Origin: a virus
Virus record (IMG/VR): IMGVR_UViG_3300033146_000616
Location: 1-64,000 of that record
DNA: 64,000 bases
Reading direction: 5' to 3' (one strand)
Shown: positions 1 to 64,000 of the stretch, one piece after another
Numbering within the stretch: position 1 is the stretch's first letter
Layout: every line of letters begins with the position of its first letter
Made by a program: the position numbers and the translations under genes
Notes under the pieces: generated by a model
Told to the model about the DNA's origin: nothing
Database searches by the model: none
What the model saw: only the letters and a program-made list of their open reading frames with translations

Positions 1-575
1 GCCATAATTGGAACATTCAATACACCAGCTTTAACTGTCACTGTACGAAATAAAGCTTTCAACTTCTGAGCACGTGTCATATCTCTTGTGCCTTTACCTT
101 CAGTCGAATCTTCTAATTCTTTTGTTGATGAAAGATTACCTAATGAGTCAACAACAATCATAACTCTATCATCTTTAGTCAAATCTTCTAAGATATTAAG
201 GATAGAAGTAGTTAACTCTTCAACAGTAGCAACAGGAACATACATAAGTTGAGATAAATCTAAACCACGATCACCCATAGATTGAGCATCATTAGCCGCT
301 TCAGAATCATAATAGATAATGAAATATCCATCTTTCTGGGCATTTTTGATAGTTTCTAAACAGATGAAAGTTTTTCCAGAGGATTCTGGACCAGCCATTT
401 GAATTACACGACCCGAAGGAACACCTTTTCTTGGGTCACTTGATACTTGAGCATTAAGGATGATAGCTCCCATATCAATATAATCACGGATTTTACCATA
501 ATTATCGTCATCAAAGAAACCAGCATTGGGATTTTTGGAAGCAGATAGCATTCTATCTCTCATTGATTTAGCCAT
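1..575 (-). CDS. uvsX: UvsX RecA-like recombinase, N-terminal part (cut by window edge)
   Basis: Translating from the ATG at 575 gives about 191 residues that run off the left edge. The start MAKSMRDRMLSASKN resembles T4 UvsX (MSDLKSRLIKAS). A RecA-type Walker A, GPESSGKT, lies near residue 66, followed by a Walker B-like VMIVVDSLGNL and a segment TRDMTRAQKLKAFFRTVT that matches the T4 UvsX core. UvsX coats ssDNA and catalyses strand invasion in recombination-dependent replication, with UvsY (7491-7919) as loader. The start has a good ribosome site (AGGAGAATAA before ATG). No intein is visible in the part present; the rest lies outside the window. Confidence 0.93.
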   Translation of the reverse strand, partial: MAKSMRDRMLSASKNPNAGFFDDDNYGKIRDYIDMGAIILNAQVSSDPRKGVPSGRVIQMAGPESSGKTFICLETIKNAQKDGYFIIYYDSEAANDAQSMGDRGLDLSQLMYVPVATVEELTTSILNILEDLTKDDRVMIVVDSLGNLSSTKELEDSTEGKGTRDMTRAQKLKALFRTVTVKAGVLNVPIM

Positions 576-732
576 TTATTCTCCTATTAACCTAATTCCC
601 CTGTGCTTAATTGCGTTGGGTACTTGTGGTTATTTTAATTAATACCTTGATAGCTTTACAAGAAAGGATTTTATCTTATTTGCTAAGGTGCGCCCTCGAC
701 ACCCCGATCTGAGTTTTAATTCAGATTAAATT

Positions 733-975
733 TTATACGTGTTCACCAACAGATTGGATTCTACTTTGGATAACTTTAATCTGTATAGCTTCTGCGATAG
801 GTGGAAAATCCACAGCTACATCATTTGAATAAGCGGCCGCTGTATTAGCATGTTCTAAGTTTGGATTAACTTTATAAATGTTACCATCAATAGTAACAAT
901 TCCGTTAGTATCTGGTGTTGAGATAGTTGCGTCATAAATTGCTTCAAATCCCATTACTTTTACTACTGTTGCCAT
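733..975 (-). CDS. Small hypothetical protein, 80 aa
   Basis: Not recognised. The 80-residue product starts MATVVKVMGFEAIYDATIS and reads like a small beta-rich domain, with no membrane segment or cysteine motif. It is followed at 986 by another small gene with a 10-nt gap, and both lie downstream of the late promoter at 1231-1238. The short start-of-gene region is like those of small virion proteins, but nothing in the sequence fixes a function. The 157 bp between its stop and uvsX holds only a weak inverted repeat without a T-run. Confidence 0.7.
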   Translation of the reverse strand: MATVVKVMGFEAIYDATISTPDTNGIVTIDGNIYKVNPNLEHANTAAAYSNDVAVDFPPIAEAIQIKVIQSRIQSVGEHV

Positions 976-985
976 AATATTATCC

Positions 986-1210
986 TTATAAGAATTTCTT
1001 GAATTTTTCTAAGCTAGAGTCATCAGATTCTATTTTCAATTCTGAACGAACTTTTTCATTGAGCATTTGAAGAAATTCTGGATTGGATTTATCGAATCCT
1101 TCTTGTATCAAATCTTCGATAAATCCCTCCCATACTTTAGCAACCAATTTAGCTGGTACTTTAGCTTTCCGAGATAGTCTTTTGAAATAGCGTTCTTGTG
1201 ATTGAAACAT
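986..1210 (-). CDS. Small hypothetical protein, 74 aa
   Basis: Not recognised. A 74-residue, charged, mostly helical protein starting MFQSQERYFKRLSRKAK; no known motif seen. The ATG at 1210 follows the ribosome site AAGGA, and a perfect late box TATAAATA lies just 21 nt farther upstream. It is therefore probably expressed late even though gp46/47 upstream are early functions in T4. Confidence 0.72.
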   Translation of the reverse strand: MFQSQERYFKRLSRKAKVPAKLVAKVWEGFIEDLIQEGFDKSNPEFLQMLNEKVRSELKIESDDSSLEKFKKFL

Positions 1211-1230
1211 AATTTAGTATCCTTTTACTT

Positions 1231-1238
1231 TATTTATA
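1231..1238 (-). promoter_or_regulatory. Late promoter TATAAATA
   Basis: Exact T4-type late box on the minus strand, placed between the gp46 stop (1241) and the gene starting at 1210; the ribosome site AAAGGA follows within the short leader. gp55, which reads such boxes in T4, is encoded at 4113-4673. Confidence 0.75.
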
Positions 1239-1240
1239 TT

Positions 1241-2986
1241 TTATGATTCAATCAATTCTAAAGCGGAAAATCCATTAATTGTTTGTACTTCAAATAATCG
1301 GTCAATTTTTTCTGGATCGATATTTCCTGAATGTGAAACAGTGATTACTTCTTTATTCTCTTTAGTACAAATTTCTTTTAGAATATCGAATAATATATTT
1401 TCACCTTGAGGGTCTACACCTGTTGTTATTTCATCTAACACTAAGACATTACAATTGGATTGTCTATTTTTAATTTGTGAGAAATCAATAAATGTGAATA
1501 GTACTGACAAATCAATTCTTCGTTTTTGTCCTTCTGAGAAACAATTATAATTTGAGGACTCTTTATATCTGGAGCCGATTACGTCATTAAATTCTGTATC
1601 AAAATAGAACAGGATATCGGTATTGAATTTTTGTAAATATGTATTCAATATTTTGTTAATATGTGGTAGATATCGTTTAATAATAAATGACTTAATGCCA
1701 TCATCTGATAATAGTGTTTTCATTATTTTCAGGTGTTTTTGTTTCTTTGTTAATTTATTATAGTTAGATTCTAATATATCTTTATTTTTGAAGAGTTTAT
1801 TGAGGTTTGATTTATCAATTACGATAACTTCATTCTCTTCACTCGAACGCTGTAATTCGCTTTTAATGCGTTTAATATCTTTTTTGATGCTATGAACGCT
1901 ATTATTGACGAACGTGGAGTTAACCAATAGTTTTGACACTTTGGTTACGTTATTATTCAATACATCTAATGAATCTTGTTTAAGTTTTAATCTATTATTG
2001 ATATTATCCAATTGAAGCTTGACATCAATAAAGGAATCATCAGATTTCATTTGCTTAATCTTAGGACACTCAGGACAAGTAGACTCAAATAATTCGATTT
2101 TATTTTCAAGTAGAATAACCTTAGCTTCATCTTTCTTCCGAATCTTCTTCAACTTCTTTATAACAACATTGATATCCTGTATCTCGTTCTTTAATTTCAA
2201 ATCCTTTTGCTCATAAGACTTGAGTTTAGTCTGAGCTAATTGATATTCAAGTAATGAAACTTCGGAATCCTTTAATTGATTATTCAAATCTAAAATTTTA
2301 ATCTGAGAATCCTTTGACATCTTAGATTTGATTTCCTCTAATGATTTCAAATTAGACTCTTCAGCATAAATTAATGAATTGTTAGATGAAATTTTCTCCA
2401 TCGTCAAATCAATATCATGTTTAACCTCATATATCTTATCACGAGATAATAAATTCATATGTGAAAATACTTCAATACCTAAAATAGATTCAACAACCTG
2501 ACGTTTCTCAAGTTTAGGTAAATTCATGAAAGATAAATTCTTAGTCATAGACTTAATGACAGTTTGATTGAATACACTTTCATTCATTTGTAGAATATCT
2601 TCTTCAATGATTTTCTGATAAGTTCTGCTTGAAGACGATACTGGAATTAATTCATATTTGTCAGTTTCTGAGTCTTTCAATTCCCATACATACAAAACTG
2701 CTGGCGATACACCCCGTTCAATCATATAAGATTTATTGTTAACATCAAACCAGATTTTGACAAGTAAATTCTTTTTGTTAATCCAGTTGACTAAATTGAC
2801 AATTTTTTGTTTTCTGTATGTTTTACCGAATAGACCAAAATATAACACATCCACTATACATGTAGATTTACCAGCACCATTTTCACCAGCAATTCTAGTT
2901 ATCGAACCAGGCTCAAATGTCCATGTTGTTGGTGTATTACCATATGATATGAAATTTTTGAATTCGGTTTTTTTGAATGTTATCAT
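1241..2986 (-). CDS. gp46: Recombination endonuclease subunit gp46 (SbcC/Rad50-like)
   Basis: 581 aa, close to T4 gp46 (560 aa). Walker A GENGAGKST is at residues 34-42. A long coiled coil is broken near the middle by a zinc hook CPEC. The C-terminal half carries the signature region (SEGQKRRIDLSVLF) and a Walker B/D-loop VLVLDEITTGVDPQG. With gp47 it forms the Mre11/Rad50-type nuclease that resects DNA ends for recombination-dependent replication and host DNA breakdown. Its ATG overlaps the gp47 stop by 4 nt, so the two are translationally coupled. Confidence 0.96.
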   Translation of the reverse strand: MITFKKTEFKNFISYGNTPTTWTFEPGSITRIAGENGAGKSTCIVDVLYFGLFGKTYRKQKIVNLVNWINKKNLLVKIWFDVNNKSYMIERGVSPAVLYVWELKDSETDKYELIPVSSSSRTYQKIIEEDILQMNESVFNQTVIKSMTKNLSFMNLPKLEKRQVVESILGIEVFSHMNLLSRDKIYEVKHDIDLTMEKISSNNSLIYAEESNLKSLEEIKSKMSKDSQIKILDLNNQLKDSEVSLLEYQLAQTKLKSYEQKDLKLKNEIQDINVVIKKLKKIRKKDEAKVILLENKIELFESTCPECPKIKQMKSDDSFIDVKLQLDNINNRLKLKQDSLDVLNNNVTKVSKLLVNSTFVNNSVHSIKKDIKRIKSELQRSSEENEVIVIDKSNLNKLFKNKDILESNYNKLTKKQKHLKIMKTLLSDDGIKSFIIKRYLPHINKILNTYLQKFNTDILFYFDTEFNDVIGSRYKESSNYNCFSEGQKRRIDLSVLFTFIDFSQIKNRQSNCNVLVLDEITTGVDPQGENILFDILKEICTKENKEVITVSHSGNIDPEKIDRLFEVQTINGFSALELIES

Positions 2987-4116
2987 TCTTCGACTACCTT
3001 ATCGGAAGATTCTTTATATAGTTCTTGGAACATATCTATCAAATATTTTTTATCAATATCAGCTTCGAAGGTCATTCCACTTAAATATGAGGAAACAGTT
3101 GTTTCGATATCTGTTTCTTCTTGGATTTGTTCTTCGATTTCTGATACATCGAATGATTCTATAATTTCATTAGAATCCACTGTTTCGATTTTATAAGCAT
3201 CTCTCGATACTGTTACTAAGGATTGATAAAATGTATCTAATAATCCTTGATGTTCGACTGATTTGGTTATCAATTTACAATAATTATTTTTAGCTATATC
3301 AATTGCTTCTTGAGGTGATATTTTAACTGAAGATTTTTTCAATCCAGAAGCTGATATTTCTTGTTGACCATCTAACTCAGAATAATATAATTTGACAAAT
3401 TTAGCATTGACTTTGTTTTCAATATATTTGAGTTTGAACTCTTTACCTAGAACATAGAAACCTTTTGTCTCATTATAATCATTCCATGTTATAGGATACT
3501 GTGTACCAATATAATGAATATTTTTCTTAGATGATTTGATGTGGAAATGACCAGACATAGTGATTTTGAATTTATCATTAAATCGTTGAGCATTGAATCC
3601 ATCATCAGCATACATTTGGGAGGTCATCTTAAATCCAATAGTTTCAAAATGTCCACAACAGATATCGGCAGACTCTTTAAATTCAAAATTTGAATCATTG
3701 ATAACCCAAGGAACCATTAAGAATGAATATTTCCCGATTTGGATTTTCTCTTGTTCGGAATAAATCTTAATATTACTAAATTCTCTGGTGTTCTCGATTA
3801 GATAATTGACTTCCATTGATGATTTATAATACAAGTCATGATTACCAACTAAGATATGGAGATTGATATCATTATCTTGGAAGAATTTGAAGAATCTAGA
3901 TTTAATTTGTTGGTTAATCCAGATATCAATCATATTTCTATTATGGACTAAATCACCGCAATGAATAACATTTTTGATATTATTTTTAAGACACCAAGGG
4001 AAGAATTGGTCTTCGAAAAATAACATCATAGATTCAAATACGGATTTATTGAATGATTTAGAGCCAAAATGAGTATCTGTTATAAATGGTATTAACGAAT
4101 CTTCATATATTTTCAT
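2983..4116 (-). CDS. gp47: Recombination endonuclease subunit gp47 (SbcD/Mre11-like)
   Basis: 377 aa (T4 gp47 is 339 aa). Calcineurin-like phosphoesterase motifs appear in order: ITDTHFGSK near residue 12, GDLVHNRN near 52, GNHDLYY near 92, and later CGHFE and SGHFHIKSS. These supply the metal ligands of the nuclease site. The C-terminal 50 residues are acidic and probably contact gp46. It overlaps gp55 upstream and gp46 downstream by 4 nt each (ATGA), forming a tight 55-47-46 operon. Confidence 0.96.
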   Translation of the reverse strand: MKIYEDSLIPFITDTHFGSKSFNKSVFESMMLFFEDQFFPWCLKNNIKNVIHCGDLVHNRNMIDIWINQQIKSRFFKFFQDNDINLHILVGNHDLYYKSSMEVNYLIENTREFSNIKIYSEQEKIQIGKYSFLMVPWVINDSNFEFKESADICCGHFETIGFKMTSQMYADDGFNAQRFNDKFKITMSGHFHIKSSKKNIHYIGTQYPITWNDYNETKGFYVLGKEFKLKYIENKVNAKFVKLYYSELDGQQEISASGLKKSSVKISPQEAIDIAKNNYCKLITKSVEHQGLLDTFYQSLVTVSRDAYKIETVDSNEIIESFDVSEIEEQIQEETDIETTVSSYLSGMTFEADIDKKYLIDMFQELYKESSDKVVEE

Positions 4117-4673
4117 AGTTTATCTTTGGATTTCATCAATTCGGAAGTGTATTCATCTTTTAACAATTCCTCGATAGGAGTTAATTGTCTTGATAATATT
4201 TTACGTTCAGTTTTTTCAATTTCAGCTATACCAGTATTATCTTCATCTTCGTAGAATAAAGTAATATCATTGAAATCGTTTTTACCCATTTTAACATTAG
4301 CTTCTTTTAATACGTCAAATTTTAATCTGGAATATTTATTTTCCTTTTTGATTAAATTGATAAAGGCATTGTGTGTGTATTGTGTGAAATAAGCAAACGC
4401 ATTGTTAGATATCTCTTCTTTGAAATTGTGAGCATACCTTGTACATGTATATAACGCCTCAGCTATCATATCATCTTTATAGGTATATCCAGAAAAATTC
4501 GGTCGGGTAGAATATCGTTTCGCTATCTTCAAGAAACAAGCAGATACATATTCAGGAATTTGTGGTGTGTCTTCCCCTTTTGCTTTTGCTTCTTTATACA
4601 ATCTCACCCATTTGATTACTGCCGCTGTGAACTCTTTATTATTAACATAATGTTCATGTTTCGCTTTCGCCAT
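4113..4673 (-). CDS. gp55: Late-transcription sigma factor gp55
   Basis: 186 aa versus 185 aa for T4 gp55. The central block YKDDMIAEALYTCTRYAHNF followed by FAYFTQYTHNAFINLIKKE is the conserved sigma region 2-like segment. The C-terminus is short and charged, as expected for the sliding-clamp-binding tail. It directs host RNA polymerase to TATAAATA late promoters, of which at least a dozen are seen here. An almost perfect sigma70 promoter lies 29-56 nt upstream, so gp55 itself looks early-expressed. Confidence 0.93.
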   Translation of the reverse strand: MAKAKHEHYVNNKEFTAAVIKWVRLYKEAKAKGEDTPQIPEYVSACFLKIAKRYSTRPNFSGYTYKDDMIAEALYTCTRYAHNFKEEISNNAFAYFTQYTHNAFINLIKKENKYSRLKFDVLKEANVKMGKNDFNDITLFYEDEDNTGIAEIEKTERKILSRQLTPIEELLKDEYTSELMKSKDKL

Positions 4674-4701
4674 GAATTATTCCTTTCTTTAATTATACAC
4701 A

Positions 4702-4729
4702 ATTATAACACACTTTTCTATTTTGTCAA
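4702..4729 (-). promoter_or_regulatory. Early sigma70-type promoter for gp55-gp47-gp46
   Basis: Minus strand: TTGACA (4729-4724), 16-bp spacer ending GTGTGT, TATAAT (4707-4702). The gp55 ATG follows at 4673 after AAAGGAA. Confidence 0.85.
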
Positions 4730-4731
4730 TT

Positions 4732-5074
4732 TTATTTGAATTTGTAGATTATAGATTTATAATTTAAACCCTTCTCTGTATATATCTTCTCTCGTTCCTT
4801 AAATTGCTTCAAGGTCGTGTTCGAATATATTGGATAATTCTTCATCCGTAATGAACAGTCATCCACTAAATCATATATGTTAACTTCTTTTTTGCCTTCC
4901 ATTTTCCGTAAACCACGACCAATGGACTGTAGTACTTTAACTTTGGACTTATAACTTGACGCAAATATGATATTGTGTATATTCTTTATCGAAATTCCTG
5001 TCGAGAATGTACCGTACTCAATAGGATGCGATTAAAATCGCACCCTGAGCCTCCTTAATTCTTGTTGGTTTCAT
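4732..5074 (-). pseudogene. uvsW: UvsW helicase, C-terminal fragment with a 7-nt frame break
   Basis: ATG at 5074 overlaps the stop of the HNH gene (TTATGA) and has the ribosome site AAGGA. It reads MKPTRIKEAQGAILIASY and then hits TGA at 5018-5020. Seven nucleotides later (5014-5020 skipped) the frame resumes at GGT as GTFSTGISIKN. It continues through helicase motif VI (LQSIGRGLRK), ending at TAA 4732. This is the missing RecA-like lobe 2 end of UvsW, whose first 430 or so residues are at 6004-7428. Skipping TGAGTAC restores an uninterrupted UvsW sequence. It could be a decayed fragment, a recoded gene or a sequence error. Confidence 0.8.
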
Positions 5075-5967
5075 AATACGTCCTTTATTTTAGGTTTATT
5101 TTTAGCTTTTGTTTTTCTGAGTTTCATGCGTTCTCTATATTCTGGATCAGTCCATCGTTTCTTCATTCCCTCACTTTTTTTCTTAGAATCACCAATCTTT
5201 CTATTTTTCATTTTAGCTTTAAAATCTGAGTCTTGCCATTTTTCTTTTATTTTAATTGAAGCATCTTTTCTTTTATCTTCATCTTGGTTTATTGATTTCA
5301 TTTTTTCTTTGAATAAATCTCTTTCTATATCGGATTTATTATCCCAAACCTTTTGTGTCGCCTTAGATATACGTTCTTTTGCTTCGGGAGTGTTCCGCTC
5401 AATAATCATACTTTTAATTGTTCTATTCCTGTATTCTTCATCTTTCCATAAATCTTTAAATTGTTTTCCTACTTTATTTCTTTCGTTTATATCTTTAAAA
5501 CGTTCTTTATTTCTTTTAATTGATAAATCAGAAAAACCAACTTCCAAACACCATTTTTTCATGAATAATGATCTTTTTTCTTGCCAGTGTTTATAATTTG
5601 GGGATAATTTAAAATTTACCCAAGATTTTTTTGTTGCTATTGATAATTTTTGTCTAAATTCTTTTTGATCTTGTTCTGATTTATGTAACATAAAATTCAA
5701 AGGTCTTAGGAATTGTTTTATTGGATATGCGTCACTCAATAAAATATGTGCCTTAACGTGATCCTCATATAACAAATTATAAATGTTTTCAGAATCCTTT
5801 ATATATTCGTTAAATAAGCTTGAAGGTAACAAATGGTGTTTTTCATAAATACACCCTTCCTCATTTATATGCTTCACGTTCATCAAAACAAAGTTTATAT
5901 ATTCGTTTAATTTTAATTCATTAAACGGTATACCCAATTTATCAATCATTATACTCTCAAAATCCAT
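5071..5967 (-). CDS. HNH homing endonuclease inserted in uvsW
   Basis: 298 aa. The HNH core is near the N-terminus: YEKHHLLPSSL around residue 42, then ENIYNLLYEDHVKAHILL. The rest is a long, lysine-rich region with repeated segments (KERISKATQKVWDN, KRKDASIKIKEKWQD, KSEGMKKRWTDPEYRERM), typical of the DNA-binding tails of phage HNH enzymes. It separates the two pieces of UvsW. It has its own late box (6001-6008) and its stop overlaps the start of the UvsW C-terminal fragment. Specificity cannot be read from the sequence. Confidence 0.88.
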   Translation of the reverse strand: MDFESIMIDKLGIPFNELKLNEYINFVLMNVKHINEEGCIYEKHHLLPSSLFNEYIKDSENIYNLLYEDHVKAHILLSDAYPIKQFLRPLNFMLHKSEQDQKEFRQKLSIATKKSWVNFKLSPNYKHWQEKRSLFMKKWCLEVGFSDLSIKRNKERFKDINERNKVGKQFKDLWKDEEYRNRTIKSMIIERNTPEAKERISKATQKVWDNKSDIERDLFKEKMKSINQDEDKRKDASIKIKEKWQDSDFKAKMKNRKIGDSKKKSEGMKKRWTDPEYRERMKLRKTKAKNKPKIKDVL

Positions 5968-6000
5968 TTTATAAATACCTTTCTCTACTGGTGTTTATAT

Positions 6001-6008
6001 TATTTATA
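6001..6008 (-). promoter_or_regulatory. Late promoter TATAAATA for the HNH gene
   Basis: Exact late box on the minus strand, overlapping the stop codon of the UvsW N-terminal piece and 34 nt upstream of the HNH start. The other two mobile endonuclease genes have the same arrangement. Confidence 0.7.
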
Positions 6009-7428
6009 AAATGTTTTTGTTTTTTAGATATTCATCATCAACATCATCATCTAATGTAATACAATCGGCTCGTTTTTCTTTTGAATTAGACAATTTAACC
6101 ATTTCGTGAGGTTCCAAAATTAATGATTTATCTCCAAACTCTATTGTTATTCTGTTATCGGTTTCATCAACCTTTTTTCTCATTAAATTTCGTTCTGCCG
6201 TCTTAACAGAACCATCAATATACACAACATTCTTTAATCCCATAAATTCATTCTCTAATCTTTCCTTTAATGGAATACCATGTTTTGTGTTTTTGGTAAA
6301 CAATATCATTGTGTTACCCTTACATGACTTAACAAGATTACATATGAAATCATTTCGCTCTTCAAGATTGTGAATATAATCAATTTCTTCATTATATGCT
6401 GATGGAGCTTTTAATCCCTGTGCTTTTAATTGTGTTTCCTCTTCCCTTAATTGGGTCATCAATAAAGCAATTTCTTTTCGTCTTTGTTGGTTATACTTTA
6501 ATATGATTGCTTGAATTTTGATTTTAGGAATCCATCCCTTATCTTCCATCTCTTTATATGATGTATAAGTCTTAATCGGACCCAAGGAACCTACAATATT
6601 GAAATAATTAGATTTATCTTCGTCATTTTTATATTCTGGATATGTACCTGACATTCCTATACGCCATTCAGCATTACAACACCATGCCGCAATATTCTTT
6701 AAGGATTTAGCTTTAGCTCCATGACCTTCATCAATAATCAAAGCATCGAATTGTTCAAATATAGATTTATCTTTATATAAAGATTGCCAAGTTGATATAG
6801 TTACTGGAGCACCAAACCATTTTTCTTGACCTGAATAGATTTTATGAACATTATCTCGAACGGAATCCCAACCAAAATCATACCAATCCCCATAAGATTG
6901 TTCTACTAATGTTGTAGTTGGTACTACCATTAACAATTTCAATCCACGAGCTATTAGATATCGGGCTATCATATATGAAATGAGTGTTTTACCACCAGAG
7001 GTTGGAACTTCTATATTGATATGTTGTTTTGTCAAAGCATCATATACAGATTGATATTGATATCCTCTAGGTTTAGAATCAATCAATTTTCCATGTCTAT
7101 CTCTAAATTCAATTTTTAAAGTATCGACATATTTTTTATATAAATCGGTCGTTAAAGTATGCCCTTGTTCAAAGTCAGTTTTGATTTCATAACGACCTTT
7201 AGCAAATTTACAAACTTCACCAACTAATCCAATATCTAAATGTTGAGTATATAATGGGAAATGATTTATATATCCATCCCAAAAACCTTCTTTATATTTA
7301 GGAGAGAATCTATAGTTTTCGGCACGAGCTTTGAAATATGATTCTAGCTCACCTAAAATGATAGGATTAGCATCCACAAATAGAAGAGAGGAATTCAGTT
7401 TATTCAATTTGATGATATTGTTTTCCAT
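6004..7428 (-). CDS. uvsW: UvsW helicase N-terminal piece with an intein-like tail
   Basis: 474 aa; T4 UvsW is about 503 aa. The N-terminal domain is followed by Walker A VPTSGGKTLISY (near residue 140), DEGH motif II (LIIDEGHGAK), motif III (GMSGTYPEY), and motif IV (TMILFTKNTKHG). The UvsW match ends around residue 430 (MRKKVDETDN). The last 45 residues instead read as an intein/Hint block B: ITIEFGDKSLILEPHEMVKLS followed by an AD-I-DDDVDD stretch. Motifs V-VI are on a separate fragment at 4732-5074. UvsW is a late 3'-5' RNA-DNA helicase and branch migrator that shuts off origin R-loops. Here it is split. Confidence 0.88.
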   Translation of the reverse strand: MENNIIKLNKLNSSLLFVDANPIILGELESYFKARAENYRFSPKYKEGFWDGYINHFPLYTQHLDIGLVGEVCKFAKGRYEIKTDFEQGHTLTTDLYKKYVDTLKIEFRDRHGKLIDSKPRGYQYQSVYDALTKQHINIEVPTSGGKTLISYMIARYLIARGLKLLMVVPTTTLVEQSYGDWYDFGWDSVRDNVHKIYSGQEKWFGAPVTISTWQSLYKDKSIFEQFDALIIDEGHGAKAKSLKNIAAWCCNAEWRIGMSGTYPEYKNDEDKSNYFNIVGSLGPIKTYTSYKEMEDKGWIPKIKIQAIILKYNQQRRKEIALLMTQLREEETQLKAQGLKAPSAYNEEIDYIHNLEERNDFICNLVKSCKGNTMILFTKNTKHGIPLKERLENEFMGLKNVVYIDGSVKTAERNLMRKKVDETDNRITIEFGDKSLILEPHEMVKLSNSKEKRADCITLDDDVDDEYLKNKNIL

Positions 7429-7463
7429 TTATTTTATCTTTCGTTAGTTTATTACCTTTCTAG

Positions 7464-7471
7464 TATTTATA
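7464..7471 (-). promoter_or_regulatory. Late promoter TATAAATA for uvsW
   Basis: Exact late box 36 nt upstream of the uvsW start, after the ribosome site GAAAGA. T4 uvsW is also a late gene, so the placement makes biological sense. Confidence 0.75.
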
Positions 7472-7490
7472 TGTTTAAGATCAGGAGAAT

Positions 7491-7919
7491 TTAGAGACCA
7501 GCTTGGAACCGAGACCATTCAATATAATTTTTAATTTCAAACCCTCTTGATTTTATAGCATCTAATGTCTTATCAATATAATCAATAATATCAGATGTTA
7601 TAGAAGCTAAATCAGCAACCTCAGCATAAGAAGGGTCAGTTTTAATCATATTATTATATTCTTCTTTGGTGGACAAAGTGAAAGGATAATCTGTTTTATA
7701 ATATTCGAAGGCTTTTTTCCAAGCTGTTAATCTTTGATATTCGAATGAATGGTGGAGTTGGAGCCAATTCGCACGAATATTCAGCCATTTCATAGTTTTT
7801 TCTGTATTATTAAATGAGTGTTTCATATCTGCTTTAGAGAATTGACCTTCTTTCATTCCATCTTCTCTTAATTTTTTGTATCGTTCGATTAGTTCTACTC
7901 TTTGTTCTTTATATTCCAT
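7491..7919 (-). CDS. uvsY: UvsY recombination mediator
   Basis: 142 aa (T4 UvsY 137 aa). The C-terminal stretch TLDAIKSRGFEIKNYIEW plus FQAGL is nearly the same as T4 (LDAIKSRGFAIKH, FEAGK). The middle shares the NIRANWLQLHHSFEYQRL helix. UvsY loads UvsX on gp32-coated ssDNA. Its position immediately upstream of uvsW in the transcription direction matches the T4 order. Two tandem early promoters lie upstream. Confidence 0.93.
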   Translation of the reverse strand: MEYKEQRVELIERYKKLREDGMKEGQFSKADMKHSFNNTEKTMKWLNIRANWLQLHHSFEYQRLTAWKKAFEYYKTDYPFTLSTKEEYNNMIKTDPSYAEVADLASITSDIIDYIDKTLDAIKSRGFEIKNYIEWSRFQAGL

Positions 7920-7972
7920 AATTTCTCCTATTTTGGATTTTATATATTACCCTCTGCGCAACTTGTGGTTTC

Positions 7973-8000
7973 ATTATAACACACTTTTAGGATTTGTCAA
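7973..8000 (-). promoter_or_regulatory. Early promoter A upstream of uvsY
   Basis: Minus strand TTGACA (8000-7995), 16-bp spacer, TATAAT (7978-7973). It is the promoter nearer to uvsY. Confidence 0.85.
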
Positions 8001-8064
8001 GTTTTCGGGAAATGATATAAAATGTTCAGGAATGCATATTACCCTCTGCGCAACGTATGGTTTC

Positions 8065-8093
8065 AGTATAACACAACTTGTTTGATTTGTCAA
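8065..8093 (-). promoter_or_regulatory. Early promoter B upstream of uvsY
   Basis: Minus strand TTGACA (8093-8088), 17-bp spacer, TATACT (8070-8065). Upstream duplicate of promoter A, about 92 bp away. Confidence 0.8.
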
Positions 8094-8188
8094 GTTTTCG
8101 TATTATAGTGGTTTAACGCATGTTTGGGAATTAGTCTAGTGTTAGTATCTTTTTTTCGTAATTGTCAATTTTTGAACTGGTTCTATTG

Positions 8189-8196
8189 TATTTATA
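8189..8196 (-). promoter_or_regulatory. Late promoter TATAAATA
   Basis: Exact late box on the minus strand between the gp23 terminator and the early tandem promoters. It would let uvsY be read late as well as early. No gene lies directly behind it. Confidence 0.6.
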
Positions 8197-8232
8197 CGTG
8201 TATAATTGGTATAGAATGGGATAATGATGAAA

Positions 8233-8267
8233 TAAAAAAAGGGTTCTTGAAATTAATCAAGAACCCT
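8233..8267 (-). terminator. Rho-independent terminator after gp23
   Basis: 10-bp perfect stem (8241-8250 with 8257-8266; arms GGGTTCTTGA and TCAAGAACCC) with a 6-nt loop. On the minus strand it is followed by a run of seven T. It lies 24 nt beyond the gp23 stop. Confidence 0.92.
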
Positions 8268-8290
8268 TAGAAATTAGCAGTTACTAAAGA

Positions 8291-9766
8291 TTAGTAAAGG
8301 CTTGAACCAGCAATACTTGAACCAGTAAAGTCAGCCATGAAACGACGGTAATAATGTTTCGCACCGAACAAGTTCTCAATCATAGCATAACGAGTCATGA
8401 AACCAATTTTAGGTTGGAAAGAGTTAGGATCAACAACTTTCTGAACCATCAATGGAACATAAGGACAATAAACAAGACCAGTATCAAAAGCGCCTGGACC
8501 TTTGTAACCAACAGTGATATAATCAATCATTGCGAATGTATCAACATAAACAGTGAAACGACCATCAAGAACACCAACTTTAGAAACACCAGTTCCAGCG
8601 GTAACAGTACCAGGAACAGCAGAATACATAAAGCTTGAAAGTGTTTCAAGAGCAGTAGCAACGTTAGTAGAACAAACGATGAAGTTACCAGCACCACGAC
8701 GAGTAGTCAATGCGATAGTGTTAGCTTCTTTAACGATACGAGTATAAAGGGTACGGAATTTTTCTTGTTCCCAACGACCATCAGAAACGTTAGAACCACC
8801 AGCTACTGGAGTACCAGCAGTAAGACCATAAACCCAAGGATTTAGTCCGGAAGTAGCAATAAAGTTCATCTTGTCGATCAACTCACGGTCAATTTCGGCA
8901 CCAACTTCATATTCAATGATGTTGATAAGTTCTTGTTCAGCATTAAGGCCATGAACAGCTTTAAGGTCTTGAGCAAGTTCCATAGAATATTCTGCTTTTA
9001 GTTTACGAGTTTGTGCTTCGGCTGCCACACGCTCAAGACTCATTTTCATAGTCTTCATAGCATTAGCACGTTGATCGTAAGTACCAGCGCCAGCTAGTGC
9101 TTCACCATCTTGAGTGGTATACTTAGTAGCGTACTCTTTGAAGATAACGTTAAATCCAGCTTCGTTACCGAGAGCTAAAGAAACTTTTTCAGAAGCGGCA
9201 CCAGCAATAATAACAGTTCCACCAGAAGTAGGAACAACAGCACCAGCAAGGTTAACTAGAATACGGCCAGGCTCACTATAAACAACTTCAGCATCGTCAT
9301 TACCAGAACCGTCAAATTGAACCATATCACCAACAGCGGCTAGAGTTGGAGCAACACCATAAACTTCTTGAAGCACGATAGCCCAAGATTTGAATCCAGC
9401 AGGGTTAGCAGATTCGCCACGGTTTAGACCAGCTTGTTCAAAAGGAGCGGTATAAGGGCGAGCTTCATTTTCAGCACCAGCACCATAACGGAAACGGATA
9501 GCATAAGCATAACCAGTAGGACCGTTAAGAGGTTGAACACCGACAAGATCGTTAGCTAATAGGCCAGGAAATACACGGCGAACAGCAGGAACTAAGATTG
9601 GGAAGAATGGAGCCATATCTCCGGTATTATTTTGTTCTTCTTGAAGAACATATTCTTCCTGATTTTCAAGAACTTGTGCCATTGCTTCGGCTTCTTGAAC
9701 AGGCTTTAGTTTACTACCAGTAGCGGCAATAACATCATCCCATTTTTCGAGTAAGATTTTAGACAT
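8291..9766 (-). CDS. gp23: Major capsid protein gp23
   Basis: 491 aa (T4 gp23 521 aa). After an N-terminal peptide the T4-like core begins at MAPFFPILVPAVRRVFPGLLANDLVGVQPLNGPTG, and YRRFMADFTGSSIAGSSLY closes the protein. The N-terminal peptide is probably removed by the gp21 protease. A candidate I/L-x-E site is VLQE near residue 42, just before the core; T4 removes 65 residues. It follows the scaffold gene by 19 nt with no promoter between, and it ends at a strong terminator. It forms the capsid hexamers. Confidence 0.96.
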   Translation of the reverse strand: MSKILLEKWDDVIAATGSKLKPVQEAEAMAQVLENQEEYVLQEEQNNTGDMAPFFPILVPAVRRVFPGLLANDLVGVQPLNGPTGYAYAIRFRYGAGAENEARPYTAPFEQAGLNRGESANPAGFKSWAIVLQEVYGVAPTLAAVGDMVQFDGSGNDDAEVVYSEPGRILVNLAGAVVPTSGGTVIIAGAASEKVSLALGNEAGFNVIFKEYATKYTTQDGEALAGAGTYDQRANAMKTMKMSLERVAAEAQTRKLKAEYSMELAQDLKAVHGLNAEQELINIIEYEVGAEIDRELIDKMNFIATSGLNPWVYGLTAGTPVAGGSNVSDGRWEQEKFRTLYTRIVKEANTIALTTRRGAGNFIVCSTNVATALETLSSFMYSAVPGTVTAGTGVSKVGVLDGRFTVYVDTFAMIDYITVGYKGPGAFDTGLVYCPYVPLMVQKVVDPNSFQPKIGFMTRYAMIENLFGAKHYYRRFMADFTGSSIAGSSLY

Positions 9767-9785
9767 TTTTGTTTCTCCTATTAAA

Positions 9786-10478
9786 TTAGACTAATTGAGT
9801 AATGTAATTAGACATTCTGGTTGGTGTTTTGTTATCTTCTTCTTCGATGATAACTTCTTCTTCTTCATCAAGACGGTCAGTGTCGATATCTTTATTGTCA
9901 ACAACAGCAATCGACTCACCTAAAACAGTAAGTTTAGCTTTGAAGTCTTCTGCGTCACCATTAAAGGTAATTGTTTTAGCAACTTCACGGAATTTTTCTT
10001 GATCGGATTCAATTTCGAATCCTTGAACGATTGATTCAACAATTTTCTCAGATTGAAGAGCAACAATATCTTTACGAGCTTGTATTAGTTCTTCTGTTTG
10101 GGAATTAAGAGTTGATTTAGCTTCATCAAGTTCATCTTCGTTAGAGATTGAATCATCGGACAATTTCATATTGAAATCATTAACGATACCTTCAAAAACT
10201 CCAAGAACTTTTTCGGCTGTTTGAACTTTAACTACATTTTCGATCTGTTGCTCATTTTCTTGAGTAAACTCTTCAACGAAGTATGTTAGATATTCGTCTA
10301 ATTTGGTTGTTAGTGTATCTTTGAATTCACTAATTTCCACTCTATTAGATTCATCAAGTTCTGCTTCTTTTGCTTCGATAGCAACGTTAACAGCACTTTC
10401 GAACATAGCAGACATTTCGAGTTTGACCTCATCATTGAGCAGATCTGAATTGATCTTTTCAAAAAGCTGGTCTAGCAT
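9786..10478 (-). CDS. gp22: Prohead scaffold core protein gp22
   Basis: 230 aa (T4 gp22 269 aa). It is acidic and helical throughout, starting MLDQLFEKINSDLLNDEVKLEMSAMFESAV, a typical gp22 N-terminus. The C-terminus keeps a short basic/aromatic tail after an acidic run (DEEEEVIIEEED). The scaffold drives gp23 assembly and is destroyed by gp21. The order 21-22-23 in the direction of transcription is the T4 order. Confidence 0.9.
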   Translation of the reverse strand: MLDQLFEKINSDLLNDEVKLEMSAMFESAVNVAIEAKEAELDESNRVEISEFKDTLTTKLDEYLTYFVEEFTQENEQQIENVVKVQTAEKVLGVFEGIVNDFNMKLSDDSISNEDELDEAKSTLNSQTEELIQARKDIVALQSEKIVESIVQGFEIESDQEKFREVAKTITFNGDAEDFKAKLTVLGESIAVVDNKDIDTDRLDEEEEVIIEEEDNKTPTRMSNYITQLV

Positions 10479-10542
10479 GATGTGTTCTCCTTAGCTTGTG
10501 TTAAATTGGATTAAATAACCCATAATTACTTATAACTAAAAT

Positions 10543-10550
10543 TATTTATA
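10543..10550 (-). promoter_or_regulatory. Late promoter TATAAATA for gp22-gp23
   Basis: Exact late box 65 nt upstream of the gp22 start. It is the only promoter seen for the capsid pair. Confidence 0.8.
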
Positions 10551-10577
10551 ACTTTAGTCAAAATATGCGATTTTATG

Positions 10578-10853
10578 TTAATCTTCTTTTTTCTCGAACG
10601 GATTTTTCTTCTTCTTTTTCTTGTCTTTACCTTCGTCATCAGCATCATCAGCATCTTCAGAGTCAGTTTTTTCTTCCGAATCAGCATCATCGTCTTTATC
10701 GAATGGATTTTTCTTCTTCTTTTTCTTGTCTTTACCTTCATCAGAATCAGAATCTTTTTTCTTCTTGAATTGCTCAGGAACTTCACCCTCAAGAATATCC
10801 TTGAGTTCAACAGTACCTTCTAACAAACCTACATACATTTGTGATTTATCCAT
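10578..10853 (-). CDS. Highly charged small prohead core-like protein
   Basis: 91 aa. After MDKSQMYVGLLEGTVELKDILEG it becomes almost only Lys, Asp, Glu and Ser, with a repeated unit (D/E)EGKDKKKKKKNPF(D/E)K. The DNA encoding that unit is a near-perfect 40-bp direct repeat. It sits between gp21 and gp22, where T4 has the small charged core proteins gp67/gp68, so an internal core role is likely. Sequence similarity to those is not demonstrable by eye. Confidence 0.7.
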   Translation of the reverse strand: MDKSQMYVGLLEGTVELKDILEGEVPEQFKKKKDSDSDEGKDKKKKKKNPFDKDDDADSEEKTDSEDADDADDEGKDKKKKKKNPFEKKED

Positions 10854-10895
10854 AATAATCTCCTATTGATTATATTTGTGTTTTGTTAATGTATT

Positions 10896-11444
10896 TTATA
10901 CTACATCATTATCCATAAAATAGTCTAAGTTCTTATCTTTACCTTTTAACTTAGCATATAACTCGCTTTTCTTGAAAAGCTTCGGATATGATTTTTGATT
11001 AGCTATTGCTTCTTTTTCCCACGGTAAGTTTTTATAAATATTCCAATCATCAGATGTGAATTTAGAATATTCATCTACACTAATAAAATTTTTGTTCTTC
11101 CAAGTAACATACTTTATCTTGTCTTTATCAAAACCATAATTTAACCGCTTATCCATCACCTGAACAATATGTGTAAACTCATGTGCTAATGAATTCAAAA
11201 CACGAAAAATATTGTTTTCTACTACAATCTTATATTTCTTGTTAGCGATACCCACTATATCAATATAACCAAATTTGGTATTCTTCACATTCATTTTTCT
11301 AAATGATACAGATATATCAATATTTGTATTGAATTCCTTTTGGAGAAATTCCATATATGTCTTGTATAAAAGTCGCTCGTAGGGTTTTAATTTAGTACTA
11401 GACTTAAATTTGCCCTCATATAGGAATTCTCCAAAAGATTTCAT
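10896..11444 (-). CDS. Putative capsid-targeted HExxH metalloprotease
   Basis: 182 aa. The first 12 residues, MKSFGEFLYEGK, match the T4 capsid-targeting leader (MKTYQEFIAE), with a gp21-type L-x-E site. The body has LNSLAHEFTHIVQVMDK near residue 90, a zinc-protease HExxH, and a downstream PWEKEAIA that could supply the third ligand (gluzincin-like). The stop overlaps no gene, and the start shares one base with the upstream stop at 11444. Inference: a protease packaged in the head and delivered to the host. Substrate unknown. Confidence 0.75.
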   Translation of the reverse strand: MKSFGEFLYEGKFKSSTKLKPYERLLYKTYMEFLQKEFNTNIDISVSFRKMNVKNTKFGYIDIVGIANKKYKIVVENNIFRVLNSLAHEFTHIVQVMDKRLNYGFDKDKIKYVTWKNKNFISVDEYSKFTSDDWNIYKNLPWEKEAIANQKSYPKLFKKSELYAKLKGKDKNLDYFMDNDVV

Positions 11445-11725
11445 TATATTACAGTAAGTATAGCGTCTAGTTCATGTTTAGATAGACCATTTTTAACGAT
11501 TTCGTCAATCATTAAAGTGATAGAATAAGGAACTTGAACAGATTTCTTTTTACCAGATCTAAATTCAATACGCATTAAAGGATTACCATTAGTGTCTTTA
11601 CCGAAAGCTAAAATCAAAAAAGACTTATTTCCAGCTTCAATATGTTTTGGTTCTTTCAATACATACATTTTACCTTTTTTGTTATATGCTTTTGCTTCTG
11701 TTATGATTTCAAGAAATGATTTCAT
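11444..11725 (-). CDS. Small capsid-targeted protein, function unknown
   Basis: 93 aa starting MKSFLEIITEAKAYNK, again the capsid-targeting leader with an I-x-E site after residue 10. The remainder is a small beta-rich domain (MYVLKEPKHIEAGNKSFLIL) with no recognised family. It lies 3 nt after gp21 in transcription order and overlaps the next leader-bearing gene by one base. Confidence 0.75.
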   Translation of the reverse strand: MKSFLEIITEAKAYNKKGKMYVLKEPKHIEAGNKSFLILAFGKDTNGNPLMRIEFRSGKKKSVQVPYSITLMIDEIVKNGLSKHELDAILTVI

Positions 11726-11728
11726 GAT

Positions 11729-12403
11729 TTAACCCTTGCTTGCTAATATGTTCAAGAAATCTTCAAAGACTTTCTTGGTAGCATTCAAAATATCTTCCTT
11801 AGCATATTCGTCAAGCTTCTCTTTTAGTTGTTCAATTTCTTTTTCAACTAAAATGCCATTCTCCATAACCCACTCTGTTTGTGATTCAAGAATGCCATTA
11901 ACAAACGCATCTTTAGCAGAAGGATCAGCAACAATATCTACAGTCAACAAACGGAAGTCATTTTGAACGATTGAATCTTTCAAAGTTCCAACACCTCTAG
12001 TAGAAACACCAAGTTTAACACCAGCCTCGATTAACGACTTAGCAATTTTACCCATTGGTGTATCCATAACTAAAGATTTACCAATACCGTGTTTACCGTC
12101 CATTTTCAATTCTTTAATCAAATGCGATACACGGTCTAAGTTAATTTCTGTAGTGGAAGGATGGCCAAGTTCGCCCATAGCTCTATTGGTAGCGATATGA
12201 GATTTGGTATATTTTTGAACTTGTGATTCCAAAACGGCATGAGGATAAATTCGTCCATTACCATTTTTAGTATCTGCTGAGAGGTAAGGTCCAGAGATAT
12301 AATAATTCTTTTGTGATTTACCTTCTTCTAATGTTTCTTCTTCGATGATTTGGTTATCAATAGATTCCAGATCACAATCTTCTGTTATAATAATTTGTGA
12401 CAT
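11729..12403 (-). CDS. gp21: Prohead maturation protease gp21
   Basis: About 224 aa from the ATG at 12403 (MSQIIITEDCD). This start is chosen because it has the ribosome site AAAGGATAACATT and lies after the previous gene's stop; an in-frame ATG at 12424 is less likely. Conserved U9/S77-type features are seen: GPYLSADTKNGNGRIYP, the histidine motif GELGHPST, the serine motif VSTRGVGTL, and DIVADPSAKDAFVNG. It cleaves head proteins after I/L-x-E, degrades the scaffold and should trim the leaders of neighbouring proteins. Confidence 0.93.
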   Translation of the reverse strand: MSQIIITEDCDLESIDNQIIEEETLEEGKSQKNYYISGPYLSADTKNGNGRIYPHAVLESQVQKYTKSHIATNRAMGELGHPSTTEINLDRVSHLIKELKMDGKHGIGKSLVMDTPMGKIAKSLIEAGVKLGVSTRGVGTLKDSIVQNDFRLLTVDIVADPSAKDAFVNGILESQTEWVMENGILVEKEIEQLKEKLDEYAKEDILNATKKVFEDFLNILASKG

Positions 12404-12407
12404 AATG

Positions 12408-12968
12408 TTATCCTTTATTGTCAATTTTGTTGATTTTCAATTTATTGTTAATAACACAATAAAAGCCTGATATTTTTTCGTATGTTCCATGAATATTTGG
12501 TAGAGTTTTATTCCATATATCTACAAAATTAACTACACCAAATGTTTCTGCCATAGTGATTTGAAAATTTCTAACTTCTTCATTCATCATAAAACCAGTA
12601 AACTCTTTTAAATTAGAACTATTAATTTCGCTCATATCAGTAATATAAACATAATCCGACATTAGAAAGAACATTGCTTCTTTATCTTTTTTGTGTAGAT
12701 GTGTTATTATCTTTAGTATCTTCGGTAATGATATTTCTTGATCAATTGTATTTCTAGAATTAATAAATTTGGATTTATCTAATTCAACGCTTACTATATC
12801 TTTGCCGTATGTTTTGGCTGTTTTCAAATCCCCAAAATAAATACCAATACCTTCTTGATTGTTTCCGTTATTCATCAATTTAGGATCTAACTTAGTACTT
12901 TTAAAATTATCGCCATGATATAATAAAATATTTTTAGCTTCATTTAGATATTCTGAGAATGATTTCAT
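12408..12968 (-). CDS. Putative capsid-targeted ADP-ribosyltransferase
   Basis: 186 aa. The leader MKSFSEYLNEAKN is followed at once by ILLYHGDNF, then GIGIYFGDLKTAKTYGKDIVSVELD. The lYHG ... G.GIYF ... A..YG pattern is that of ART-fold (PARP/toxin-like) ADP-ribosyltransferases. A catalytic Glu cannot be assigned by eye. In T4 the packaged Alt enzyme ADP-ribosylates host RNA polymerase; this protein is much smaller and not obviously an Alt homologue. It overlaps the upstream gene by 4 nt. Confidence 0.65.
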   Translation of the reverse strand: MKSFSEYLNEAKNILLYHGDNFKSTKLDPKLMNNGNNQEGIGIYFGDLKTAKTYGKDIVSVELDKSKFINSRNTIDQEISLPKILKIITHLHKKDKEAMFFLMSDYVYITDMSEINSSNLKEFTGFMMNEEVRNFQITMAETFGVVNFVDIWNKTLPNIHGTYEKISGFYCVINNKLKINKIDNKG

Positions 12969-13441
12969 ACGTTTCCTTCATACCATTTAGGTGTTTTTTT
13001 ATCTAATGGAGACAGACGAAACATAGAATTCTTTTTAACTGAAAATTTAACGTTCCATTTTGAAATATCTTTATTAAAATCTGAGTTAGAAAACATACCT
13101 GACATATTATCTACATGTTTAGGATTCCATTTAGATATATCTGAATTAAAAACTGAGTCTACAAACATATCTTCCATAGTTTCAACATTAGAGACATTCC
13201 ATTTGGAAATATTCCCTTTGAATGCTGAGTTAGAAAACATACCTTCCATATTAGTGACTTTTGATACATTCCATTTAGATATATCTTTATTAAAGTCTGA
13301 GTCTTTAAATAAATAACTCATATCTTTAACATTAGAAACATCTAATTTTGATAAATCGGCATTAGAGGCAATTAAGTCATCAAGTTCTTCCCTATCGACT
13401 TTTTTCGCTTCGAACATAAATTCTTGGAATGATTTCAACAT
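12965..13441 (-). CDS. Capsid-targeted BspA/DUF285-like repeat protein
   Basis: 158 aa. Leader LKSFQEFMFEAKK, then four to five copies of a roughly 25-residue repeat whose core is DISKWNVSKVTNMEGMFSNS, varying slightly each time. This is the BspA-like/DUF285 repeat usually found in bacterial surface proteins. The ATG at 13441 may be preceded by no better start. A surface-protein repeat behind a capsid-targeting leader is unexpected. A protein-binding decoy or effector role is only a guess. Confidence 0.78.
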   Translation of the reverse strand: MLKSFQEFMFEAKKVDREELDDLIASNADLSKLDVSNVKDMSYLFKDSDFNKDISKWNVSKVTNMEGMFSNSAFKGNISKWNVSNVETMEDMFVDSVFNSDISKWNPKHVDNMSGMFSNSDFNKDISKWNVKFSVKKNSMFRLSPLDKKTPKWYEGNV

Positions 13442-13450
13442 TATTAGTCC

Positions 13451-13783
13451 TTAATCTTCAGGTTGTTCTTCGTCTTCGATTTCTTCAGGTGTAGATTCAT
13501 CATCGGAGTCAATTGGTTCATCTTCAATGTCATCTTCAATGTCGTCTTCAATGTCGTCTTCAATGTCGTCATCGAATTGCTCTTCTTCTGGGTCTTGATG
13601 ATCTTGTTCTTTCGGTTCGACATATTCTGGATTAAAAATTTTATTTGCTTTAATAGCTGAAAGTGAAACAATTTTATCTCTAAATCTATCTTCCAAGGCT
13701 GTTCCTATAACGTCTTGGAAAGATGAAAAATCTTTATCTGCGGCGGCAATAATTGCTTTTGATAGTTCTGTTTGGTCTGGCAT
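13451..13783 (-). CDS. Acidic prohead core-like protein
   Basis: 110 aa. The N-terminal 45 residues (ELSKAIIAAADKDFSSFQDVIGTALEDRFRDK) are helical, like small T4-type core proteins. The C-terminal half is strongly acidic with five tandem DDIED units encoded by a 12-bp DNA repeat. It is placed just upstream of the leader-bearing genes and gp21, where T4 encodes gp67/gp68. Confidence 0.7.
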   Translation of the reverse strand: MPDQTELSKAIIAAADKDFSSFQDVIGTALEDRFRDKIVSLSAIKANKIFNPEYVEPKEQDHQDPEEEQFDDDIEDDIEDDIEDDIEDEPIDSDDESTPEEIEDEEQPED

Positions 13784-13822
13784 TTGGTACTCCTTTTAGT
13801 TGTTTAGTTAGTTATGTATTAT

Positions 13823-13830
13823 TATTTATA
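13823..13830 (-). promoter_or_regulatory. Late promoter TATAAATA for the core/protease cluster
   Basis: Exact late box 40 nt upstream of the acidic core gene; the following genes to 10.6 kb are closely packed and probably read from it. Confidence 0.78.
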
Positions 13831-13833
13831 ATT

Positions 13834-14553
13834 TTAAAAATCTAATATTCTTTTACAGTTAAATATAGCATAACATGGGTCAACTGAAGCTGTCCCATCC
13901 AATTTCAATAACGGAGTATCATTAACCAATGATACTGTTATCTTCTCACCTAATTGTGACGATAACTGAAGTTTAGAGAAATTGTTAGTATCTGAATCAG
14001 CATATCTAAATCGTACTTCAATCATCTTACCGTTAAATAAATTGTCTTGTGAAAATTCAACTGTAAACCATGGAGAGTTAGATTGTAGTAATAATTGTTG
14101 AATAGAATAATAGGATTGGGAAATCGCAGGAACAAGACCACCATAAGCAGGTATATTCTTCCATACAGTAAATGTTAATGGATTATTAAATAAATCAACA
14201 TCGCTTGAAAATCTAGTGACGATTGACGTAACTATCAATTTATATCCATCATAAGGTTTACAAGTAAAGATAGATGAAGATTCTTCTCCAGCGGCAGGCC
14301 AATCTGCTGTAGCCGCAAAATCATGAGAAGCAATCATTAGAGACTCAGGAATAATAGGTTCATTCATTTTGGTAAATAAATGTTTATATTCAGATGGATC
14401 AGGAACGAATGATTTTAATATAAACCCTTCACCAGTATTACAATAGAAGTATAATTTATTGTGCTCATATCCCATGAAGATTTCTAAATTTTTAGTTGAA
14501 CGATATTTCAACAGTTTTGATGTTGTTGTTTCAACTGTAGTAAAATTACTCAT
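13834..14553 (-). CDS. Probable virion structural protein, unknown family
   Basis: 239 aa, beta-rich, no signal peptide. Starts MSNFTTVETTTSKLLKY and ends with VDPCYAIFNCKRILDF. No family recognised. It is the last of five closely spaced genes after the collagen-like protein, which suggests a fibre or decoration component made late. Confidence 0.7.
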   Translation of the reverse strand: MSNFTTVETTTSKLLKYRSTKNLEIFMGYEHNKLYFYCNTGEGFILKSFVPDPSEYKHLFTKMNEPIIPESLMIASHDFAATADWPAAGEESSSIFTCKPYDGYKLIVTSIVTRFSSDVDLFNNPLTFTVWKNIPAYGGLVPAISQSYYSIQQLLLQSNSPWFTVEFSQDNLFNGKMIEVRFRYADSDTNNFSKLQLSSQLGEKITVSLVNDTPLLKLDGTASVDPCYAIFNCKRILDF

Positions 14554-14556
14554 TAT

Positions 14557-15966
14557 TTAATCTCCAATTTTTTCATAATGGAATCTCGGATTAACATATA
14601 ATATCGAAGCTTCTGATGTTTGTGAATCTTGATAATATACATACAAATGCGAATCTTTATCCACTATAATATTCTCAGGCTTTGAATAATCATATTCAAT
14701 TTCGATTTTATTTGAAGCGTCAAATGTATAAATACCTAAGAATTTCTCCACCTCAAATGTGTCCGAATTAATCAACAATAAATTGATATTAGATTTAGGA
14801 GAATGAACGTCCTGTCTAATAGTTAATTTCTTCAACTTAGAATCACTAAATGTACTTACCATAAACGCTAATGACTTGTTCAATGCTTCTATAGAATTCC
14901 CATTAACATTATATAAATCTCCAGAAGCAAACTTCTTTGTTGATGAACCATAAAATGTTATCGAACCTTTATCAGGCTTCTTAATGTATAATCCATAATA
15001 ATCCCCTTGTATTAACTTCCAATCGTTACGTTTAGCACCATATTGTAGTTTACAAGGAGTTATGCGTTTATTGTCATTTTGGATAACAAATTTTTGAAAA
15101 TCTTTGTTATTGTCAAGTGTTACTTTAGAATTTGGTGAAAAGTTAATACTTGAACCTAAATGTATCAATTCAACATTAGATGAGATATGTGTGTTATCTA
15201 CATTTTTGATGATATGTAGGTTGTCCAAATAACACCAATGCGACCATCCAGATTTTAGATTTTTGAAACAAATTGAATCAATTTTAGACCAGTCAACAAC
15301 ACTCTCATTATAGAATATAGATTTATTGAAATGTTTATTTTCCCATTCCTCATCATCATCAACAGAAAAATCTACTGTAGCAATTTGTCCAATATTGTCA
15401 TGAACTATTAATTGCCATCTGGAATTTGATCCTTCGGCTTCTGATTGCCACATGAAATCTATAGCTGATAATGTTGACCAATCTTGTGTTGTGGTAAAGG
15501 TATGTTTCATATAATAACCTTCAGCTCTTGAATGGGTAAACATACCTAAACAATAAGAACCACCATATTCTTCCCAATCAACACTCTGTACCCAAATCTT
15601 ATCAGTACAATTAGCCACCCAAGCATCTCTAGCAGAATCATCATTATCTGGATATTCGCAATTATCAATAACAATTCTTTCTTCAGAATCTGGGAAAGAA
15701 CCTTTAGTTAAAAATTTGAGATTGTTAATATTATCGAAATTCGCTTTGAAAACTTGTAAAATACCGTCATCAGTATCATCATGCGATAAAGTGTGAACAA
15801 CAGAATCTTCAACTAATTGAGATATAGCGTAATTTTTTGGTAAGATTTGAAAATACGAATTAGCACCCCGTTCAGGGATAACAAATTCATAATGTTGATC
15901 AGTTAAATATGAATTTGAATTTGCTTCTTCAACAAACGTATCTTCATTGGTTCTTAAAACACCCAT
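14557..15966 (-). CDS. Probable fibre or decoration protein with a jelly-roll-like domain
   Basis: About 469 aa from the ATG at 15966 (MGVLRTNEDTFVEEANS), preferred because of the ribosome site AAGGATTATATA. An in-frame ATG at 16026 lies inside the previous gene. The middle (residues about 110-250) has a pattern of Trp/Asp-rich strands ending CYLDNLHIIK, like carbohydrate-binding jelly-roll domains. No precise family can be named. Virion surface role inferred from context. Confidence 0.72.
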   Translation of the reverse strand: MGVLRTNEDTFVEEANSNSYLTDQHYEFVIPERGANSYFQILPKNYAISQLVEDSVVHTLSHDDTDDGILQVFKANFDNINNLKFLTKGSFPDSEERIVIDNCEYPDNDDSARDAWVANCTDKIWVQSVDWEEYGGSYCLGMFTHSRAEGYYMKHTFTTTQDWSTLSAIDFMWQSEAEGSNSRWQLIVHDNIGQIATVDFSVDDDEEWENKHFNKSIFYNESVVDWSKIDSICFKNLKSGWSHWCYLDNLHIIKNVDNTHISSNVELIHLGSSINFSPNSKVTLDNNKDFQKFVIQNDNKRITPCKLQYGAKRNDWKLIQGDYYGLYIKKPDKGSITFYGSSTKKFASGDLYNVNGNSIEALNKSLAFMVSTFSDSKLKKLTIRQDVHSPKSNINLLLINSDTFEVEKFLGIYTFDASNKIEIEYDYSKPENIIVDKDSHLYVYYQDSQTSEASILYVNPRFHYEKIGD

Positions 15967-15976
15967 TATATAATCC

Positions 15977-16321
15977 TTAAATAGTTGTAAATTCAACACC
16001 AGAAATGTAAATTGATAAATCTGCACGAGATCCTGAAGCGTAAATTCTATCGCCTGTGTTTAATACAATAGACAATCCAGTAAACAATTTTGCTTCTTTA
16101 TCGTTCACTCTAGCGTTCAAAAATACATAATGAGATGAACCTAATGTTTCGCCTTGAGGAACAATAGCAACACTTATATTTCTGTTCGATGTTGTGTGGT
16201 TAGTTAACATCATCTCTTTAATAACAACTTTAGGTTGAGTTACCGTATATAGTAAATCATCATTATTCGCAGTTGTTATGTGAAATTGAGCTATTTTAAT
16301 TGGAGTCGCTGTTAAAGCCAT
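15977..16321 (-). CDS. Small virion-associated protein, 114 aa
   Basis: 114 aa, beta-rich: MALTATPIKIAQFHITTANND at the start and ADLSIYISGVEFTTI at the end. It has the feel of small phage proteins that attach to fibres or capsid (an Ig-like or TNF-like sandwich), but no family is recognised. Start codon shares a base with the preceding stop at 16321. Confidence 0.7.
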   Translation of the reverse strand: MALTATPIKIAQFHITTANNDDLLYTVTQPKVVIKEMMLTNHTTSNRNISVAIVPQGETLGSSHYVFLNARVNDKEAKLFTGLSIVLNTGDRIYASGSRADLSIYISGVEFTTI

Positions 16322-17358
16322 TAGTCAGATCCCATCCATTGTAAAACTTCTAGTTTTTGTAACGTTAATTCTAAATTCGCCAACGATGTGTGAGTATGAC
16401 CTAATGGAGAATATCTAGCGTCACCCCTAGCATTATTATGATAGTGTGTATGATCGTCATCTAACAATCCAGCTAAATTTCCATGATCAGAAACTCCACC
16501 ACCACCACCAAATGTACCAACAGGTGAACCCCATGTGCTGGTATTCTTTTGATAATACTCATTAGTACTTGTATTTATATAGATGTCAGTGTCAACACCT
16601 AATGAATTATTCGGTACTGTTGTTCCATTAAATATTTGTGAACCAGCGACACCATCATTTCCATCGTCACCATCTCCACCATCAACACCATCTTGACCTT
16701 GTACACCTTGTTCGCCGCGGGTACCAGCTAAACTAACAACAATCAGGTTTGACCCATCGTCTTCAGTTTTAATTGTACTTGTCCCGCCTGTTCTTTCTAA
16801 GCGAATTCTAATTTTGTCACCAACAACAGCATTAAAAGTTATTAATGAAGTCGCAGTTCCTTTACCTCGATTGATTATTCTATGATAAATAAATGCTTCA
16901 GAACCCCAAATAATTTCCCAACCAGCACCAACATCCTTCTCCAAAAACATATGAGTCTCAGAGCGGTTTGTTCCAGATGTAATAGAAGCAGTCGCTCTCG
17001 ATAATACTAAAAATGATCCTGCTGATAAGAATTCTAATTCTCCACCAACATTAGCATAGTTTGCGTTAGGATATCTAGGTCCATCAAAATCTAATGTGAT
17101 TGGAGTAGCAGTAATTTGTTGACCACCATACCAATCAGCTAATTCATATACATCTAAAGGGATAGCAGTAGAAGAGCCACCAACAAATGAAACAGTAACA
17201 TCACCAGTGCCAGGATCAGCACCAGTCCATGTTAATGAAACATCAGAGCCAGCGACAACTTTAGTGATAAGGGATTCACCCGAAGTGGATATATCAACAT
17301 CACTTCGGGCTACTGACCCATCTCTAACTTCTCTTGTACCTATAGAAGTTCTTGACAT
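16321..17358 (-). CDS. Fibre-like protein with a TNF/C1q-like and a collagen-like segment
   Basis: 345 aa. Residues about 90-210 read as a C1q/TNF-like beta sandwich (FLSAGSFLVLSRATASI, VGDKIRIRLERTGG). A short collagen-like stretch GEQGVQGQDGVDGGDGDDG follows, then a glycine run and a His-rich end (LGHTHTSLANLELTLQ). Trimeric phage fibre proteins often have this make-up. It sits between two fibre-like genes. Confidence 0.7.
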   Translation of the reverse strand: MSRTSIGTREVRDGSVARSDVDISTSGESLITKVVAGSDVSLTWTGADPGTGDVTVSFVGGSSTAIPLDVYELADWYGGQQITATPITLDFDGPRYPNANYANVGGELEFLSAGSFLVLSRATASITSGTNRSETHMFLEKDVGAGWEIIWGSEAFIYHRIINRGKGTATSLITFNAVVGDKIRIRLERTGGTSTIKTEDDGSNLIVVSLAGTRGEQGVQGQDGVDGGDGDDGNDGVAGSQIFNGTTVPNNSLGVDTDIYINTSTNEYYQKNTSTWGSPVGTFGGGGGVSDHGNLAGLLDDDHTHYHNNARGDARYSPLGHTHTSLANLELTLQKLEVLQWMGSD

Positions 17359-17362
17359 CTAA

Positions 17363-18910
17363 TTACGCCTTAAAGTAAGTAACAGCAACTTTATCACGCT
17401 TATTGGTATTTGTAGCATGATATCTTAAACCAAATGTGAATGTAATAGTCGAACCACTGATCGAATAATCAGAACCAGCTCCCTCTTCCATCAATACACC
17501 ATTAACAAAAACCATTTCGGTTCCAGTGGCAGGAGTGAATCCTAATGAAACTGAAGTTTGACCATCAGTTGTAGCATTATGTGGCTCTCTAACAACATAA
17601 TTGGATGCTGATAAGAAAACAGAATCATCAACAGAGATAACTGTTCCAGAACCACCTAGTAAACCAGTACCTAAAGCAGATGAAGCAATCTCATCTTCAG
17701 TGATACCAGCCGCTTTAACTCTAACAATATCAGAATCAATCTCGATAGTTGAACCATCAACATTAACATCTAATTCACCACCAGCGGCTTGAACTAAACC
17801 AATACCAGCGATATCAGCATTAATTTTCTCTCTAGTAACTGAATCATCAGCTAAGTGAGATGTGCCAATTCCACCAGCAACAACTCTTAAAGTGTCACCA
17901 GTAATTTCAATAGTAGTTCCATCAACATTAACATCTAATTCACCAGAACCAGCATTACGAATAAGACCATCACCAGCAATAGCGGCAGTTAACGCAGTAG
18001 CATTAGCTTGTAATTGATTTCCAACAATCGAAATTGTAGTTCCATCAACATTAACATCTAAAGCATTTGAAGTACTGTTTTTGGTTAAAGCGGAACCAGC
18101 GATATCAGCATTAATTTTGATAGCTGTGACATTTCCGTCCATGATTTTAGAAGTAATAACAGAATCACTTGCTAACAATCCAGCAACAACACCTAATGCT
18201 TTAATTCCAATTTGTGAACCAGAACCAGCAGTATTGATGATTGAAGAACCATCGGTATCAGCAACAATTTCTGTACCATTAACATTGATACCCAATCCAC
18301 CAGTTAAAGCACCGCCACCAGCGAACTGAGTGAAAGTAATTGGGTCAGTGTCAGGATCTAAAGTACCATCAGCAACAACTACCCAACCTGAACCAGCATT
18401 ACCAGTTCCAGCTTCGATGAATGTAAACATACCACCAGAAACTTCACCAACAATATCTCCATCAGCATCAGATGATCTTGACCATCCAGTAACAGAAGCA
18501 TCATAGATACCATTTTGTTTTGGGTCAGTTTGGTCTTTAACTAATACACGATCGCCAACTTGTAGTGATACGCCATCAATTGTTTGTAATCCAGATAATG
18601 TGATATTACCTGTAGTAGCGGCACGACAAGATTCTTTTGGATCTAAACCAGCGGCTATCGAATCTAATTGAGATTTGATAACTACATCAGAAGGGTCAGT
18701 TCCTGGCGCAACGTTAGTGATTTTATGTCCACCCATATCAATATTACCATTAACAGGTGTTCCATCTGCTAATACAATATTTTCTGAGTTTTCGATTTTA
18801 ATTAACTCAATACCAGTATAACCTGCTCCGGCATCTTTATAAGCAACCTGATCGTTAAATACAGATTCCTCCATAATTTGAGTTGAGCCACGTAATAATG
18901 TTCTAGCCAT
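17363..18910 (-). CDS. Repeat-rich phage fibre protein
   Basis: 515 aa. N-terminal part MARTLLRGSTQIMEESVFNDQ leads to a domain with IDMGGHKITNVAPGTDPSD and GDRVLVKDQTDPKQNGIY, both common in phage fibre proteins. The C-terminal half has three near-identical blocks around LDVNVDGTTIEI (residues about 285, 325 and 378). It ends in a beta domain with a hydrophobic tail ITFTFGL...KVAVTYFKA. Probably a trimeric fibre. The receptor is not deducible. Confidence 0.78.
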   Translation of the reverse strand: MARTLLRGSTQIMEESVFNDQVAYKDAGAGYTGIELIKIENSENIVLADGTPVNGNIDMGGHKITNVAPGTDPSDVVIKSQLDSIAAGLDPKESCRAATTGNITLSGLQTIDGVSLQVGDRVLVKDQTDPKQNGIYDASVTGWSRSSDADGDIVGEVSGGMFTFIEAGTGNAGSGWVVVADGTLDPDTDPITFTQFAGGGALTGGLGINVNGTEIVADTDGSSIINTAGSGSQIGIKALGVVAGLLASDSVITSKIMDGNVTAIKINADIAGSALTKNSTSNALDVNVDGTTISIVGNQLQANATALTAAIAGDGLIRNAGSGELDVNVDGTTIEITGDTLRVVAGGIGTSHLADDSVTREKINADIAGIGLVQAAGGELDVNVDGSTIEIDSDIVRVKAAGITEDEIASSALGTGLLGGSGTVISVDDSVFLSASNYVVREPHNATTDGQTSVSLGFTPATGTEMVFVNGVLMEEGAGSDYSISGSTITFTFGLRYHATNTNKRDKVAVTYFKA

Positions 18911-18919
18911 AATTTACTC

Positions 18920-20155
18920 CTATGTTATTTTTTTATTATATAAGATATTTATAATATCTTGATTAAAAAGCTCCCAACCATTTAGGAATCTTATATTTGT
19001 GTCATCAATAGAGTAATCTCTATTAGCCCCAAGAGATAATCTCATACCATTTAGATAAATTTCTTGTGAACCAAGTTTCAAATCTTGCGGTGTATCAATA
19101 ACAGTTGTGCCATTTTGAATAACTTCTTGTTCTTCTTCAACAATTAAACTAGGACCGCCATTGCCGGGTTCGTATCCTTCAAGTGCTTCATCAATTAATG
19201 TTTGTGCGATACCAGAAGCTTCCGCTTGTCCGATACCACCTCCACCATAATTCATTCCACCTGATTGGCCTTTAACGTAAAGCCATTCACCCCATTCATC
19301 ATCAGCATTTTTCCAACGAATACCATTAGTTTGAACTTGATGTTCAGGAACCGAACCCATAAGTCCTTGTGGACCTTGTTCGCCCTGTTTTCCAGTTTTA
19401 CCTGTTTTTCCTATTTTACCAGTATCGCCTTGTAAACCTTGTAAACCTTGTGGACCTTCTAAACCGATTTTACCAATTTTACCAGCACGACCTTGTTTTC
19501 CGTCTATACCATCGACACCAGCTTTACCAGCTTTACCAGTTTTGCCTACTTTACCATTTTTGCCAGCTTCACCAGTCGCCCCAGTCGCACCAATTTCCCC
19601 TTGAATTCCTTGTGCGCCTTTGGTTCCTGTTTTACCAGTTTTTCCAATTTCCCCTTGTGATCCAGTGTCGCCAGTTAAACCGATTTCCCCTTGAATCCCT
19701 TGTTCACCAGTGTCACCTTTAACACCACGTTCACCTAAAGGTCCTTGTTCGCCAGTTAAACCAATTTCCCCTTGAATCCCTTGTTCGCCAGTTTTTCCAA
19801 TTTCCCCTTGAATCCCTTGTTCACCAGTGTCACCTTTAACACCACGTTCACCTAGAGGACCTTGAATACCTTTAGGACCTTGTTTTCCTCTTTTGCCTAT
19901 TAATCCTTCTAGACCTTGAATTCCTTGAATTCCTTGTTCACCACTCGGACCAATTTCCCCTTGAATCCCTTGTGAGCCTTCGACAATAGAGATTTGTTCG
20001 ATTTGTTCTTCTTTACGAATAATTAAATTAAAGTCATTCAAATCCTTAACATCATTCAAGATATCAGGAGAATCTTTTTTAATTATATTATATTCGAGAA
20101 GATCCTCCGTATTCAAGTCTCTCTCTATTGATAATTCTTTGAATGATTTAGCCAT
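18920..20155 (-). CDS. Collagen-like fibre protein
   Basis: 411 aa. An N-terminal 60 residues ([20 protein letters not shown]) precede about 210 residues of uninterrupted G-x-y triplets, such as [19 protein letters not shown]. The C-terminal head includes [16 protein letters not shown] and a glycine-rich linker. Phage collagen-like segments form trimeric rods in fibres. Codons are repetitive, so the DNA carries many short direct repeats. It starts 3 nt after the portal stop. Confidence 0.88.
18946..18953 (-). promoter_or_regulatory. Possible late promoter TATAAATA before the fibre gene
   Basis: Exact late box 36 nt upstream of the gene starting at 18910, but it lies inside the 3' end of the collagen-like gene, so chance coding similarity is possible. 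Confidence 0.5.
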
Positions 20156-20157
20156 AG

Positions 20158-21945
20158 TTAATCTTCTTTATATGGAATAAGTTTACCGTTTTTCAAAATC
20201 AATTCTTCAGTGCCGTTAGAGATAATATCACCTTCTTTTAGTGTATTAATGATATCGGCTTTCTTCTTATTATTTTCGAGTACTTTTATTTCCCTAAATG
20301 CTTTCTGGACTTCTTGTTGAATTAATGTAGCTAATTCATTTTTGAGTGATGAATTTAACATTTCCTCTTTAGGTTCCTTAGGTTCTTCGCCTTCAGGTTC
20401 TTCACCAGAATTAGGTTGAGCGAATGTAGGTTGTTCACCATCAACACCATCTTGCGGCACTACATCATCACCCTCTTTTTTCTCTTCTTCACGGGATTTC
20501 TTGATTTCGGCAATTTCTTCTTCAGTTTGGGAAAGAATTTCTCTCCGAACCCAATCTTTAGATAGGAAATCATTTTCAATCATATCTAAAGCTCCCGCCG
20601 CAATACCCATTCTCATTTCTAATAATTGCAATTTCTTAATATCAGAATATGGATTATTATTAGCATATTTGAAATTGATTTTCTCTTGTATAATATCCCA
20701 ATCTTGAAGTTTGATAACTTTTTTAGCTAACAAATCTTTCTTGATTAGGTCAACAAACATATTATTGAAACGTCTTCGTAACCTAAGCACGAATTTGAAA
20801 AACTTTAATTCATCCTTCTCAACATCAATAGAGTTGTTAATTTGAATTGTATTTTCTTGGTCACGTCTTGAACGAGGGATATTCATTCCCTTATAGATTT
20901 TATTAACGAAATAATCTAAATGTTCCATTGATTCCATGCCACCAGATTGTGCGGCTAAAGTATCAATTTGTGTTCCTCTACCTTGAGCATTTCTAGGCAA
21001 CCAGAAATCTTCTAATATAGATATTGATTTAGATCTATTTTCTAATGAACCATCATCCGCATTATAAACTTTCTTCTGTCTATACTTCGAAATCAAACGC
21101 TTGATATATTCTTCAGCTTTAGATTTTGGTAAGTTACCAGTGTCAATATAGAATACACGTTTTTCGGTTGAACGAGTGATATGCCAAATAACAACCGCAT
21201 CTTCCAAAAGATTCAATTGATTGATTGGTTTAACGACTTTCTGGAGATATGACATTGGAGTTTTACCGTCATTAGTCCACATACCAGAAACGATTTGTGT
21301 TAACTGTTCTAGTTCAAAGACTCTCTCAGATTTTTTAATATCAGCGGCAAAATTTGAAGTTGGTTTATCAGATTTGATAATATATTTAACTTCATTAGTC
21401 GCTTTATTTTTAATCTTCCAAATATTAAAGGGAGTTAATACAATTAATTTTTGGATACCTTCTTTGATTTTATTATTGTCATAAACAGCTTCAATATTCA
21501 ACTGTCCATCGACATACCATTTCTTAAATAAATCTTCGCCTTTTAGGTTAAACTCTAGCATGAATAAGATATGCTGGAAAGACTCGATAATTTTCTCTTT
21601 AATTTTCTTAGAGATTTCTAAGTCATCTAAGTTGATTTCGATAACTTGTTCTTGTTCATCAAAAACAATAGCTTCACCCACGATTTCATTAACCGCTTCA
21701 TCAACTTCAGGATTCCAAACAGCTTTACGCCATTTACCAATCATTTCTCTTCGGTTAGCGAAAGCTGTATGGTCTTCTAAAGATGAATTAGTATAAGCAC
21801 CGAACGGGTCATAGCTTATATAATTGGATTCTAGATCTTTTTCTTCAGAAGAAGTGGATAATTTCTTTTTAGATTCTAAATCCGCTTGAGCTTTAGCGTA
21901 TATCGGTTTTGCTAATTCTTCAGTTAAAGTACTAATAATTCCCAT
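20158..21945 (-). CDS. gp20: Portal protein gp20
   Basis: 595 aa (T4 gp20 524 aa). The diagnostic central block is well kept: LEDAVVIWHITRSTEKRVFYIDTGNLPKSKAEEY, and later ILEDFWLPRNAQGRGTQIDTL. The C-terminal extension is acidic and helical (EEEKKEGDDVVPQDG, then KNELATLIQQEVQKAF). It forms the dodecameric DNA gate at the head vertex and the docking site for terminase. Confidence 0.96.
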   Translation of the reverse strand: MGIISTLTEELAKPIYAKAQADLESKKKLSTSSEEKDLESNYISYDPFGAYTNSSLEDHTAFANRREMIGKWRKAVWNPEVDEAVNEIVGEAIVFDEQEQVIEINLDDLEISKKIKEKIIESFQHILFMLEFNLKGEDLFKKWYVDGQLNIEAVYDNNKIKEGIQKLIVLTPFNIWKIKNKATNEVKYIIKSDKPTSNFAADIKKSERVFELEQLTQIVSGMWTNDGKTPMSYLQKVVKPINQLNLLEDAVVIWHITRSTEKRVFYIDTGNLPKSKAEEYIKRLISKYRQKKVYNADDGSLENRSKSISILEDFWLPRNAQGRGTQIDTLAAQSGGMESMEHLDYFVNKIYKGMNIPRSRRDQENTIQINNSIDVEKDELKFFKFVLRLRRRFNNMFVDLIKKDLLAKKVIKLQDWDIIQEKINFKYANNNPYSDIKKLQLLEMRMGIAAGALDMIENDFLSKDWVRREILSQTEEEIAEIKKSREEEKKEGDDVVPQDGVDGEQPTFAQPNSGEEPEGEEPKEPKEEMLNSSLKNELATLIQQEVQKAFREIKVLENNKKKADIINTLKEGDIISNGTEELILKNGKLIPYKED

Positions 21946-21954
21946 TTTATTTCC

Positions 21955-22410
21955 TTATTTTTTCTTGGTAGGATTGCGGAAACCTCTAGTAAGGTTTTTA
22001 ATCCACGAATCATATTTAAATCTAGCTTTATATTTCCGTACACCCAGAACTTTATCCCATTTTTCTCTAGGAACTTCTTGAAGATTAGTAATCCTAGATA
22101 AATGGTAACGTCTAATAGCAACAATTGCCCATTTGACTTTTCCAGCTCTCACGAAATTATAATAGAGTTTCGTTCGTTTTATTTTTTTATGTCCTAATTT
22201 ACCTTGTGCGAAATACTTCATTAGAAATTCAACAAATTCGGCTCTTTGATGATTAGGAATCCAGTGAAGGTTCACAGCCAAAAGTGATTTTCGAGTAATA
22301 TCTAAAGGTATAATTAAAGGAGCAGTATCCCAAACTTTCAATTTACCTTTACCCGCTGGATTTCTGTATCTAAAAAAATATATAGCAGAATCTTTTAGTT
22401 GTCTAGCCAT
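21955..22410 (-). CDS. Conserved basic protein next to the portal, unknown
   Basis: 151 aa, very basic, with aromatic-rich motifs: AIYFFRYRNPAGKGKLKVWD, PLIIPLDITRKSLLAVNLHWIP, and a Lys-rich end. It resembles small basic T4-like proteins of uncertain role that are encoded beside the head-completion genes. I cannot name the family. Its own late box lies 20 nt upstream of the start. Confidence 0.72.
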   Translation of the reverse strand: MARQLKDSAIYFFRYRNPAGKGKLKVWDTAPLIIPLDITRKSLLAVNLHWIPNHQRAEFVEFLMKYFAQGKLGHKKIKRTKLYYNFVRAGKVKWAIVAIRRYHLSRITNLQEVPREKWDKVLGVRKYKARFKYDSWIKNLTRGFRNPTKKK

Positions 22411-22429
22411 AGTTTATTACTCCTAGTGT

Positions 22430-22437
22430 TATTTATA
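22430..22437 (-). promoter_or_regulatory. Late promoter TATAAATA
   Basis: Exact late box in the 33-nt gap between the gp4 stop and the basic protein gene; it could also serve the portal and fibre genes beyond. Confidence 0.72.
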
Positions 22438-22443
22438 ACTTAG

Positions 22444-22917
22444 CTAAACAGGGATATCTTTCTCAGTAAGGATGATAAATGAAATATCTTTACCTAGATG
22501 TTGTTGTTGTTCGCAAAACTTTCGAGCCGCCGCCCATTTTGCTTGATTTTTCAAATATGTCATTACTCTATTTTGATGTGCTTTAGTTTGTCGTTTTGGT
22601 TTTGGTGGTGGTTGAGTTTGTGCGTGTGGTTTTATTTCAATAACATATTCTTTTATATCGCCATTCTTATCTTTTATCTTCATCCAGAAATCAGTGAAAT
22701 ATCTATGTGATCTAATAGTTTTTTTCACTGGGTCTAAAAAGTCATATTTTATTACTATCGACTCTGATGACCAATATAAAACACTTGAATTTTTATCTAA
22801 CCATGTTGCGAACTTTATCTCCCACCCAGATCTTAATGTTATAGGCATTATCCCCTTGTATTTATTAGGATTTTTGAGATATTTTTCAAAATTAGCAATT
22901 TGATAGTATTTACCCAT
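22444..22917 (-). CDS. gp4: Head completion protein gp4 (gp50)
   Basis: 157 aa (T4 gp4 150 aa). T4-like landmarks occur in order: PNKYKGIMPITLRSGWEIKFATWLD, VLYWSSESIVIKYDF, SHRYFTDFWM, EYVIEIKPHAQTQPPPKP, KNQAKWAAARKFCE, FIILTEKDI. The fold is a PD-(D/E)XK-like nuclease, with the IEIKP motif fitting the E-x-K of the active site. It acts on the packaged head before tail joining. Confidence 0.94.
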   Translation of the reverse strand: MGKYYQIANFEKYLKNPNKYKGIMPITLRSGWEIKFATWLDKNSSVLYWSSESIVIKYDFLDPVKKTIRSHRYFTDFWMKIKDKNGDIKEYVIEIKPHAQTQPPPKPKRQTKAHQNRVMTYLKNQAKWAAARKFCEQQQHLGKDISFIILTEKDIPV

Positions 22918-22928
22918 TATCTAAACCA

Positions 22929-23411
22929 TTATTGACCGATAGTGTAGTAATCATACTGAATATCAACACTAAAGGTAATAGGGTCATCTTCAGAAGTTGT
23001 ATGAGATAATTGGAGATCCGAAACAGTTTCAATCCAAGCATCATAAAATGTGATAACATGTTGATAATTATTTTTGTTAGTTAGAATCATTAATTTAGCA
23101 TCAAATGTTTCATCAGGACCACCGAGTTCGCCAGTTTCTGGATTCTTGATTCTAAAACAGTATTTATGACATTCGATAATTGCTTTCAAGTCTTCATCAC
23201 AAACAACCGTAGCAGATAATTGGTTCCAAGTGATATTGTCGCCCGGACGTTGTTGATTTTGTGCCATATAAGGAACTTCCATAGCACCGATAGACCAGCC
23301 AGGAATATTACATTCTTGGACAAAAAATTCGACCGTATGTTCTGGTTGTTCTAATAACAATTTGAATTGTGCTGATTTTAGTAGATTGATATTATTACAG
23401 TAATCAGTCAT
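22929..23411 (-). CDS. gp19-like tail tube family protein (second paralogue)
   Basis: 160 aa. The start (LLKSAQFKLLLEQPEHTVEFFVQECNIPGWSI) and a beta-rich body with DPITFSVDIQYDYYTIG at the end are those of T4 gp19-family tube proteins. The main tube gene is at 26478-26984. This second copy could be a tube initiator (gp54-like) or a tail-end adaptor; the sequence does not decide. Confidence 0.7.
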   Translation of the reverse strand: MTDYCNNINLLKSAQFKLLLEQPEHTVEFFVQECNIPGWSIGAMEVPYMAQNQQRPGDNITWNQLSATVVCDEDLKAIIECHKYCFRIKNPETGELGGPDETFDAKLMILTNKNNYQHVITFYDAWIETVSDLQLSHTTSEDDPITFSVDIQYDYYTIGQ

Positions 23412-23420
23412 ATTATTTCC

Positions 23421-24317
23421 TTAATCTAATAAGTGTTTGATTGCATCATAGTGACCGTTAAATTCGATACCTTCATAATTTTTAATGTGCATATCTTTGA
23501 ACACAATATTAGCTTCGATTAATTTGTCGTAATGTCTGTTAGACAATTTACATTGGATGAGATGGTCATACATTCTATAATCTAAAGTTAATTTAACAGC
23601 ATCAGGAGCAGTATGGTATTTAGAGATGATATGAATTAATTGGTCTAACCAAGTTGTATCATCTATAAAATCATTAGTCATAATAATATTTATTTGTTCA
23701 CCAGATTGAGCTATTTTTTCGTGAACATCACAAGTACCATCATGTATACAACGTTTAGTACCAGTTTGTTGTTTATCAAATTCTACTTTATATGCTTCCA
23801 GATAATCAGCACCAAAAGATTGACAATTGAATTGAGCGGCTAAAACTAGATACAGGAACAATTCATACCAAGCACGAATTTCTTCGAACAATTCATTTAG
23901 TTCTTGTTCTACGCCAGTTTCTTTTTCTTCTTTCAGGAGAGCTAATATATTTTCATATTTTTTTTCAATAAGAGAGAAGAATTTTTCATCTTGGTATTCT
24001 TGGAGTAATTGGAATGTAAGTACTAATTTATTGGATACACGTTCATTTTGATAAAGTGATTGATAAACTTCTTTATTAAACCAGTCTCTAAGGTCATCTA
24101 AATTAGTAGATAATTCTAAATTATAATCTTCTAGGAACTTCAAAGTTCTGGCACCCAATTTGATTATAATTTTTTCAACGGCGTATGTGAATTGTGAGAA
24201 TATTTCTTGTTTACAAAAGCACATTCTACTCGCAAATTTCTTATTATTGAGTACTTTCTCATATTGGACTTGAATATGATGAATTAACGACATTAAATCT
24301 ACAGGAAATGATTTCAT
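23421..24317 (-). CDS. Hypothetical helical protein, 298 aa
   Basis: Not recognised. 298 aa, helix-rich, starting MKSFPVDLMSLIHHIQVQYEK. The first four residues recall the capsid leader, but no L-x-E site follows at the right place. Contains RCIHDGTCDVHEK near residue 195, a possible metal-binding cluster. It lies between gp19-like and the membrane cassette genes with 11-12 nt gaps. Confidence 0.65.
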   Translation of the reverse strand: MKSFPVDLMSLIHHIQVQYEKVLNNKKFASRMCFCKQEIFSQFTYAVEKIIIKLGARTLKFLEDYNLELSTNLDDLRDWFNKEVYQSLYQNERVSNKLVLTFQLLQEYQDEKFFSLIEKKYENILALLKEEKETGVEQELNELFEEIRAWYELFLYLVLAAQFNCQSFGADYLEAYKVEFDKQQTGTKRCIHDGTCDVHEKIAQSGEQINIIMTNDFIDDTTWLDQLIHIISKYHTAPDAVKLTLDYRMYDHLIQCKLSNRHYDKLIEANIVFKDMHIKNYEGIEFNGHYDAIKHLLD

Positions 24318-24328
24318 TGTTTTTAACC

Positions 24329-24985
24329 TTAATACTCAGAATCGGTTAGTTTATCGACTGAGCCGGAACGTGGATTGGGTTGTTTGGATTTATAATTCAT
24401 ATTTTTGATAATTTCTACACCCACTTTTAAATTTTCTCTAAGTTCATATAAACCTTCGCCATTAAATGCTTGGTCAATATGTTTAGTAGTTTTTAATGAG
24501 TCTATCAATTTTATCAAGAAAGTAGTTGTATCAATTTTAGCATTCACTAACGAATTCATTTGTTTGGATGTTTTTTCTGTACTAAACTCTAAATGAGAAG
24601 CATAATCTTCTAATGTCATTTCTAAATTATTCATTTGTTCGATAAAGATACCCATATTTTCCCTAAGTTTATCTTGATCACCATTTATTCCAGATATTAT
24701 TTCATTGAGTTTTAAAACAGCATCTCTAATTTCTTCGTATTCTTTTAATAAGCCTTCATTGAAAACATTTTGATCAGTAATAATAGAAAATAAGGTAGCA
24801 TAAGTGTCAGTTGTGGGGAGTAATGATAATTTATCCATTATGACATCATCTAACTGTTTAACGTGATTCATTAATGGAGCTATAACCAAGATATAGATAA
24901 CTATAGTTACAGAAACTACACCAAGAGCGAAATAAGCTGATGTTGATATGTTGGTTATAAATTCTAAAACCACATTATTCTCCAT
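24329..24985 (-). CDS. Membrane-anchored coiled-coil protein (cassette gene 3)
   Basis: 218 aa. One clear membrane helix at about residues 17-38 (AYFALGVVSVTIVIYILVI) is followed by about 150 residues of predicted coiled coil. No cleavable signal peptide. Start overlaps the upstream gene by 11 nt, so it is coupled to the membrane protein at 24975-25340 and the exported protein at 25343-26371. Family not recognised. Confidence 0.7.
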   Translation of the reverse strand: MENNVVLEFITNISTSAYFALGVVSVTIVIYILVIAPLMNHVKQLDDVIMDKLSLLPTTDTYATLFSIITDQNVFNEGLLKEYEEIRDAVLKLNEIISGINGDQDKLRENMGIFIEQMNNLEMTLEDYASHLEFSTEKTSKQMNSLVNAKIDTTTFLIKLIDSLKTTKHIDQAFNGEGLYELRENLKVGVEIIKNMNYKSKQPNPRSGSVDKLTDSEY

Positions 24986-25340
24986 GTATGAACAACGTTT
25001 TAGTGTTGTTCACATCTTCTAAATATATACTAATCGCATGGTTTCTTGGAATAGTATAGCATTCCCCAAGATCATCACTTTCAAAACATAGTTGATTTAC
25101 ATAAAATGTTTCTAAGAATAATTTACCCTGTGAACGTCTATTTAAAGCATTAGTAGTTAAACCAAAAATAAAGATGAATAAGAAACACGTTAATATCAAA
25201 GTTATGATTCTATTATAACTTCCGATATTTAGAAACTTATTTTTCTCTTCTTTAACTATTATACCATCTTTATTGACTGAATATTTAACATGATATGCCA
25301 TCTTCTCATAAATTAAATTTATTATATTAGATATTTCCAT
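24975..25340 (-). CDS. Bitopic membrane protein with a small outer domain (cassette gene 2)
   Basis: 121 aa. A charged N-terminal 43 residues is followed by a membrane helix (IITLILTCFLFIFIFGL, about 44-63) and a C-terminal domain with two cysteines (LCFESDDLGECYTIP) that could pair in the periplasm. Two nt separate it from the exported protein upstream in transcription. Family not recognised. Confidence 0.7.
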   Translation of the reverse strand: MEISNIINLIYEKMAYHVKYSVNKDGIIVKEEKNKFLNIGSYNRIITLILTCFLFIFIFGLTTNALNRRSQGKLFLETFYVNQLCFESDDLGECYTIPRNHAISIYLEDVNNTKTLFIHGE

Positions 25341-25342
25341 TG

Positions 25343-26371
25343 TTACCTCAAGAAGTCAATAAAATCATTTTTGAATTTCAATAATTTATATCCACCCATT
25401 ATATCACTAACCCGTCTTTCATTCATGATAAAAAATAATTCTTCTCGACCAAACACATTCTCAGATTTATTAATTCTTTCCGCTAATAATATTTCTAAAT
25501 TTAGATCATCAATATGTTTATTGTCTGGATATTTCTTATATGATTGATATTCATTAAATGGAACATGTGCTAAACTAAAACAAAGATATTTGGTACTATC
25601 TTCAAAAATACCTAACTCGAAATGTTTTCTATTATGAGATGATATAATACTCATAATTTCGTCTTTTAATTCTGTATCTCTAATTTGTTTTATAATTGGT
25701 ATAATAATGCCTTGTGGTTTTAATTGTAGATCTAAAATTGTATTTTTTAATGATTGTAGTGAAGTAACGGTTTTGATTTCTATATTAAACTTACTATATT
25801 TCAATAATAGTACTTTAATATAGTTTGCTATTCTCAGGCTATATCCGTCTTCATCTCTTAGTATATAATAATTGTTAAATTCTACTCCATTACGTTTTAT
25901 ATAATACATAAAGGTTGAGAAATTGATTTCAGAAAAACTAACAAAATAACCTTTATGTTCTTCATTAAACAATTGTTCAAAATAATCAGAGTCTTTCAAG
26001 AAATTAAATAATCCAACTCGTATACCTAGCCTATCCCTAAATTCCATAATTTCTTTATTGTACAATATAAATGTTGTTTGAGAGGCGATTATTAGTAATT
26101 CTGGTGATTTATTTTCAACACGTACTAATGCTTTTTTAATTTTTTGGTCCATTTTATTTTCGGAACATTGAGAATCACAATTCATGAATATACGTGTTAT
26201 GTTATATTTTGGATCTGATAGATATTTGTTTAGTTCCCTGCTTAGTACTTCACAATTTTGGTTAGCATAAGATTTATCAAATAATACTACAATATTATGG
26301 GTTTCTGTTTTTTTAGCGTATGATATAGATGAGATCAAACAAAACATTATAGAAATTAAAATTATTTTCAT
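25343..26371 (-). CDS. Secreted substrate-binding-like protein (cassette gene 1)
   Basis: 342 aa. A classical signal peptide MKIILISIMFCLISSISYAKK with an AxA-like cleavage point. The mature part has a two-lobe alternating alpha/beta pattern (HNIVVLFDKSYANQN, PELLIIASQTTFILYN, KPQGIIIPIIKQIRD) like ABC-type periplasmic binding proteins of the ABC_sub_bind kind. There are no transporter genes nearby; two membrane proteins follow instead. First gene after a late promoter, so made late. Confidence 0.72.
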   Translation of the reverse strand: MKIILISIMFCLISSISYAKKTETHNIVVLFDKSYANQNCEVLSRELNKYLSDPKYNITRIFMNCDSQCSENKMDQKIKKALVRVENKSPELLIIASQTTFILYNKEIMEFRDRLGIRVGLFNFLKDSDYFEQLFNEEHKGYFVSFSEINFSTFMYYIKRNGVEFNNYYILRDEDGYSLRIANYIKVLLLKYSKFNIEIKTVTSLQSLKNTILDLQLKPQGIIIPIIKQIRDTELKDEIMSIISSHNRKHFELGIFEDSTKYLCFSLAHVPFNEYQSYKKYPDNKHIDDLNLEILLAERINKSENVFGREELFFIMNERRVSDIMGGYKLLKFKNDFIDFLR

Positions 26372-26405
26372 GACTCACCTTTCGTAAAGTTGATATACCT
26401 ATATG

Positions 26406-26413
26406 TATTTATA
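26406..26413 (-). promoter_or_regulatory. Late promoter TATAAATA for the membrane cassette and gp4
   Basis: Exact late box 35 nt upstream of the secreted-protein start and immediately after the gp19 terminator. Confidence 0.8.
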
Positions 26414-26415
26414 AA

Positions 26416-26451
26416 CATAAAAAAAGAGGATGCTAATTAAAGCATCCTCTT
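26416..26451 (-). terminator. Rho-independent terminator after gp19
   Basis: Perfect 9-11 bp stem (arms AAGAGGATGCT and AGCATCCTCTT) with a 6-nt loop, followed on the minus strand by TTTTTTT. It separates the tail genes from the next late unit. Confidence 0.92.
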
Positions 26452-26477
26452 AGTAAAACTAAAATGTTATAGATTGA

Positions 26478-26984
26478 TTAGACACGTTCCCAATAATCCA
26501 TTCCAAGTGAAACACCAAACTCAGACATTTGATCAGTTGATTCGGAGTTAAGGTCAACGGCATCTAATTGTTTCGGCCAAACACCGAACATTTTGAAAGA
26601 GGCAATAGTCTCACCTTTTCTACCGAGCAATTGAACAGTAGCGTCAACTTTATAATCGCCTTGTGCTTCACGATCATTAGAAGTTTGATCTGCTATGTAT
26701 TTCATCCAATCTTCAAATGTTTTTCTACCAACTTGGTCATAATCATTAATGAATGTTAATGTTAGATCATCGAAAGTAGGGTCGCCAGCGATTTTGTTTT
26801 GCATTCCTTGCCAGTTTAAGATAATTTCACCAATAGTCTTAGAAGGTAATTGAGCACCCTTACAAAGATATGAAATTGTCTCGGCATCTGCACCAGAAAC
26901 TGGTGAAGCGAATGAAAACAAAAATCTGTTGGGACGGGCTACATCACCAACTTTAGCTTTGAAATCATTTAATGCGATTCCCAT
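26478..26984 (-). CDS. gp19: Tail tube protein gp19
   Basis: 168 aa (T4 gp19 163 aa). Landmarks: FKAKVGDVARPNRFLFSFASP, YLCKGAQLPSKTIGEI, DLTLTFINDYD, and SLGMDYWERV at the end. It polymerises into the inner tail tube through which DNA passes. It follows the sheath gene by 16 nt and ends at a strong terminator. Confidence 0.94.
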   Translation of the reverse strand: MGIALNDFKAKVGDVARPNRFLFSFASPVSGADAETISYLCKGAQLPSKTIGEIILNWQGMQNKIAGDPTFDDLTLTFINDYDQVGRKTFEDWMKYIADQTSNDREAQGDYKVDATVQLLGRKGETIASFKMFGVWPKQLDAVDLNSESTDQMSEFGVSLGMDYWERV

Positions 26985-27000
26985 GATTTTCTCCTTTATA

Positions 27001-29064
27001 TTATCGAGCGATTAACTCTTCGAAATTAGCATCAGTACGAGTCACATTCATATTAATCTGAATGAACTCAGCGACTTTAGTAGGTTTAATATATACGTCA
27101 ATAATCAACGCATTTTTGTCAATAACTTCTGCTGTATTATTAGAGTTATCAATAACAACCAAGAAATCATAGATTCCACGGCGACCTTTAACATCACGCA
27201 AGAATGGTTCAATTAAACCACGTAATCTAGCACGAGTGAACTCGTCATTGAATTCGAATAACGCATATCGTGAAGCGGAAGCAATTGCTTTTTCAACAGT
27301 AATAAGCAATCTACGAACATTAACTCTATCAAATGCTGAAGGTTTAGCAAATGAAGTTTTTTGACCCCAAACAATCATTACGCCTTCGCCAGGAACTGAC
27401 ATAACAGGATTGATTGAATTAACATACATATCATCACGATTTTGTTTGTTAGGATTAAAAGCAGGTTTAATCGAGTTACGAATCTTACCACGTTCTAAAC
27501 CAGCAAATGCCCACCAAGGATCTCGATTAGCATCAGTTTGTGCGGCTAAACCAGCAATATCACCAGCGATACATAACCAACGATTTACATCATTGAATTT
27601 GTCATACTGATATTTCATATTTCCGTAAATAGCAGAATATGAATTGAAGGTATAGAATGTTCCAGCAACTGGAGCAGTTTGTGAACCAAATTCAGCAATC
27701 AAATATTGCGAAGCATCAGTTGCTGATTTACCAACAATAGACTGATAATCATAAGGAGCAACAATTGCTAAACAATCTTTCCGAGTAGCGGCAATCGTTG
27801 AAGCTCTATTCATATCTAATTGATGAGATACTAACAAGTTGATATCGAAAGACTCAGGATCAGCAAATGAATCAAATGCTGTCATTACGTCACTTTGAGT
27901 ATAACCAATTGGATCATAAATCCATTTATCAAATGTTGAACCATCAGCTAAGAATTGCTTCTTACGTGGATATAACCATTCTGGTTCAGTAGCTTCTACA
28001 TTAATAGCTGTACCAGTTAATTTCATCAATTCAGAACCTGATGTATTGATGTCATTAGGATACTCTAAATTATAACGTCCATAAAGAACTTCTGATGATT
28101 TGAACAAAGTTTCGTCAACAAAGATATTCCGTCCTTCTGAATCCCGACCTGATTCTTTTTTCGACAATACATATTCTTCAATATTCTGATATTCACCATC
28201 ATCATTAGTACTGAATACGATAAGAGCAAATTCACCTTTAGTAAACTCAGGTGGATATTCAAAGAATTTAGAAAAATCAACTAATGAACCATCAGCATTA
28301 ACTAAATCACCATCAAACATCTCTTCACGATATGATTTAACAGCATCCGATAAAGCAACATTAAATGTCATTTCACCAGAAATAGCGGCATCTGAGGCAT
28401 CAACAATATGAGGAGTAACATTCAATGAAGTAGCACCAACAGAAACAACAGAATAAGTATTTCCGTCATAAACGAAAGTATCACCAGTAACCATTGTGTT
28501 ATAAGTGAATTCAATATCAGATGAACCGTTATCACCAGTTGAGTCAAAAATTGGTGCTGATACTAATTTATGAAGTCCTTCAGCAGAAAATGGCTTATTC
28601 CATTCTGATGCTGACATACAAATAGCAACAGCTAATTTTTGATCTGATGATACTTGTTTGTTATAAAGTTGTAAGCCTTCAGGAACCATACCTTCTAAGG
28701 TAAGTTCAGCCATATCGGAATTGAATAATTTCTCTTGAGATAATTGTTCAGCTTTAACAATACCTGCGGCAGAAGTTAATTCCATACCTGCGTTTTGAAC
28801 TTCATTGTCCATTGCTCGGACCATGTAAAGAGAACTTGAATACTGTAAGAAGTTCCAAGCATTATACCAATCTTGGTAATTGAATGCTGTAGGTTCTCCA
28901 AAAGCAGAAACTAGATCTCTTTCTGATGTTATCGACTTAATTGTTAGGGATTCGCCAACTGCAGAACGAATAACCATACCTGTTTTAGCACTAGGTAAGT
29001 TAGGAACTGATAAAGTTAGATCGAACTCTCTAACATCGACTGAGGGAGATAGTGAAAATGCCAT
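27001..29064 (-). CDS. gp18: Contractile tail sheath protein gp18
   Basis: 687 aa (T4 gp18 659 aa). N-terminal MAFSLSPSVDVREFDLTLSVPN and the C-terminal domain with FDRVNVRRLLITVEKAIASASRYALFEFND are typical of T4-like sheaths; the latter is the conserved inner domain. It contracts to drive the tube into the host. A hairpin-forming leader lies between its late promoter and start. Confidence 0.96.
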   Translation of the reverse strand: MAFSLSPSVDVREFDLTLSVPNLPSAKTGMVIRSAVGESLTIKSITSERDLVSAFGEPTAFNYQDWYNAWNFLQYSSSLYMVRAMDNEVQNAGMELTSAAGIVKAEQLSQEKLFNSDMAELTLEGMVPEGLQLYNKQVSSDQKLAVAICMSASEWNKPFSAEGLHKLVSAPIFDSTGDNGSSDIEFTYNTMVTGDTFVYDGNTYSVVSVGATSLNVTPHIVDASDAAISGEMTFNVALSDAVKSYREEMFDGDLVNADGSLVDFSKFFEYPPEFTKGEFALIVFSTNDDGEYQNIEEYVLSKKESGRDSEGRNIFVDETLFKSSEVLYGRYNLEYPNDINTSGSELMKLTGTAINVEATEPEWLYPRKKQFLADGSTFDKWIYDPIGYTQSDVMTAFDSFADPESFDINLLVSHQLDMNRASTIAATRKDCLAIVAPYDYQSIVGKSATDASQYLIAEFGSQTAPVAGTFYTFNSYSAIYGNMKYQYDKFNDVNRWLCIAGDIAGLAAQTDANRDPWWAFAGLERGKIRNSIKPAFNPNKQNRDDMYVNSINPVMSVPGEGVMIVWGQKTSFAKPSAFDRVNVRRLLITVEKAIASASRYALFEFNDEFTRARLRGLIEPFLRDVKGRRGIYDFLVVIDNSNNTAEVIDKNALIIDVYIKPTKVAEFIQINMNVTRTDANFEELIAR

Positions 29065-29170
29065 CTTAATACTCCTAAGTGAGTTATGGGTTGATATAAA
29101 TCAAGACGTAATTGTACACGGATTTACGTCAATTAATTAATTTATATTATGTTTTTGTACCGTATATATT

Positions 29171-29178
29171 TATTTATA
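29171..29178 (-). promoter_or_regulatory. Late promoter TATAAATA for gp18-gp19
   Basis: Exact late box 107 nt upstream of gp18. The leader contains an inverted repeat (GACGTAA with TTACGTC) that may fold in the mRNA. Confidence 0.75.
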
Positions 29179-29191
29179 AAAGTTTCATTTT

Positions 29192-30922
29192 TTAATCAAA
29201 CAACCACGAGGAATTTTCACCCATATCATCTCTTAATCCATCATCAACAACACCGAACGCAGGTAATTCTTCTTCAATCGCTACTTCAGTTTCTTTTAAT
29301 CTATCTTCGTTAAATAATACATTCGCCATTTGTTTCATATCAGTAAACGCATCAAATTCGGGTCTAGTGGTGAAAAATAAAGTTCCCATCAAAGACATAA
29401 CCAAATCATCCGCATATGTAGCTTCTGCCGCAAATGAACCATTCTTTTGTCTAATGAATGTAGATAATTCCTCTATTGTATACGCATCATTAATTTTTAA
29501 TTTCCCTCGTTCAATCCAACCTTTTAGATTAGAACAACCTAACCGCTTTGTCTTAGTTGTAGTTCTATAACCAGCAATATTTGGCTTCTCATAAAATACA
29601 TTCTCATATTCAAAATCATAAGCTAATGAATCCACTATCTGTTGACCAATCTCGTTATTCTCAACAAACGCATATGCCCAATTATAATATCTACCTATCG
29701 TATAAGCAATTTCTGGAATTTGTAGATAATGCATTCCATTAGCGGCTTGGAAGACAGCTACTTGTTGAAATGGATATCTTGTGATATCAATAATTTGAAT
29801 AGCAACAGGGTCGCCAGATGAATTTTCAGTTAATTTAGATGAATCAACTGACATGATATAAGAGTGACCTTTTTTGATAGTTTTATAGACTCTAAGGAAT
29901 TTAGCATGGTCGTTTAATAACTCATGTAATTGGGTTTCTTTTTTGTCATGAAGGAATGATAACTTCTCTAATGTATTCGAGTCGATCAAAGTTAAAGCAG
30001 AGCCTAAGAATTTACCTTCAAATTCTCGGTTAAACTCTTCGGTCGTCATATTAGAGAGTGTTTCTTTTTTCCATTTTTCATCACGTCCAGGAACTTGTGA
30101 CCAATGAACCTTTATAGGGTTAAATGTATTTCTCAGATTGGGATCTTTGGTAGTTGCGGCTTGCCAATATCTATAGAAATGATTCATACCATTAGGAGTC
30201 GATACTAGGATCGTTTTAGACGTTTTGGATGAGGATACAGTAGGATAAACAGACGAAAAGAACTCAGTCCATAGGTTCGCTGGGATAAATGCCATTTCGT
30301 CAATTATGAGTACATTTATCGAAAATGAACGAACTGCGGATGATGATGTTGCTCCTGCTAATACTGAACATCCATTCTCTAATTCGATCATGGAATTATT
30401 CCACATCTTTATACCAGATTGTAACCATTTTGGTAAGAGTTCATAAGCGACTTTAACTTTACGGAGGATATTAGTAGCGGACATAGCTTTGTTAGCAAGT
30501 ACAGCAACAGATTTCTGCTCTTGGAATAAAATATAATGACAAACAAAAATTTCAAAAGAAGTAGATTTACCACAATTATGAGATAAGATATTATTGGTGT
30601 AATATCTTTCGTTATCCGACATATATATATCATATAATTGTTGAAAAGAACCCTCTTTGATGTTCGTAATTTTTCTTGTTCCGAATTTTGATATTACTAA
30701 GTCATTAACTTTTAATTTTATAGCTTGAATGGCTTGAAACTTGGGGTTAAACAAGATATGATCAAGTGAGCAATTTAATTCAGAATTATCATCAAAAGAT
30801 AAAATCAATGTTTTTGATATATCAGTCTTCATAACACCTTGGAAATCATTCCAACCTTCGTCAGTTTCGATTTCCCATTCGTTGTTATCTATAATTGTTA
30901 CGTTCGTGTTATCTTCTATCAT
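29192..30922 (-). CDS. gp17: Terminase large subunit gp17, C-terminal half preceded by the C-part of a split intein
   Basis: 576 aa. Residues 1-116 are an intein C-part: block B-like FDDNSELNCSLDHILF, a block F-like QLYDIYMSDNERYYTNNI and the terminal LSHN. Residue 117 is Cys and starts the C-extein CGKSTSFEIF, the second half of Walker A. The terminase continues with Walker B VLIIDEMAFIP, LVSTPNGMNHFYRYW, nuclease MSVDSS and ADDLVMSLMG. Its start overlaps the zinc-finger gene stop (ATGA). Protein splicing with the product of 32082-32489 would give a 560-aa gp17. Confidence 0.93.
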   Translation of the reverse strand: MIEDNTNVTIIDNNEWEIETDEGWNDFQGVMKTDISKTLILSFDDNSELNCSLDHILFNPKFQAIQAIKLKVNDLVISKFGTRKITNIKEGSFQQLYDIYMSDNERYYTNNILSHNCGKSTSFEIFVCHYILFQEQKSVAVLANKAMSATNILRKVKVAYELLPKWLQSGIKMWNNSMIELENGCSVLAGATSSSAVRSFSINVLIIDEMAFIPANLWTEFFSSVYPTVSSSKTSKTILVSTPNGMNHFYRYWQAATTKDPNLRNTFNPIKVHWSQVPGRDEKWKKETLSNMTTEEFNREFEGKFLGSALTLIDSNTLEKLSFLHDKKETQLHELLNDHAKFLRVYKTIKKGHSYIMSVDSSKLTENSSGDPVAIQIIDITRYPFQQVAVFQAANGMHYLQIPEIAYTIGRYYNWAYAFVENNEIGQQIVDSLAYDFEYENVFYEKPNIAGYRTTTKTKRLGCSNLKGWIERGKLKINDAYTIEELSTFIRQKNGSFAAEATYADDLVMSLMGTLFFTTRPEFDAFTDMKQMANVLFNEDRLKETEVAIEEELPAFGVVDDGLRDDMGENSSWLFD

Positions 30923-31110
30923 AAATATAAACTATTCGTTAGTTCTATTTCGTTAACAACTTCTGTTGCTGTTTGTGCGTCATATGCGTGATCGTTTATT
31001 AGGTGTTCTCTTAATTTTGATATTGGACCCTCTTTAGTACATTCAGGACAACTAACTAAGAAAACGTTCGCATTTTTTGAATTCGGTTTTTTTGTTTTCA
31101 TTATATTCAT
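30919..31110 (-). CDS. Small C2H2-like zinc-finger protein between the terminase halves
   Basis: 63 aa (or 60 from the second Met at 31101). It has CPECTKEGPISKLREHLINDH, a C-x2-C...H-x4-H type finger similar to one in the N-terminus of the neighbouring endonuclease (ECKICGARFNDKIVSHINAMH). It overlaps the endonuclease 3' end by 59 nt and its stop overlaps the terminase C-part start. It may be a detached endonuclease domain or a small regulator; role unknown. Confidence 0.68.
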   Translation of the reverse strand: MNIMKTKKPNSKNANVFLVSCPECTKEGPISKLREHLINDHAYDAQTATEVVNEIELTNSLYL

Positions 31111-32032
31111 CTTCCCATATAATTAATAATTTATAGTTATTTTTTAATAATATGTCTTCTTTAATTTTGTCTTTTTTCCATATTTCTAAAGCACTGCGTT
31201 TATTGACTGGATTGATATAATCTTCATTATACACTCCCGGCTTACAATGCCAAAACACACCATTATATTCAATAACTTTTTTATTTTTGGTGTCTACAAT
31301 ATCAAATATCTTACCACCAATAGTGACTTGAGATTCAACATCAAATTTTATTTTTAGTTGTAAAAATAATTCAGTTTCACCTTTCGATATAGAATATCCT
31401 GATGACATTTTCGCTTTGTTAATTCTCGCTTTTTCTTCTGGTGGTTTATTACTGAGAGTTGATTGCCATTTATCTTGTCTCTCTTGAAATATTTTTAAAC
31501 CTTTTTCTTCGCCATGTTTTTGAATACATATTGCTTTTGAAAAGGTTCTTTGTCTTGCTGAATGTTTTATCTTCGCTTCTTCCAACGAATATCCTTTTCC
31601 TATCCAATAGTCTAATTTTGTTTGGTATGATCTATTATTGATAGCTTTTTGTTGCGATTCTTCAGAATAAAAATGCGATTTTTTACTCCAAGGCGAAAGT
31701 CTACCTCTGTGTTTCCAAGCAGGATTCTTCTCACCTTTTTGAAACCCCATATTGGGTATATTTAGATATTTTTTTGAGAAACATTCGTCTTTTGTCGCAC
31801 CAGTTTGAGTTTGATATTCTTGTAATGATAAATTATGCATCGCATTTATATGACTAACTATTTTATCATTAAATCTAGCACCGCATATTTTACATTCTAT
31901 GTCCCCTGTTGAGTTCTTTAATTTTTCTATTTTTCTTCTCTTGTGTCTACAATGACCACTACAACAGACTGAATTCTTTTGTTTCGCTATAAATTCACCA
32001 TCACAAATTATACATCTTCTATTTTCTTCCAT
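31052..32032 (-). CDS. Vsr-like (EDxHD-type) homing endonuclease inside the fractured terminase
   Basis: 326 aa. Two N-terminal zinc-finger-like clusters (CIICDGEF...CCSGHCRHKRR, then IECKICGARF). The C-terminal nuclease domain has SKGETELFLQLK, FDIVDTKNKKVIEYNGVFWH and a final NYKLLIIWEDEY. The last pattern (E-Y-N-G-x-x-W-H, then L-I-I-W-E-x-E) is that of the Vsr-like homing enzymes found between split-intein halves in environmental phage genes. It has its own late box at 32052-32059. Target site not deducible. Confidence 0.88.
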   Translation of the reverse strand: MEENRRCIICDGEFIAKQKNSVCCSGHCRHKRRKIEKLKNSTGDIECKICGARFNDKIVSHINAMHNLSLQEYQTQTGATKDECFSKKYLNIPNMGFQKGEKNPAWKHRGRLSPWSKKSHFYSEESQQKAINNRSYQTKLDYWIGKGYSLEEAKIKHSARQRTFSKAICIQKHGEEKGLKIFQERQDKWQSTLSNKPPEEKARINKAKMSSGYSISKGETELFLQLKIKFDVESQVTIGGKIFDIVDTKNKKVIEYNGVFWHCKPGVYNEDYINPVNKRSALEIWKKDKIKEDILLKNNYKLLIIWEDEYNENKKTEFKKCERFLS

Positions 32033-32051
32033 TTTTATCTCTCCTTATAGT

Positions 32052-32059
32052 TATTTATA
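32052..32059 (-). promoter_or_regulatory. Late promoter TATAAATA for the terminase homing endonuclease
   Basis: Exact late box 20 nt upstream of the endonuclease start, between it and the N-terminal terminase gene. Confidence 0.75.
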
Positions 32060-32081
32060 AAAAGATAATAAAAAGTGAATG

Positions 32082-32489
32082 TTACGTGTCAGTGTGGTTT
32101 AGTTGATTATAGAAATCTCCAATTTCTATATCTTTAATTTCCCCCGTCTTTTTGTTCCTTACTCTGATAGTTGTATCTTCAGAAACACATTGTCGAGTAG
32201 CATTAACAACACTGTTGCGATGATCCACAAAAGATGCTAACATTTGCTTTTGATAATCCCGCAATTTGATCTTCAAAATGCCTTCATCCAATGATTTTAT
32301 ATGATAATATTTCTCAGCAAAATAAAATACATCTTCTTTACATTTGATAAACTCTTTGATATGCTCCGCTGAATATGGAAGTTGAACATCAGCTTTTTTT
32401 AGGTTCTTATTATTCTCATAATATATAGCATCATTACCATCCATATCAACAAGGATATCTGGTATATCCCATTCTATTTTTTGTGCCAT
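32082..32489 (-). CDS. gp17: Terminase large subunit gp17, N-terminal part with split-intein N-part
   Basis: 135 aa. Residues 1-100 are the gp17 N-terminus, ending LRDYQKQMLASFVDHRNSVV then NATRQ, the first half of Walker A. Residue 101 is Cys and starts a 35-aa intein N-part (CVSEDTTIRV, then GEIKDIEIGDFYNQL), holding only block A. The split so close to the intein N-terminus is the atypical type known from the Ace Lake TerL intein. Joined to C-extein CGKST it gives TRQCGKST, matching T4 SRQLGKTT. Confidence 0.93.
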   Translation of the reverse strand: MAQKIEWDIPDILVDMDGNDAIYYENNKNLKKADVQLPYSAEHIKEFIKCKEDVFYFAEKYYHIKSLDEGILKIKLRDYQKQMLASFVDHRNSVVNATRQCVSEDTTIRVRNKKTGEIKDIEIGDFYNQLNHTDT

Positions 32490-32498
32490 TTGTATACC

Positions 32499-33092
32499 TT
32501 AATTAGTTTTTTCGTTTTTAGCATCTTCTAATAATTGGAGAATGTCGTGAGTCGAACCAGCTACAATAACATTTTGTGTAACTGTACCACCTTGTCCAAC
32601 TGTTATTTGCCCTTGAGACGAACCTAAATTCTCTTGATTCAAACCTCGTAACAAAACATATTTGTCCTTCTCAACAGCTATGATATCTTTATAAATCCCC
32701 ATTAACAATTTAATATTTTCACCTGTAGACCGTTGTAATGAAGATAACGCTTCCAATTGGGATGCTTTCATATCACCAATATCTAATGAACCAGTATCAT
32801 CAAGAATACCTTGACCTCGACTGATAACAGCTAAGATATTAGTTCTCATAGACATGAAATCTTGTTTGAGTAAATCTAATGTAAATACTTCTTCAGGTTT
32901 ATCTAATTCTAAAGGTAGGTGTTCGCCAGGCTCTTTGATTTCATAAGTATCTAAAGAAGTCAAATCTTCATCTAAGACTTCGATAATCTCAGAAACTTCG
33001 ATAATCTCAGTCATTTGATTAATCGAATTTTCAGCCATATTGAATTTTTCATGTAGTGCTTTTAGTTTATCGTCTGCTTTAGACATATTCAT
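32499..33092 (-). CDS. gp16: Terminase small subunit gp16
   Basis: 197 aa (T4 gp16 164 aa); the likely start is the second Met at 33086 (MSKADDK). The central region DLLKQDFMSMRTNILAVISRGQ and the helix KASQLEALSSLQRSTGENIKLLMGIYKDI match T4-like gp16. It recognises DNA and regulates gp17. It lies 9 nt upstream of the gp17 N-part, in T4 order. Confidence 0.88.
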   Translation of the reverse strand: MNMSKADDKLKALHEKFNMAENSINQMTEIIEVSEIIEVLDEDLTSLDTYEIKEPGEHLPLELDKPEEVFTLDLLKQDFMSMRTNILAVISRGQGILDDTGSLDIGDMKASQLEALSSLQRSTGENIKLLMGIYKDIIAVEKDKYVLLRGLNQENLGSSQGQITVGQGGTVTQNVIVAGSTHDILQLLEDAKNEKTN

Positions 33093-33101
33093 TCCTTTGG
33101 T

Positions 33102-34208
33102 TTATCTTGTTATTTCTAAATCCCCTTGATCAGTAATAGCCATATTGAAAACGATATCAGATGTCTTCTCTGTAAATTGAACTACTTGTGGTGAGCCAAT
33201 TGCTAAATCAGAATCTGTAGTTTTAATTTTAATTATATTGAAATCAGCATTAATGATATAGGTAGTTGTTCCAGCTAAATCTGTCATATAAAATTCATCA
33301 GATGTATAATCAAATTCACCTTCAGAACTAATTAATAAAACTTCGAAACTTGAATCTTTATATGTTTGTTCAAATGTATCAATTTCTTTTAATGAGCGTT
33401 TTTTAATGGATATAGTTTCAGGTTCTCTATTATAAATCAAACCAAAGACTTCATCGAAAGAATTAATGTTATCTAACTTATTAGCGTTTAATTGATATTG
33501 AGTTAATTGGTCATGTTCAGCACCCTTTTCATTAGGATGAAGATTCATAATAACATCATTAATTCTCCCACGAATTCGCTTTGGAGTATGGAAATTAATT
33601 TTCATTCTGAAAGTTAAAATCCAGATGAAGTTGCGGTCTACATCAGCATCCAAATCTTCATCATGAGTAGGAGTAACTGAATCTAAAATAATAGGTACAG
33701 AATCCGAAGCGAATCCATCTAAATATTTGATATTGACAGATAAAGAAGGTTGGAAAAAAGGCACAATCTGTTCAATAATTTGTAAACCGTCATCCATATT
33801 TTTAGATATAACAGCTAATTCAAATTCTAAGTTCCAAGGTGCTGGAGCGAATGATGAGTCAATTTTTAAGTCATTTAACGTACAATCTTCACAAGCATAT
33901 ATCTTATTAGTTTTACCTACTTTTCTCATAGTGTCATAACTAAGAGAAGTGATATTAGTTGAGATTCTAGGAAATATCATATCAACTTCAAAACGTGCGT
34001 TATTGTGGAATCCATCGTGATTACCAGCGAAATGGACTTTGGATTGAATCTGTTGCATCCATTTTTCACGGTTAGCGAATTGAATAGGCACTCTAAACAA
34101 TTTAGTGGAACCATCAGAGCGATATTTCTCAATCCATAGTTTATCAAACAGTGTCATGAATGAGATAACAGATTTTCTAATTATGTTTCTGTGTGCGAAA
34201 TATTGCAT
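33102..34208 (-). CDS. gp15: Tail sheath stabiliser/completion protein gp15
   Basis: 368 aa, longer than T4 gp15 (272 aa) by a C-terminal beta-rich extension. T4-like features: FDKLWIEKY...KLFRVPIQFANREKW, FPRISTNITSLSYD, and ISKNMDDGLQIIEQIVPFFQPS. It caps the tail and joins it to the neck. The extension from about residue 270 has no recognised family. Confidence 0.9.
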   Translation of the reverse strand: MQYFAHRNIIRKSVISFMTLFDKLWIEKYRSDGSTKLFRVPIQFANREKWMQQIQSKVHFAGNHDGFHNNARFEVDMIFPRISTNITSLSYDTMRKVGKTNKIYACEDCTLNDLKIDSSFAPAPWNLEFELAVISKNMDDGLQIIEQIVPFFQPSLSVNIKYLDGFASDSVPIILDSVTPTHDEDLDADVDRNFIWILTFRMKINFHTPKRIRGRINDVIMNLHPNEKGAEHDQLTQYQLNANKLDNINSFDEVFGLIYNREPETISIKKRSLKEIDTFEQTYKDSSFEVLLISSEGEFDYTSDEFYMTDLAGTTTYIINADFNIIKIKTTDSDLAIGSPQVVQFTEKTSDIVFNMAITDQGDLEITR

Positions 34209-34900
34209 TATCCAAATCCTATCGGATCATCTTCAGAATCATCTATAATATCCTGTTCGACAATTTCTTGGTCTAATTTATCATTTTTCTCTTCGATTTC
34301 AAAATCGTGAGCATTATCATGAACTGTACCATCGCCAAATAAGACTTCATTAATGGTTTGAATATGTTCATCATCTGATTGTTGAAATTCAGTTGAAGCT
34401 TCAATATGATCAAAACGATATGATTTACAACCTAAAATATAAGCCACATGTTGACCTAATGGATGAAATGAATAATCTTTATCATCTTTAACATCTTCAA
34501 TTTCCCATAATTTCTTAGAGACAACATGATATACAATATCACCAATCTTTGGTTGAAATTCTAAATCATAAAATGTATTTTTCGGTACGTGAATAGTCAT
34601 ATCATCCATCGAACGAATACCAAATTTCGAGAACATTTCACCTGTTCCTTCCCATCCTTCAGTTTGTTCGATAAAGCCATATAAATGGTGAACGTCACTC
34701 ATAGTTTCAATTAAATGTTCACCGAAAGTATGTTCAGCATCAGCATATTCTTTTTGAATATAAATTAATGGGTCACCATATAGTTGAACACCCTCTTCGA
34801 ATAAATCTTTAAATAGTTCAATATCAGCAGTTGGGAGTTGTTGGTTCATTCTAAATGGATGTGATTTAACTCCATATGATGGTCTTCTAAATTGTCCCAT
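34208..34900 (-). CDS. gp14: Neck protein gp14
   Basis: 230 aa (T4 gp14 256 aa). Key matches: ELFKDLFEEGVQLYGDPLIYIQKEY, GFIEQTEGWEGTGEMFSKFGIRSMDDMTI, KIGDIVYHVVSKKLWEIEDV and FHPLGQHVAYILGCKSYRF. The acidic C-terminus resembles T4. With gp13 it completes the neck. Start shares a base region with the gp15 start end at 34208. Confidence 0.92.
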   Translation of the reverse strand: MGQFRRPSYGVKSHPFRMNQQLPTADIELFKDLFEEGVQLYGDPLIYIQKEYADAEHTFGEHLIETMSDVHHLYGFIEQTEGWEGTGEMFSKFGIRSMDDMTIHVPKNTFYDLEFQPKIGDIVYHVVSKKLWEIEDVKDDKDYSFHPLGQHVAYILGCKSYRFDHIEASTEFQQSDDEHIQTINEVLFGDGTVHDNAHDFEIEEKNDKLDQEIVEQDIIDDSEDDPIGFG

Positions 34901-34929
34901 AAATAAAATCCTTTATATACTATTAGTTG

Positions 34930-34937
34930 TATTTATA
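34930..34937 (-). promoter_or_regulatory. Late promoter TATAAATA for gp14-gp15-gp16-gp17
   Basis: Exact late box 30 nt upstream of gp14, immediately after the terminator hairpin that closes the gp13 unit. Confidence 0.8.
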
Positions 34938-34942
34938 CAATA

Positions 34943-34984
34943 ATATAAAGGGAATTTACCGATTAAGATAAATTCCCTTTATAT
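34943..34984 (-). terminator. Terminator hairpin after gp13
   Basis: Long inverted repeat (TATAAAGGGAATTTA with TAAATTCCCTTTATA, 10-nt loop) 17 nt beyond the gp13 stop. The minus-strand T-run is weak and interrupted. Confidence 0.75.
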
Positions 34985-35000
34985 GTATTAGTGATAAATT

Positions 35001-35795
35001 TTAACCAATAAAGAAATCTACTGGATCTGAAAATTTATTCTCATTATGTAGCTGTTCAAATAATTTAGTTATATCATCTTGACCTTGAGCAATAATAGCA
35101 TCAGGATTCAATGTCATACCATTCGGCAAAGTAGTCGAACCATATTTGATAAGGTTATTTCCCCATTGAACACGTCCATAAGCAACACATAATTGCTGTA
35201 ACCAATAATGTTCATATAATGGATTAACCTCAGTATCATCATCAATCTTATAAGTCAATTTAGAATAATATTCCATAAAGACAAATAAATGCGATGCCGA
35301 TATATCATTGAAATAAGCATCAGTCTTAGGATCAGCATGAAGATATAATTGTTTGGTTATTTGATTATATTCATATTCAATACGTTTACCAAATACAACA
35401 CCTAAAGTGGATATCTGTTCTTGAACTAATTCTAAAGATAAAATATCCATTTTACCTAAACCACCAATCATCATATCATTAGCCATATATTGATTAATGG
35501 AGAATAAATCAGAAGGTGCTGGCGAATAATCAAGATAATTAGATTGATAAAGACCTAAGATAGAATACACATCAGGAGTCATAGTGTATTTCAATTGACC
35601 ACATTGGAATTCGACAATTTTGAAACGCTTCTCGATTCCATCATCACAATAAGGGAGAAATTCCTCGATAGCTGTATTAATGAAATCATCCATCTGTATA
35701 TCATCTAATTCGATATTAATAACAGGTGCGCCGAGAGATCTTAAGACATAATCTTTCAATCCCCGTCTTGTATTATAAACTAATCCAGCCATCAT
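35001..35795 (-). CDS. gp13: Neck protein gp13
   Basis: 264 aa (T4 gp13 309 aa). The start RRGLKDYVLRSLGAPVINIELDDIQMDDFI is the conserved gp13 N-terminus (T4: FKQYCLRALGAPVIEINV). Also seen are FFNDISASHLFVFMEYY-type strands and a LYEHYWLQQLCVAYGR helix. Forms the head-tail connector ring with gp14. MMAG start; the second Met is equally possible. Confidence 0.92.
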   Translation of the reverse strand: MMAGLVYNTRRGLKDYVLRSLGAPVINIELDDIQMDDFINTAIEEFLPYCDDGIEKRFKIVEFQCGQLKYTMTPDVYSILGLYQSNYLDYSPAPSDLFSINQYMANDMMIGGLGKMDILSLELVQEQISTLGVVFGKRIEYEYNQITKQLYLHADPKTDAYFNDISASHLFVFMEYYSKLTYKIDDDTEVNPLYEHYWLQQLCVAYGRVQWGNNLIKYGSTTLPNGMTLNPDAIIAQGQDDITKLFEQLHNENKFSDPVDFFIG

Positions 35796-35801
35796 TTATC
35801 C

Positions 35802-36290
35802 TTATTGATTATAAAGTTGGTCTCTTAATGTTTCAGCATCATCTCTTCGCATTTTCTTTTCAGATAATACATTACCGTCTACATCTTGAACTTCATACCA
35901 ACCACGTTTAACTTCGACAACATTAATTTCTGGAATAATTGGTACTTCAACTTCAGGAGCGTCTTTAGTCATTTCAACAGTAGAAGAAGTTTCGACAACT
36001 GCTTGTGTGGTTTGAGATTCAATCTCTTCAATTTTAGCTTTAATATCTTCTGGATCGACATCACCTAGAGTAGCATAAAATTCTGATTCTACAGGTGCTT
36101 CGGAAACCGTTTCCATCAAAGTGGATGCTTTTGGTTGAACAAATTGAGGAACTTCTTTAACTTCGGTAGCTTCTACAATTCGTTGGATATATTTATTGAG
36201 TACACCTGTGTAATCTTCGATGATCTCACCATATCCATATTTATTACCTTTATGTAGCATATTTATGTTTTCGACAACTCTAACTCTCAT
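35802..36290 (-). CDS. Small neck-adjacent protein with a C-terminal GWY domain
   Basis: 162 aa. N-terminal small domain (MRVRVVENINMLHKGNKYGYGEIIE), a low-complexity acidic/Thr linker, and a C-terminal domain KRGWYEVQDVDGNVLSEKKMR. The GWY domain resembles that of the next gene (36280-36816), so the two are related by domain duplication. Function unknown. Overlaps its neighbour by 11 nt. Confidence 0.72.
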   Translation of the reverse strand: MRVRVVENINMLHKGNKYGYGEIIEDYTGVLNKYIQRIVEATEVKEVPQFVQPKASTLMETVSEAPVESEFYATLGDVDPEDIKAKIEEIESQTTQAVVETSSTVEMTKDAPEVEVPIIPEINVVEVKRGWYEVQDVDGNVLSEKKMRRDDAETLRDQLYNQ

Positions 36291-36816
36291 TTTGGGTATC
36301 CTTTTTATTAGAAATGAATTCTTGTGCCGCTGAATTACGGCATTTTTTAGTTATATCTATAGGGAATTCTTGTTCCCCGTTTAGATTATTTATGACTCTA
36401 TACCAACCTTTACCTGCTTTTTGGATTTCGTATTCAACAACTTCTTCTTCAACCTCAGGTTCAACTTCTTCAACTTCTGGTTCAACTTCTTCAACTTCTG
36501 GTTCATCTAAGATAGTTTCAGGAGTAGGAGTAGGAACAGGAACAGGAATTTCTACTATAGCTTGTTCTTTAGGAGTAACAACTTGAACAGGCACAAAAGC
36601 ACTCTCATTCTCAACTCGTTTTTCTTTAGGTTCAGAAATTATATCTGAATCAATATCTTTCAAATCTGGTCTTGGTTTGAATATATGTGGATATTTCGAA
36701 AAGAACGCTTGTTCGATAACAATATCATTATGATTATATTTCATAATAACATCATCAATCTTAATCGTAATTTTCCCTATTTTTGGGTAATGAACTTGAT
36801 ATAATGGTAATGACAT
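36280..36816 (-). CDS. Neck-adjacent protein with EVEEVEP linker and GWY domain
   Basis: 178 aa. An N-terminal domain (LPLYQVHYPKIGKITIKIDD, FFSKYPHIFKPRP) is followed by a Pro/Glu-rich linker with three PEVEEVE units from an 18-bp DNA repeat. The C-terminal domain KGWYRVINNLNGEQEFP is like that of the downstream gene. Possibly virion-associated; family not recognised. Confidence 0.72.
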   Translation of the reverse strand: MSLPLYQVHYPKIGKITIKIDDVIMKYNHNDIVIEQAFFSKYPHIFKPRPDLKDIDSDIISEPKEKRVENESAFVPVQVVTPKEQAIVEIPVPVPTPTPETILDEPEVEEVEPEVEEVEPEVEEEVVEYEIQKAGKGWYRVINNLNGEQEFPIDITKKCRNSAAQEFISNKKDTQNES

Positions 36817-36817
36817 A

Positions 36818-37555
36818 TTAATCCTTTTTCATATTCACATTAAATGGTTTACAAATCTTAAAGTAATCACACTTCGTACATTTGCTTGATTTATTATGTT
36901 CGAATATTTCATCAGTTTCGATTGTGGTAATGTTATTTATAATATTCTTTTTGATCTCTAAAGCATCCTCACGAGTCACTATGTATTTAGTGTAGGATTT
37001 ATTTTCAACATATCCGAATTCAGTAATCACTTTTTCTAATTTAGGGCGAACTGTAAATATCCAAGCGGCATACATATCTAATTGCTCTCTATTAGATGGA
37101 AATCGTTTACCATGATTTTTAGATTTCCAATCAACAATATGTATAGTTTTTTCGCCTTTGTATACACATTCTCCAATAAAGTCTATAAAACCGTATAATG
37201 TAGACTTATATTTCGAACCATTGAAGTCATTCAGAGATTCGTCAAATTTAAATAGAATCTCAGTTCCAAATTTATTGTCTAATAATTTAGAGGTGTGTTT
37301 ATGATTGATAAATTCTGAGATGTTTTTTCTAAATTCCTCTTGTTTGGGGAATCCAGCATATTTGAATTTATAATCGTGAACTTTTGGGAAATGTTCTAAA
37401 GTTGAATGATAAAATTTGCCCTTCTCAAAGAATCTAGGTTCTGGTGGAGCAATCTTAATTTTATCAATATATTTCATTTTGAATTTGAAAGGACATTCTT
37501 GATAACATGATATTTTGCTAAACGAATACGGTGTATAATTCATATAATTCTCCAT
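36818..37555 (-). CDS. PD-(D/E)XK nuclease, Cas4/RecB-like
   Basis: 245 aa. MNYTPYSFSKISCYQECPFKFKMKYI at the start gives the first cysteine, GFIDFIGE plus TIHIVDWKSK give the D...DxK active-site pair, REQLDMYAAW is the QxxxY motif. KCTKCDYFKICKP supplies the C-terminal cysteines of an Fe-S cluster. Such enzymes process DNA ends in phage replication and recombination. Preceded by a strong early promoter; several in-frame starts are close (MENYMNYTP). Confidence 0.9.
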   Translation of the reverse strand: MENYMNYTPYSFSKISCYQECPFKFKMKYIDKIKIAPPEPRFFEKGKFYHSTLEHFPKVHDYKFKYAGFPKQEEFRKNISEFINHKHTSKLLDNKFGTEILFKFDESLNDFNGSKYKSTLYGFIDFIGECVYKGEKTIHIVDWKSKNHGKRFPSNREQLDMYAAWIFTVRPKLEKVITEFGYVENKSYTKYIVTREDALEIKKNIINNITTIETDEIFEHNKSSKCTKCDYFKICKPFNVNMKKD

Positions 37556-37564
37556 TCATATATT

Positions 37565-37593
37565 ATTATAACACCGTATCTTAGTTTTGTCAA
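37565..37593 (-). promoter_or_regulatory. Early promoter for the Cas4-like nuclease
   Basis: Minus strand TTGACA (37593-37588), 17-bp spacer, TATAAT (37570-37565), 10 nt before the gene start, so either a very short leader or a downstream start is used. Confidence 0.82.
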
Positions 37594-37594
37594 G

Positions 37595-37873
37595 TTATTT
37601 TTTGTCTATTGTCATGTTTTCCCTGAATGCTCGTATAATCTTAGAATCCTTAAATAACTCCAATGGCTTCTTAGAAAAATTATAAAGCAATATAATGAAA
37701 AATACATCATATAATGAATCTGGTACTGTCACATCCCTAAACCAAAATACGTTCAAGATGATAAATAATAACCAAAATGATACACGCCCTAATGAAACAT
37801 ATTTCTGAATGACATAATCACCCTTAGCATTCTTTTCTTCTTTAAGCTCACATAACAGAGAATTAAAATCCAT
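37595..37873 (-). CDS. Small membrane protein, 92 aa
   Basis: 92 aa with one or two membrane segments (VSFWLLFIILNVFWFRD and YDVFFIILLYNFSK). Not recognised. Lies between the PAAR protein and an early promoter, with a 9-nt gap to the former. Confidence 0.65.
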   Translation of the reverse strand: MDFNSLLCELKEEKNAKGDYVIQKYVSLGRVSFWLLFIILNVFWFRDVTVPDSLYDVFFIILLYNFSKKPLELFKDSKIIRAFRENMTIDKK

Positions 37874-37882
37874 AACACCTCA

Positions 37883-38188
37883 CTATTTTGAATTGAATAC
37901 ATCACCAGAAGCGGTAATGATTGTTCCTACTGGACATGCTGAAACTGGATCACCTAATCTAGCAACTGGTAATTTCTCAGCAAATACAGTTCCTGAAGCT
38001 CCAACCACAAATGTTGGATGCCCACAGCCGCAAATAAACATATCAGTTAATCTAACAGTTGCGGCACCATTTGTTAAAACTGTATTAGCTCCCGTTACTG
38101 CTACACCAATAGTTCCTATACACGGAATTGGTGGATGGCAACAGCAAACACAAGAACATAAATCTCCTAATTTAGCTATTCCAGGCAT
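37883..38188 (-). CDS. gp5.4: PAAR spike-tip protein (T4 gp5.4-like)
   Basis: 101 aa. PAAR pattern throughout: MPGIAKLGDLCSCVCC, VLTNGAATVRLTDMFICGCGHP, GTVFAEKLPVARLGDPVSACP and ITASGDVF at the end. PAAR proteins form the sharpened cone at the tip of the central tail spike and carry a metal ion. The run of cysteines near residue 12-16 is extra. The gene's start shares a base with its upstream neighbour's stop. Confidence 0.93.
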   Translation of the reverse strand: MPGIAKLGDLCSCVCCCHPPIPCIGTIGVAVTGANTVLTNGAATVRLTDMFICGCGHPTFVVGASGTVFAEKLPVARLGDPVSACPVGTIITASGDVFNSK

Positions 38189-38964
38189 TATGGTAAATTA
38201 CCCATTAATGAATCCACAACTGGATCACCTTCATTATTATCAGCAAACATAACCGCACCATACGCAGTAGCATAAGCTAATGAATCTTGATGTTGTGATT
38301 TTTCTTCAGCATAATATTGATCTAATTTTGTGGCGATATTACTTAAATGAGTACTAACACCAGATAAAGTGACTTCTTGTGTAGTTACATCCCCTATATG
38401 TGCCGCCAGAATCGGATTTGTGATTGAGTTAATAGTAAGTATCGCAGAATCAATGAGTGTTTGTATCTCGATATAAGAATCTTCTTGAAATGATATAGTA
38501 CCTCTAATTAAATCGTTATGTTGAGCATCAGCAATAACTTGTTTTTCTGGGTCAGTTAATGTATCACCTCCACCGTCTTCAATAGCGACATTAATTCTAA
38601 TTTTGTGTACACCACTCAATAACGCTGGTCTATTTTTATAATTAAGATTCTCGTGATTCCAAAAAGCTTGATAATGGGCATTTGCTGTATCCATTATAGC
38701 ATTAATTTCTGGAGTAAATGAATTACATTTAGCTAGCCACGATATCCATTCTTGTTCGATTTGTTCATAATCAGATGGAGTTCCTGTATCGCCAGGAATT
38801 AATGGATCTGGAGGAACACCATTAGTTTGATCGCCTGTATTAACTAATGTAATCGCATTACAAGCGGGAACAATGACATCTAATTTAGTTCTATAAACAT
38901 CATATGGGTTAGTTGCGGCGGCATTCGTTTTAACACTTTGTATTTTATCTTCAATCGTTGCCAT
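38188..38964 (-). CDS. Unknown protein upstream of PAAR, probably tail-associated
   Basis: 258 aa, mostly helical: MATIEDKIQSVKTNAAATNPY at the start, ISWLAKCNSFTPEINAIMDTANAHYQAFWNHEN in the middle. No family recognised. One base overlaps with the PAAR gene, which suggests a baseplate or spike-linked role. Confidence 0.68.
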   Translation of the reverse strand: MATIEDKIQSVKTNAAATNPYDVYRTKLDVIVPACNAITLVNTGDQTNGVPPDPLIPGDTGTPSDYEQIEQEWISWLAKCNSFTPEINAIMDTANAHYQAFWNHENLNYKNRPALLSGVHKIRINVAIEDGGGDTLTDPEKQVIADAQHNDLIRGTISFQEDSYIEIQTLIDSAILTINSITNPILAAHIGDVTTQEVTLSGVSTHLSNIATKLDQYYAEEKSQHQDSLAYATAYGAVMFADNNEGDPVVDSLMGNLP

Positions 38965-38972
38965 GTTATACC

Positions 38973-39704
38973 TTAGCAGTTACTTGGTGGTTTTACTGGA
39001 ACATCATTAACAGTCACATTTCTTAGAACAGTATAAGAAGCAATTCCTTGATGGTCAACAACTCTATATGATATCGAATATTTACCAATGATTGATAAGT
39101 TAATACTTGGAACTAAAGTAGTAATATTATCAGTATTGGTATAAGATATTTCAGTATATAAAGTGAAATCTTGATTATCTATAGTATAGACATTCCCATC
39201 CCAAGTAATATTTCCAATAGTTGATGTCGAACCGTTTGCTCCATGATGTCCATCGTCAGTTAAATCAAGAACACCTGCGCCATTATCGTACCAAATCGTA
39301 TTCAGAGGAATTGCTGTTGTTGGATTATATGGAGGATAAGCTTCACCATCCCAAGGATATGTGAATTCGCCATCAAACACAAAATTCTCACCAACATCAT
39401 TCAATGAGATCATTGGCATACCAGTCAAAGTATATTCGTAGTTATTAGCTTGTTGTTCAATCTTAATTAACTCATAAGCATCGTATTCTGATTGGGACAT
39501 CAATTCTTCTCTATCGAAGATTGATAATTCGTTAGGGAAATTTCCACGTCCTCTACCATAAGCGTTCGGTAAATCTTGAGCGATTTGGTAAACAACTTTA
39601 TTGTTAAGAGCCGTAAATACAATTTTATGACAAACAACATAGAAAGGCTGTTCATTATAATAAACTAATTGTCTAAGAGCTAATGTTGGAATGATATCTG
39701 GCAT
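38973..39704 (-). CDS. Protein with a C-terminal Ig-like domain, probably tail-associated
   Basis: 243 aa. N-terminal half (LALRQLVYYNEQPFYVVCHK) is unknown. The C-terminal 60 residues have an Ig-like/DUF5011 ending: LSIIGKYSISYRVVDHQGIA then YTVLRNVTVNDVP. Such domains decorate phage tail and fibre proteins. Its neighbours are the PAAR unit and two small WSQH proteins. Confidence 0.7.
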   Translation of the reverse strand: MPDIIPTLALRQLVYYNEQPFYVVCHKIVFTALNNKVVYQIAQDLPNAYGRGRGNFPNELSIFDREELMSQSEYDAYELIKIEQQANNYEYTLTGMPMISLNDVGENFVFDGEFTYPWDGEAYPPYNPTTAIPLNTIWYDNGAGVLDLTDDGHHGANGSTSTIGNITWDGNVYTIDNQDFTLYTEISYTNTDNITTLVPSINLSIIGKYSISYRVVDHQGIASYTVLRNVTVNDVPVKPPSNC

Positions 39705-39925
39705 TATTTCACCTGTCTAGTGACATCACCATATTTGACATAAATACGGGCATTTTGGTTATTCTCAGATCTATATTTCAGAAGTTCATTAGTCTCAGGA
39801 TGTTGAGACCAATGCGACATTCCTTTTTCTAAACCTGCTTGATATTGTGAAAAGCCTTCGGGTGTTTCAATTTCAATTGTAGCGATTTGAACGCCACTCG
39901 AATCATCAGTAGTTATTTTAGCCAT
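39704..39925 (-). CDS. Small protein with a HWSQH motif (copy 1)
   Basis: 73 aa: GFSQYQAGLEKGMSHWSQHP then ARIYVKYGDVTRQVK. Similar in layout to the protein at 39963-40223 (FAQGIKSFHRWSQHTKSE, FYVTHNGSYTKVKR), so the two look like a tandem duplication. Function unknown. One base overlap with the Ig-like gene. Confidence 0.68.
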   Translation of the reverse strand: MAKITTDDSSGVQIATIEIETPEGFSQYQAGLEKGMSHWSQHPETNELLKYRSENNQNARIYVKYGDVTRQVK

Positions 39926-39962
39926 TTGTTCATTCTCCTTTTAGATTTATTTTCGAATTTTA

Positions 39963-40223
39963 TCATCTTTTCACTTTTGTATAAGAACCATTATGAGTAA
40001 CATAAAATGATTTCCCTTTATTTTGGTTAGCCCATTGACGTATATTTTCGGATTTGGTATGTTGGGACCAGCGGTGAAATGATTTGATACCTTGAGCAAA
40101 TGAATTATATTCATCTGAGCAATCAATTTTAAAACACGCTTTTTTATTAAACTCAGTATCGGGTTTAATTCTATCAAAACCTGGTGCCATATCCCCTGTA
40201 GAAACTTGATCACACATCTTCAA
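39963..40223 (-). CDS. Small protein with a RWSQH motif (copy 2)
   Basis: 86 aa (a second Met two codons in may be used). It resembles the adjacent 73-aa protein in its SFAQGIKSFHRWSQH and C-terminal SFYVTHNGSYTKVKR. Overlaps the upstream gene by 14 nt. Function unknown. Confidence 0.62.
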   Translation of the reverse strand: MKMCDQVSTGDMAPGFDRIKPDTEFNKKACFKIDCSDEYNSFAQGIKSFHRWSQHTKSENIRQWANQNKGKSFYVTHNGSYTKVKR

Positions 40224-40707
40224 ATTCTCCCATCTTTAGGAAATCTATATTCTTATCTAACATCTTCGGTAAATTACGTTCAACCATAAAAGCAAAGAAT
40301 ACTTCGTTATCTAAATTCATAGATTCTATATCAACCTCATTCATCAATTGCTTAATTTGAAGTTGAGTATTAACACTCATATCAATATCTTGGTGTTCAA
40401 ATAATAAATTTTTATCTAACAAAATTGTTTGGGAATCTCTAAGCATATAAGCAGAAGTAGCAATAGCCGCAAACCTAGATTTACCAACAAATTTGGACAT
40501 AATCTTTTTTAGATTAGCGATAAATCTATCAAAGACAGTCCATGTTTTTCGTTCTTTGAAAGTGATTGCGGTTCTGAGTTTCTTTCCGTCTTTATCAATA
40601 AGTCCTATTTTAAAAGCTTCCCATTCTTCGAAAGGTTTTGATAATTTTTTGATGATGATATACACCATAACTGTATCAGCTAAAGACTCTTTGATTAAAT
40701 AACTCAT
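40210..40707 (-). CDS. Conserved T4-like protein of unknown role
   Basis: 165 aa: MSYLIKESLADTVMVYIIIKKL, PFEEWEAFKIGLIDKDGKKLR, WTVFDRFIANLKKIMSKFVG. The combination VMVYIIIKKL then F..W.A...GIIDKDG is one I know from conserved T4-like hypothetical proteins usually encoded near tail or baseplate genes. No enzyme motif is visible. A sigma70 promoter lies inside the preceding gene. Confidence 0.75.
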   Translation of the reverse strand: MSYLIKESLADTVMVYIIIKKLSKPFEEWEAFKIGLIDKDGKKLRTAITFKERKTWTVFDRFIANLKKIMSKFVGKSRFAAIATSAYMLRDSQTILLDKNLLFEHQDIDMSVNTQLQIKQLMNEVDIESMNLDNEVFFAFMVERNLPKMLDKNIDFLKMGEFEDV

Positions 40708-40985
40708 TGCTTTAGAACCTTATCTATGATATAGTCTAACGTGTTATGATACTTAACATCAACACAATTATACACCACTAAAAGAATTTTGTCAAGATAT
40801 AAAACATTGTTGATGATTTTAACAGTATTGATAATCTCTTTAACATAATCATCTTTACCTGTTTTTTCTAATTTACCAAACAACATATTTATTTTTTTAA
40901 TTAGTTTGATTTCACTCTCAACAGATTCGGACATCACAAATGATTGTCTATAATGTGGAGCTAATTGTTGTATTAAATCTGTCAT
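40704..40985 (-). CDS. Small helical T4-like protein
   Basis: 93 aa, helical: MTDLIQQLAPHYRQSFVMSE. Overlaps the next gene by 4 nt. Its 3' end also encodes an early promoter (40767-40795). Not recognised. Confidence 0.68.
   Translation of the reverse strand: MTDLIQQLAPHYRQSFVMSESVESEIKLIKKINMLFGKLEKTGKDDYVKEIINTVKIINNVLYLDKILLVVYNCVDVKYHNTLDYIIDKVLKQ
40767..40795 (-). promoter_or_regulatory. Early promoter inside a coding region
   Basis: Minus strand TTGACA (40795-40790), 17-bp spacer, TATAAT (40772-40767), about 60 nt before the gene starting at 40707. It fits the same consensus as intergenic early promoters. Confidence 0.75.
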
Positions 40986-41555
40986 CTATACCAATTTCTT
41001 TAGTTTGTCAAATAAAGACCAAGTTCGTTTATCCATATTATCTTTAAATTGCTCTAAATCGTCATTCTTTAATGCTTCACGTACTTTAGAAGCTGAGATA
41101 TCTTTACCTGTTCGGGCAATCTCTTCTACTTTGATATTTATATCAATCTTATCAGCATATCGTTTAATCATACCTTGATAAGATTTCACTCTATCGGAGC
41201 CACAATAAAATGCTATAGGTTCATAATTTTTCTCACGTAATTGATGTACCCATTCACCAAAGAAACCATTATCTGCTTCTATGAATTGGTGTGGTATCGA
41301 AGTCAACATTTTACTGAAGACTTCTTTTTGAATCTTCGAATCGAAAAATACATCAGAAGCTTTCCCTTTAATGAGAACAATAACTACTTCTTTCTTATAT
41401 TTCTTATAAGCAATTTCGATAGCTTTCAAATGTCCGGCAGTAGGAGGTTGCATTCTTCCAGCGAAAACAACACATTCCTTCTTGCCTTTAGTCCTAGAAA
41501 TAGCATCAATAGCGATTGCTTCATTGAAAAATGTTTTGAAATTATTTATTTCCAT
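40986..41555 (-). CDS. Nucleotidyltransferase (NMN adenylyltransferase-like) with a capsid leader
   Basis: 189 aa. The start NNFKTFFNEAIAIDA resembles the capsid leader. Then comes the HIGH-superfamily core: ECVVFAGRMQPPTAGHLKAI (T-x-G-H motif), YCGSDRVKSYQGM, and DISASKVREAL (I-S-x-x-x-x-R motif). NadM/cytidylyltransferase family; the substrate is not certain, but NMN is the usual one in phages. A partial second copy of its first 40 residues lies at 42419-42610 beyond an inserted GIY-YIG endonuclease. Confidence 0.82.
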   Translation of the reverse strand: MEINNFKTFFNEAIAIDAISRTKGKKECVVFAGRMQPPTAGHLKAIEIAYKKYKKEVVIVLIKGKASDVFFDSKIQKEVFSKMLTSIPHQFIEADNGFFGEWVHQLREKNYEPIAFYCGSDRVKSYQGMIKRYADKIDINIKVEEIARTGKDISASKVREALKNDDLEQFKDNMDKRTWSLFDKLKKLV

Positions 41556-42349
41556 TTTCGACCTCTAATATAACCACCGGATAGTATTCTTGGGTCGTTA
41601 TCTTTAAATTTGGTTGTTTGGTTGTTTTCATTAACATACCATTTCAATCCTTGGCGATTCTTTTTTGCTTCTTCTGATATCTTTCGACCCGATAACGTTC
41701 TGCTTATATTTTGTTTGTGTTCCTCTGAATGTTTTTTCCCCTTTAAACTTTCACTTAATTTTTTCTTTCTTTGTTGTGCTTTTTCAAAACCATTAATTTC
41801 TTCATATGTTTTACCACTAAATCTAGGTCTATCTACTCCTCGCCATTTAGCTTTTTGTTCGTCTGTGTGGGTTTTTCCAAAAAAACCATTATCCTCTCCA
41901 AACATAACACCATACCCGTGATTTTTGACTTTTGATCTCGCATATTTCGCATGAGCTTTTACTTTTTCTGGATTGTTTTTTATATATTCCCTAAGCCCTT
42001 TTAATCTAGCAGGAAAAGATTCTCTTACCTTTTCCTTAAATTTCTTTTGTTTTTCTGGGGATAATGATGAGTATATATCACCACCATCACCACCATCAGC
42101 AATATTATAGCATTCTTCGTTAGATGATTTTGCCGATTTTATAAATTCTTTTTCTTTTTTGTTGAGTTCCTCTAATGAACTACACTCACATAAGATTATC
42201 TTTTTGAAATTATTCCGTCCATATTTCTTAATGGCTTTTGTTATCAATAATCCTGAACCTAAGTACTCTATTGATTCCTCAATAGAGTTACTACATTTGC
42301 CTACATAAATTTTGTTGTTTATTTGGTTTATTGTTTTATAAATATACAT
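41546..42349 (-). CDS. GIY-YIG homing endonuclease (Seg-like)
   Basis: 267 aa. GIY-YIG domain: MYIYKTINQINNKIYVGK, then YLGSGLLITKAIKKYGRNNF and EELNKKEKEFI with the catalytic Glu. C-terminal NUMOD3-type helices (EDNGFFGKTHTDEQKAKW, EEHKQNISRTLSGRKISEE) bind DNA. It overlaps the nucleotidyltransferase start by 10 nt and is flanked on both sides by related sequence. Late box at 42370-42377. Confidence 0.92.
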   Translation of the reverse strand: MYIYKTINQINNKIYVGKCSNSIEESIEYLGSGLLITKAIKKYGRNNFKKIILCECSSLEELNKKEKEFIKSAKSSNEECYNIADGGDGGDIYSSLSPEKQKKFKEKVRESFPARLKGLREYIKNNPEKVKAHAKYARSKVKNHGYGVMFGEDNGFFGKTHTDEQKAKWRGVDRPRFSGKTYEEINGFEKAQQRKKKLSESLKGKKHSEEHKQNISRTLSGRKISEEAKKNRQGLKWYVNENNQTTKFKDNDPRILSGGYIRGRKWK

Positions 42350-42369
42350 ATAATTTCTCCTTATATACT

Positions 42370-42377
42370 TATTTATA
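42370..42377 (-). promoter_or_regulatory. Late promoter TATAAATA for the GIY-YIG gene
   Basis: Exact late box 21 nt upstream of the endonuclease start, as for the other two mobile endonucleases. Confidence 0.75.
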
Positions 42378-42395
42378 AAAGCTGGCTGAAACCTA

Positions 42396-42422
42396 CTTTA
42401 AATGCTCGATAAATGATTTCAT
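42396..42422 (-). pseudogene. Truncated capsid-leader start (MKSFIEHLK then stop)
   Basis: ATG at 42422 overlaps the previous stop (ATGA) and reads MKSFIEHLK before TAG. It is almost identical to the first codons of the gene starting at 42610 (MKTFIEHLNEA). It is probably a leader remnant left when the GIY-YIG gene was inserted or duplicated here. Confidence 0.6.
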
Positions 42423-42610
42423 TTCAATCCTCTGGATTTGATTTCAGCGGCAACCATTTTATGTTGAGTTTTTGCTAATTTTGAACCTAATATTCCGGCA
42501 GTAGGAGGTTGGAATCTCCCTTGCAAAACAACACATTCTTTCTTACCTTTGGTTTTCGAAATGGCATCAATAGCAATCGCTTCATTCAAATGTTCGATAA
42601 ATGTTTTCAT
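42419..42610 (-). pseudogene. Truncated copy of the leader-bearing nucleotidyltransferase
   Basis: 63 aa. Residues 1-40, MKTFIEHLNEAIAIDAISKT then KGKKECVVLQGRFQPPTAG, copy the nucleotidyltransferase N-terminus (40986-41555) almost exactly at protein and DNA level. The T-x-G-H histidine is lost and an unrelated 24-residue tail (ILGSKLAKTQHKM) follows. It cannot be an active enzyme. It keeps the capsid leader, so it could still be packaged. Confidence 0.75.
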
Positions 42611-42792
42611 TTTAATTTTACTCCAATAACCATCTGAATTAATGATTTGAACGCATCAAAATCATTATTACGCACCGCTAGATCCATCTCTTTTTCTTGA
42701 GCTTTATTAGCTTTCGAATAAAATTTAACCATTTCTTCAAAACCAATATTACCCTTATATGCGGCTTCTAATATGAACTTGAAAGATTTCAT
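42607..42792 (-). CDS. Small capsid-leader protein, 61 aa
   Basis: 61 aa starting MKSFKFILEAAYKGN, matching the leader with an I-L-E cleavage point. The rest is a short helical segment (GFEEMVKFYSKANKAQEKEMD). It overlaps the next gene by 4 nt. Possibly a small internal head protein. No enzyme motif. Confidence 0.7.
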   Translation of the reverse strand: MKSFKFILEAAYKGNIGFEEMVKFYSKANKAQEKEMDLAVRNNDFDAFKSLIQMVIGVKLK

Positions 42793-43419
42793 TTAGTGAG
42801 CGTATGGATTCTTAACATGAGATAACCGTTTCTTCATACGTTTACTCTTAGCTTTACTAGAACCCTTTTTCATAGTCTTTTTAAAGATTCTAGCTTTCTT
42901 TCTCATTGCTGAAACTGAGATAGTTTTATCACGTTTAACAAATTTCTTTTTCTTAGAATCAAATTTGTGTGAACGTTTGAAAGCTTGTGAATTAGCACGT
43001 TTACCTAATTGTGATCTACGTTTCTTCTTGAGATAACGTAAACGCTTTTTCTGAACCGCATTAACCGCTTCATCAATACATTCGAAATCATCAAAATCAT
43101 CTTCATCCAAACCATCTGCGGAATCTATAGCTTCATCAAAATCATCATCATCATCAAGATAATATTCAAATAGACCTTGAATAATGTCCTCAATAACGTC
43201 TTGTGAAAACTTAGGAGCTAATTCATACATGATTTCTAATGCTGGATCAATGTAACCAAATTCACCAGCATCACCATCAGGCTCAGAGATTTGTTTGATT
43301 GTTTCAATAACATCTCTCAGTGTATTAACTGGATTATAATCTTCTGTTGTCCATTGCGCTTCATGGTCGAATTGATCCACCCCATCTTTAAACATTTCAT
43401 ATAATGTTTTATCGCTCAT
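42793..43419 (-). CDS. Bipartite acidic/basic protein, probable internal head protein
   Basis: About 208 aa from the ATG at 43419 (MSDKTLYEMFKDG), chosen because GGGAG precedes it; an in-frame ATG lies 4 codons upstream. The first 125 residues are acidic (YYLDDDDDFDEAIDSADGLDE). The last 80 are extremely Lys/Arg-rich (KKRLRYLKKKRRSQLGKRAN), like DNA-condensing internal head proteins. ECIDEAV between the halves could be a gp21 cut site. Role inferred. Confidence 0.7.
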   Translation of the reverse strand: MSDKTLYEMFKDGVDQFDHEAQWTTEDYNPVNTLRDVIETIKQISEPDGDAGEFGYIDPALEIMYELAPKFSQDVIEDIIQGLFEYYLDDDDDFDEAIDSADGLDEDDFDDFECIDEAVNAVQKKRLRYLKKKRRSQLGKRANSQAFKRSHKFDSKKKKFVKRDKTISVSAMRKKARIFKKTMKKGSSKAKSKRMKKRLSHVKNPYAH

Positions 43420-43445
43420 TTTGACTCCCACTATTAACTAACTTA

Positions 43446-43735
43446 TTAATGTTTATCTTTATTTATAACATCTAGATATTTATTTTTTGAAAGATTGTCT
43501 AATTTCTGGATAATAACATCAACACTTTCCCAAACTTCGACAGTTTCGCCAGATTTTAGTAACAATTTAGTAGATGCTGGTTGTTGATTTCTTATTGATG
43601 TAACATCAATATTCATCTTATATGGTACTAATCTTTCGATACTTTCAACATTCAACCAAAATTCTTTACCTGTACATTTTGATTTGGTTGGGTATTGTGG
43701 ATCATAATTAAAAAAGTTAATTTAATAAACTTCAT
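43446..43735 (-). CDS. FlbD-like small protein requiring a -1 frameshift
   Basis: The ATG at 43735 overlaps the upstream stop (ATGA). It reads MKFIKLTFL and, in frame 0, ends after 27 residues. At ACT TTT TTA (slippery U UUU UUA) a -1 slip gives MKFIKLTFLNYDPQYP, then KCTGKEFWLNVESIERLVPY. This continues to the stop at 43446 as one coherent protein of about 96 aa. GKEFWLN...SIERL...LLLKSGETVEVWESVDVII resembles FlbD-type small proteins. A missing T in a T7 run would be the plain alternative. Confidence 0.68.
43460..43467 (-). promoter_or_regulatory. Late promoter TATAAATA before the bipartite internal protein
   Basis: Exact late box at the 3' end of the frameshifted gene and 41 nt upstream of the start at 43419. 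Confidence 0.68.
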
Positions 43736-44100
43736 TTATCTAATCCTACTTTCTCCTGAATCTTAATTTTGATTTCTTCCCTACGTTCTTTCAATTCAAC
43801 CAACTCATCTTTTAATTCTATATCATCAGGATATGCTCTAATAAGTTGCTTATGCTTGAAATAGGTTTGTGTAGTATTCTCTAATTCATTTTGAAGAATT
43901 TGTAATTGTATTTTATCAAAATCTTGTTGAATCTTTAAGTCGAAATTCATCATAGATTTTGCGGCATCATCATCAGAAACATATCTATCTTCCATAGCGT
44001 AAATGCCGCCAGCTAAAGTAACAACTAATGTTAATATAGAAGTAGTGTATTTAATCCAAGCAGGAAATTCAGTAATCATTTTCTTAGCTTTCTGTACCAT
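43732..44100 (-). CDS. Membrane-anchored coiled-coil protein, 122 aa
   Basis: 122 aa with an N-terminal membrane helix (YTTSILTLVVTLAGGIYAM, about 18-36) and a long charged coiled coil. This is the general layout of Rz/spanin or holin-accessory proteins, but no specific match is claimed. It is coupled to the frameshifted gene by an ATGA overlap and lies 2 nt from the next membrane protein. Confidence 0.68.
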   Translation of the reverse strand: MVQKAKKMITEFPAWIKYTTSILTLVVTLAGGIYAMEDRYVSDDDAAKSMMNFDLKIQQDFDKIQLQILQNELENTTQTYFKHKQLIRAYPDDIELKDELVELKERREEIKIKIQEKVGLDK

Positions 44101-44102
44101 TT

Positions 44103-44498
44103 TTATTCCCCTTCTTCAAGTGGTTCTGGAGGCATGATTCTAATATATAAATCATTTTGACCAGTTAAACGGATAACACGTTTAATTAAAGTATCAATCT
44201 GTAAATCGTTATAGACTAACAGTGGTTCAGTTTCGTTATCAATATTGAATTTGATACCATCCCAATATTCGCCTTCACCATTAATAACGAATGCTTGAAA
44301 ATTTCGATTTAGGATATTGATTTTGGTTAAATCTAGGAACCAACTAAGATAATAAGCTACAACAGTTGTGCTCCATCCCAGAAATACATAAATTAATGGA
44401 TTATTTACTATTTCATGTAAATAAAGATACATCGAGAAACTACCAGCGGTCATTAACATTAGTACAAATAAAAACATCATAAATTCATTCCTATCCAA
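44103..44498 (-). CDS. Membrane protein, 131 aa
   Basis: 131 aa, two membrane segments (FMMFLFVLMLMTAGSFSMYL and PLIYVFLGWSTTVVAYYLSW) followed by a soluble C-terminal domain. Overlaps the DNA polymerase stop by 8 nt. Not recognised. Confidence 0.68.
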   Translation of the reverse strand: MDRNEFMMFLFVLMLMTAGSFSMYLYLHEIVNNPLIYVFLGWSTTVVAYYLSWFLDLTKINILNRNFQAFVINGEGEYWDGIKFNIDNETEPLLVYNDLQIDTLIKRVIRLTGQNDLYIRIMPPEPLEEGE

Positions 44499-47082
44499 AA
44501 AAGTCTTCTAAAGATATATTATCTTCTGACATATTCCATCCAATTGTTTCAAATATTTTCTGTAATTGCGAAGTAAAACATTTTTCCCATTGAATATCCC
44601 AGTCTATTGATATGTTGTTATTTATACGTTCAGGCATCTTATCTTTGATTGCCATAACTTCAATTCCAAAAATATTAGGAACTTTGATATAAGCATATCT
44701 AATTTTATCGCCTTGGTTAATTGGTTGATAATCTAAATCCAATTTCATATCAATCAACGCTTTATTAAATGCGATTGCTGATCTAACATGAGCTTGAGCA
44801 CCAGTAGCGCCTTCAACATATTTATTGAAAGTAGAAACACTTCTTGGCATTGATAACTCTTCAAAAGGTAAAGTCATAAATTCATCTTTCCATTCTTTAA
44901 ATTTATCCTTAATCATTTGCTCATCTCTAAATTGGAATATCAATTCAAGCGATTGTTTCAATTTAGCTCTAGTAAATTGTGGAGTTGTGGATTGGATTAA
45001 TGATAAACCTTTTGTCTTCAATTTCACTTTACCGACTTCAAATTTGGTCTTGTCAAAATTCCATTTACCTAATTCTAATGTTTCACGATTGAAGAATTCC
45101 TCACCTTCGTCATTAATAATTCTCATGGAATATTTTTTCTTCTCAACTGATATCCAAGCATCAGCTAGGACTTCAGATTCCATTATCAATGTATTAGAAT
45201 GAGTATTCAATCCCTTAGTTAATCTCTCAAAGAATTCGACTAATTTAGGCTCAACTAACATAGATGATAATTTCATACAGAAGTCGTGATCATCAATGAA
45301 AGTATGTTCTTTGTTCTTGAATCTCTTATCAATCAATGGTTGAAAATCTAAAAAGATTGAATCTGTATCGGTATAAAGTGAAACTAAACCTTGAATCTCA
45401 TCTTTAATATATTTGGCAGAACCTTTAACTGAAGCTTGTCCAGCAGAAGTAATCGAACCAGCCATTCTAATATCGAAATATCTAAACCAAATATTAGACA
45501 TCGCACCATAAAGTGAGTTCATTAAAGTTTTGAATGCTAATTGTTTTGAATCTAAAGCGTTATATTCATTTGAAGAAAAATCAATTGTCTTCATTAGCGA
45601 TTTGGTTTTCTTTCTGGATTTGAAAATTTCATCAACAACTTCAGGAATAAATCCTAATTTATCTCTTCGGAAAAACTCTCCCCAAGGTGTCATACATAAA
45701 TCATATTTTTGAAGTAATGGTTTAACATTTTCTTCTAACCAATTAACATCAAATGTGTTATCATTTATCATCCATATGAATTCTTTATCAGAATATTTCG
45801 GTCTAATAGAATCAGCTAAAACTTGTAACTCTTTAGGTAAAGCTGAAAATTCCATTATAGTTTCATTTGAAATGTTATATGAAATAATCGAATTTGGATA
45901 TGAAGAAGCAATATCAAATACCATATTCATACCATTCAATCCTTTATGTGGTTTTTCAACCCAACCGCCAGGAAATGATGATTTGATATTAGTTTTTCTA
46001 GGAGGACATAATATCTTTTTCTGTAATAATATATTATACAAATAAGCATCCCAAATACCAACAGTTCCCATAACATCAGTAAATAAACATTTCGCCATAT
46101 ATGTTAGGTTGACTGCCAATCTTAGATATTGTCGTTTATCGTCAATTAGACCAACCAACTCGCAATCTTTTATATTATAATCAATATATGTTTGAAAATC
46201 ATTATGGTAAAGATCAGTTAATGACGTATTATCGCCTGCTTTATAATCTAATTTACCTTTGCCTAATTCTGCTTGAGCAATAACTTCTAATGATTTCCCA
46301 TCTCTAGGTTCAAAATTGAATTTAGCATATAATTCCATATAATAGATAACAGTACCCATAATGTCATAGGTATTCACTTCATTATCGAAGGCATCTTTAT
46401 ATGTTCTAGCCTTCAATTTATTGATAGGTGAGATTTTGTTAGCCCATAATTTTCCTAAGACTTTTTTAATGCGATTAACCATATAAGGAATATCGAAATT
46501 AATGATATTCCATCCAGTCAATATATCAGGTCTACGTTCAACACAATAATCAATATATTGTCTCAACAAATCTTTCTCATTATCGCAATGGATATAATCG
46601 ACATTTTCTTTATTATGATTTTTGTAGTTATTGAAGCCAAAAGTGGTATATGTTTTCTTGACAACATCTTGAATTGTGATAGCAGTAACGGGCCAATCAG
46701 CTATTTCAGCATCTGGGAATCCATCTTCTCTTAGTACTTCGATATCAAAGTTATCAATTCTCATTTGGTCCCATTGAATCGGAATTTCGGTATGATAAGT
46801 TGAAGCGAGAAACATATATTCTGGACGGATATTACCATAGATATCTATATAATCTTCATTATCTCTAGCCCATTTTTTGAAATTTGTAATCGAATCGAAT
46901 TGTTTCAACTCTAAAGGTTTATCGTATAAAGTTTTGATAGATGATTCAGAGACTGAAGGTGAAACTATTCCACAAAATGGTTTGAAATCAATATATTCTT
47001 CATGCCTAGAACCATTTTCTAGGTATCGGTGATAGATAGTATCTTTGGATGTCATTTCGATTGATAATAGTGATTTTGGCAT
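44491..47082 (-). CDS. gp43: DNA polymerase gp43 (family B)
   Basis: 863 aa (T4 gp43 898 aa). Exonuclease motifs: IDNFDIEVLRE (Exo I), GWNIINFDIPYMVNRI (Exo II), YNIKDCELV (Exo III). Polymerase motifs: VFDIASSYPNSIISYNIS (A), KTLMNSLYGAMSN (B), SLYTDTDSIFLDF (C). Replicates the phage genome with clamp gp45 and loader gp44/62, encoded just upstream. No intein is visible. Its early promoter overlaps the terminator of the previous unit. Confidence 0.97.
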   Translation of the reverse strand: MPKSLLSIEMTSKDTIYHRYLENGSRHEEYIDFKPFCGIVSPSVSESSIKTLYDKPLELKQFDSITNFKKWARDNEDYIDIYGNIRPEYMFLASTYHTEIPIQWDQMRIDNFDIEVLREDGFPDAEIADWPVTAITIQDVVKKTYTTFGFNNYKNHNKENVDYIHCDNEKDLLRQYIDYCVERRPDILTGWNIINFDIPYMVNRIKKVLGKLWANKISPINKLKARTYKDAFDNEVNTYDIMGTVIYYMELYAKFNFEPRDGKSLEVIAQAELGKGKLDYKAGDNTSLTDLYHNDFQTYIDYNIKDCELVGLIDDKRQYLRLAVNLTYMAKCLFTDVMGTVGIWDAYLYNILLQKKILCPPRKTNIKSSFPGGWVEKPHKGLNGMNMVFDIASSYPNSIISYNISNETIMEFSALPKELQVLADSIRPKYSDKEFIWMINDNTFDVNWLEENVKPLLQKYDLCMTPWGEFFRRDKLGFIPEVVDEIFKSRKKTKSLMKTIDFSSNEYNALDSKQLAFKTLMNSLYGAMSNIWFRYFDIRMAGSITSAGQASVKGSAKYIKDEIQGLVSLYTDTDSIFLDFQPLIDKRFKNKEHTFIDDHDFCMKLSSMLVEPKLVEFFERLTKGLNTHSNTLIMESEVLADAWISVEKKKYSMRIINDEGEEFFNRETLELGKWNFDKTKFEVGKVKLKTKGLSLIQSTTPQFTRAKLKQSLELIFQFRDEQMIKDKFKEWKDEFMTLPFEELSMPRSVSTFNKYVEGATGAQAHVRSAIAFNKALIDMKLDLDYQPINQGDKIRYAYIKVPNIFGIEVMAIKDKMPERINNNISIDWDIQWEKCFTSQLQKIFETIGWNMSEDNISLEDFFG

Positions 47083-47092
47083 TTAGACTCCT

Positions 47093-47138
47093 AAAAAAAA
47101 GAAAACTCGTGTACTTATTTAATTATACACGAGTTTTC
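47093..47138 (-). terminator. Rho-independent terminator after gp1
   Basis: 13-bp perfect stem (arms GAAAACTCGTGTA and TACACGAGTTTTC; loop about 12 nt) followed on the minus strand by T8. The left arm contains part of the -10 box of the promoter at 47122-47149. Confidence 0.9.
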
Positions 47139-47149
47139 CAGTTTGTCAA
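47122..47149 (-). promoter_or_regulatory. Early promoter for DNA polymerase, overlapping a terminator
   Basis: Minus strand TTGACA (47149-47144), 16-bp spacer, TATAAT (47127-47122). The spacer and -10 lie within the terminator stem and loop, and the transcript would start inside the hairpin. Confidence 0.82.
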
Positions 47150-47152
47150 GTG

Positions 47153-47887
47153 TTAGTTCTTTATGATATGTTCGGCGGGGATATCTAAGATGAGTTTTGA
47201 AATATATTTTTCTGAATCATGTGTTTGAAAATCTTCTAATTTCTGTGTACTCGAATTTAAACGTTTGGCTCGTGTGTTTATATCAGAATTAACACCATAT
47301 ATAATACTCTTATAATTATGTGCTTTGCCAAATTTCAAATAAGCATCATATTCATTTTGAAAACGAATATCATCAATAATAGCGCATGAAGCAATATTTA
47401 ATGAAAACGCAAGATTAATAATAACTAATGTTATATCAATCCAAATAGAATCATATAAACAACGACCCAAATCAGTTCCAACAATTTGCATTAATTTTCT
47501 ATAAGCATCAGAATAACATTCAGGTTTAGATAAATCAGAATGAATCTTGGTTAACTCTATTCTATGCTTCTCTATAGCTTCCAAAAATCTAGTATAATCA
47601 GCTTCTGGAAGGTCTAAATCCAATTCTTCAATAATCTCTAAGATAGCAATTTGAATATTGTTAATAAAATCAGCCGGAGTTGATTTGTTAAATACCTCAT
47701 AAGATTTTTCTGAAGGGTCAGATCTGCCAGATTTTAATAAACCAGCGTGAGAAAAAATAGATTTAATAGGATCAGCCCATGAAATCATCAAGACAGTTTT
47801 GCCATCAGATTTCAACTCTTTAATTTTCTGTAAAGCGAAATGAGTTTTGCCAGAACCCATTTCACCTACATAACCATATATCTCCAT
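47153..47887 (-). CDS. gp1: Deoxynucleoside monophosphate kinase gp1
   Basis: 244 aa (T4 gp1 241 aa). P-loop GYVGEMGSGKTHFA near residue 6, SWADPIKSIFSHAG, KLMQIVGTDLGRCLYDSIWID (T4: LMQALGTDLIVNNF) and IIDDIRFQNEYDA. It phosphorylates dNMPs for DNA synthesis. It overlaps the dUTPase by one base and so follows the dUMP-producing enzyme in one unit. Confidence 0.88.
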   Translation of the reverse strand: MEIYGYVGEMGSGKTHFALQKIKELKSDGKTVLMISWADPIKSIFSHAGLLKSGRSDPSEKSYEVFNKSTPADFINNIQIAILEIIEELDLDLPEADYTRFLEAIEKHRIELTKIHSDLSKPECYSDAYRKLMQIVGTDLGRCLYDSIWIDITLVIINLAFSLNIASCAIIDDIRFQNEYDAYLKFGKAHNYKSIIYGVNSDINTRAKRLNSSTQKLEDFQTHDSEKYISKLILDIPAEHIIKN

Positions 47888-48465
47888 TATTTAATTCCTG
47901 TTGAACCAAATCTACCAGCACCTCGACTCGAATTTGTGAGATATAAATCATCAAGACAAAGTTCAGCAGGTTCAGCATATAAAACTTCAATTAAAATACC
48001 TTGAATAATCTTCTGTCCAGGATCAATTGACGCTGGTATATCAGAAGCATTATAAATATGAACCATTAATTCACCTTGATAATCCGCATCAATAACACAA
48101 GCACCTACAACTAAACCTTTTTTAGTTGCTATTCCAGATTTGTTTTCAAATTTCAACATATATCTGCCAAGACCAGAACCTAGCAAGTCGATATGTATAC
48201 CCATTGGGATAATAACTTTTTGCTGAGGTTGAATAATATATTCTGAATTATCATTCCAATCATTAGGAATAAAGAAATCTAATCCAGCGGAATATTCGGT
48301 TCCACGTTCAGGCGTTTTGACAAATTTGGTTTTGGCGAATCTAAGTGTTGATGTCATCATTGAAATACACTTAAATGAGTTAACCGGAACTTCTGATGGT
48401 GGAGAAATTACTCCATCAAATGAACCAGTCTCTTGTTTATCTAAAGTATATTTTTCATTATCCAT
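47887..48465 (-). CDS. dut: Trimeric dUTPase
   Basis: 192 aa. All five motifs are seen: YSAGLDFFIPND (I), MLKFENKSGIATK (II), GACVIDADYQGELMVHIYN (III), IDPGQKIIQGILIEV (IV) and SRGAGRFGSTG (V, glycine-rich). It converts dUTP to dUMP and pyrophosphate. An extra N-terminal 35 residues (MDNEKYTLDKQETGSFDG) precede the usual start. Confidence 0.95.
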   Translation of the reverse strand: MDNEKYTLDKQETGSFDGVISPPSEVPVNSFKCISMMTSTLRFAKTKFVKTPERGTEYSAGLDFFIPNDWNDNSEYIIQPQQKVIIPMGIHIDLLGSGLGRYMLKFENKSGIATKKGLVVGACVIDADYQGELMVHIYNASDIPASIDPGQKIIQGILIEVLYAEPAELCLDDLYLTNSSRGAGRFGSTGIK

Positions 48466-48649
48466 TTTTTATTTCCTTTTCTCGTTTAGCATAACCAGCC
48501 ATAAATCCTCTAATATACAATGGAGACCATTCTTCGTTACATTTCGAACATTTCATTAAATTGATAAATTTCAAATTATTATCGGAGTCTGGATAACAAT
48601 TCCCAGAACACGCAGGACATGGAAATAATGATCCATCGAAATCATTCAT
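48458..48649 (-). CDS. Small zinc-ribbon protein, 63 aa
   Basis: 63 aa with CPACSGNCYPDSDN and CSKCNEEWSP, a four-cysteine zinc ribbon of the Lar-like restriction-alleviation size class. Function not certain. Overlaps both neighbours (8 nt with dUTPase, 4 nt with gp62). Confidence 0.72.
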   Translation of the reverse strand: MNDFDGSLFPCPACSGNCYPDSDNNLKFINLMKCSKCNEEWSPLYIRGFMAGYAKREKEIKNG

Positions 48650-49038
48650 TTTTTAAAACCTCTTTTCTCGAAATAGTCAGTTATTTTTTTCATTTCTGAT
48701 TTATCATGTTTCAGGATTTTATAATATGATTTAGCGACTTCGATATTCACTAAGTAAAAATCGCAGATATATTGGATATCTTTATCCGCCTTGGTCTTCT
48801 TCATATTATAACTAATGTATTTATTTGACTTTGGAATCACAGTATCTAAGAAATCAAAATGCATTTGTTTAGAGATAGTTGATTGGTTCATCTCTTTAGC
48901 AAGCATTAATAGCTTCCGATCACAAGCAAAAAACCGATTGATCATATATGGAGAATAATCTTTCTCAAACGCATCTTGGGTTTCGTCAATCGGTTTTTTG
49001 TTTGTTAATCGTTTTATATAGTCAAATAATGTACTCAT
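48646..49038 (-). CDS. gp62: Clamp loader small subunit gp62
   Basis: 130 aa, shorter than T4 gp62 (187 aa). IKRLTNKK, DYSPYMINRFFACDRKLLMLAKEMNQ and a HFDFLDTVIPKSNKY segment are typical of gp62 in many T4-like phages. It sits directly downstream of gp44, the other loader subunit, with no gap. The identification rests partly on position. Confidence 0.82.
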   Translation of the reverse strand: MSTLFDYIKRLTNKKPIDETQDAFEKDYSPYMINRFFACDRKLLMLAKEMNQSTISKQMHFDFLDTVIPKSNKYISYNMKKTKADKDIQYICDFYLVNIEVAKSYYKILKHDKSEMKKITDYFEKRGFKK

Positions 49039-49974
49039 TTATTTCCACTTTCCATCTAATGCGGACATTAATTCTACACATACAGCCACTAAATTAATCT
49101 CTTGGTCGACTGCTAACGCATGGGTATGCATTCCATCTCTAAGAATAAATACCACATCAGGTATCGCTTCTGGTTTAATGAATTTCCGAATCTCTCCATA
49201 AAACGATGAGTAAAATGAATTTGAATCTAATTCCGCACATAAAGCAGATACTTTATTAAACTGCTTGGACTTAATTAGTTGAATCATATCATTAGTTTGT
49301 GAGGATGAACCAGCCCGCAACAAATCTAATCCAATAGTATCCTTCTCCATTAGATAACCTTGAAGTTCATTAATCATCTTTCGGAAATCAGGGAAAAACT
49401 GTTGAACAAATTCAGCAACAATTGATTTCGATTTCTTATCTAATTTATGACCTTCTTGGTCTAAGATATAACAAATCCGCTTGAAATACTTTAACATGAT
49501 ATCTTTAGATTGATCAGAACCGTAGTTAAAGGAAATCAATTTACATCTTGATTGAAGAGGATCGATAATTTTCTGTAAATTGTTAGTACAGAAAATAAAT
49601 CGACAATTAGAAGAAGCTTCCTCTAAAACCACTTTAAGCGAATCCTGTGCTTGAGGCGATAAACGTTCGCACTCGTCAATAATAACAATTTTAGGTGCTG
49701 GTTCTTCATCCATCAAAGAACCAATAACTGAATGAGTCATAGCAAATTGAATAACACGGTTACGGATAACATCAACAGAAGTTTCTAATGAACCATTAAT
49801 ATAACATTCTTCAGCACATAAATCATTAACGATAGATCGAGCAGTAGCGGTTTTACCTAAACCAGCAGAACCATAGAACATAATGTTGGTTAGAGTTTTG
49901 GTTTTAACAATAGTTTCGAGCAATTTCTGAGTTGAATCCGGAGAGACAACATCAGAAATTGTACGAGGATTTCC
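49039..49974 (-). CDS. gp44: Clamp loader large subunit gp44 (start codon unclear)
   Basis: AAA+ ATPase: MFYGSAGLGKTATARSI (Walker A), KIVIIDECERLSPQAQDS (Walker B), FIFCTNNLQKIIDPLQSRCKLISF (sensor 1 and SRC), FFPDFRKMINELQ. Homology runs back to NPRTISDVVSPDSTQ (T4: RPSTIDECILPAFD). In frame this is preceded by TAG at 49975-49977, with no ATG or GTG. The only usable starts are ATT (49959) or TTG (49923), both with poor ribosome sites. Removing one A from GGATAGGGAAAT would create ATG. The given end is the first codon after TAG. Confidence 0.9.
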   Translation of the reverse strand, partial: GNPRTISDVVSPDSTQKLLETIVKTKTLTNIMFYGSAGLGKTATARSIVNDLCAEECYINGSLETSVDVIRNRVIQFAMTHSVIGSLMDEEPAPKIVIIDECERLSPQAQDSLKVVLEEASSNCRFIFCTNNLQKIIDPLQSRCKLISFNYGSDQSKDIMLKYFKRICYILDQEGHKLDKKSKSIVAEFVQQFFPDFRKMINELQGYLMEKDTIGLDLLRAGSSSQTNDMIQLIKSKQFNKVSALCAELDSNSFYSSFYGEIRKFIKPEAIPDVVFILRDGMHTHALAVDQEINLVAVCVELMSALDGKWK

Positions 49975-49981
49975 CTATCCT

Positions 49982-50659
49982 TTAGTCAATCATACATCCA
50001 ACATAATAAGTCACGTCATTAAAGCAAGACCATTTAGAAATCTTTTTAGATGATGCTTTAATTGAATAATCACCTTGAATAATCCGAAGTTCAGAAAAAG
50101 GAATCTTCAAAATAGTTTTATCCAGTTCGTTATTTCGGACGTTATCACGAATCAAGATTTCATAAGAGTTCGCACTTGAACCAGGCGTATCTGATGAAAC
50201 TGTTAATAATACACCATCATCGGAGGTTTCGAGAAACAAATAACGAGCTTTAAAAACATTAGCTGTTTTGATAATAGTTGCTAGTTTATCAGCAGGCAAA
50301 TCAAAATCTAATTCACAATCCAATTTATCGAATTTGGGTGCGATATTTGGAACTTCTGAATTTTTAATGAGATCGATAGGAGTGGTGAAAAATTGAATTT
50401 TAGAACGACCTTCTTTGATAATAACTTTGTCGCCTAGTACTTCAATTTTAGGTTTGTTGAAAGCTTCTAGAGCTTGAAGGAACATCGGTACTTCATAAAT
50501 TCCGAATGGTTCGAAATCATATTCTTCTTCAAAATCATAAGTGCCGACAATTGAAGCAGATGGTTCTTTAGCACCAAAACCTGTTGGTTTAATGATTTGT
50601 GATGGATTAATCTTAGCGAAATTACTAAGAATTGATAATTCTGTTTCTGAAAAATTCAT
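49982..50659 (-). CDS. gp45: Sliding clamp gp45
   Basis: 225 aa (T4 gp45 228 aa). MNFSETELSILSNFAKINPSQIIKPG-type N-terminus, KVIIKEGRSKIQFFTTP, ATIIKTANVFKARYLFLETSDD and the end CFNDVTYYVGCMID. The trimeric clamp tethers polymerase and, with gp55, activates late transcription. The gene order 45-44-62 is the T4 order. Confidence 0.95.
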   Translation of the reverse strand: MNFSETELSILSNFAKINPSQIIKPTGFGAKEPSASIVGTYDFEEEYDFEPFGIYEVPMFLQALEAFNKPKIEVLGDKVIIKEGRSKIQFFTTPIDLIKNSEVPNIAPKFDKLDCELDFDLPADKLATIIKTANVFKARYLFLETSDDGVLLTVSSDTPGSSANSYEILIRDNVRNNELDKTILKIPFSELRIIQGDYSIKASSKKISKWSCFNDVTYYVGCMID

Positions 50660-50693
50660 TTTGTACTCCTTTTGTTAGTTAATTTGTTCTTTA

Positions 50694-50721
50694 ATAGTAA
50701 CACACTTTCCTGATTTGTCAA
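50694..50721 (-). promoter_or_regulatory. Early promoter for gp45-gp44-gp62-dut-gp1
   Basis: Minus strand TTGACA (50721-50716), 16-bp spacer ending GTGTGT, TACTAT (50699-50694). Confidence 0.78.
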
Positions 50722-50725
50722 GTTT

Positions 50726-51958
50726 TTATATTTCTTCCATATAATCCCACTTACAACGAGTTAGAACAGTTTGTTTAGTATCCTTAAAAATATCATGTGA
50801 TTTAACAGTACCAGTAATTAACAATTTAGTACCAATTTCCATCTCATCAAAATAACCAGTTTTCCAAATGAATACATTACCAGCAACATCCAACAAACGA
50901 ATAATAGTAACAACTCCATAACTCGAATCGAATCTCCAAGCCCTACAAAAACTTAATTCCAAATCTTTCAAACGCTCTTTGATATCTCCAACAAAAGTAG
51001 AAACCTGTTTAGGTGTTTTGACTTGTACTTCTTTCTCCAATTTACGTTTATAAGCACTAACGATTGAACACCCAATTCCCATATCTTTCGAAGATATAAT
51101 CTCTTTCTTCACAATAACCGCACAGTTATAAAGATAATCATTCAAGCCTGGATTGCTTAAATCAAATGAGTTCATCCATTCGATAGCATCTTTAGCTAGT
51201 TTTTTGTCAGAATCATTAATACTCTCAGAAACCTTACGTTCTGATGGAGTATAAAACATCGGATCTTTATCTAACATAGTTTCAACATGTTCGGCAGTTG
51301 AAGCCTCACCAGTATTCCAAACTTCACCTTTTGAAATCCAACCATGTACCCGAATTTCGGCTGAGGTATAAATCAATACATCTTCGATTGAATGTTCTAA
51401 TGTATATGAACCAAATGAACCTAATTCACAACGCTCTATGAATTTACCCAATAAATCAATATAAGTGGCATTACTAATAATCAACTCAGGATTATCATCA
51501 CCTAAAAAATCTTTAACACATGTTGAACCTACTTGAACAGATTCAGAGGTTTGATTATTGAATAACATATATGTATTTTTACGGAAGCGATTGTGACCAC
51601 AGTGCTCACAAATAGGAGCTTTAGTTCTAAAATCAACATTTTCAGGATAGTCAGGATTCATTCGAACAGTGTTGTATGAGATTTCATTTTCAACAACACG
51701 AGAATGCTCAAGTGAAGCAACTAAATTCCAACCTGAATAGACTGGTAATTTACCAAAAACTTGTACTTCAACAAAGCGGATATCCAGTTCGATTTTTTGT
51801 TCTGAATTTTCTTGATAAATCTTACGGATTTCATATACGGATTCGTTCACGACAAAAACTGGAGCTTCAAAGCCTAATTTCTTAGCTTTACGTTCGATTT
51901 TTTTGAATTCAGATTTGAGGATATCTATTTTTTGAGCTGGAACGAAAAATGTTGACAT
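50726..51958 (-). CDS. Conserved early protein with a zinc finger and a C-terminal OB-like domain
   Basis: 410 aa. Middle: APICEHCGHNRFRKNTYMLF followed by VQVGSTCVKDFLGD, a C-x2-C...C zinc site seen in a widespread phage protein. C-terminal segment GYFDEMEIGTKLLITGTVKSHDIFKD looks like an OB-fold tail. Preceded by its own early promoter and placed upstream of the clamp. Probably a nucleic-acid-binding early protein; family name not certain. Confidence 0.72.
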   Translation of the reverse strand: MSTFFVPAQKIDILKSEFKKIERKAKKLGFEAPVFVVNESVYEIRKIYQENSEQKIELDIRFVEVQVFGKLPVYSGWNLVASLEHSRVVENEISYNTVRMNPDYPENVDFRTKAPICEHCGHNRFRKNTYMLFNNQTSESVQVGSTCVKDFLGDDNPELIISNATYIDLLGKFIERCELGSFGSYTLEHSIEDVLIYTSAEIRVHGWISKGEVWNTGEASTAEHVETMLDKDPMFYTPSERKVSESINDSDKKLAKDAIEWMNSFDLSNPGLNDYLYNCAVIVKKEIISSKDMGIGCSIVSAYKRKLEKEVQVKTPKQVSTFVGDIKERLKDLELSFCRAWRFDSSYGVVTIIRLLDVAGNVFIWKTGYFDEMEIGTKLLITGTVKSHDIFKDTKQTVLTRCKWDYMEEI

Positions 51959-51993
51959 TTGAACTCCTTTAACGTCTCTGTTAATGTATAAAC

Positions 51994-52022
51994 ATTATAA
52001 CAAATCAGAGTCCAAATGTCAA
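51994..52022 (-). promoter_or_regulatory. Early promoter
   Basis: Minus strand TTGACA (52022-52017), 17-bp spacer, TATAAT (51999-51994), 36 nt before the gene at 51958. Confidence 0.82.
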
Positions 52023-52034
52023 CCGAATTCTTAC

Positions 52035-52349
52035 TTATTTTTCCATCTCGATAGATTCTAAATCGTCATTGAATGAATACAACATGAATTTGGAATATTC
52101 AGGATATTTATCTAACGTAGGACCGATAATCATTGCGGCTCGATTATGTGTTTCAGTCCAGAGAATCGTTCTCCGCATATCTTCTAACTCCAAATACGTG
52201 ATATACTTGGGAAAATACATAAACATAGCAGAAGTAAATATAACAGTGATGAAGAATCCAGAAAGTAACCCACCTAACACATGCCAAATTTTAATCCTCT
52301 CCAATAAATCTTCATCAATCATGCTAAATATTGAACTAAAATTAAACAT
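52035..52349 (-). CDS. Small membrane protein, 104 aa
   Basis: 104 aa with one membrane helix (LGGLLSGFFITVIFTSAMFMYF, about 26-47) and a helical C-terminal domain. Not recognised. One base separates it from the zinc-ribbon gene. Confidence 0.66.
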   Translation of the reverse strand: MFNFSSIFSMIDEDLLERIKIWHVLGGLLSGFFITVIFTSAMFMYFPKYITYLELEDMRRTILWTETHNRAAMIIGPTLDKYPEYSKFMLYSFNDDLESIEMEK

Positions 52350-52350
52350 A

Positions 52351-52614
52351 TTATTCCTTCTTCTCTAGCGATATTTCAACATATCCAACCAAATCACATA
52401 CACCAACATATTCAACTCGTTTATTATACACAACATCGGTATTTGGAATATTAAATCCATATGTACCAACAACATCACAAATATGAGTTGTGACATTTTC
52501 AAAACATTCAACGTCTTCAACAGTCTTACCGATAATTGTTTCGATATAGTAACTATCCCCACATGCTCGACATTTGTATCTTGGATGAAATTTTATTTCT
52601 TGCATCGTTCCCAA
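52351..52614 (-). CDS. Small protein with an N-terminal CxxC motif, 87 aa
   Basis: 87 aa: YKCRACGDSYYIETIIGKT then a beta-rich body (EYVGVCDLVGYVEISLEKKE). Other cysteines (C43, C54 approx.) could complete a zinc site. Overlaps the nucleotidyltransferase stop by 22 nt. Not recognised. Confidence 0.66.
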   Translation of the reverse strand: MGTMQEIKFHPRYKCRACGDSYYIETIIGKTVEDVECFENVTTHICDVVGTYGFNIPNTDVVYNKRVEYVGVCDLVGYVEISLEKKE

Positions 52615-53567
52615 CTTTCTTCCACTAATTCAATTAGCAGATCTTCAATTTTTTGTGTTTGTGGTTCATCAGGCAAATCAGAGTTCTCCAATGATAATTT
52701 TAACTCAGAATCTAAATCACGAGCCATTTCTAAAATATCATCAATATCATATTTGCCCTGCTTAACATCCAAAATCAATTCACGTTCCTTTAATGGAAAT
52801 TGAATTTCTGATGTCTCTAATAATTCTTTGCCTTCACATAATAAACGGATTAGATTAGAAGCAAATTTAGTGTCATAACCATGCTTAGAAACAAAGTCAT
52901 CATAACGTCCTGAGAATTTAGATCTTCTATCTTCTAATTTCCGTAATGCTTGTTTGATTGTTTCGTTCTTCTGAATACTGGTATCACCGATTCTAATGTG
53001 AATACCAGTATCTTCAATATTTTTAAATATCCCAGATTTTATTAGGAAATTCTTATATTGAACAACATAATTTCTCGAAGGATCACCCAAAGATTTGAAA
53101 AAATCAATACCAGCGATGATATCAGCCATATTATCACGCTTAACAATCATTTTAGATTTCTGAGATAATGAATATCCAATGAATTTTTTGTATAAGCCCT
53201 TATGAGGAAACAAATGTCGATTCTCTAATAATTTCTTTCCTAATGGACTAGCGAATATAATATTATCTTGATTAATAAACAATTGTTCGATGATATTTGG
53301 GTTATTATCAGTGGCGAGTTTGATGAACTTTCTCAACTCATAGAATTTACGGTCGACAGCTTCAGGGGCATTTCTACCATTTTCTTTCTTGACAACAGTA
53401 GAAAAATCCACTTCCGCAATATTAGATAAACCAATATAGTATTCTTTAGGCGCAATGAAAATACCACAAAGATCTAAATCGGAGTTTTCAGTATTAGTTC
53501 CATAGAGATGTGAGCCAACTCTATATTCAAGAATTTCGTGTTTCAGTGCTAAATTTTTTGAGTTCAT
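52593..53567 (-). CDS. RlaP/YcgL-type nucleotidyltransferase
   Basis: 324 aa. N-terminal minimal-nucleotidyltransferase site YRVGSHLYGTNTENSDLDLCG (G-S-x2-Y-G-T, D-x-D), then FYELRKFIKLATDNNPNIIEQLF, a hallmark of the COG3541/RlaP family, often linked to RNA repair. The helical C-terminal half fits. Substrate unknown. It begins within the 3' end of the small gene at 53527-53733. Confidence 0.85.
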   Translation of the reverse strand: MNSKNLALKHEILEYRVGSHLYGTNTENSDLDLCGIFIAPKEYYIGLSNIAEVDFSTVVKKENGRNAPEAVDRKFYELRKFIKLATDNNPNIIEQLFINQDNIIFASPLGKKLLENRHLFPHKGLYKKFIGYSLSQKSKMIVKRDNMADIIAGIDFFKSLGDPSRNYVVQYKNFLIKSGIFKNIEDTGIHIRIGDTSIQKNETIKQALRKLEDRRSKFSGRYDDFVSKHGYDTKFASNLIRLLCEGKELLETSEIQFPLKERELILDVKQGKYDIDDILEMARDLDSELKLSLENSDLPDEPQTQKIEDLLIELVEESWERCKK

Positions 53568-53733
53568 TAGTTTTCCATTCTATATTAGCCTTCAATACTT
53601 CAGTTCCAGTAGCAAAACAAATAGGTTTAATTAATCGACCTAACCATGTTCGTGTTACTTTCACTCTCTCAGCAGATTCTGGATGCCACAAATAAGCCGT
53701 TTTCTTATTCAAGATGAAGTGTATAAATTTCAT
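53527..53733 (-). CDS. Small hypothetical protein, 68 aa
   Basis: 68 aa: MKFIHFILNKKTAYLWHPESAERVKV. Basic, no motif recognised. It overlaps the RlaP-like gene by 41 nt and shares a base with the upstream stop (53733). Confidence 0.6.
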   Translation of the reverse strand: MKFIHFILNKKTAYLWHPESAERVKVTRTWLGRLIKPICFATGTEVLKANIEWKTNELKKFSTETRNS

Positions 53734-54056
53734 TAGATCCTCTTTATAGCGTCCAATGCTATAGTTCGCATATCCTCTAAATGATTTTGTGTTGCTTTTA
53801 ATGCTCCTGCTGAACCTGAACCCTCTGATGGCCTAACTCCAGCATCCCATAAATCATCCATTAAAACTTGAGTATCTGTTCGATTGAGACTAAAAAGTGG
53901 TTCAATAATACAACCAGGCTCGACTGATATGATTTCGACAGAATCAATAATCAACATATTATTTGAATCTCTAGGTTTCTTCATTACCATGATGTCATAA
54001 CCACCACCCCAAGGTCCTCTTTGAAGTCTAATCTTAAAATCATCTAATTCATTCAT
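53733..54056 (-). CDS. Conserved hypothetical phage protein, 107 aa
   Basis: 107 aa: RGPWGGGYDIMVMKKPRDS and LMDDLWDAGVRPSEGSGSAGALKATQNHLEDMR. This combination appears in small conserved phage proteins of unknown function. No catalytic motif. Lies 9 nt from the leader-bearing gene upstream. Confidence 0.68.
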   Translation of the reverse strand: MNELDDFKIRLQRGPWGGGYDIMVMKKPRDSNNMLIIDSVEIISVEPGCIIEPLFSLNRTDTQVLMDDLWDAGVRPSEGSGSAGALKATQNHLEDMRTIALDAIKRI

Positions 54057-54065
54057 TTTGATCCT

Positions 54066-54677
54066 TTATTCGATAATGTTACCTAATGTTCCAATCATTA
54101 CTTTCGCATGAACTTCTCCAGAAATCACTCGACCATAGATAAACTCTTTATATGGTTTATTAGCAGGGTCTAAAGGATTCAAACCAGCATCACTCAATTC
54201 TTTTTGAGGAATATCTTTAAGTGGAGTAATCTCTTTTTTCAAATGATTACCCGCTGTAGCTGGTTTAACCATGAAAGAAATCAAATCTTTTTGATCTAAC
54301 AACTTTCTAAGGAATCCCCATGAAGCTTTAGAGACTTCAAAATATCCCCGTTGTGGTTCTTGTTTGAAAGTGTTAGCTAAAGCTTTTTTAGCATCTTTCG
54401 AACCATCGGAACAAGTAGCAACACGTTTACGTCCAGCTTTATCTTTATACATCAAAGCGGCAATAACTTTACCATTTTTCTTAATAATTTTCCAGAAGGG
54501 AATGGTTTTGATCATATCTTCTTTAGAGCCAAAACCAGACCCTTTCATTCCACCAACGCCTTCATAAGACTTTTGAATCATATCCCAAACTTGCTGGGCG
54601 TATTCACGTTTTAGTTCTTCGTCTTTTTGGAATAGGTTAATATATTTTTCGGTCAAGAAGCTTTTAAAATTATCCAT
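54066..54677 (-). CDS. Leader-bearing conserved protein, 203 aa
   Basis: 203 aa. Start MDNFKSFLTEKYINL looks like the capsid leader with an L-T-E site. The body (QVWDMIQKSYEGVGGMKGSG, PFWKIIKKNGKVIAALMYKD, KRVATCSDGSKDAKKALANTF) is a conserved domain I recognise from T4-like phages. Its function is unknown; the layout is acetyltransferase-like. Its own late box at 54718-54725 sets it apart from the early genes around it. Confidence 0.74.
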   Translation of the reverse strand: MDNFKSFLTEKYINLFQKDEELKREYAQQVWDMIQKSYEGVGGMKGSGFGSKEDMIKTIPFWKIIKKNGKVIAALMYKDKAGRKRVATCSDGSKDAKKALANTFKQEPQRGYFEVSKASWGFLRKLLDQKDLISFMVKPATAGNHLKKEITPLKDIPQKELSDAGLNPLDPANKPYKEFIYGRVISGEVHAKVMIGTLGNIIE

Positions 54678-54691
54678 TTGAAATACCTTTA

Positions 54692-55243
54692 TTAAATAAA
54701 ATCGTAACTGATAAAGGTATTTATATGTTTAACAACTTGTTCCATATGCTCAGGCGTGAAAGAATGAGTTCCACCTTCATATACAATCTTGAACATACAT
54801 TTGATTCGGGTTTCATTATCAACTTGATTAACAACTTCATCACCCAATTCGAGAAACAATCCACCATTAAAATGAACTGATTCGAATCCTACTGGATTAA
54901 TCGCTCTCAGTTTATCGGTGAAATCAACAGGAACATTTGTTTGGATTGATTCGTCACGATAATTTTTCATTGTTTTGCCGTTAACGGCTTTCAATGTTTT
55001 ATAAGGTTCTAATGAAGGGTTAATCATGAAGATAGTTAAAGTTGGGTCAATATGGTATAACACTAAAGCGAAATACGCACCGATTGATTTCCCAACAATG
55101 TATTTGACATCATTTTCTTTGATAAATTTTGTTAGTCTCTCCACCGTTGAATCGACATTAGAATAATCTAATTGGATAGTCAACCAATCATCGGAATGGT
55201 TAACAGGACCCGAATTAAAGCCGTGTAAAAATAAAGTATTCAT
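54692..55243 (-). CDS. YqiA-like alpha/beta-hydrolase (esterase)
   Basis: About 183 aa from the second Met (MNTLFLHGFNSGP). Features: LHGFNSGP oxyanion loop, nucleophile elbow YIVGKSIGAYFALVLYH (G-x-S-x-G), late Asp (LELGDEVV) and final His (GGTHSFTP). Family YqiA/UPF0227; substrate unknown. Early promoter just upstream. Confidence 0.85.
   Translation of the reverse strand: MNTLFLHGFNSGPVNHSDDWLTIQLDYSNVDSTVERLTKFIKENDVKYIVGKSIGAYFALVLYHIDPTLTIFMINPSLEPYKTLKAVNGKTMKNYRDESIQTNVPVDFTDKLRAINPVGFESVHFNGGLFLELGDEVVNQVDNETRIKCMFKIVYEGGTHSFTPEHMEQVVKHINTFISYDFI
54718..54725 (-). promoter_or_regulatory. Late promoter TATAAATA for the leader-bearing gene
   Basis: Exact late box inside the 3' end of the esterase gene, 41 nt upstream of the start at 54677. 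Confidence 0.65.
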
Positions 55244-55266
55244 AATTAACCCTTTCATCTATAAAC

Positions 55267-55295
55267 AGTATACAATATATTCGTATAGAAGTCAA
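55267..55295 (-). promoter_or_regulatory. Early promoter for the esterase gene
   Basis: Minus strand TTGACT (55295-55290), 17-bp spacer, TATACT (55272-55267). Confidence 0.75.
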
Positions 55296-55303
55296 GAAAA
55301 AAA

Positions 55304-55615
55304 TTAAAAATCTGAAGTTGGAGGAGAATAATTAGGTTGGTCTAATTGAATACCCGCTTCTTTCAATTGTTCTTGAAATTCTGTTTCTAATAGAGCAGTA
55401 TCAGCAGAAGTATCAACCAATTTACCTTCTGCTTTCAATTTAGCTTGACGAGCTTTACCCTCTTTGATAATACGAGCATGTTCCCTTTTAGCGAAGGCAT
55501 CTAGGTAACGCCGAGCTTTACGTTTAGTCCAACCTTTTTCCATAACGAATTGGTTAACTAAGTTATTATATCGTTCTTCTGGTGATTCTTGAGGTGCTTG
55601 ATTTTCGTCGTTCAT
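55304..55615 (-). CDS. Small helical protein, 103 aa
   Basis: 103 aa, charged and helical: NNLVNQFVMEKGWTKRKARRYLDAFAKREH. The helix with WTKRKARRYLDAF could be DNA- or protein-binding. Not recognised. Confidence 0.66.
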   Translation of the reverse strand: MNDENQAPQESPEERYNNLVNQFVMEKGWTKRKARRYLDAFAKREHARIIKEGKARQAKLKAEGKLVDTSADTALLETEFQEQLKEAGIQLDQPNYSPPTSDF

Positions 55616-55627
55616 TTTTGAATTCCT

Positions 55628-56191
55628 TTATTTGGTAAAGATGCTTTCATTAAAGTATTTTCTTGATTTATTTATTATAAATATATGATTAATATTCTCC
55701 GTATATGATTTTTGAAGTTCAAATTTCTGGAGATGTTTCTGAAGAACTTTATTTAATATTTTTTCATATAATCCTAGACGTGTTGGTTCAAATTTGATTT
55801 TAAGAGGACCAGAATATTTCTTCAAAAATATTACTATTTGGTTTAGTGTAGTAGCAAAAGCTTTTTGAGAAGATTTACCTAAACTAAATGTTTGTTTAGC
55901 TCCATCACCATCGCTTAAATTCATTAAATGGACTTCTTTCATTCCTTGGACAACCATAAAAATAATTAGAAATTCATCTTTTTCAGTAAACACAAATCCA
56001 TTCAAGAAATGATATTTCTTCAAGATATCAGAATATTCTTTAATATCTTGAGCATTAACGATATTAGCTTCAATATATCTATCTAAAATTAATTCTCTAA
56101 TCTTGGATGGCACGACACGTTTAACTTTGGATAAATATTTCAAATCGAAGGATTCATTTAAATTATTTAAGAACTCTCTGAATTCTTTCAT
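55628..56191 (-). CDS. Leader-like hypothetical protein, 187 aa
   Basis: About 187 aa from the ATG at 56191 (MKEFREFLNNLNES), chosen because AAGGT precedes it and the longer form would overlap the kinase gene. The start resembles the capsid leader but the L-x-E site is replaced by FLNN/LNE. The body (KYHFLNGFVFTEKDEFLIIF) is not recognised. Confidence 0.65.
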   Translation of the reverse strand: MKEFREFLNNLNESFDLKYLSKVKRVVPSKIRELILDRYIEANIVNAQDIKEYSDILKKYHFLNGFVFTEKDEFLIIFMVVQGMKEVHLMNLSDGDGAKQTFSLGKSSQKAFATTLNQIVIFLKKYSGPLKIKFEPTRLGLYEKILNKVLQKHLQKFELQKSYTENINHIFIINKSRKYFNESIFTK

Positions 56192-56204
56192 GACAGAAAT
56201 ACCT

Positions 56205-56648
56205 TTATTCGAAAAAATATGTATCGTCGTAACTCTCGGTATAATACTTGATAAACGACTCAGTGCTAACATCTTGAAAAATTGATTTCATAGAATCTAA
56301 AACTTCCTGAGGTACATTATGGACTGAACCAAAATCCCCCTCACAAGTACGGATTTCAAAATCCACTTCGAATCTTTTAGCAATCTCATAATATGGTATG
56401 ATAGATTGATTTGTGATAAACGTATTAGCGACAAATACAGATTTACCTTGATTGAGGAAATAAGGAACTTGAGATTGACACCAATTGTGAGCGTCACTAG
56501 CTAATTCACCATGATAACAATATTCACCATTTATCATATGAAATTGGTCAGCTTCGACAACAACATCATTTAATAAACGGGTATTTTCAGCAAAAGTGGA
56601 TTTCCCTGACCCTGGCAATCCCCTCACGATTAATATACGTTGTTTCAT
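56205..56648 (-). CDS. P-loop kinase-like protein
   Basis: 147 aa. Walker A ILIVRGLPGSGKSTFAENTR at residues 5-24, then VVEADQFHM and GKSVFVANTFITNQSI. It matches the polynucleotide-kinase-like AAA_33/NEDD4BP2-type P-loop fold. With the RlaP-like enzyme nearby it may belong to nucleic-acid repair. Substrate unproven. Confidence 0.82.
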   Translation of the reverse strand: MKQRILIVRGLPGSGKSTFAENTRLLNDVVVEADQFHMINGEYCYHGELASDAHNWCQSQVPYFLNQGKSVFVANTFITNQSIIPYYEIAKRFEVDFEIRTCEGDFGSVHNVPQEVLDSMKSIFQDVSTESFIKYYTESYDDTYFFE

Positions 56649-56659
56649 ATTTTTTCTCC

Positions 56660-56794
56660 TTATTTACAAAAAACCATAACACACAAAACATAGCCAGTTA
56701 TAGCAATAGCTAGAATTCCCAATCCATCCGCAACTGAAGCAACAAACGAATGGGATTTAGTAACATACGATTTAGTATTTTTAAAATCTTTCAT
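56660..56794 (-). CDS. Very small membrane protein, 44 aa
   Basis: 44 aa: MKDFKNTKSYVTKSHSFVAS then a membrane helix GLGILAIAITGYVLCVMVF. The ATG overlaps the previous stop (TAATG). Short but well placed, with no gap to its neighbours. Function unknown. Confidence 0.6.
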   Translation of the reverse strand: MKDFKNTKSYVTKSHSFVASVADGLGILAIAITGYVLCVMVFCK

Positions 56795-57159
56795 TATTTA
56801 GCTCCAGCAAAAATGTAAGGTTTATTCCATTTACCAACATTGATATCGGTATACCAACCAATGTCAAAATAATCAGTCATAATATCTGAATTATTGTGAT
56901 TTCCGATCATCATAGCATCATGAACTTCGGTTAGAAATTTCAGAACTTTACCAGACCAATGACTTTCAATCCAGTAGACATTAACTGATGTATAAGTTTC
57001 ATTCTCTTTGAGGTCGAAATCAAACTCACTTGATTTGATATTCAAAACCAAAGTAGAATGGTTATAGACAGCTAAAGAAGCTTTAACATTATACTTCTTA
57101 CAGATTGCTTTAATCTTAGGTGCTAATTCTTTTTTGTGATCTTGTGACATATAAGCCAT
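56794..57159 (-). CDS. Conserved hypothetical phage protein, 121 aa
   Basis: 121 aa: MAYMSQDHKKELAPKIKAIC, STLVLNIKSSEFDF and DIMTDYFDIGWYTDINVGKW. This pattern is a widely shared phage/plasmid protein of unknown function. Early promoter 51 nt upstream. Confidence 0.8.
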   Translation of the reverse strand: MAYMSQDHKKELAPKIKAICKKYNVKASLAVYNHSTLVLNIKSSEFDFDLKENETYTSVNVYWIESHWSGKVLKFLTEVHDAMMIGNHNNSDIMTDYFDIGWYTDINVGKWNKPYIFAGAK

Positions 57160-57209
57160 AATGATTCTCCTTTGGAAGTTTTTAAGGTCTTTGTCTCGAC
57201 TACAAATAC

Positions 57210-57238
57210 ATTATATCAAATCCATAAAAGAAAGTCAA
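57210..57238 (-). promoter_or_regulatory. Early promoter
   Basis: Minus strand TTGACT (57238-57233), 17-bp spacer, TATAAT (57215-57210). Confidence 0.8.
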
Positions 57239-57256
57239 CTAAAAATCACTTTATTT

Positions 57257-57859
57257 TCAATTTATTTCACTTAATTTCAAAATACTTCTAATTTCTGTTG
57301 GTGTATGGTCAATCAGCAATTCATTATGTCTAATTAGATTTTCGAAGATAAATGGTCTTCCGTTAATTTTCGAATGGAATACCCCATCTTTCCCGAAAAT
57401 TGGTTTCCCTAATTTCACTTCTTTTCCGAGTGTTCCGTTGCCTGGATATCCGTCAGGACATTTATTAGAGCTAATAAGATAATAGCTTCCATCTTTTTCT
57501 TGGAAAGTAATGGAATCTTGTTCAAATTGGAGACCGAGTTTCACTAAATTTTTCTTTAGTTTTTTATCATCTTTCAAATCTACAACGAAATATGAATCTT
57601 CTTTAACATTAACAGCGTTTGGTTTCCCATAATTCTCTACATAAGTTCCAGCAATTTTAGTAACCCCATATCCTAATTGGAGTAATTTTGCTTTTAGGAT
57701 TGATGAGCGTTTTTTATTATCTTTCAGGGAAAACGCTTCGCCTTCATTACAATCTTTTGCTGAACGGAAAGCTGAGATTGTTCCGCAATCGTGTTCTTTG
57801 GTTGAATTATAAATCCGGCTGAGTGATGATTCTTTTAGCATCTCATTAAATTTTGACAT
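57257..57859 (-). CDS. Conserved early protein, DUF3293-like
   Basis: 200 aa: SRIYNSTKEHDCGTISAFRSA, LLQLGYGVTKIAGTYVENYG, DSYFVVDLKD. This set of motifs is a conserved phage protein near the DUF3293 type; function unknown. The first residues MSKFNEMLKESS loosely match the capsid leader, but this gene has an early promoter, not a late one. Confidence 0.75.
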   Translation of the reverse strand: MSKFNEMLKESSLSRIYNSTKEHDCGTISAFRSAKDCNEGEAFSLKDNKKRSSILKAKLLQLGYGVTKIAGTYVENYGKPNAVNVKEDSYFVVDLKDDKKLKKNLVKLGLQFEQDSITFQEKDGSYYLISSNKCPDGYPGNGTLGKEVKLGKPIFGKDGVFHSKINGRPFIFENLIRHNELLIDHTPTEIRSILKLSEIN

Positions 57860-57889
57860 ATTAAACTCCTTATATTATCTTCTATTTGT

Positions 57890-57918
57890 ATTATAGCAAA
57901 AGCACTTACGAATGTCAA
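57890..57918 (-). promoter_or_regulatory. Early promoter
   Basis: Minus strand TTGACA (57918-57913), 17-bp spacer, TATAAT (57895-57890). Confidence 0.84.
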
Positions 57919-57926
57919 GCAGAATA

Positions 57927-59264
57927 TTACATTTTTAATGATTTTATATCATTAATCCAGATATCATTTATTTCCTGATTTTGGATTCGGTGTAGTTCTG
58001 TTTGGACTCGTTGTATTTCTTCGAGAATTTTTTGATATTCATCTTTCGTCATTATATAGATTGGTAGCGAAATTATATAATTAAATGAATCGTTATATTT
58101 TTGGTAATCATTCTCTTTTAGGTACTCTATAATCTCTTTTTTCGTTAAATCTTTAATCTTTAATTTATTCTTAATAATTGAGTCTATGAAGCGAGCCTTA
58201 GACGTTAATCTACCCATCAAATCTTTCGTCTGCTTGATGTTAAATGATTTTCTATGCTCGTAGTAGGTTAAACGGATATCAACGAATGCTCGTAAGATTT
58301 CGAGTTCATTTTTAAATTCACGTACCTTGTTAAACTCATCCATACAAGTAAAGTTTTCAGTGACCCGCTTAATCAAATGAAACTTCTTCATGATTTGCTC
58401 AGTAGTCCTAGTCTTCGTGAAATCCCTTTTAGTCTTAATCTTAAAACGAAAATCATTAGTGCCAGGATCTGAATAATCAGTAAACGAAACAATCTCACCA
58501 GAATCCTCCAGCTTGATTAAATTAGCTGTAAATCTATCTAATGAAACCTTCGGTGGTATCTCAGTGATTTCAAAAGAAGTGAGATTTTTTTGTTCTAAAA
58601 CACCTCTTAATTCCCAAGTTGAATTTTCAATATGTTCAACTTTACCTTTGAAACCTTTGAACCAAGGTTTGATTTGTCTAAGAGGTTTATTATTGATGTA
58701 TCGGTCAATCTCTTTCTTGATGTCTTTAGAATTTCTGGGTAAGATTTTTTGTGACCAACCAGATCCAATACCATCAGAACCATTAACCAAAATCATCGGT
58801 AAAATCGGTATGAAATATCTAGGCTCTATAATGTCACCTTCAAATGTTTGTTGAACTAATAAAGGCGTATCTTCTTTATGATAAACTTTATCAAAACATT
58901 CTGATTTCCGAGTGAATATATATCTAGCTGCCGCCGCTTGTGGAAAACATCTATTACCAAATGAAGACTCAGGATATAATACATTCATATTATTGGTTCC
59001 AGTGAAATCTTGAACCATATGAACTATAACATCTTGTAAGTTAACTTCACCATGAAGATATTGTGTGAATTCAGAAGTTTTTGAAGCTAATTGTGAGACT
59101 TTAATTGGTTTCTGTATATTATTTTGTTGAACAGTATGTATGATTTTTCGTTGTGATGGTTTCAAACCATCAACATATGAAGCGACCATTCTGTATAGAT
59201 TATACACAGCGAAAACTGGAAATTCATCTTTGAAAAAATCTTGGACTTTAACTTCTTGTTTCAT
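57927..59264 (-). CDS. gp52: Type II topoisomerase medium subunit gp52 (GyrA/ParC-like)
   Basis: 445 aa (T4 gp52 442 aa). VDGLKPSQRKIIHTVQQ near residue 33, EVNLQDVIVHMVQDFTGTNN, and the DNA-cleaving Tyr in CFPQAAAARYIFTRKSECF. GSDGIGSGWSQKILPRN follows. It breaks and rejoins DNA in complex with the large subunit at 60370-62238; a methyltransferase gene lies between the two. Confidence 0.95.
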   Translation of the reverse strand: MKQEVKVQDFFKDEFPVFAVYNLYRMVASYVDGLKPSQRKIIHTVQQNNIQKPIKVSQLASKTSEFTQYLHGEVNLQDVIVHMVQDFTGTNNMNVLYPESSFGNRCFPQAAAARYIFTRKSECFDKVYHKEDTPLLVQQTFEGDIIEPRYFIPILPMILVNGSDGIGSGWSQKILPRNSKDIKKEIDRYINNKPLRQIKPWFKGFKGKVEHIENSTWELRGVLEQKNLTSFEITEIPPKVSLDRFTANLIKLEDSGEIVSFTDYSDPGTNDFRFKIKTKRDFTKTRTTEQIMKKFHLIKRVTENFTCMDEFNKVREFKNELEILRAFVDIRLTYYEHRKSFNIKQTKDLMGRLTSKARFIDSIIKNKLKIKDLTKKEIIEYLKENDYQKYNDSFNYIISLPIYIMTKDEYQKILEEIQRVQTELHRIQNQEINDIWINDIKSLKM

Positions 59265-59291
59265 TTTTAAATCCTTTGAAAAGCATATTTC

Positions 59292-59320
59292 ATTATAACA
59301 ACTTTGTTATGAATAGTCGA
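59292..59320 (-). promoter_or_regulatory. Early promoter for gp52
   Basis: Minus strand TCGACT (59320-59315), 17-bp spacer, TATAAT (59297-59292); the -35 is weaker than in the others. Confidence 0.7.
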
Positions 59321-59322
59321 GT

Positions 59323-60369
59323 TTAATCGAAAAATGATTCCAAGCTTGAGGTGTTTATTTGTGGTGCTTTGGCATCCTTATCAACAAACACTATTATATC
59401 TTCGTCATTATCTAGACCCTCGTGTCTTGTTATATTTTTTAATGTCTCTAATCCAAATATATCAAACCCATTTTCTAATGATATATCTCGCATATCATCC
59501 AAGAGCTTATAATCTTTCATATTTTTCATATTCAATAAGAAAAATCCATCTTGTACCAAATATTTTCTGATATTCTTAACAGTGCCTAACCAATAAGTAT
59601 TCAACCATTCATCATATGATACACCCTCGGTAAATGATTGTTCACCAATCCGATAATCTTCCTGATTATAATATGGCGGCGATGAAAATGCGATTCCCAT
59701 TTTATTTTCGAATTCTGGAACAAATACCTCAGAGCCTTGGGTTTTGATTATTGCTTTCGTCTTTGAATTATTGACTTTTGTATACATATTATACAATTCA
59801 TTTAGTCGTTCTGTCAATAAATAATTTGGATCTGTACCAAAATAATTCACTTTCTGTACTAACGAACCTAATAACCTTGAACCCCATCCACATGAATAAT
59901 CATAATAATTACCATTTGTGTTATACTTCTCTAATATAGACTTGACCGATTCAATAAAATAATTAGGAGGTTTGACACCAAATACAGAACCCGCTAACCT
60001 GAAAATAGCATGACAATTAACAATAAGATTTTTATCAGAAAATACATTCTGTTTAGCAACAATTTTACCAACCATTCTATCCATCATGATTTTGTTTTTT
60101 AATGTACCATCAATAGTGATTTGGGTGTTTAATGTTTTTACTAAACTCATGATGTCATAAAAGAAATATTTCTCTATTTTAGGAATTGTATTCCTCCCAT
60201 GATAAATTTCTCTAAGCTGATATTCAACAGAATCAACACTTGGTTTCTGTAGTATATGAAAAACTATATCTTTAATTTCTTGAGCAGTTAAATCAACATA
60301 ATAACGATATAGTTTTCCATCAACTATTTTATCAAGTTCTAATCTCTTTTCGAAATCTTTAGTTAACAT
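59323..60369 (-). CDS. DNA methyltransferase (SPPY amino-MTase)
   Basis: 348 aa. AdoMet-binding motif I NYYDYSCGWGSRLLGSLVQ (near residue 147), FGTDPNYLLTERL, catalytic motif IV IAFSSPPYYNQEDY, then NGFDIFGLETLKN. SPPY suggests N4-cytosine methylation, but N6-adenine is possible. No target-recognition domain or restriction partner is visible. Placed between the two topoisomerase genes and adjacent to both with 0 and 58 nt gaps. Confidence 0.86.
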   Translation of the reverse strand: MLTKDFEKRLELDKIVDGKLYRYYVDLTAQEIKDIVFHILQKPSVDSVEYQLREIYHGRNTIPKIEKYFFYDIMSLVKTLNTQITIDGTLKNKIMMDRMVGKIVAKQNVFSDKNLIVNCHAIFRLAGSVFGVKPPNYFIESVKSILEKYNTNGNYYDYSCGWGSRLLGSLVQKVNYFGTDPNYLLTERLNELYNMYTKVNNSKTKAIIKTQGSEVFVPEFENKMGIAFSSPPYYNQEDYRIGEQSFTEGVSYDEWLNTYWLGTVKNIRKYLVQDGFFLLNMKNMKDYKLLDDMRDISLENGFDIFGLETLKNITRHEGLDNDEDIIVFVDKDAKAPQINTSSLESFFD

Positions 60370-62238
60370 TTATACTCCATCAAAACTAAATGTTTTGTCT
60401 CTCAACAACGGCTTCCGTAAATCAGCATCTGAACCTATCCAATTCACTAAGGATTGTGTAGATTCATCATCCCATGTGAATGTTAAAATGAAATTATCAA
60501 TACCATCTTTCTTAATGATATCTTTCAAATCTTTCGGGTCCCATGTACCTAAACCTTTATAATATAAAACATCACCTTTCACCGAAGACTTACTATAAGA
60601 TTCTAAATCAAAGAAATAATCTATAATCTTGCCCTTTTTCTTGATAGCTATCAATGGTGTTCTAAGGAAATGAATTTTCTTAGCCTTGATTAACGAAATA
60701 CCAAATCTACCGAAATATGCTAATAACAATGCTTTAATGTGTGAACCATCAGCATCTTGGTCAGTAGCAAATAAAATATTCTCATATCTAAGTTGGTTTT
60801 GAACATCTTTATCTAAACGCATACCAGTGATCTTCACGATATTCTGGAATTCTAAATTCTTCGTTATCAATGATGGTTTAGCTTCATAAGCGTTTAATGG
60901 CTTTCCCTTTAATGGAAAATAACTATATTCTTCACGACCCAATACAGCGGATATAGAACCCTTTGCTGAATCACCTTCTGTTAGAACCAGAAACTTCCGA
61001 TGCTTTGTTGCTGGTAAATATTTTTCAACACGTACTCTAGCCGTAGATTGTTTCGAAATCTGTTTTAATTTGAGATTTTCTTCAACCTGTTTTTTCAAAC
61101 GATATGATTCAACTATAGGATCAATAATCTCTTCATTTTTGATAATCTGTTTGAAAAATTTATCTGAGAATATAGAAACCATCCTATCAACAAATGAATT
61201 GTTAGGTGTTATCAATCGCTCTTTTGTTTGACCATCAAAATCAGGAGCTGGTATCCGTACAGATAACAAAATGAATAATTTATTTCTAATGTCAGCAGGT
61301 TTCACTTCCAGCTTATATTTCTTCTTGATATATTCTCTTAATTTCTGGACTATAGTATTTGTGACATAATCAACATGAGTACCAGCACGAGCAGTATCTA
61401 ATCCATTAACAAAAGATAAATGTTGAAATCCATCATCAGAACAGAAGATACCCAAACGAACTTTTTCATTCTCAGTAAATTCATTAACTTCGTGAATTGA
61501 ATTCATAAACTGTCTAAGATTGTTACCAGAAACACGCTTTGAATTAAATTTGAAAGTAATCTCAGGAAAACAGAAAGCAGAATTTCGCAAAACTCGATAA
61601 ATCAAATCAGGGAGAACTTCAATAAAATCATCTGATGCTTCAAAATATGAATAATTAGGTTTGAATGTTACCTCAGTGAAATTCTTAGTGGATTTCTTAA
61701 TCTTCGCAGGACATCGTTTAACTGGACCTAATTCGAATCGTTGTTTATATTCTTTAGCACCATTAGCAGTTTTGACTTCAAGATATTCTGAGAAGATATT
61801 AGTTAATGAGACACCAACACCATTCATACCCTTTTTCTCTTTTTCAGCACGTTTTATATCATCGAAATTTGAACCAGTCCTAAGTTCAGTAAAGATATTC
61901 TCAACAACATTTTTCTTGGTCGCTTTATCCATTACAATAGGCAATCCACGTCCATTATCTTTAACTGTAATCACGCCTTTATCAATACTTACTGAAATTT
62001 GATTTGCGAATTTGAAATCAGTCTCAATAGCTTCATCAATAGAATTATCAATAACTTCTTCAATGATTTTGATTAGTCCAGGAATAAATGGAACTGATTG
62101 TTTAATCATTTGATCGCCAGAATACATATATTTTTCGACAATTTCTTCTTTAATCGAACCAATATAAATTCCTGGACGTTTTAATACATACTCTAATTCA
62201 CCTAGAGTTTGTATATCATTCTTTCTCAGAGCCGACAT
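60370..62238 (-). CDS. gp39: Type II topoisomerase large subunit gp39 (GyrB-like, undivided)
   Basis: About 622 aa from MSALRKNDIQTLGELEYV (ATG 62238); the ATG at 62262 is upstream in frame and less likely. GHKL ATPase: IEEVIDNSIDEAIE, DNGRGLPIVMD, GMNGVGVSLTN. Toprim: LVLTEGDSAKGSI and ATDQDADGSHIKALLL. T4 splits this protein between genes 39 and 60; here it is one chain. It works with gp52. Confidence 0.95.
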   Translation of the reverse strand: MSALRKNDIQTLGELEYVLKRPGIYIGSIKEEIVEKYMYSGDQMIKQSVPFIPGLIKIIEEVIDNSIDEAIETDFKFANQISVSIDKGVITVKDNGRGLPIVMDKATKKNVVENIFTELRTGSNFDDIKRAEKEKKGMNGVGVSLTNIFSEYLEVKTANGAKEYKQRFELGPVKRCPAKIKKSTKNFTEVTFKPNYSYFEASDDFIEVLPDLIYRVLRNSAFCFPEITFKFNSKRVSGNNLRQFMNSIHEVNEFTENEKVRLGIFCSDDGFQHLSFVNGLDTARAGTHVDYVTNTIVQKLREYIKKKYKLEVKPADIRNKLFILLSVRIPAPDFDGQTKERLITPNNSFVDRMVSIFSDKFFKQIIKNEEIIDPIVESYRLKKQVEENLKLKQISKQSTARVRVEKYLPATKHRKFLVLTEGDSAKGSISAVLGREEYSYFPLKGKPLNAYEAKPSLITKNLEFQNIVKITGMRLDKDVQNQLRYENILFATDQDADGSHIKALLLAYFGRFGISLIKAKKIHFLRTPLIAIKKKGKIIDYFFDLESYSKSSVKGDVLYYKGLGTWDPKDLKDIIKKDGIDNFILTFTWDDESTQSLVNWIGSDADLRKPLLRDKTFSFDGV

Positions 62239-62365
62239 ATTTAACCTTTCCACGACAAGCATTTTTGTTTTGTTCTTTTTTGGTATCTTTGAATTTAATC
62301 GGAGCTTTAGTTTGAAGACGCAAACCAGATTTCTGTTGCGGAGTGAGTTTTATTTTTGACTTCAT
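62216..62365 (-). CDS. Small basic protein overlapping the topoisomerase start, 49 aa
   Basis: 49 aa: MKSKIKLTPQQKSGLRLQTK and ending KYVGSEKE. Start has a good ribosome site (AAAAGGATTATAT). It overlaps the topoisomerase by 23 nt. Not recognised; small and Lys-rich. It is the first gene after the early promoter at 62396-62424. Confidence 0.6.
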   Translation of the reverse strand: MKSKIKLTPQQKSGLRLQTKAPIKFKDTKKEQNKNACRGKVKYVGSEKE

Positions 62366-62395
62366 ATATAATCCTTTTAATTAATTTATATAGGA

Positions 62396-62424
62396 ATTAT
62401 AACATGAATGATTTTAGATGTCAA
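62396..62424 (-). promoter_or_regulatory. Early promoter for the topoisomerase unit
   Basis: Minus strand TTGACA (62424-62419), 17-bp spacer, TATAAT (62401-62396). The -35 lies in the last codons of lpxC. Confidence 0.83.
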
Positions 62425-63235
62425 GTGATTCGTGAATTTTCTTTACTAATTCAACATTTAATTTATGTCCAGATAAATGTGCTCTAATTTCTCCCACTAA
62501 CGAATATTTTAATAAACTCATATCCCCTATAATATCCAATATCTTGTGGCGTACCATTTCATCTGGGAATCTTAACTCATTGAGTGACGAATCTTTAGTC
62601 ATTACTACAGCATTATCTAATGAACCACCTTTAATCAAACCTTGTGCTCTCATCTCTTCTAAATCCTTTTCAAAACAGAAAGTTCGACAAGCAACAATAT
62701 TTGATAAATAAGTATCTAATGTTATTGGTGTTTTAAACGAAATATCATCAAGCATCGGATGATTGTATTTCATATGATATTGAATTGATAACTTCTCAGC
62801 AGGTAAAATTTCAATATAAGCATCTGTATCCGAATCTTCTACCCGTATTTTTTCTTTAACTCTTAATACCGAAGTTAGAAAAGGCAAATCCTCTAAACCA
62901 ACTTTCAGAAACATCTCATAAAATTTGAGTGCTGAACCATCCATGATTGGTATCTCTGTACCATCAACTAATATATCTAATGATGTTATTCCTAACATAT
63001 ACACAATTGACATAAAGTGTTCGACTGTTAATATGGTTTCTTTAGAATTAGATAAGGAAGTTGCTAGATTTGTGGATACCACATTATCAATATTAAATTC
63101 AATCCTTGAACCACAAACCCAGAAATTGATTTCATTAGACATAGATGGTCGTACTTCAACTTTAACATTCTGTCCAGTATGAAGACCAATTCCTTCGAAA
63201 TGAAATTTACGGGATATCGTTTTTGGTAACATCAT
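62414..63235 (-). CDS. lpxC: LpxC, UDP-3-O-acyl-GlcNAc deacetylase
   Basis: 273 aa, shorter than bacterial LpxC (about 305 aa). Family motifs in order: FHFEGIGLHTGQNVKV, ETILTVEHFMSIVYML (zinc His and catalytic Glu, residues 72-73), IPIMDGSALKFY, ACRTFCFEKDLEEM then GLIKGGSLDNAVV, FPDEMVRHKILDIIGDMSLL (His 230, Asp 234) and HLSGHKLNVELVKKI (His 257). All catalytic and zinc ligands are present. LpxC does the committed step of lipid A synthesis in Gram-negative bacteria. It sits in the gp49 unit. Confidence 0.93.
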   Translation of the reverse strand: MMLPKTISRKFHFEGIGLHTGQNVKVEVRPSMSNEINFWVCGSRIEFNIDNVVSTNLATSLSNSKETILTVEHFMSIVYMLGITSLDILVDGTEIPIMDGSALKFYEMFLKVGLEDLPFLTSVLRVKEKIRVEDSDTDAYIEILPAEKLSIQYHMKYNHPMLDDISFKTPITLDTYLSNIVACRTFCFEKDLEEMRAQGLIKGGSLDNAVVMTKDSSLNELRFPDEMVRHKILDIIGDMSLLKYSLVGEIRAHLSGHKLNVELVKKIHESLDI

Positions 63236-63359
63236 TTTGCCTTTTTAATGAATTTGTATATTCTGTATCTTCCTTAAAGAAGTAACATAATTGACAAATT
63301 TTAGCGTACTTTTCAGAGATGAATTTTTTACCACACCGAATACATTTACAAGTCATCAT
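63207..63359 (-). CDS. Small zinc-ribbon protein overlapping lpxC, 50 aa
   Basis: 50 aa: MMTCKCIRCGKKFISEKYAK then ICQLCYFFKED, two C-x2-C pairs. Start follows GAGGACAAATAAA. It overlaps the lpxC start by 29 nt and lies directly after gp49. Probably a zinc-binding regulator; function unknown. Confidence 0.65.
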   Translation of the reverse strand: MMTCKCIRCGKKFISEKYAKICQLCYFFKEDTEYTNSLKRQNDVTKNDIP

Positions 63360-63360
63360 T

Positions 63361-63855
63361 TTATTTGTCCTCTAAGATATCAAATTCATCAAATAATTCA
63401 ATCCACTTTTTACTCATCTTGCCAGACTTGGGATATGTTAAGCCCTTTTTCCTCTTTGGATACTTAATCTTATATAACTTCAATAGCTTATTGAAATCAC
63501 GTTTGCCAACTTTTGGTATCTTTGGTGCTTCAGTTGGATGAATATACGGTAATGGCTCTTGTTCTAAATAATCAGCTAAATTACGGAGAAATTGAACATA
63601 ATCTTTCAAATACACTCCATAACGCTTATATTTATTGACCATCCCACCTTCAACCGAGTTACAACGTAAACACAATACACCACGTATTAGACCAGCACCA
63701 TTAACACCAGCTCTCTCTTTCAATGTTTTGTGTTGGTGATCAACAACCGCTTCATCCAAGCGAATTTGTGTTTTACAAATGGGACAAATACCCTTTTGCT
63801 CTTTATATAATCGCTCTCGAAGTTCTTTTAGGTCTTTCTGTTTTAATTGTTTCAT
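63361..63855 (-). CDS. gp49: Recombination endonuclease VII gp49
   Basis: 164 aa (T4 gp49 157 aa). Zinc and active-site layout is kept: GICPICKTQIRLDEAVVDHQH, GLIRGVLCLRCNSVEGGMVN, then YVQFLRNLADYLEQ. It resolves Holliday junctions and clears branched DNA before packaging. A late box lies 18 nt upstream, which fits its late role. Confidence 0.93.
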   Translation of the reverse strand: MKQLKQKDLKELRERLYKEQKGICPICKTQIRLDEAVVDHQHKTLKERAGVNGAGLIRGVLCLRCNSVEGGMVNKYKRYGVYLKDYVQFLRNLADYLEQEPLPYIHPTEAPKIPKVGKRDFNKLLKLYKIKYPKRKKGLTYPKSGKMSKKWIELFDEFDILEDK

Positions 63856-63872
63856 TATTTCCTCCTTACCTA

Positions 63873-63880
63873 TATTTATA
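63873..63880 (-). promoter_or_regulatory. Late promoter TATAAATA for gp49 and lpxC
   Basis: Exact late box on the minus strand, part of a palindrome TATTTATATAAATA shared with a plus-strand late box. Confidence 0.75.
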
Positions 63881-63886
63881 TAAATA
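63879..63886 (+). promoter_or_regulatory. Divergent late promoter TATAAATA (plus strand)
   Basis: The other half of the palindrome reads TATAAATA on the plus strand. A perfect AGGAGG follows 6 nt after it, then ATG at 63903. Confidence 0.55.
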
Positions 63887-63902
63887 CTTACAGGAGGAAA
63901 TA

Positions 63903-64000
63903 ATGAAAAGAAACTAATATAATTCTAGATAAACACCATATTATTTCTAGATCAAATGGCGGCACAAATCATATATCAAATATAGCTAAGATTTGTGGCA
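63903..64000 (+). pseudogene. Start of a plus-strand HNH endonuclease with a one-base frame break (cut by window edge)
   Basis: ATG 63903 behind AGGAGGAAATA reads only MKRN before TAA. One frame over, the sequence reads KETNIILDKHHIISRSNGGT then NHISNIAKICG, a clear HNH start (HHII.RS.GG.N...N). Dropping one A from ATGAAAAG would join them as MKETNIILDKHH. Either a sequence error or an inactivating or programmed slip in the A-run. The gene continues beyond the window. Confidence 0.6.

What the first reader, a model, noticed from the sequence alone, without database searches (positions are those of the whole stretch)
29192..32489. Fractured terminase gene: an atypical split intein cuts gp17 inside Walker A, with an endonuclease between the halves
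Seen: the N-part ends NATRQ followed by Cys and only block A of an intein (35 aa). The C-part has 116 aa of intein with blocks B, F and the SHN end, followed by CGKST. Joining gives TRQCGKST, the gp17 Walker A. Known: fractured genes with split inteins and Vsr-like endonucleases, and the Ace Lake TerL split intein with a very short N-part, were described from metagenomes. Inference: protein trans-splicing rebuilds a 560-aa terminase motor, so packaging depends on splicing. Here the whole arrangement is visible in its genome context.
Basis: partly seen in the sequence, partly recalled or inferred. Interest (0 to 1): 0.92.

Follow-up and report, generated by a model that had tools for sequence, protein, structure and literature searches.

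The report
Split-intein terminase gene broken at P-loop
A T4-like phage encodes its DNA-packaging motor as two separate genes that a split intein must stitch together at the ATP-binding loop, with a homing endonuclease gene between them; the type is known, but relatives show the same endonuclease family breaking the same loop in several unrelated phage enzymes.

Summary
On the minus strand TerL-N (135 aa) = 100 aa extein ending NATRQ plus a 35-aa intein N-part; TerL-C (576 aa) = 116-aa intein C-part ending SHN plus CGKST... (460 aa). Close relatives carry the uninterrupted gene with exactly NATRQ|CGKST, so this is a filled homing site. All class-1 splicing residues are present, and both extein halves are under purifying selection. 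The 326-aa protein between the halves folds like Vsr / I-Bth0305I (EDxHD) in its C-terminal domain and has a late-promoter motif. Fractured genes with split inteins and Vsr-like endonucleases, and TerL split inteins (AceL, GOS), are known, so the window holds a new member of a known kind. The AceL-type site, however, appears to be elsewhere in TerL (CatC ends |CE), not Walker A. The larger result comes from relatives. Searching IMG/VR with the endonuclease alone gave 80 loci; 78 carry an intein C-part, each at a P-loop, in TerL, Rad50/SbcC-like, DnaB-like and ClpB-type genes (RecA in phage MIJ3). The endonuclease tree needs repeated switches between these hosts. One locus (L239) has the window's exact site. 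Splicing, cleavage and homing were not tested.

The parts
32190..32489 (-). TerL-N extein, 100 aa ending NATRQ (first half of Walker A)
   Evidence: 81% identical to L001
32085..32189 (-). Intein N-part, 35 aa (CVSEDTTIRVRNKKTGEIKDIEIGDFYNQLNHTDT), followed by stop at 32082-32084
   Evidence: IntN HMM 2.7e-16; aligns with Vibrio phages vB_VmeM-32 and BX-1 IntN
32052..32059 (-). TATAAATA, T4-type late-promoter motif 27 nt before the endonuclease ATG; AAGGAG Shine-Dalgarno follows
   Evidence: consensus match only
31052..32032 (-). Endonuclease, 326 aa: N-terminal zinc-binding/ROS-MucR-like part, C-terminal Vsr/EDxHD-type nuclease domain (D244, E255, H262, D288 conserved)
30919..31110 (-). 63-aa (or 60-aa from 31101) ORF with CX2C-X11-HX4H pattern; overlaps endonuclease end by 59 nt, its TGA overlaps the ATG of TerL-C
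   Evidence: no relative found, function inferred
30575..30922 (-). Intein C-part, 116 aa, block B CSLDH, block F, end ILSHN
29195..30574 (-). TerL-C extein, 460 aa from CGKST (rest of ATPase plus RNase H-like nuclease)
   Evidence: 86% identical to L001

Best explanation
The large terminase gene of this T4-like phage was invaded at Walker A by a homing cassette consisting of an atypically split intein and a free-standing Vsr/EDxHD-type endonuclease gene. The two half-proteins are translated separately, associate through the short IntN and the long IntC, and a class 1 trans-splicing reaction (Cys1 thioester, transfer to Cys+1, Asn cyclisation) joins TRQ to CGKST, giving a 560-aa gp17. The endonuclease presumably cuts uninterrupted terL alleles at the P-loop in mixed infections, and repair copies the whole cassette. 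Shown from sequence: anatomy, splicing residues, empty alleles, purifying selection, and recurrence of the same endonuclease family at P-loops. Inferred: splicing, cleavage and homing.
For: Anatomy and residues. Empty-site alleles L001-L004. dN/dS about 0.08-0.11 for both extein halves against L001 and L002. Vsr / I-Bth0305I fold, Foldseek probability 1.00, E 0.003-0.01. 78 of 80 loci found by the endonuclease alone have an intein C-part at a P-loop. L239 repeats the same site, order and endonuclease. The halves lie on opposite strands in L148 and vB_VmeM-32, so RNA-level or frameshift joining in cis is excluded there. No Rfam match in 28500-33500. Contiguous TerL inteins of mycobacteriophages splice and two have active endonucleases (PMC5050341).
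Against: No biochemical or proteomic data. Only one contig carries this exact cassette; an exact 30-base junction search found no second copy. The role of the 63-aa ORF is unknown. Part of the constraint on the exteins may predate the insertion.
Confidence: 0.88

Rival explanations
1. The terminase is simply broken (defective phage or assembly chimera) and the intein halves are decayed remnants.
For: Single metagenomic contig; exact junction not found in another record.
Against: All splicing residues and both reading frames are intact; both exteins are constrained; the neighbouring T4-like gene order is intact; the same architecture recurs in dozens of independent contigs and in an identical site in L239.
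Confidence: 0.05
2. The halves are joined at RNA level by a self-splicing intron, as for the terL intron of phage ICP1 (PMC10448857).
For: TerL introns exist in phages.
Against: No Rfam match even with permissive filters; the added sequence on both halves is intein by profile; in relatives L148 and vB_VmeM-32 the halves are on opposite strands.
Confidence: 0.02
3. Trans-splicing works but has been kept as a regulatory step that delays or conditions DNA packaging, not as a purely selfish element.
For: The endonuclease has its own late-promoter motif, TerL-C has no clear Shine-Dalgarno and overlaps the preceding ORF, so the two halves could be made at different times; conditional splicing is discussed for other ATPase inteins (PMC5050341).
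Against: Close relatives do without the insertion (L001-L004); patchy distribution and host switching of the endonuclease fit a selfish element.
Confidence: 0.1
4. The two halves assemble without covalent joining.
For: Some split enzymes work this way (a phage ribonucleotide reductase in pieces is cited in PMC10448857).
Against: The break lies inside Walker A and each half still carries the matching intein part with intact residues.
Confidence: 0.02

Closest known systems
Fractured genes with split inteins and Vsr-like homing endonucleases (Dassa et al. 2009; not readable here)
   Same: Gene cut into two ORFs by a split intein with a free-standing endonuclease ORF between; Vsr/EDxHD-type nuclease fold
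   Different: Whether P-loop insertions or this endonuclease subfamily were described there could not be checked
AceL-TerL, GOS-TerL and their consensus Cat (PDB 6dsl)
   Same: Split intein in a terminase large subunit; atypical S2 split; IntN/IntC 25/104 and 37/115 against 35/116 here (PMC11766414); best PDB match of IntC
   Different: CatC is followed by CE, which fits the |CEFLG site further along TerL and not Walker A; nearest inteins among the fetched loci are P-loop inteins
VidaL split intein (PDB 6vgv)
   Same: Short IntN; construct ends SHA|SGK, the register of the window's SHN|CGK
   Different: IntN 16 aa (S1 split; PMC13014065); Ser+1; weak similarity (E=0.005)
Mycobacteriophage TerL inteins (PMC5050341)
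   Same: Inteins in the TerL ATPase domain near functional motifs; splice; two with active endonuclease
   Different: Contiguous inteins in other terminase families; endonuclease not a separate gene
I-Bth0305I (EDxHD homing endonuclease, PDB 3r3p)
   Same: Catalytic-domain fold, TM-score 0.70 over the target
   Different: Sequence similarity low; different DNA-binding part

Membership tests
Class 1 split intein | Cys/Ser at position 1, block B His, penultimate His, terminal Asn, Cys/Ser/Thr +1 | tested here: met
   Cys101 of TerL-N; CSLDH; ILSHN; C+1
Class 1 split intein | Profile similarity to known inteins | tested here: met
   CatC 1e-7, gp41-1 2e-6
Class 1 split intein | Trans-splicing activity | not testable with these tools
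   needs co-expression
Fractured gene (split intein + free-standing endonuclease) | Two ORFs that join to one conserved protein, endonuclease ORF between | tested here: met
   empty alleles L001-L004
Fractured gene (split intein + free-standing endonuclease) | Endonuclease drives homing into empty alleles | not testable with these tools
   no cleavage assay; empty alleles exist
Vsr-like / EDxHD endonuclease | Vsr/I-Bth0305I catalytic fold | tested here: met
   Foldseek probability 1.00 to 1vsr, 3r3p, 1cw0, but E 0.003-0.01 and the match is limited to one domain of about 110 columns
Vsr-like / EDxHD endonuclease | Conserved active-site residues in order E-D-x-H-D | tested here: inconclusive
   D244, E255, H262, D288 conserved in 87-93% of cluster representatives; the first Glu was not clearly conserved and no residue superposition was made
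AceL/GOS-TerL intein allele (same insertion site) | Inserted at the same TerL position | tested here: not met
   CatC ends SHA|CE; window ends SHN|CGKS; native AceL flanks not available to read, so this rests on the PDB construct
Group I/II intron in terL | Intron RNA structure | tested here: not met
   no Rfam match up to E=1

The most novel reading that the evidence does not exclude
The endonuclease and split intein form a mobile cassette specialised on P-loops. It has jumped repeatedly between unrelated NTPase genes of phages (TerL, Rad50/SbcC-like, DnaB-like helicase, ClpB-type AAA+, RecA), each time breaking the gene at or next to the Gly-Lys of Walker A. The endonuclease family would then recognise, or easily evolve to recognise, P-loop coding DNA despite wobble differences.
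Probability: 0.55. Interest if true: 0.8.

Novelty: new member of a known kind. Interest (0 to 1): 0.6.

Why it matters
Why inteins sit so often in P-loops is an open question: selection for conserved, hard-to-delete sites, or targeting by the endonuclease. A single endonuclease family found almost only with split inteins at P-loops of several unrelated enzymes makes this testable with one cleavage experiment. The window also gives a natural filled/empty allele pair and a new 35/116 split intein for protein engineering. Some isolated phages (vB_VmeM-32, MIJ3) carry related fractured P-loop genes that could be examined directly.

Tried and rejected
Curated intein Pfam model on the record: no hit, too insensitive for this split intein; home-made HMMs were used instead. 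RNA-intron explanation: no Rfam match. Relatives of the 63-aa ORF: none in phages (best E=3) or in fetched loci. Sequence search of the endonuclease profile in the PDB: only Vsr at E about 1, so a fold comparison was run. Co-conversion signal: DNA identity to L001-L004 does not rise sharply at the junction, so no sign of a recent transfer from these relatives. DNA target shared across hosts: in 56 distinct GK|T/S sites conservation follows codon positions 1 and 2, wobble positions hold about 0.02-0.24 bits (except the Lys codon, limited to A/G by the code), so no common DNA word beyond the encoded P-loop was found. A second contig with the identical junction: none. Key papers (Dassa 2009; VidaL paper) were not in the library.

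Full report
Observation. The window is part of an IMG/VR virus record of 64,278 bases with T4-like gene order around the finding: tail sheath stabiliser, a weak TerS match, TerL, then downstream structural genes including the portal. On the minus strand TerL-N (32489..32082) holds 100 aa of terminase ending NATRQ and a 35-aa intein N-part. TerL-C (30922..29192) holds a 116-aa intein C-part ending ILSHN and 460 aa of terminase starting CGKST. TerL-C matches T4 gp17 structures at 3e-64, and the intein part matches CatC at 1e-7 and gp41-1 at 2e-6. This is far beyond chance.

Empty alleles. Four contigs with 74-86% identical TerL halves (L001-L004) encode NATRQCGKST without interruption. A fifth (L005) is uninterrupted here but fractured at Walker B (SIN|C ... 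SHN|CLIIDEMAF), with a GIY-YIG/NUMOD3 endonuclease between its halves. So fractured TerL genes come and go inside this phage group. Against L001, dN and dS are 0.137 and 1.79 for the N-extein and 0.101 and 1.07 for the C-extein: both halves are constrained.

The endonuclease. The 326-aa protein has no significant Pfam hit of its own. Aligned relatives match ROS/MUCR zinc fingers and DUF559/MTES_1575 nucleases. An AlphaFold model (mean pLDDT 85.5, pTM 0.45, C-terminal domain mostly 94-98) matches Vsr (1vsr) and the catalytic domain of I-Bth0305I (3r3p) with Foldseek probability 1.00 and E 0.003-0.01. D244, E255, H262 and D288 are conserved in 87-93% of cluster representatives. A TATAAATA motif and AAGGAG lie just before its start codon; these are consensus matches only.

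The 63-aa ORF. Between the endonuclease and TerL-C lies an ORF with a C2H2-like pattern (CPEC...HLINDH). Its stop overlaps the TerL-C start as ATGA, and TerL-C has no clear Shine-Dalgarno, so translational coupling is plausible. It has no relative. L239 has an extra zinc finger inside its endonuclease and no separate ORF. A zinc-finger accessory to the endonuclease is my guess.

The family. A search of IMG/VR with an alignment of the endonuclease only (window, Caulobacter phage Cr30, Vibrio phage vB_VmeM-32) gave 80 loci. Of these, 78 carry an intein C-part, in each case at a P-loop. In nearly all, a gene ending GK|C plus about 29-70 aa precedes, and a gene starting with IntC and continuing T/S follows. 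The two exceptions are Cr30 itself, where the endonuclease lies between TerS and an intact TerL, and a contig that ends too early but still has the N-half (L137). Host genes by Pfam on representatives: Rad50/SbcC-like AAA_23, DnaB_C, ClpB-type AAA (L146 with both P-loops broken), and RecA in phage MIJ3; TerL was recognised by its flanking motifs. In the endonuclease tree host labels need at least 10 changes, and well-supported branches alone force 4 for TerL and 3 for DnaB. Endonuclease and IntC similarities are correlated (Mantel r 0.36, 0 of 2000 permutations), so they partly travel together. A scan of 84,980 bacterial and archaeal species genomes gave only nine loci: this is essentially a phage element.

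Site register. Most members sit at GK|T/S. The window sits two residues upstream, TRQ|CGKS. The same register occurs in L239 (SRQ|CGKSTSFE, endonuclease 41% identical), in the MIJ3 RecA (GESG|SGKS, IntN 17 aa), in the vB_VmeM-32 gp41 (GVN|TGKS) and in the VidaL construct (SHA|SGK). An IntN-based search gave 80 loci: 60 at GK|C, 16 at the Walker B DE|C site, and 78 of 80 split.

Trans, not cis. In vB_VmeM-32 the TerL halves are about 79 kb apart on opposite strands, and in L148 they are on opposite strands. For these only joining at protein level (or of two separate transcripts) can work. This supports the same reading for the window, where the halves are collinear.

Known and new. Fractured genes with split inteins and Vsr-like endonucleases are cited as Dassa et al. 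2009. TerL split inteins AceL (25/104) and GOS (37/115) are known, as are contiguous inteins in the TerL ATPase domain and the general preference of inteins for P-loop ATPases. So the window is a new member of a known kind. CatC ends SHA|CE, so the AceL-type insertion seems to be a different TerL site; the native flanks could not be read. I found no paper that describes one endonuclease family tied to P-loops of several unrelated genes, but the main papers were not available, so that novelty claim is provisional.

Limits. No wet-lab evidence; one contig for the exact cassette; host labels for most loci rest on sequence motifs; the 80 loci are partly redundant (60 clusters at 85% among all 89 endonucleases collected).

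Noticed in passing
L136 5643-11047 (and L144): TerL encoded in four genes by three split inteins (P-loop, Walker B, CQFLGS site) with a Vsr-type and two GIY-YIG-like endonuclease regions; three trans-splicing events would be needed.
   Followed up: partly
L088 7668-8345 and L097 1102-3216 (Vibrio phage vB_VmeM-32): TerL halves about 79 kb apart on opposite strands; TerL-C also carries a contiguous mini-intein at Walker B; gp41 (L093 5595-8670) and UvsX are also fractured.
   Followed up: partly
L148 3589-5997: TerL-N and TerL-C of one split intein on opposite strands, adjacent.
   Followed up: partly
L005 4401-7419: Close relative of the window with TerL fractured at Walker B by another split intein and a GIY-YIG/NUMOD3 endonuclease.
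   Followed up: yes
L098 2908-5914 (Pseudomonas phage MIJ3): RecA fractured at GESG|SGKS with a 17-aa IntN and an endonuclease of this family; annotated only as hypothetical proteins and RecA.
   Followed up: partly
L146 1141-8090: ClpB-type AAA+ gene with both P-loops fractured by split inteins of this family.
   Followed up: partly
L086, L087 (Serratia phage 92A1, Providencia phage PSTRCR_127): TerL fractured at QEH|CAEF with a separate ORF between, in isolated phages; the pieces are annotated partly as hypothetical proteins.
   Followed up: partly
L081 4979-8063: Phage that seems to read TAG as Gln carries the fractured P-loop terminase (SRQTSK|TTT) with this endonuclease.
   Followed up: partly
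L092 3992-5014 (Caulobacter phage Cr30): Endonuclease of this family between TerS and an uninterrupted TerL, without intein.
   Followed up: no
window 41546-42349 and 5071-5967: Two further homing endonuclease-like genes (GIY-YIG/NUMOD3; HNH-type next to the gp41 helicase gene).
   Followed up: no
window 25343-26371: 342-aa protein with a signal-peptide-like start among the structural genes; only a weak PHROG match of unknown function.
   Followed up: no
window 59323-60369: 348-aa ORF between the two topoisomerase II subunit genes; weak sub-cutoff match to N6_N4 methylase.
   Followed up: no
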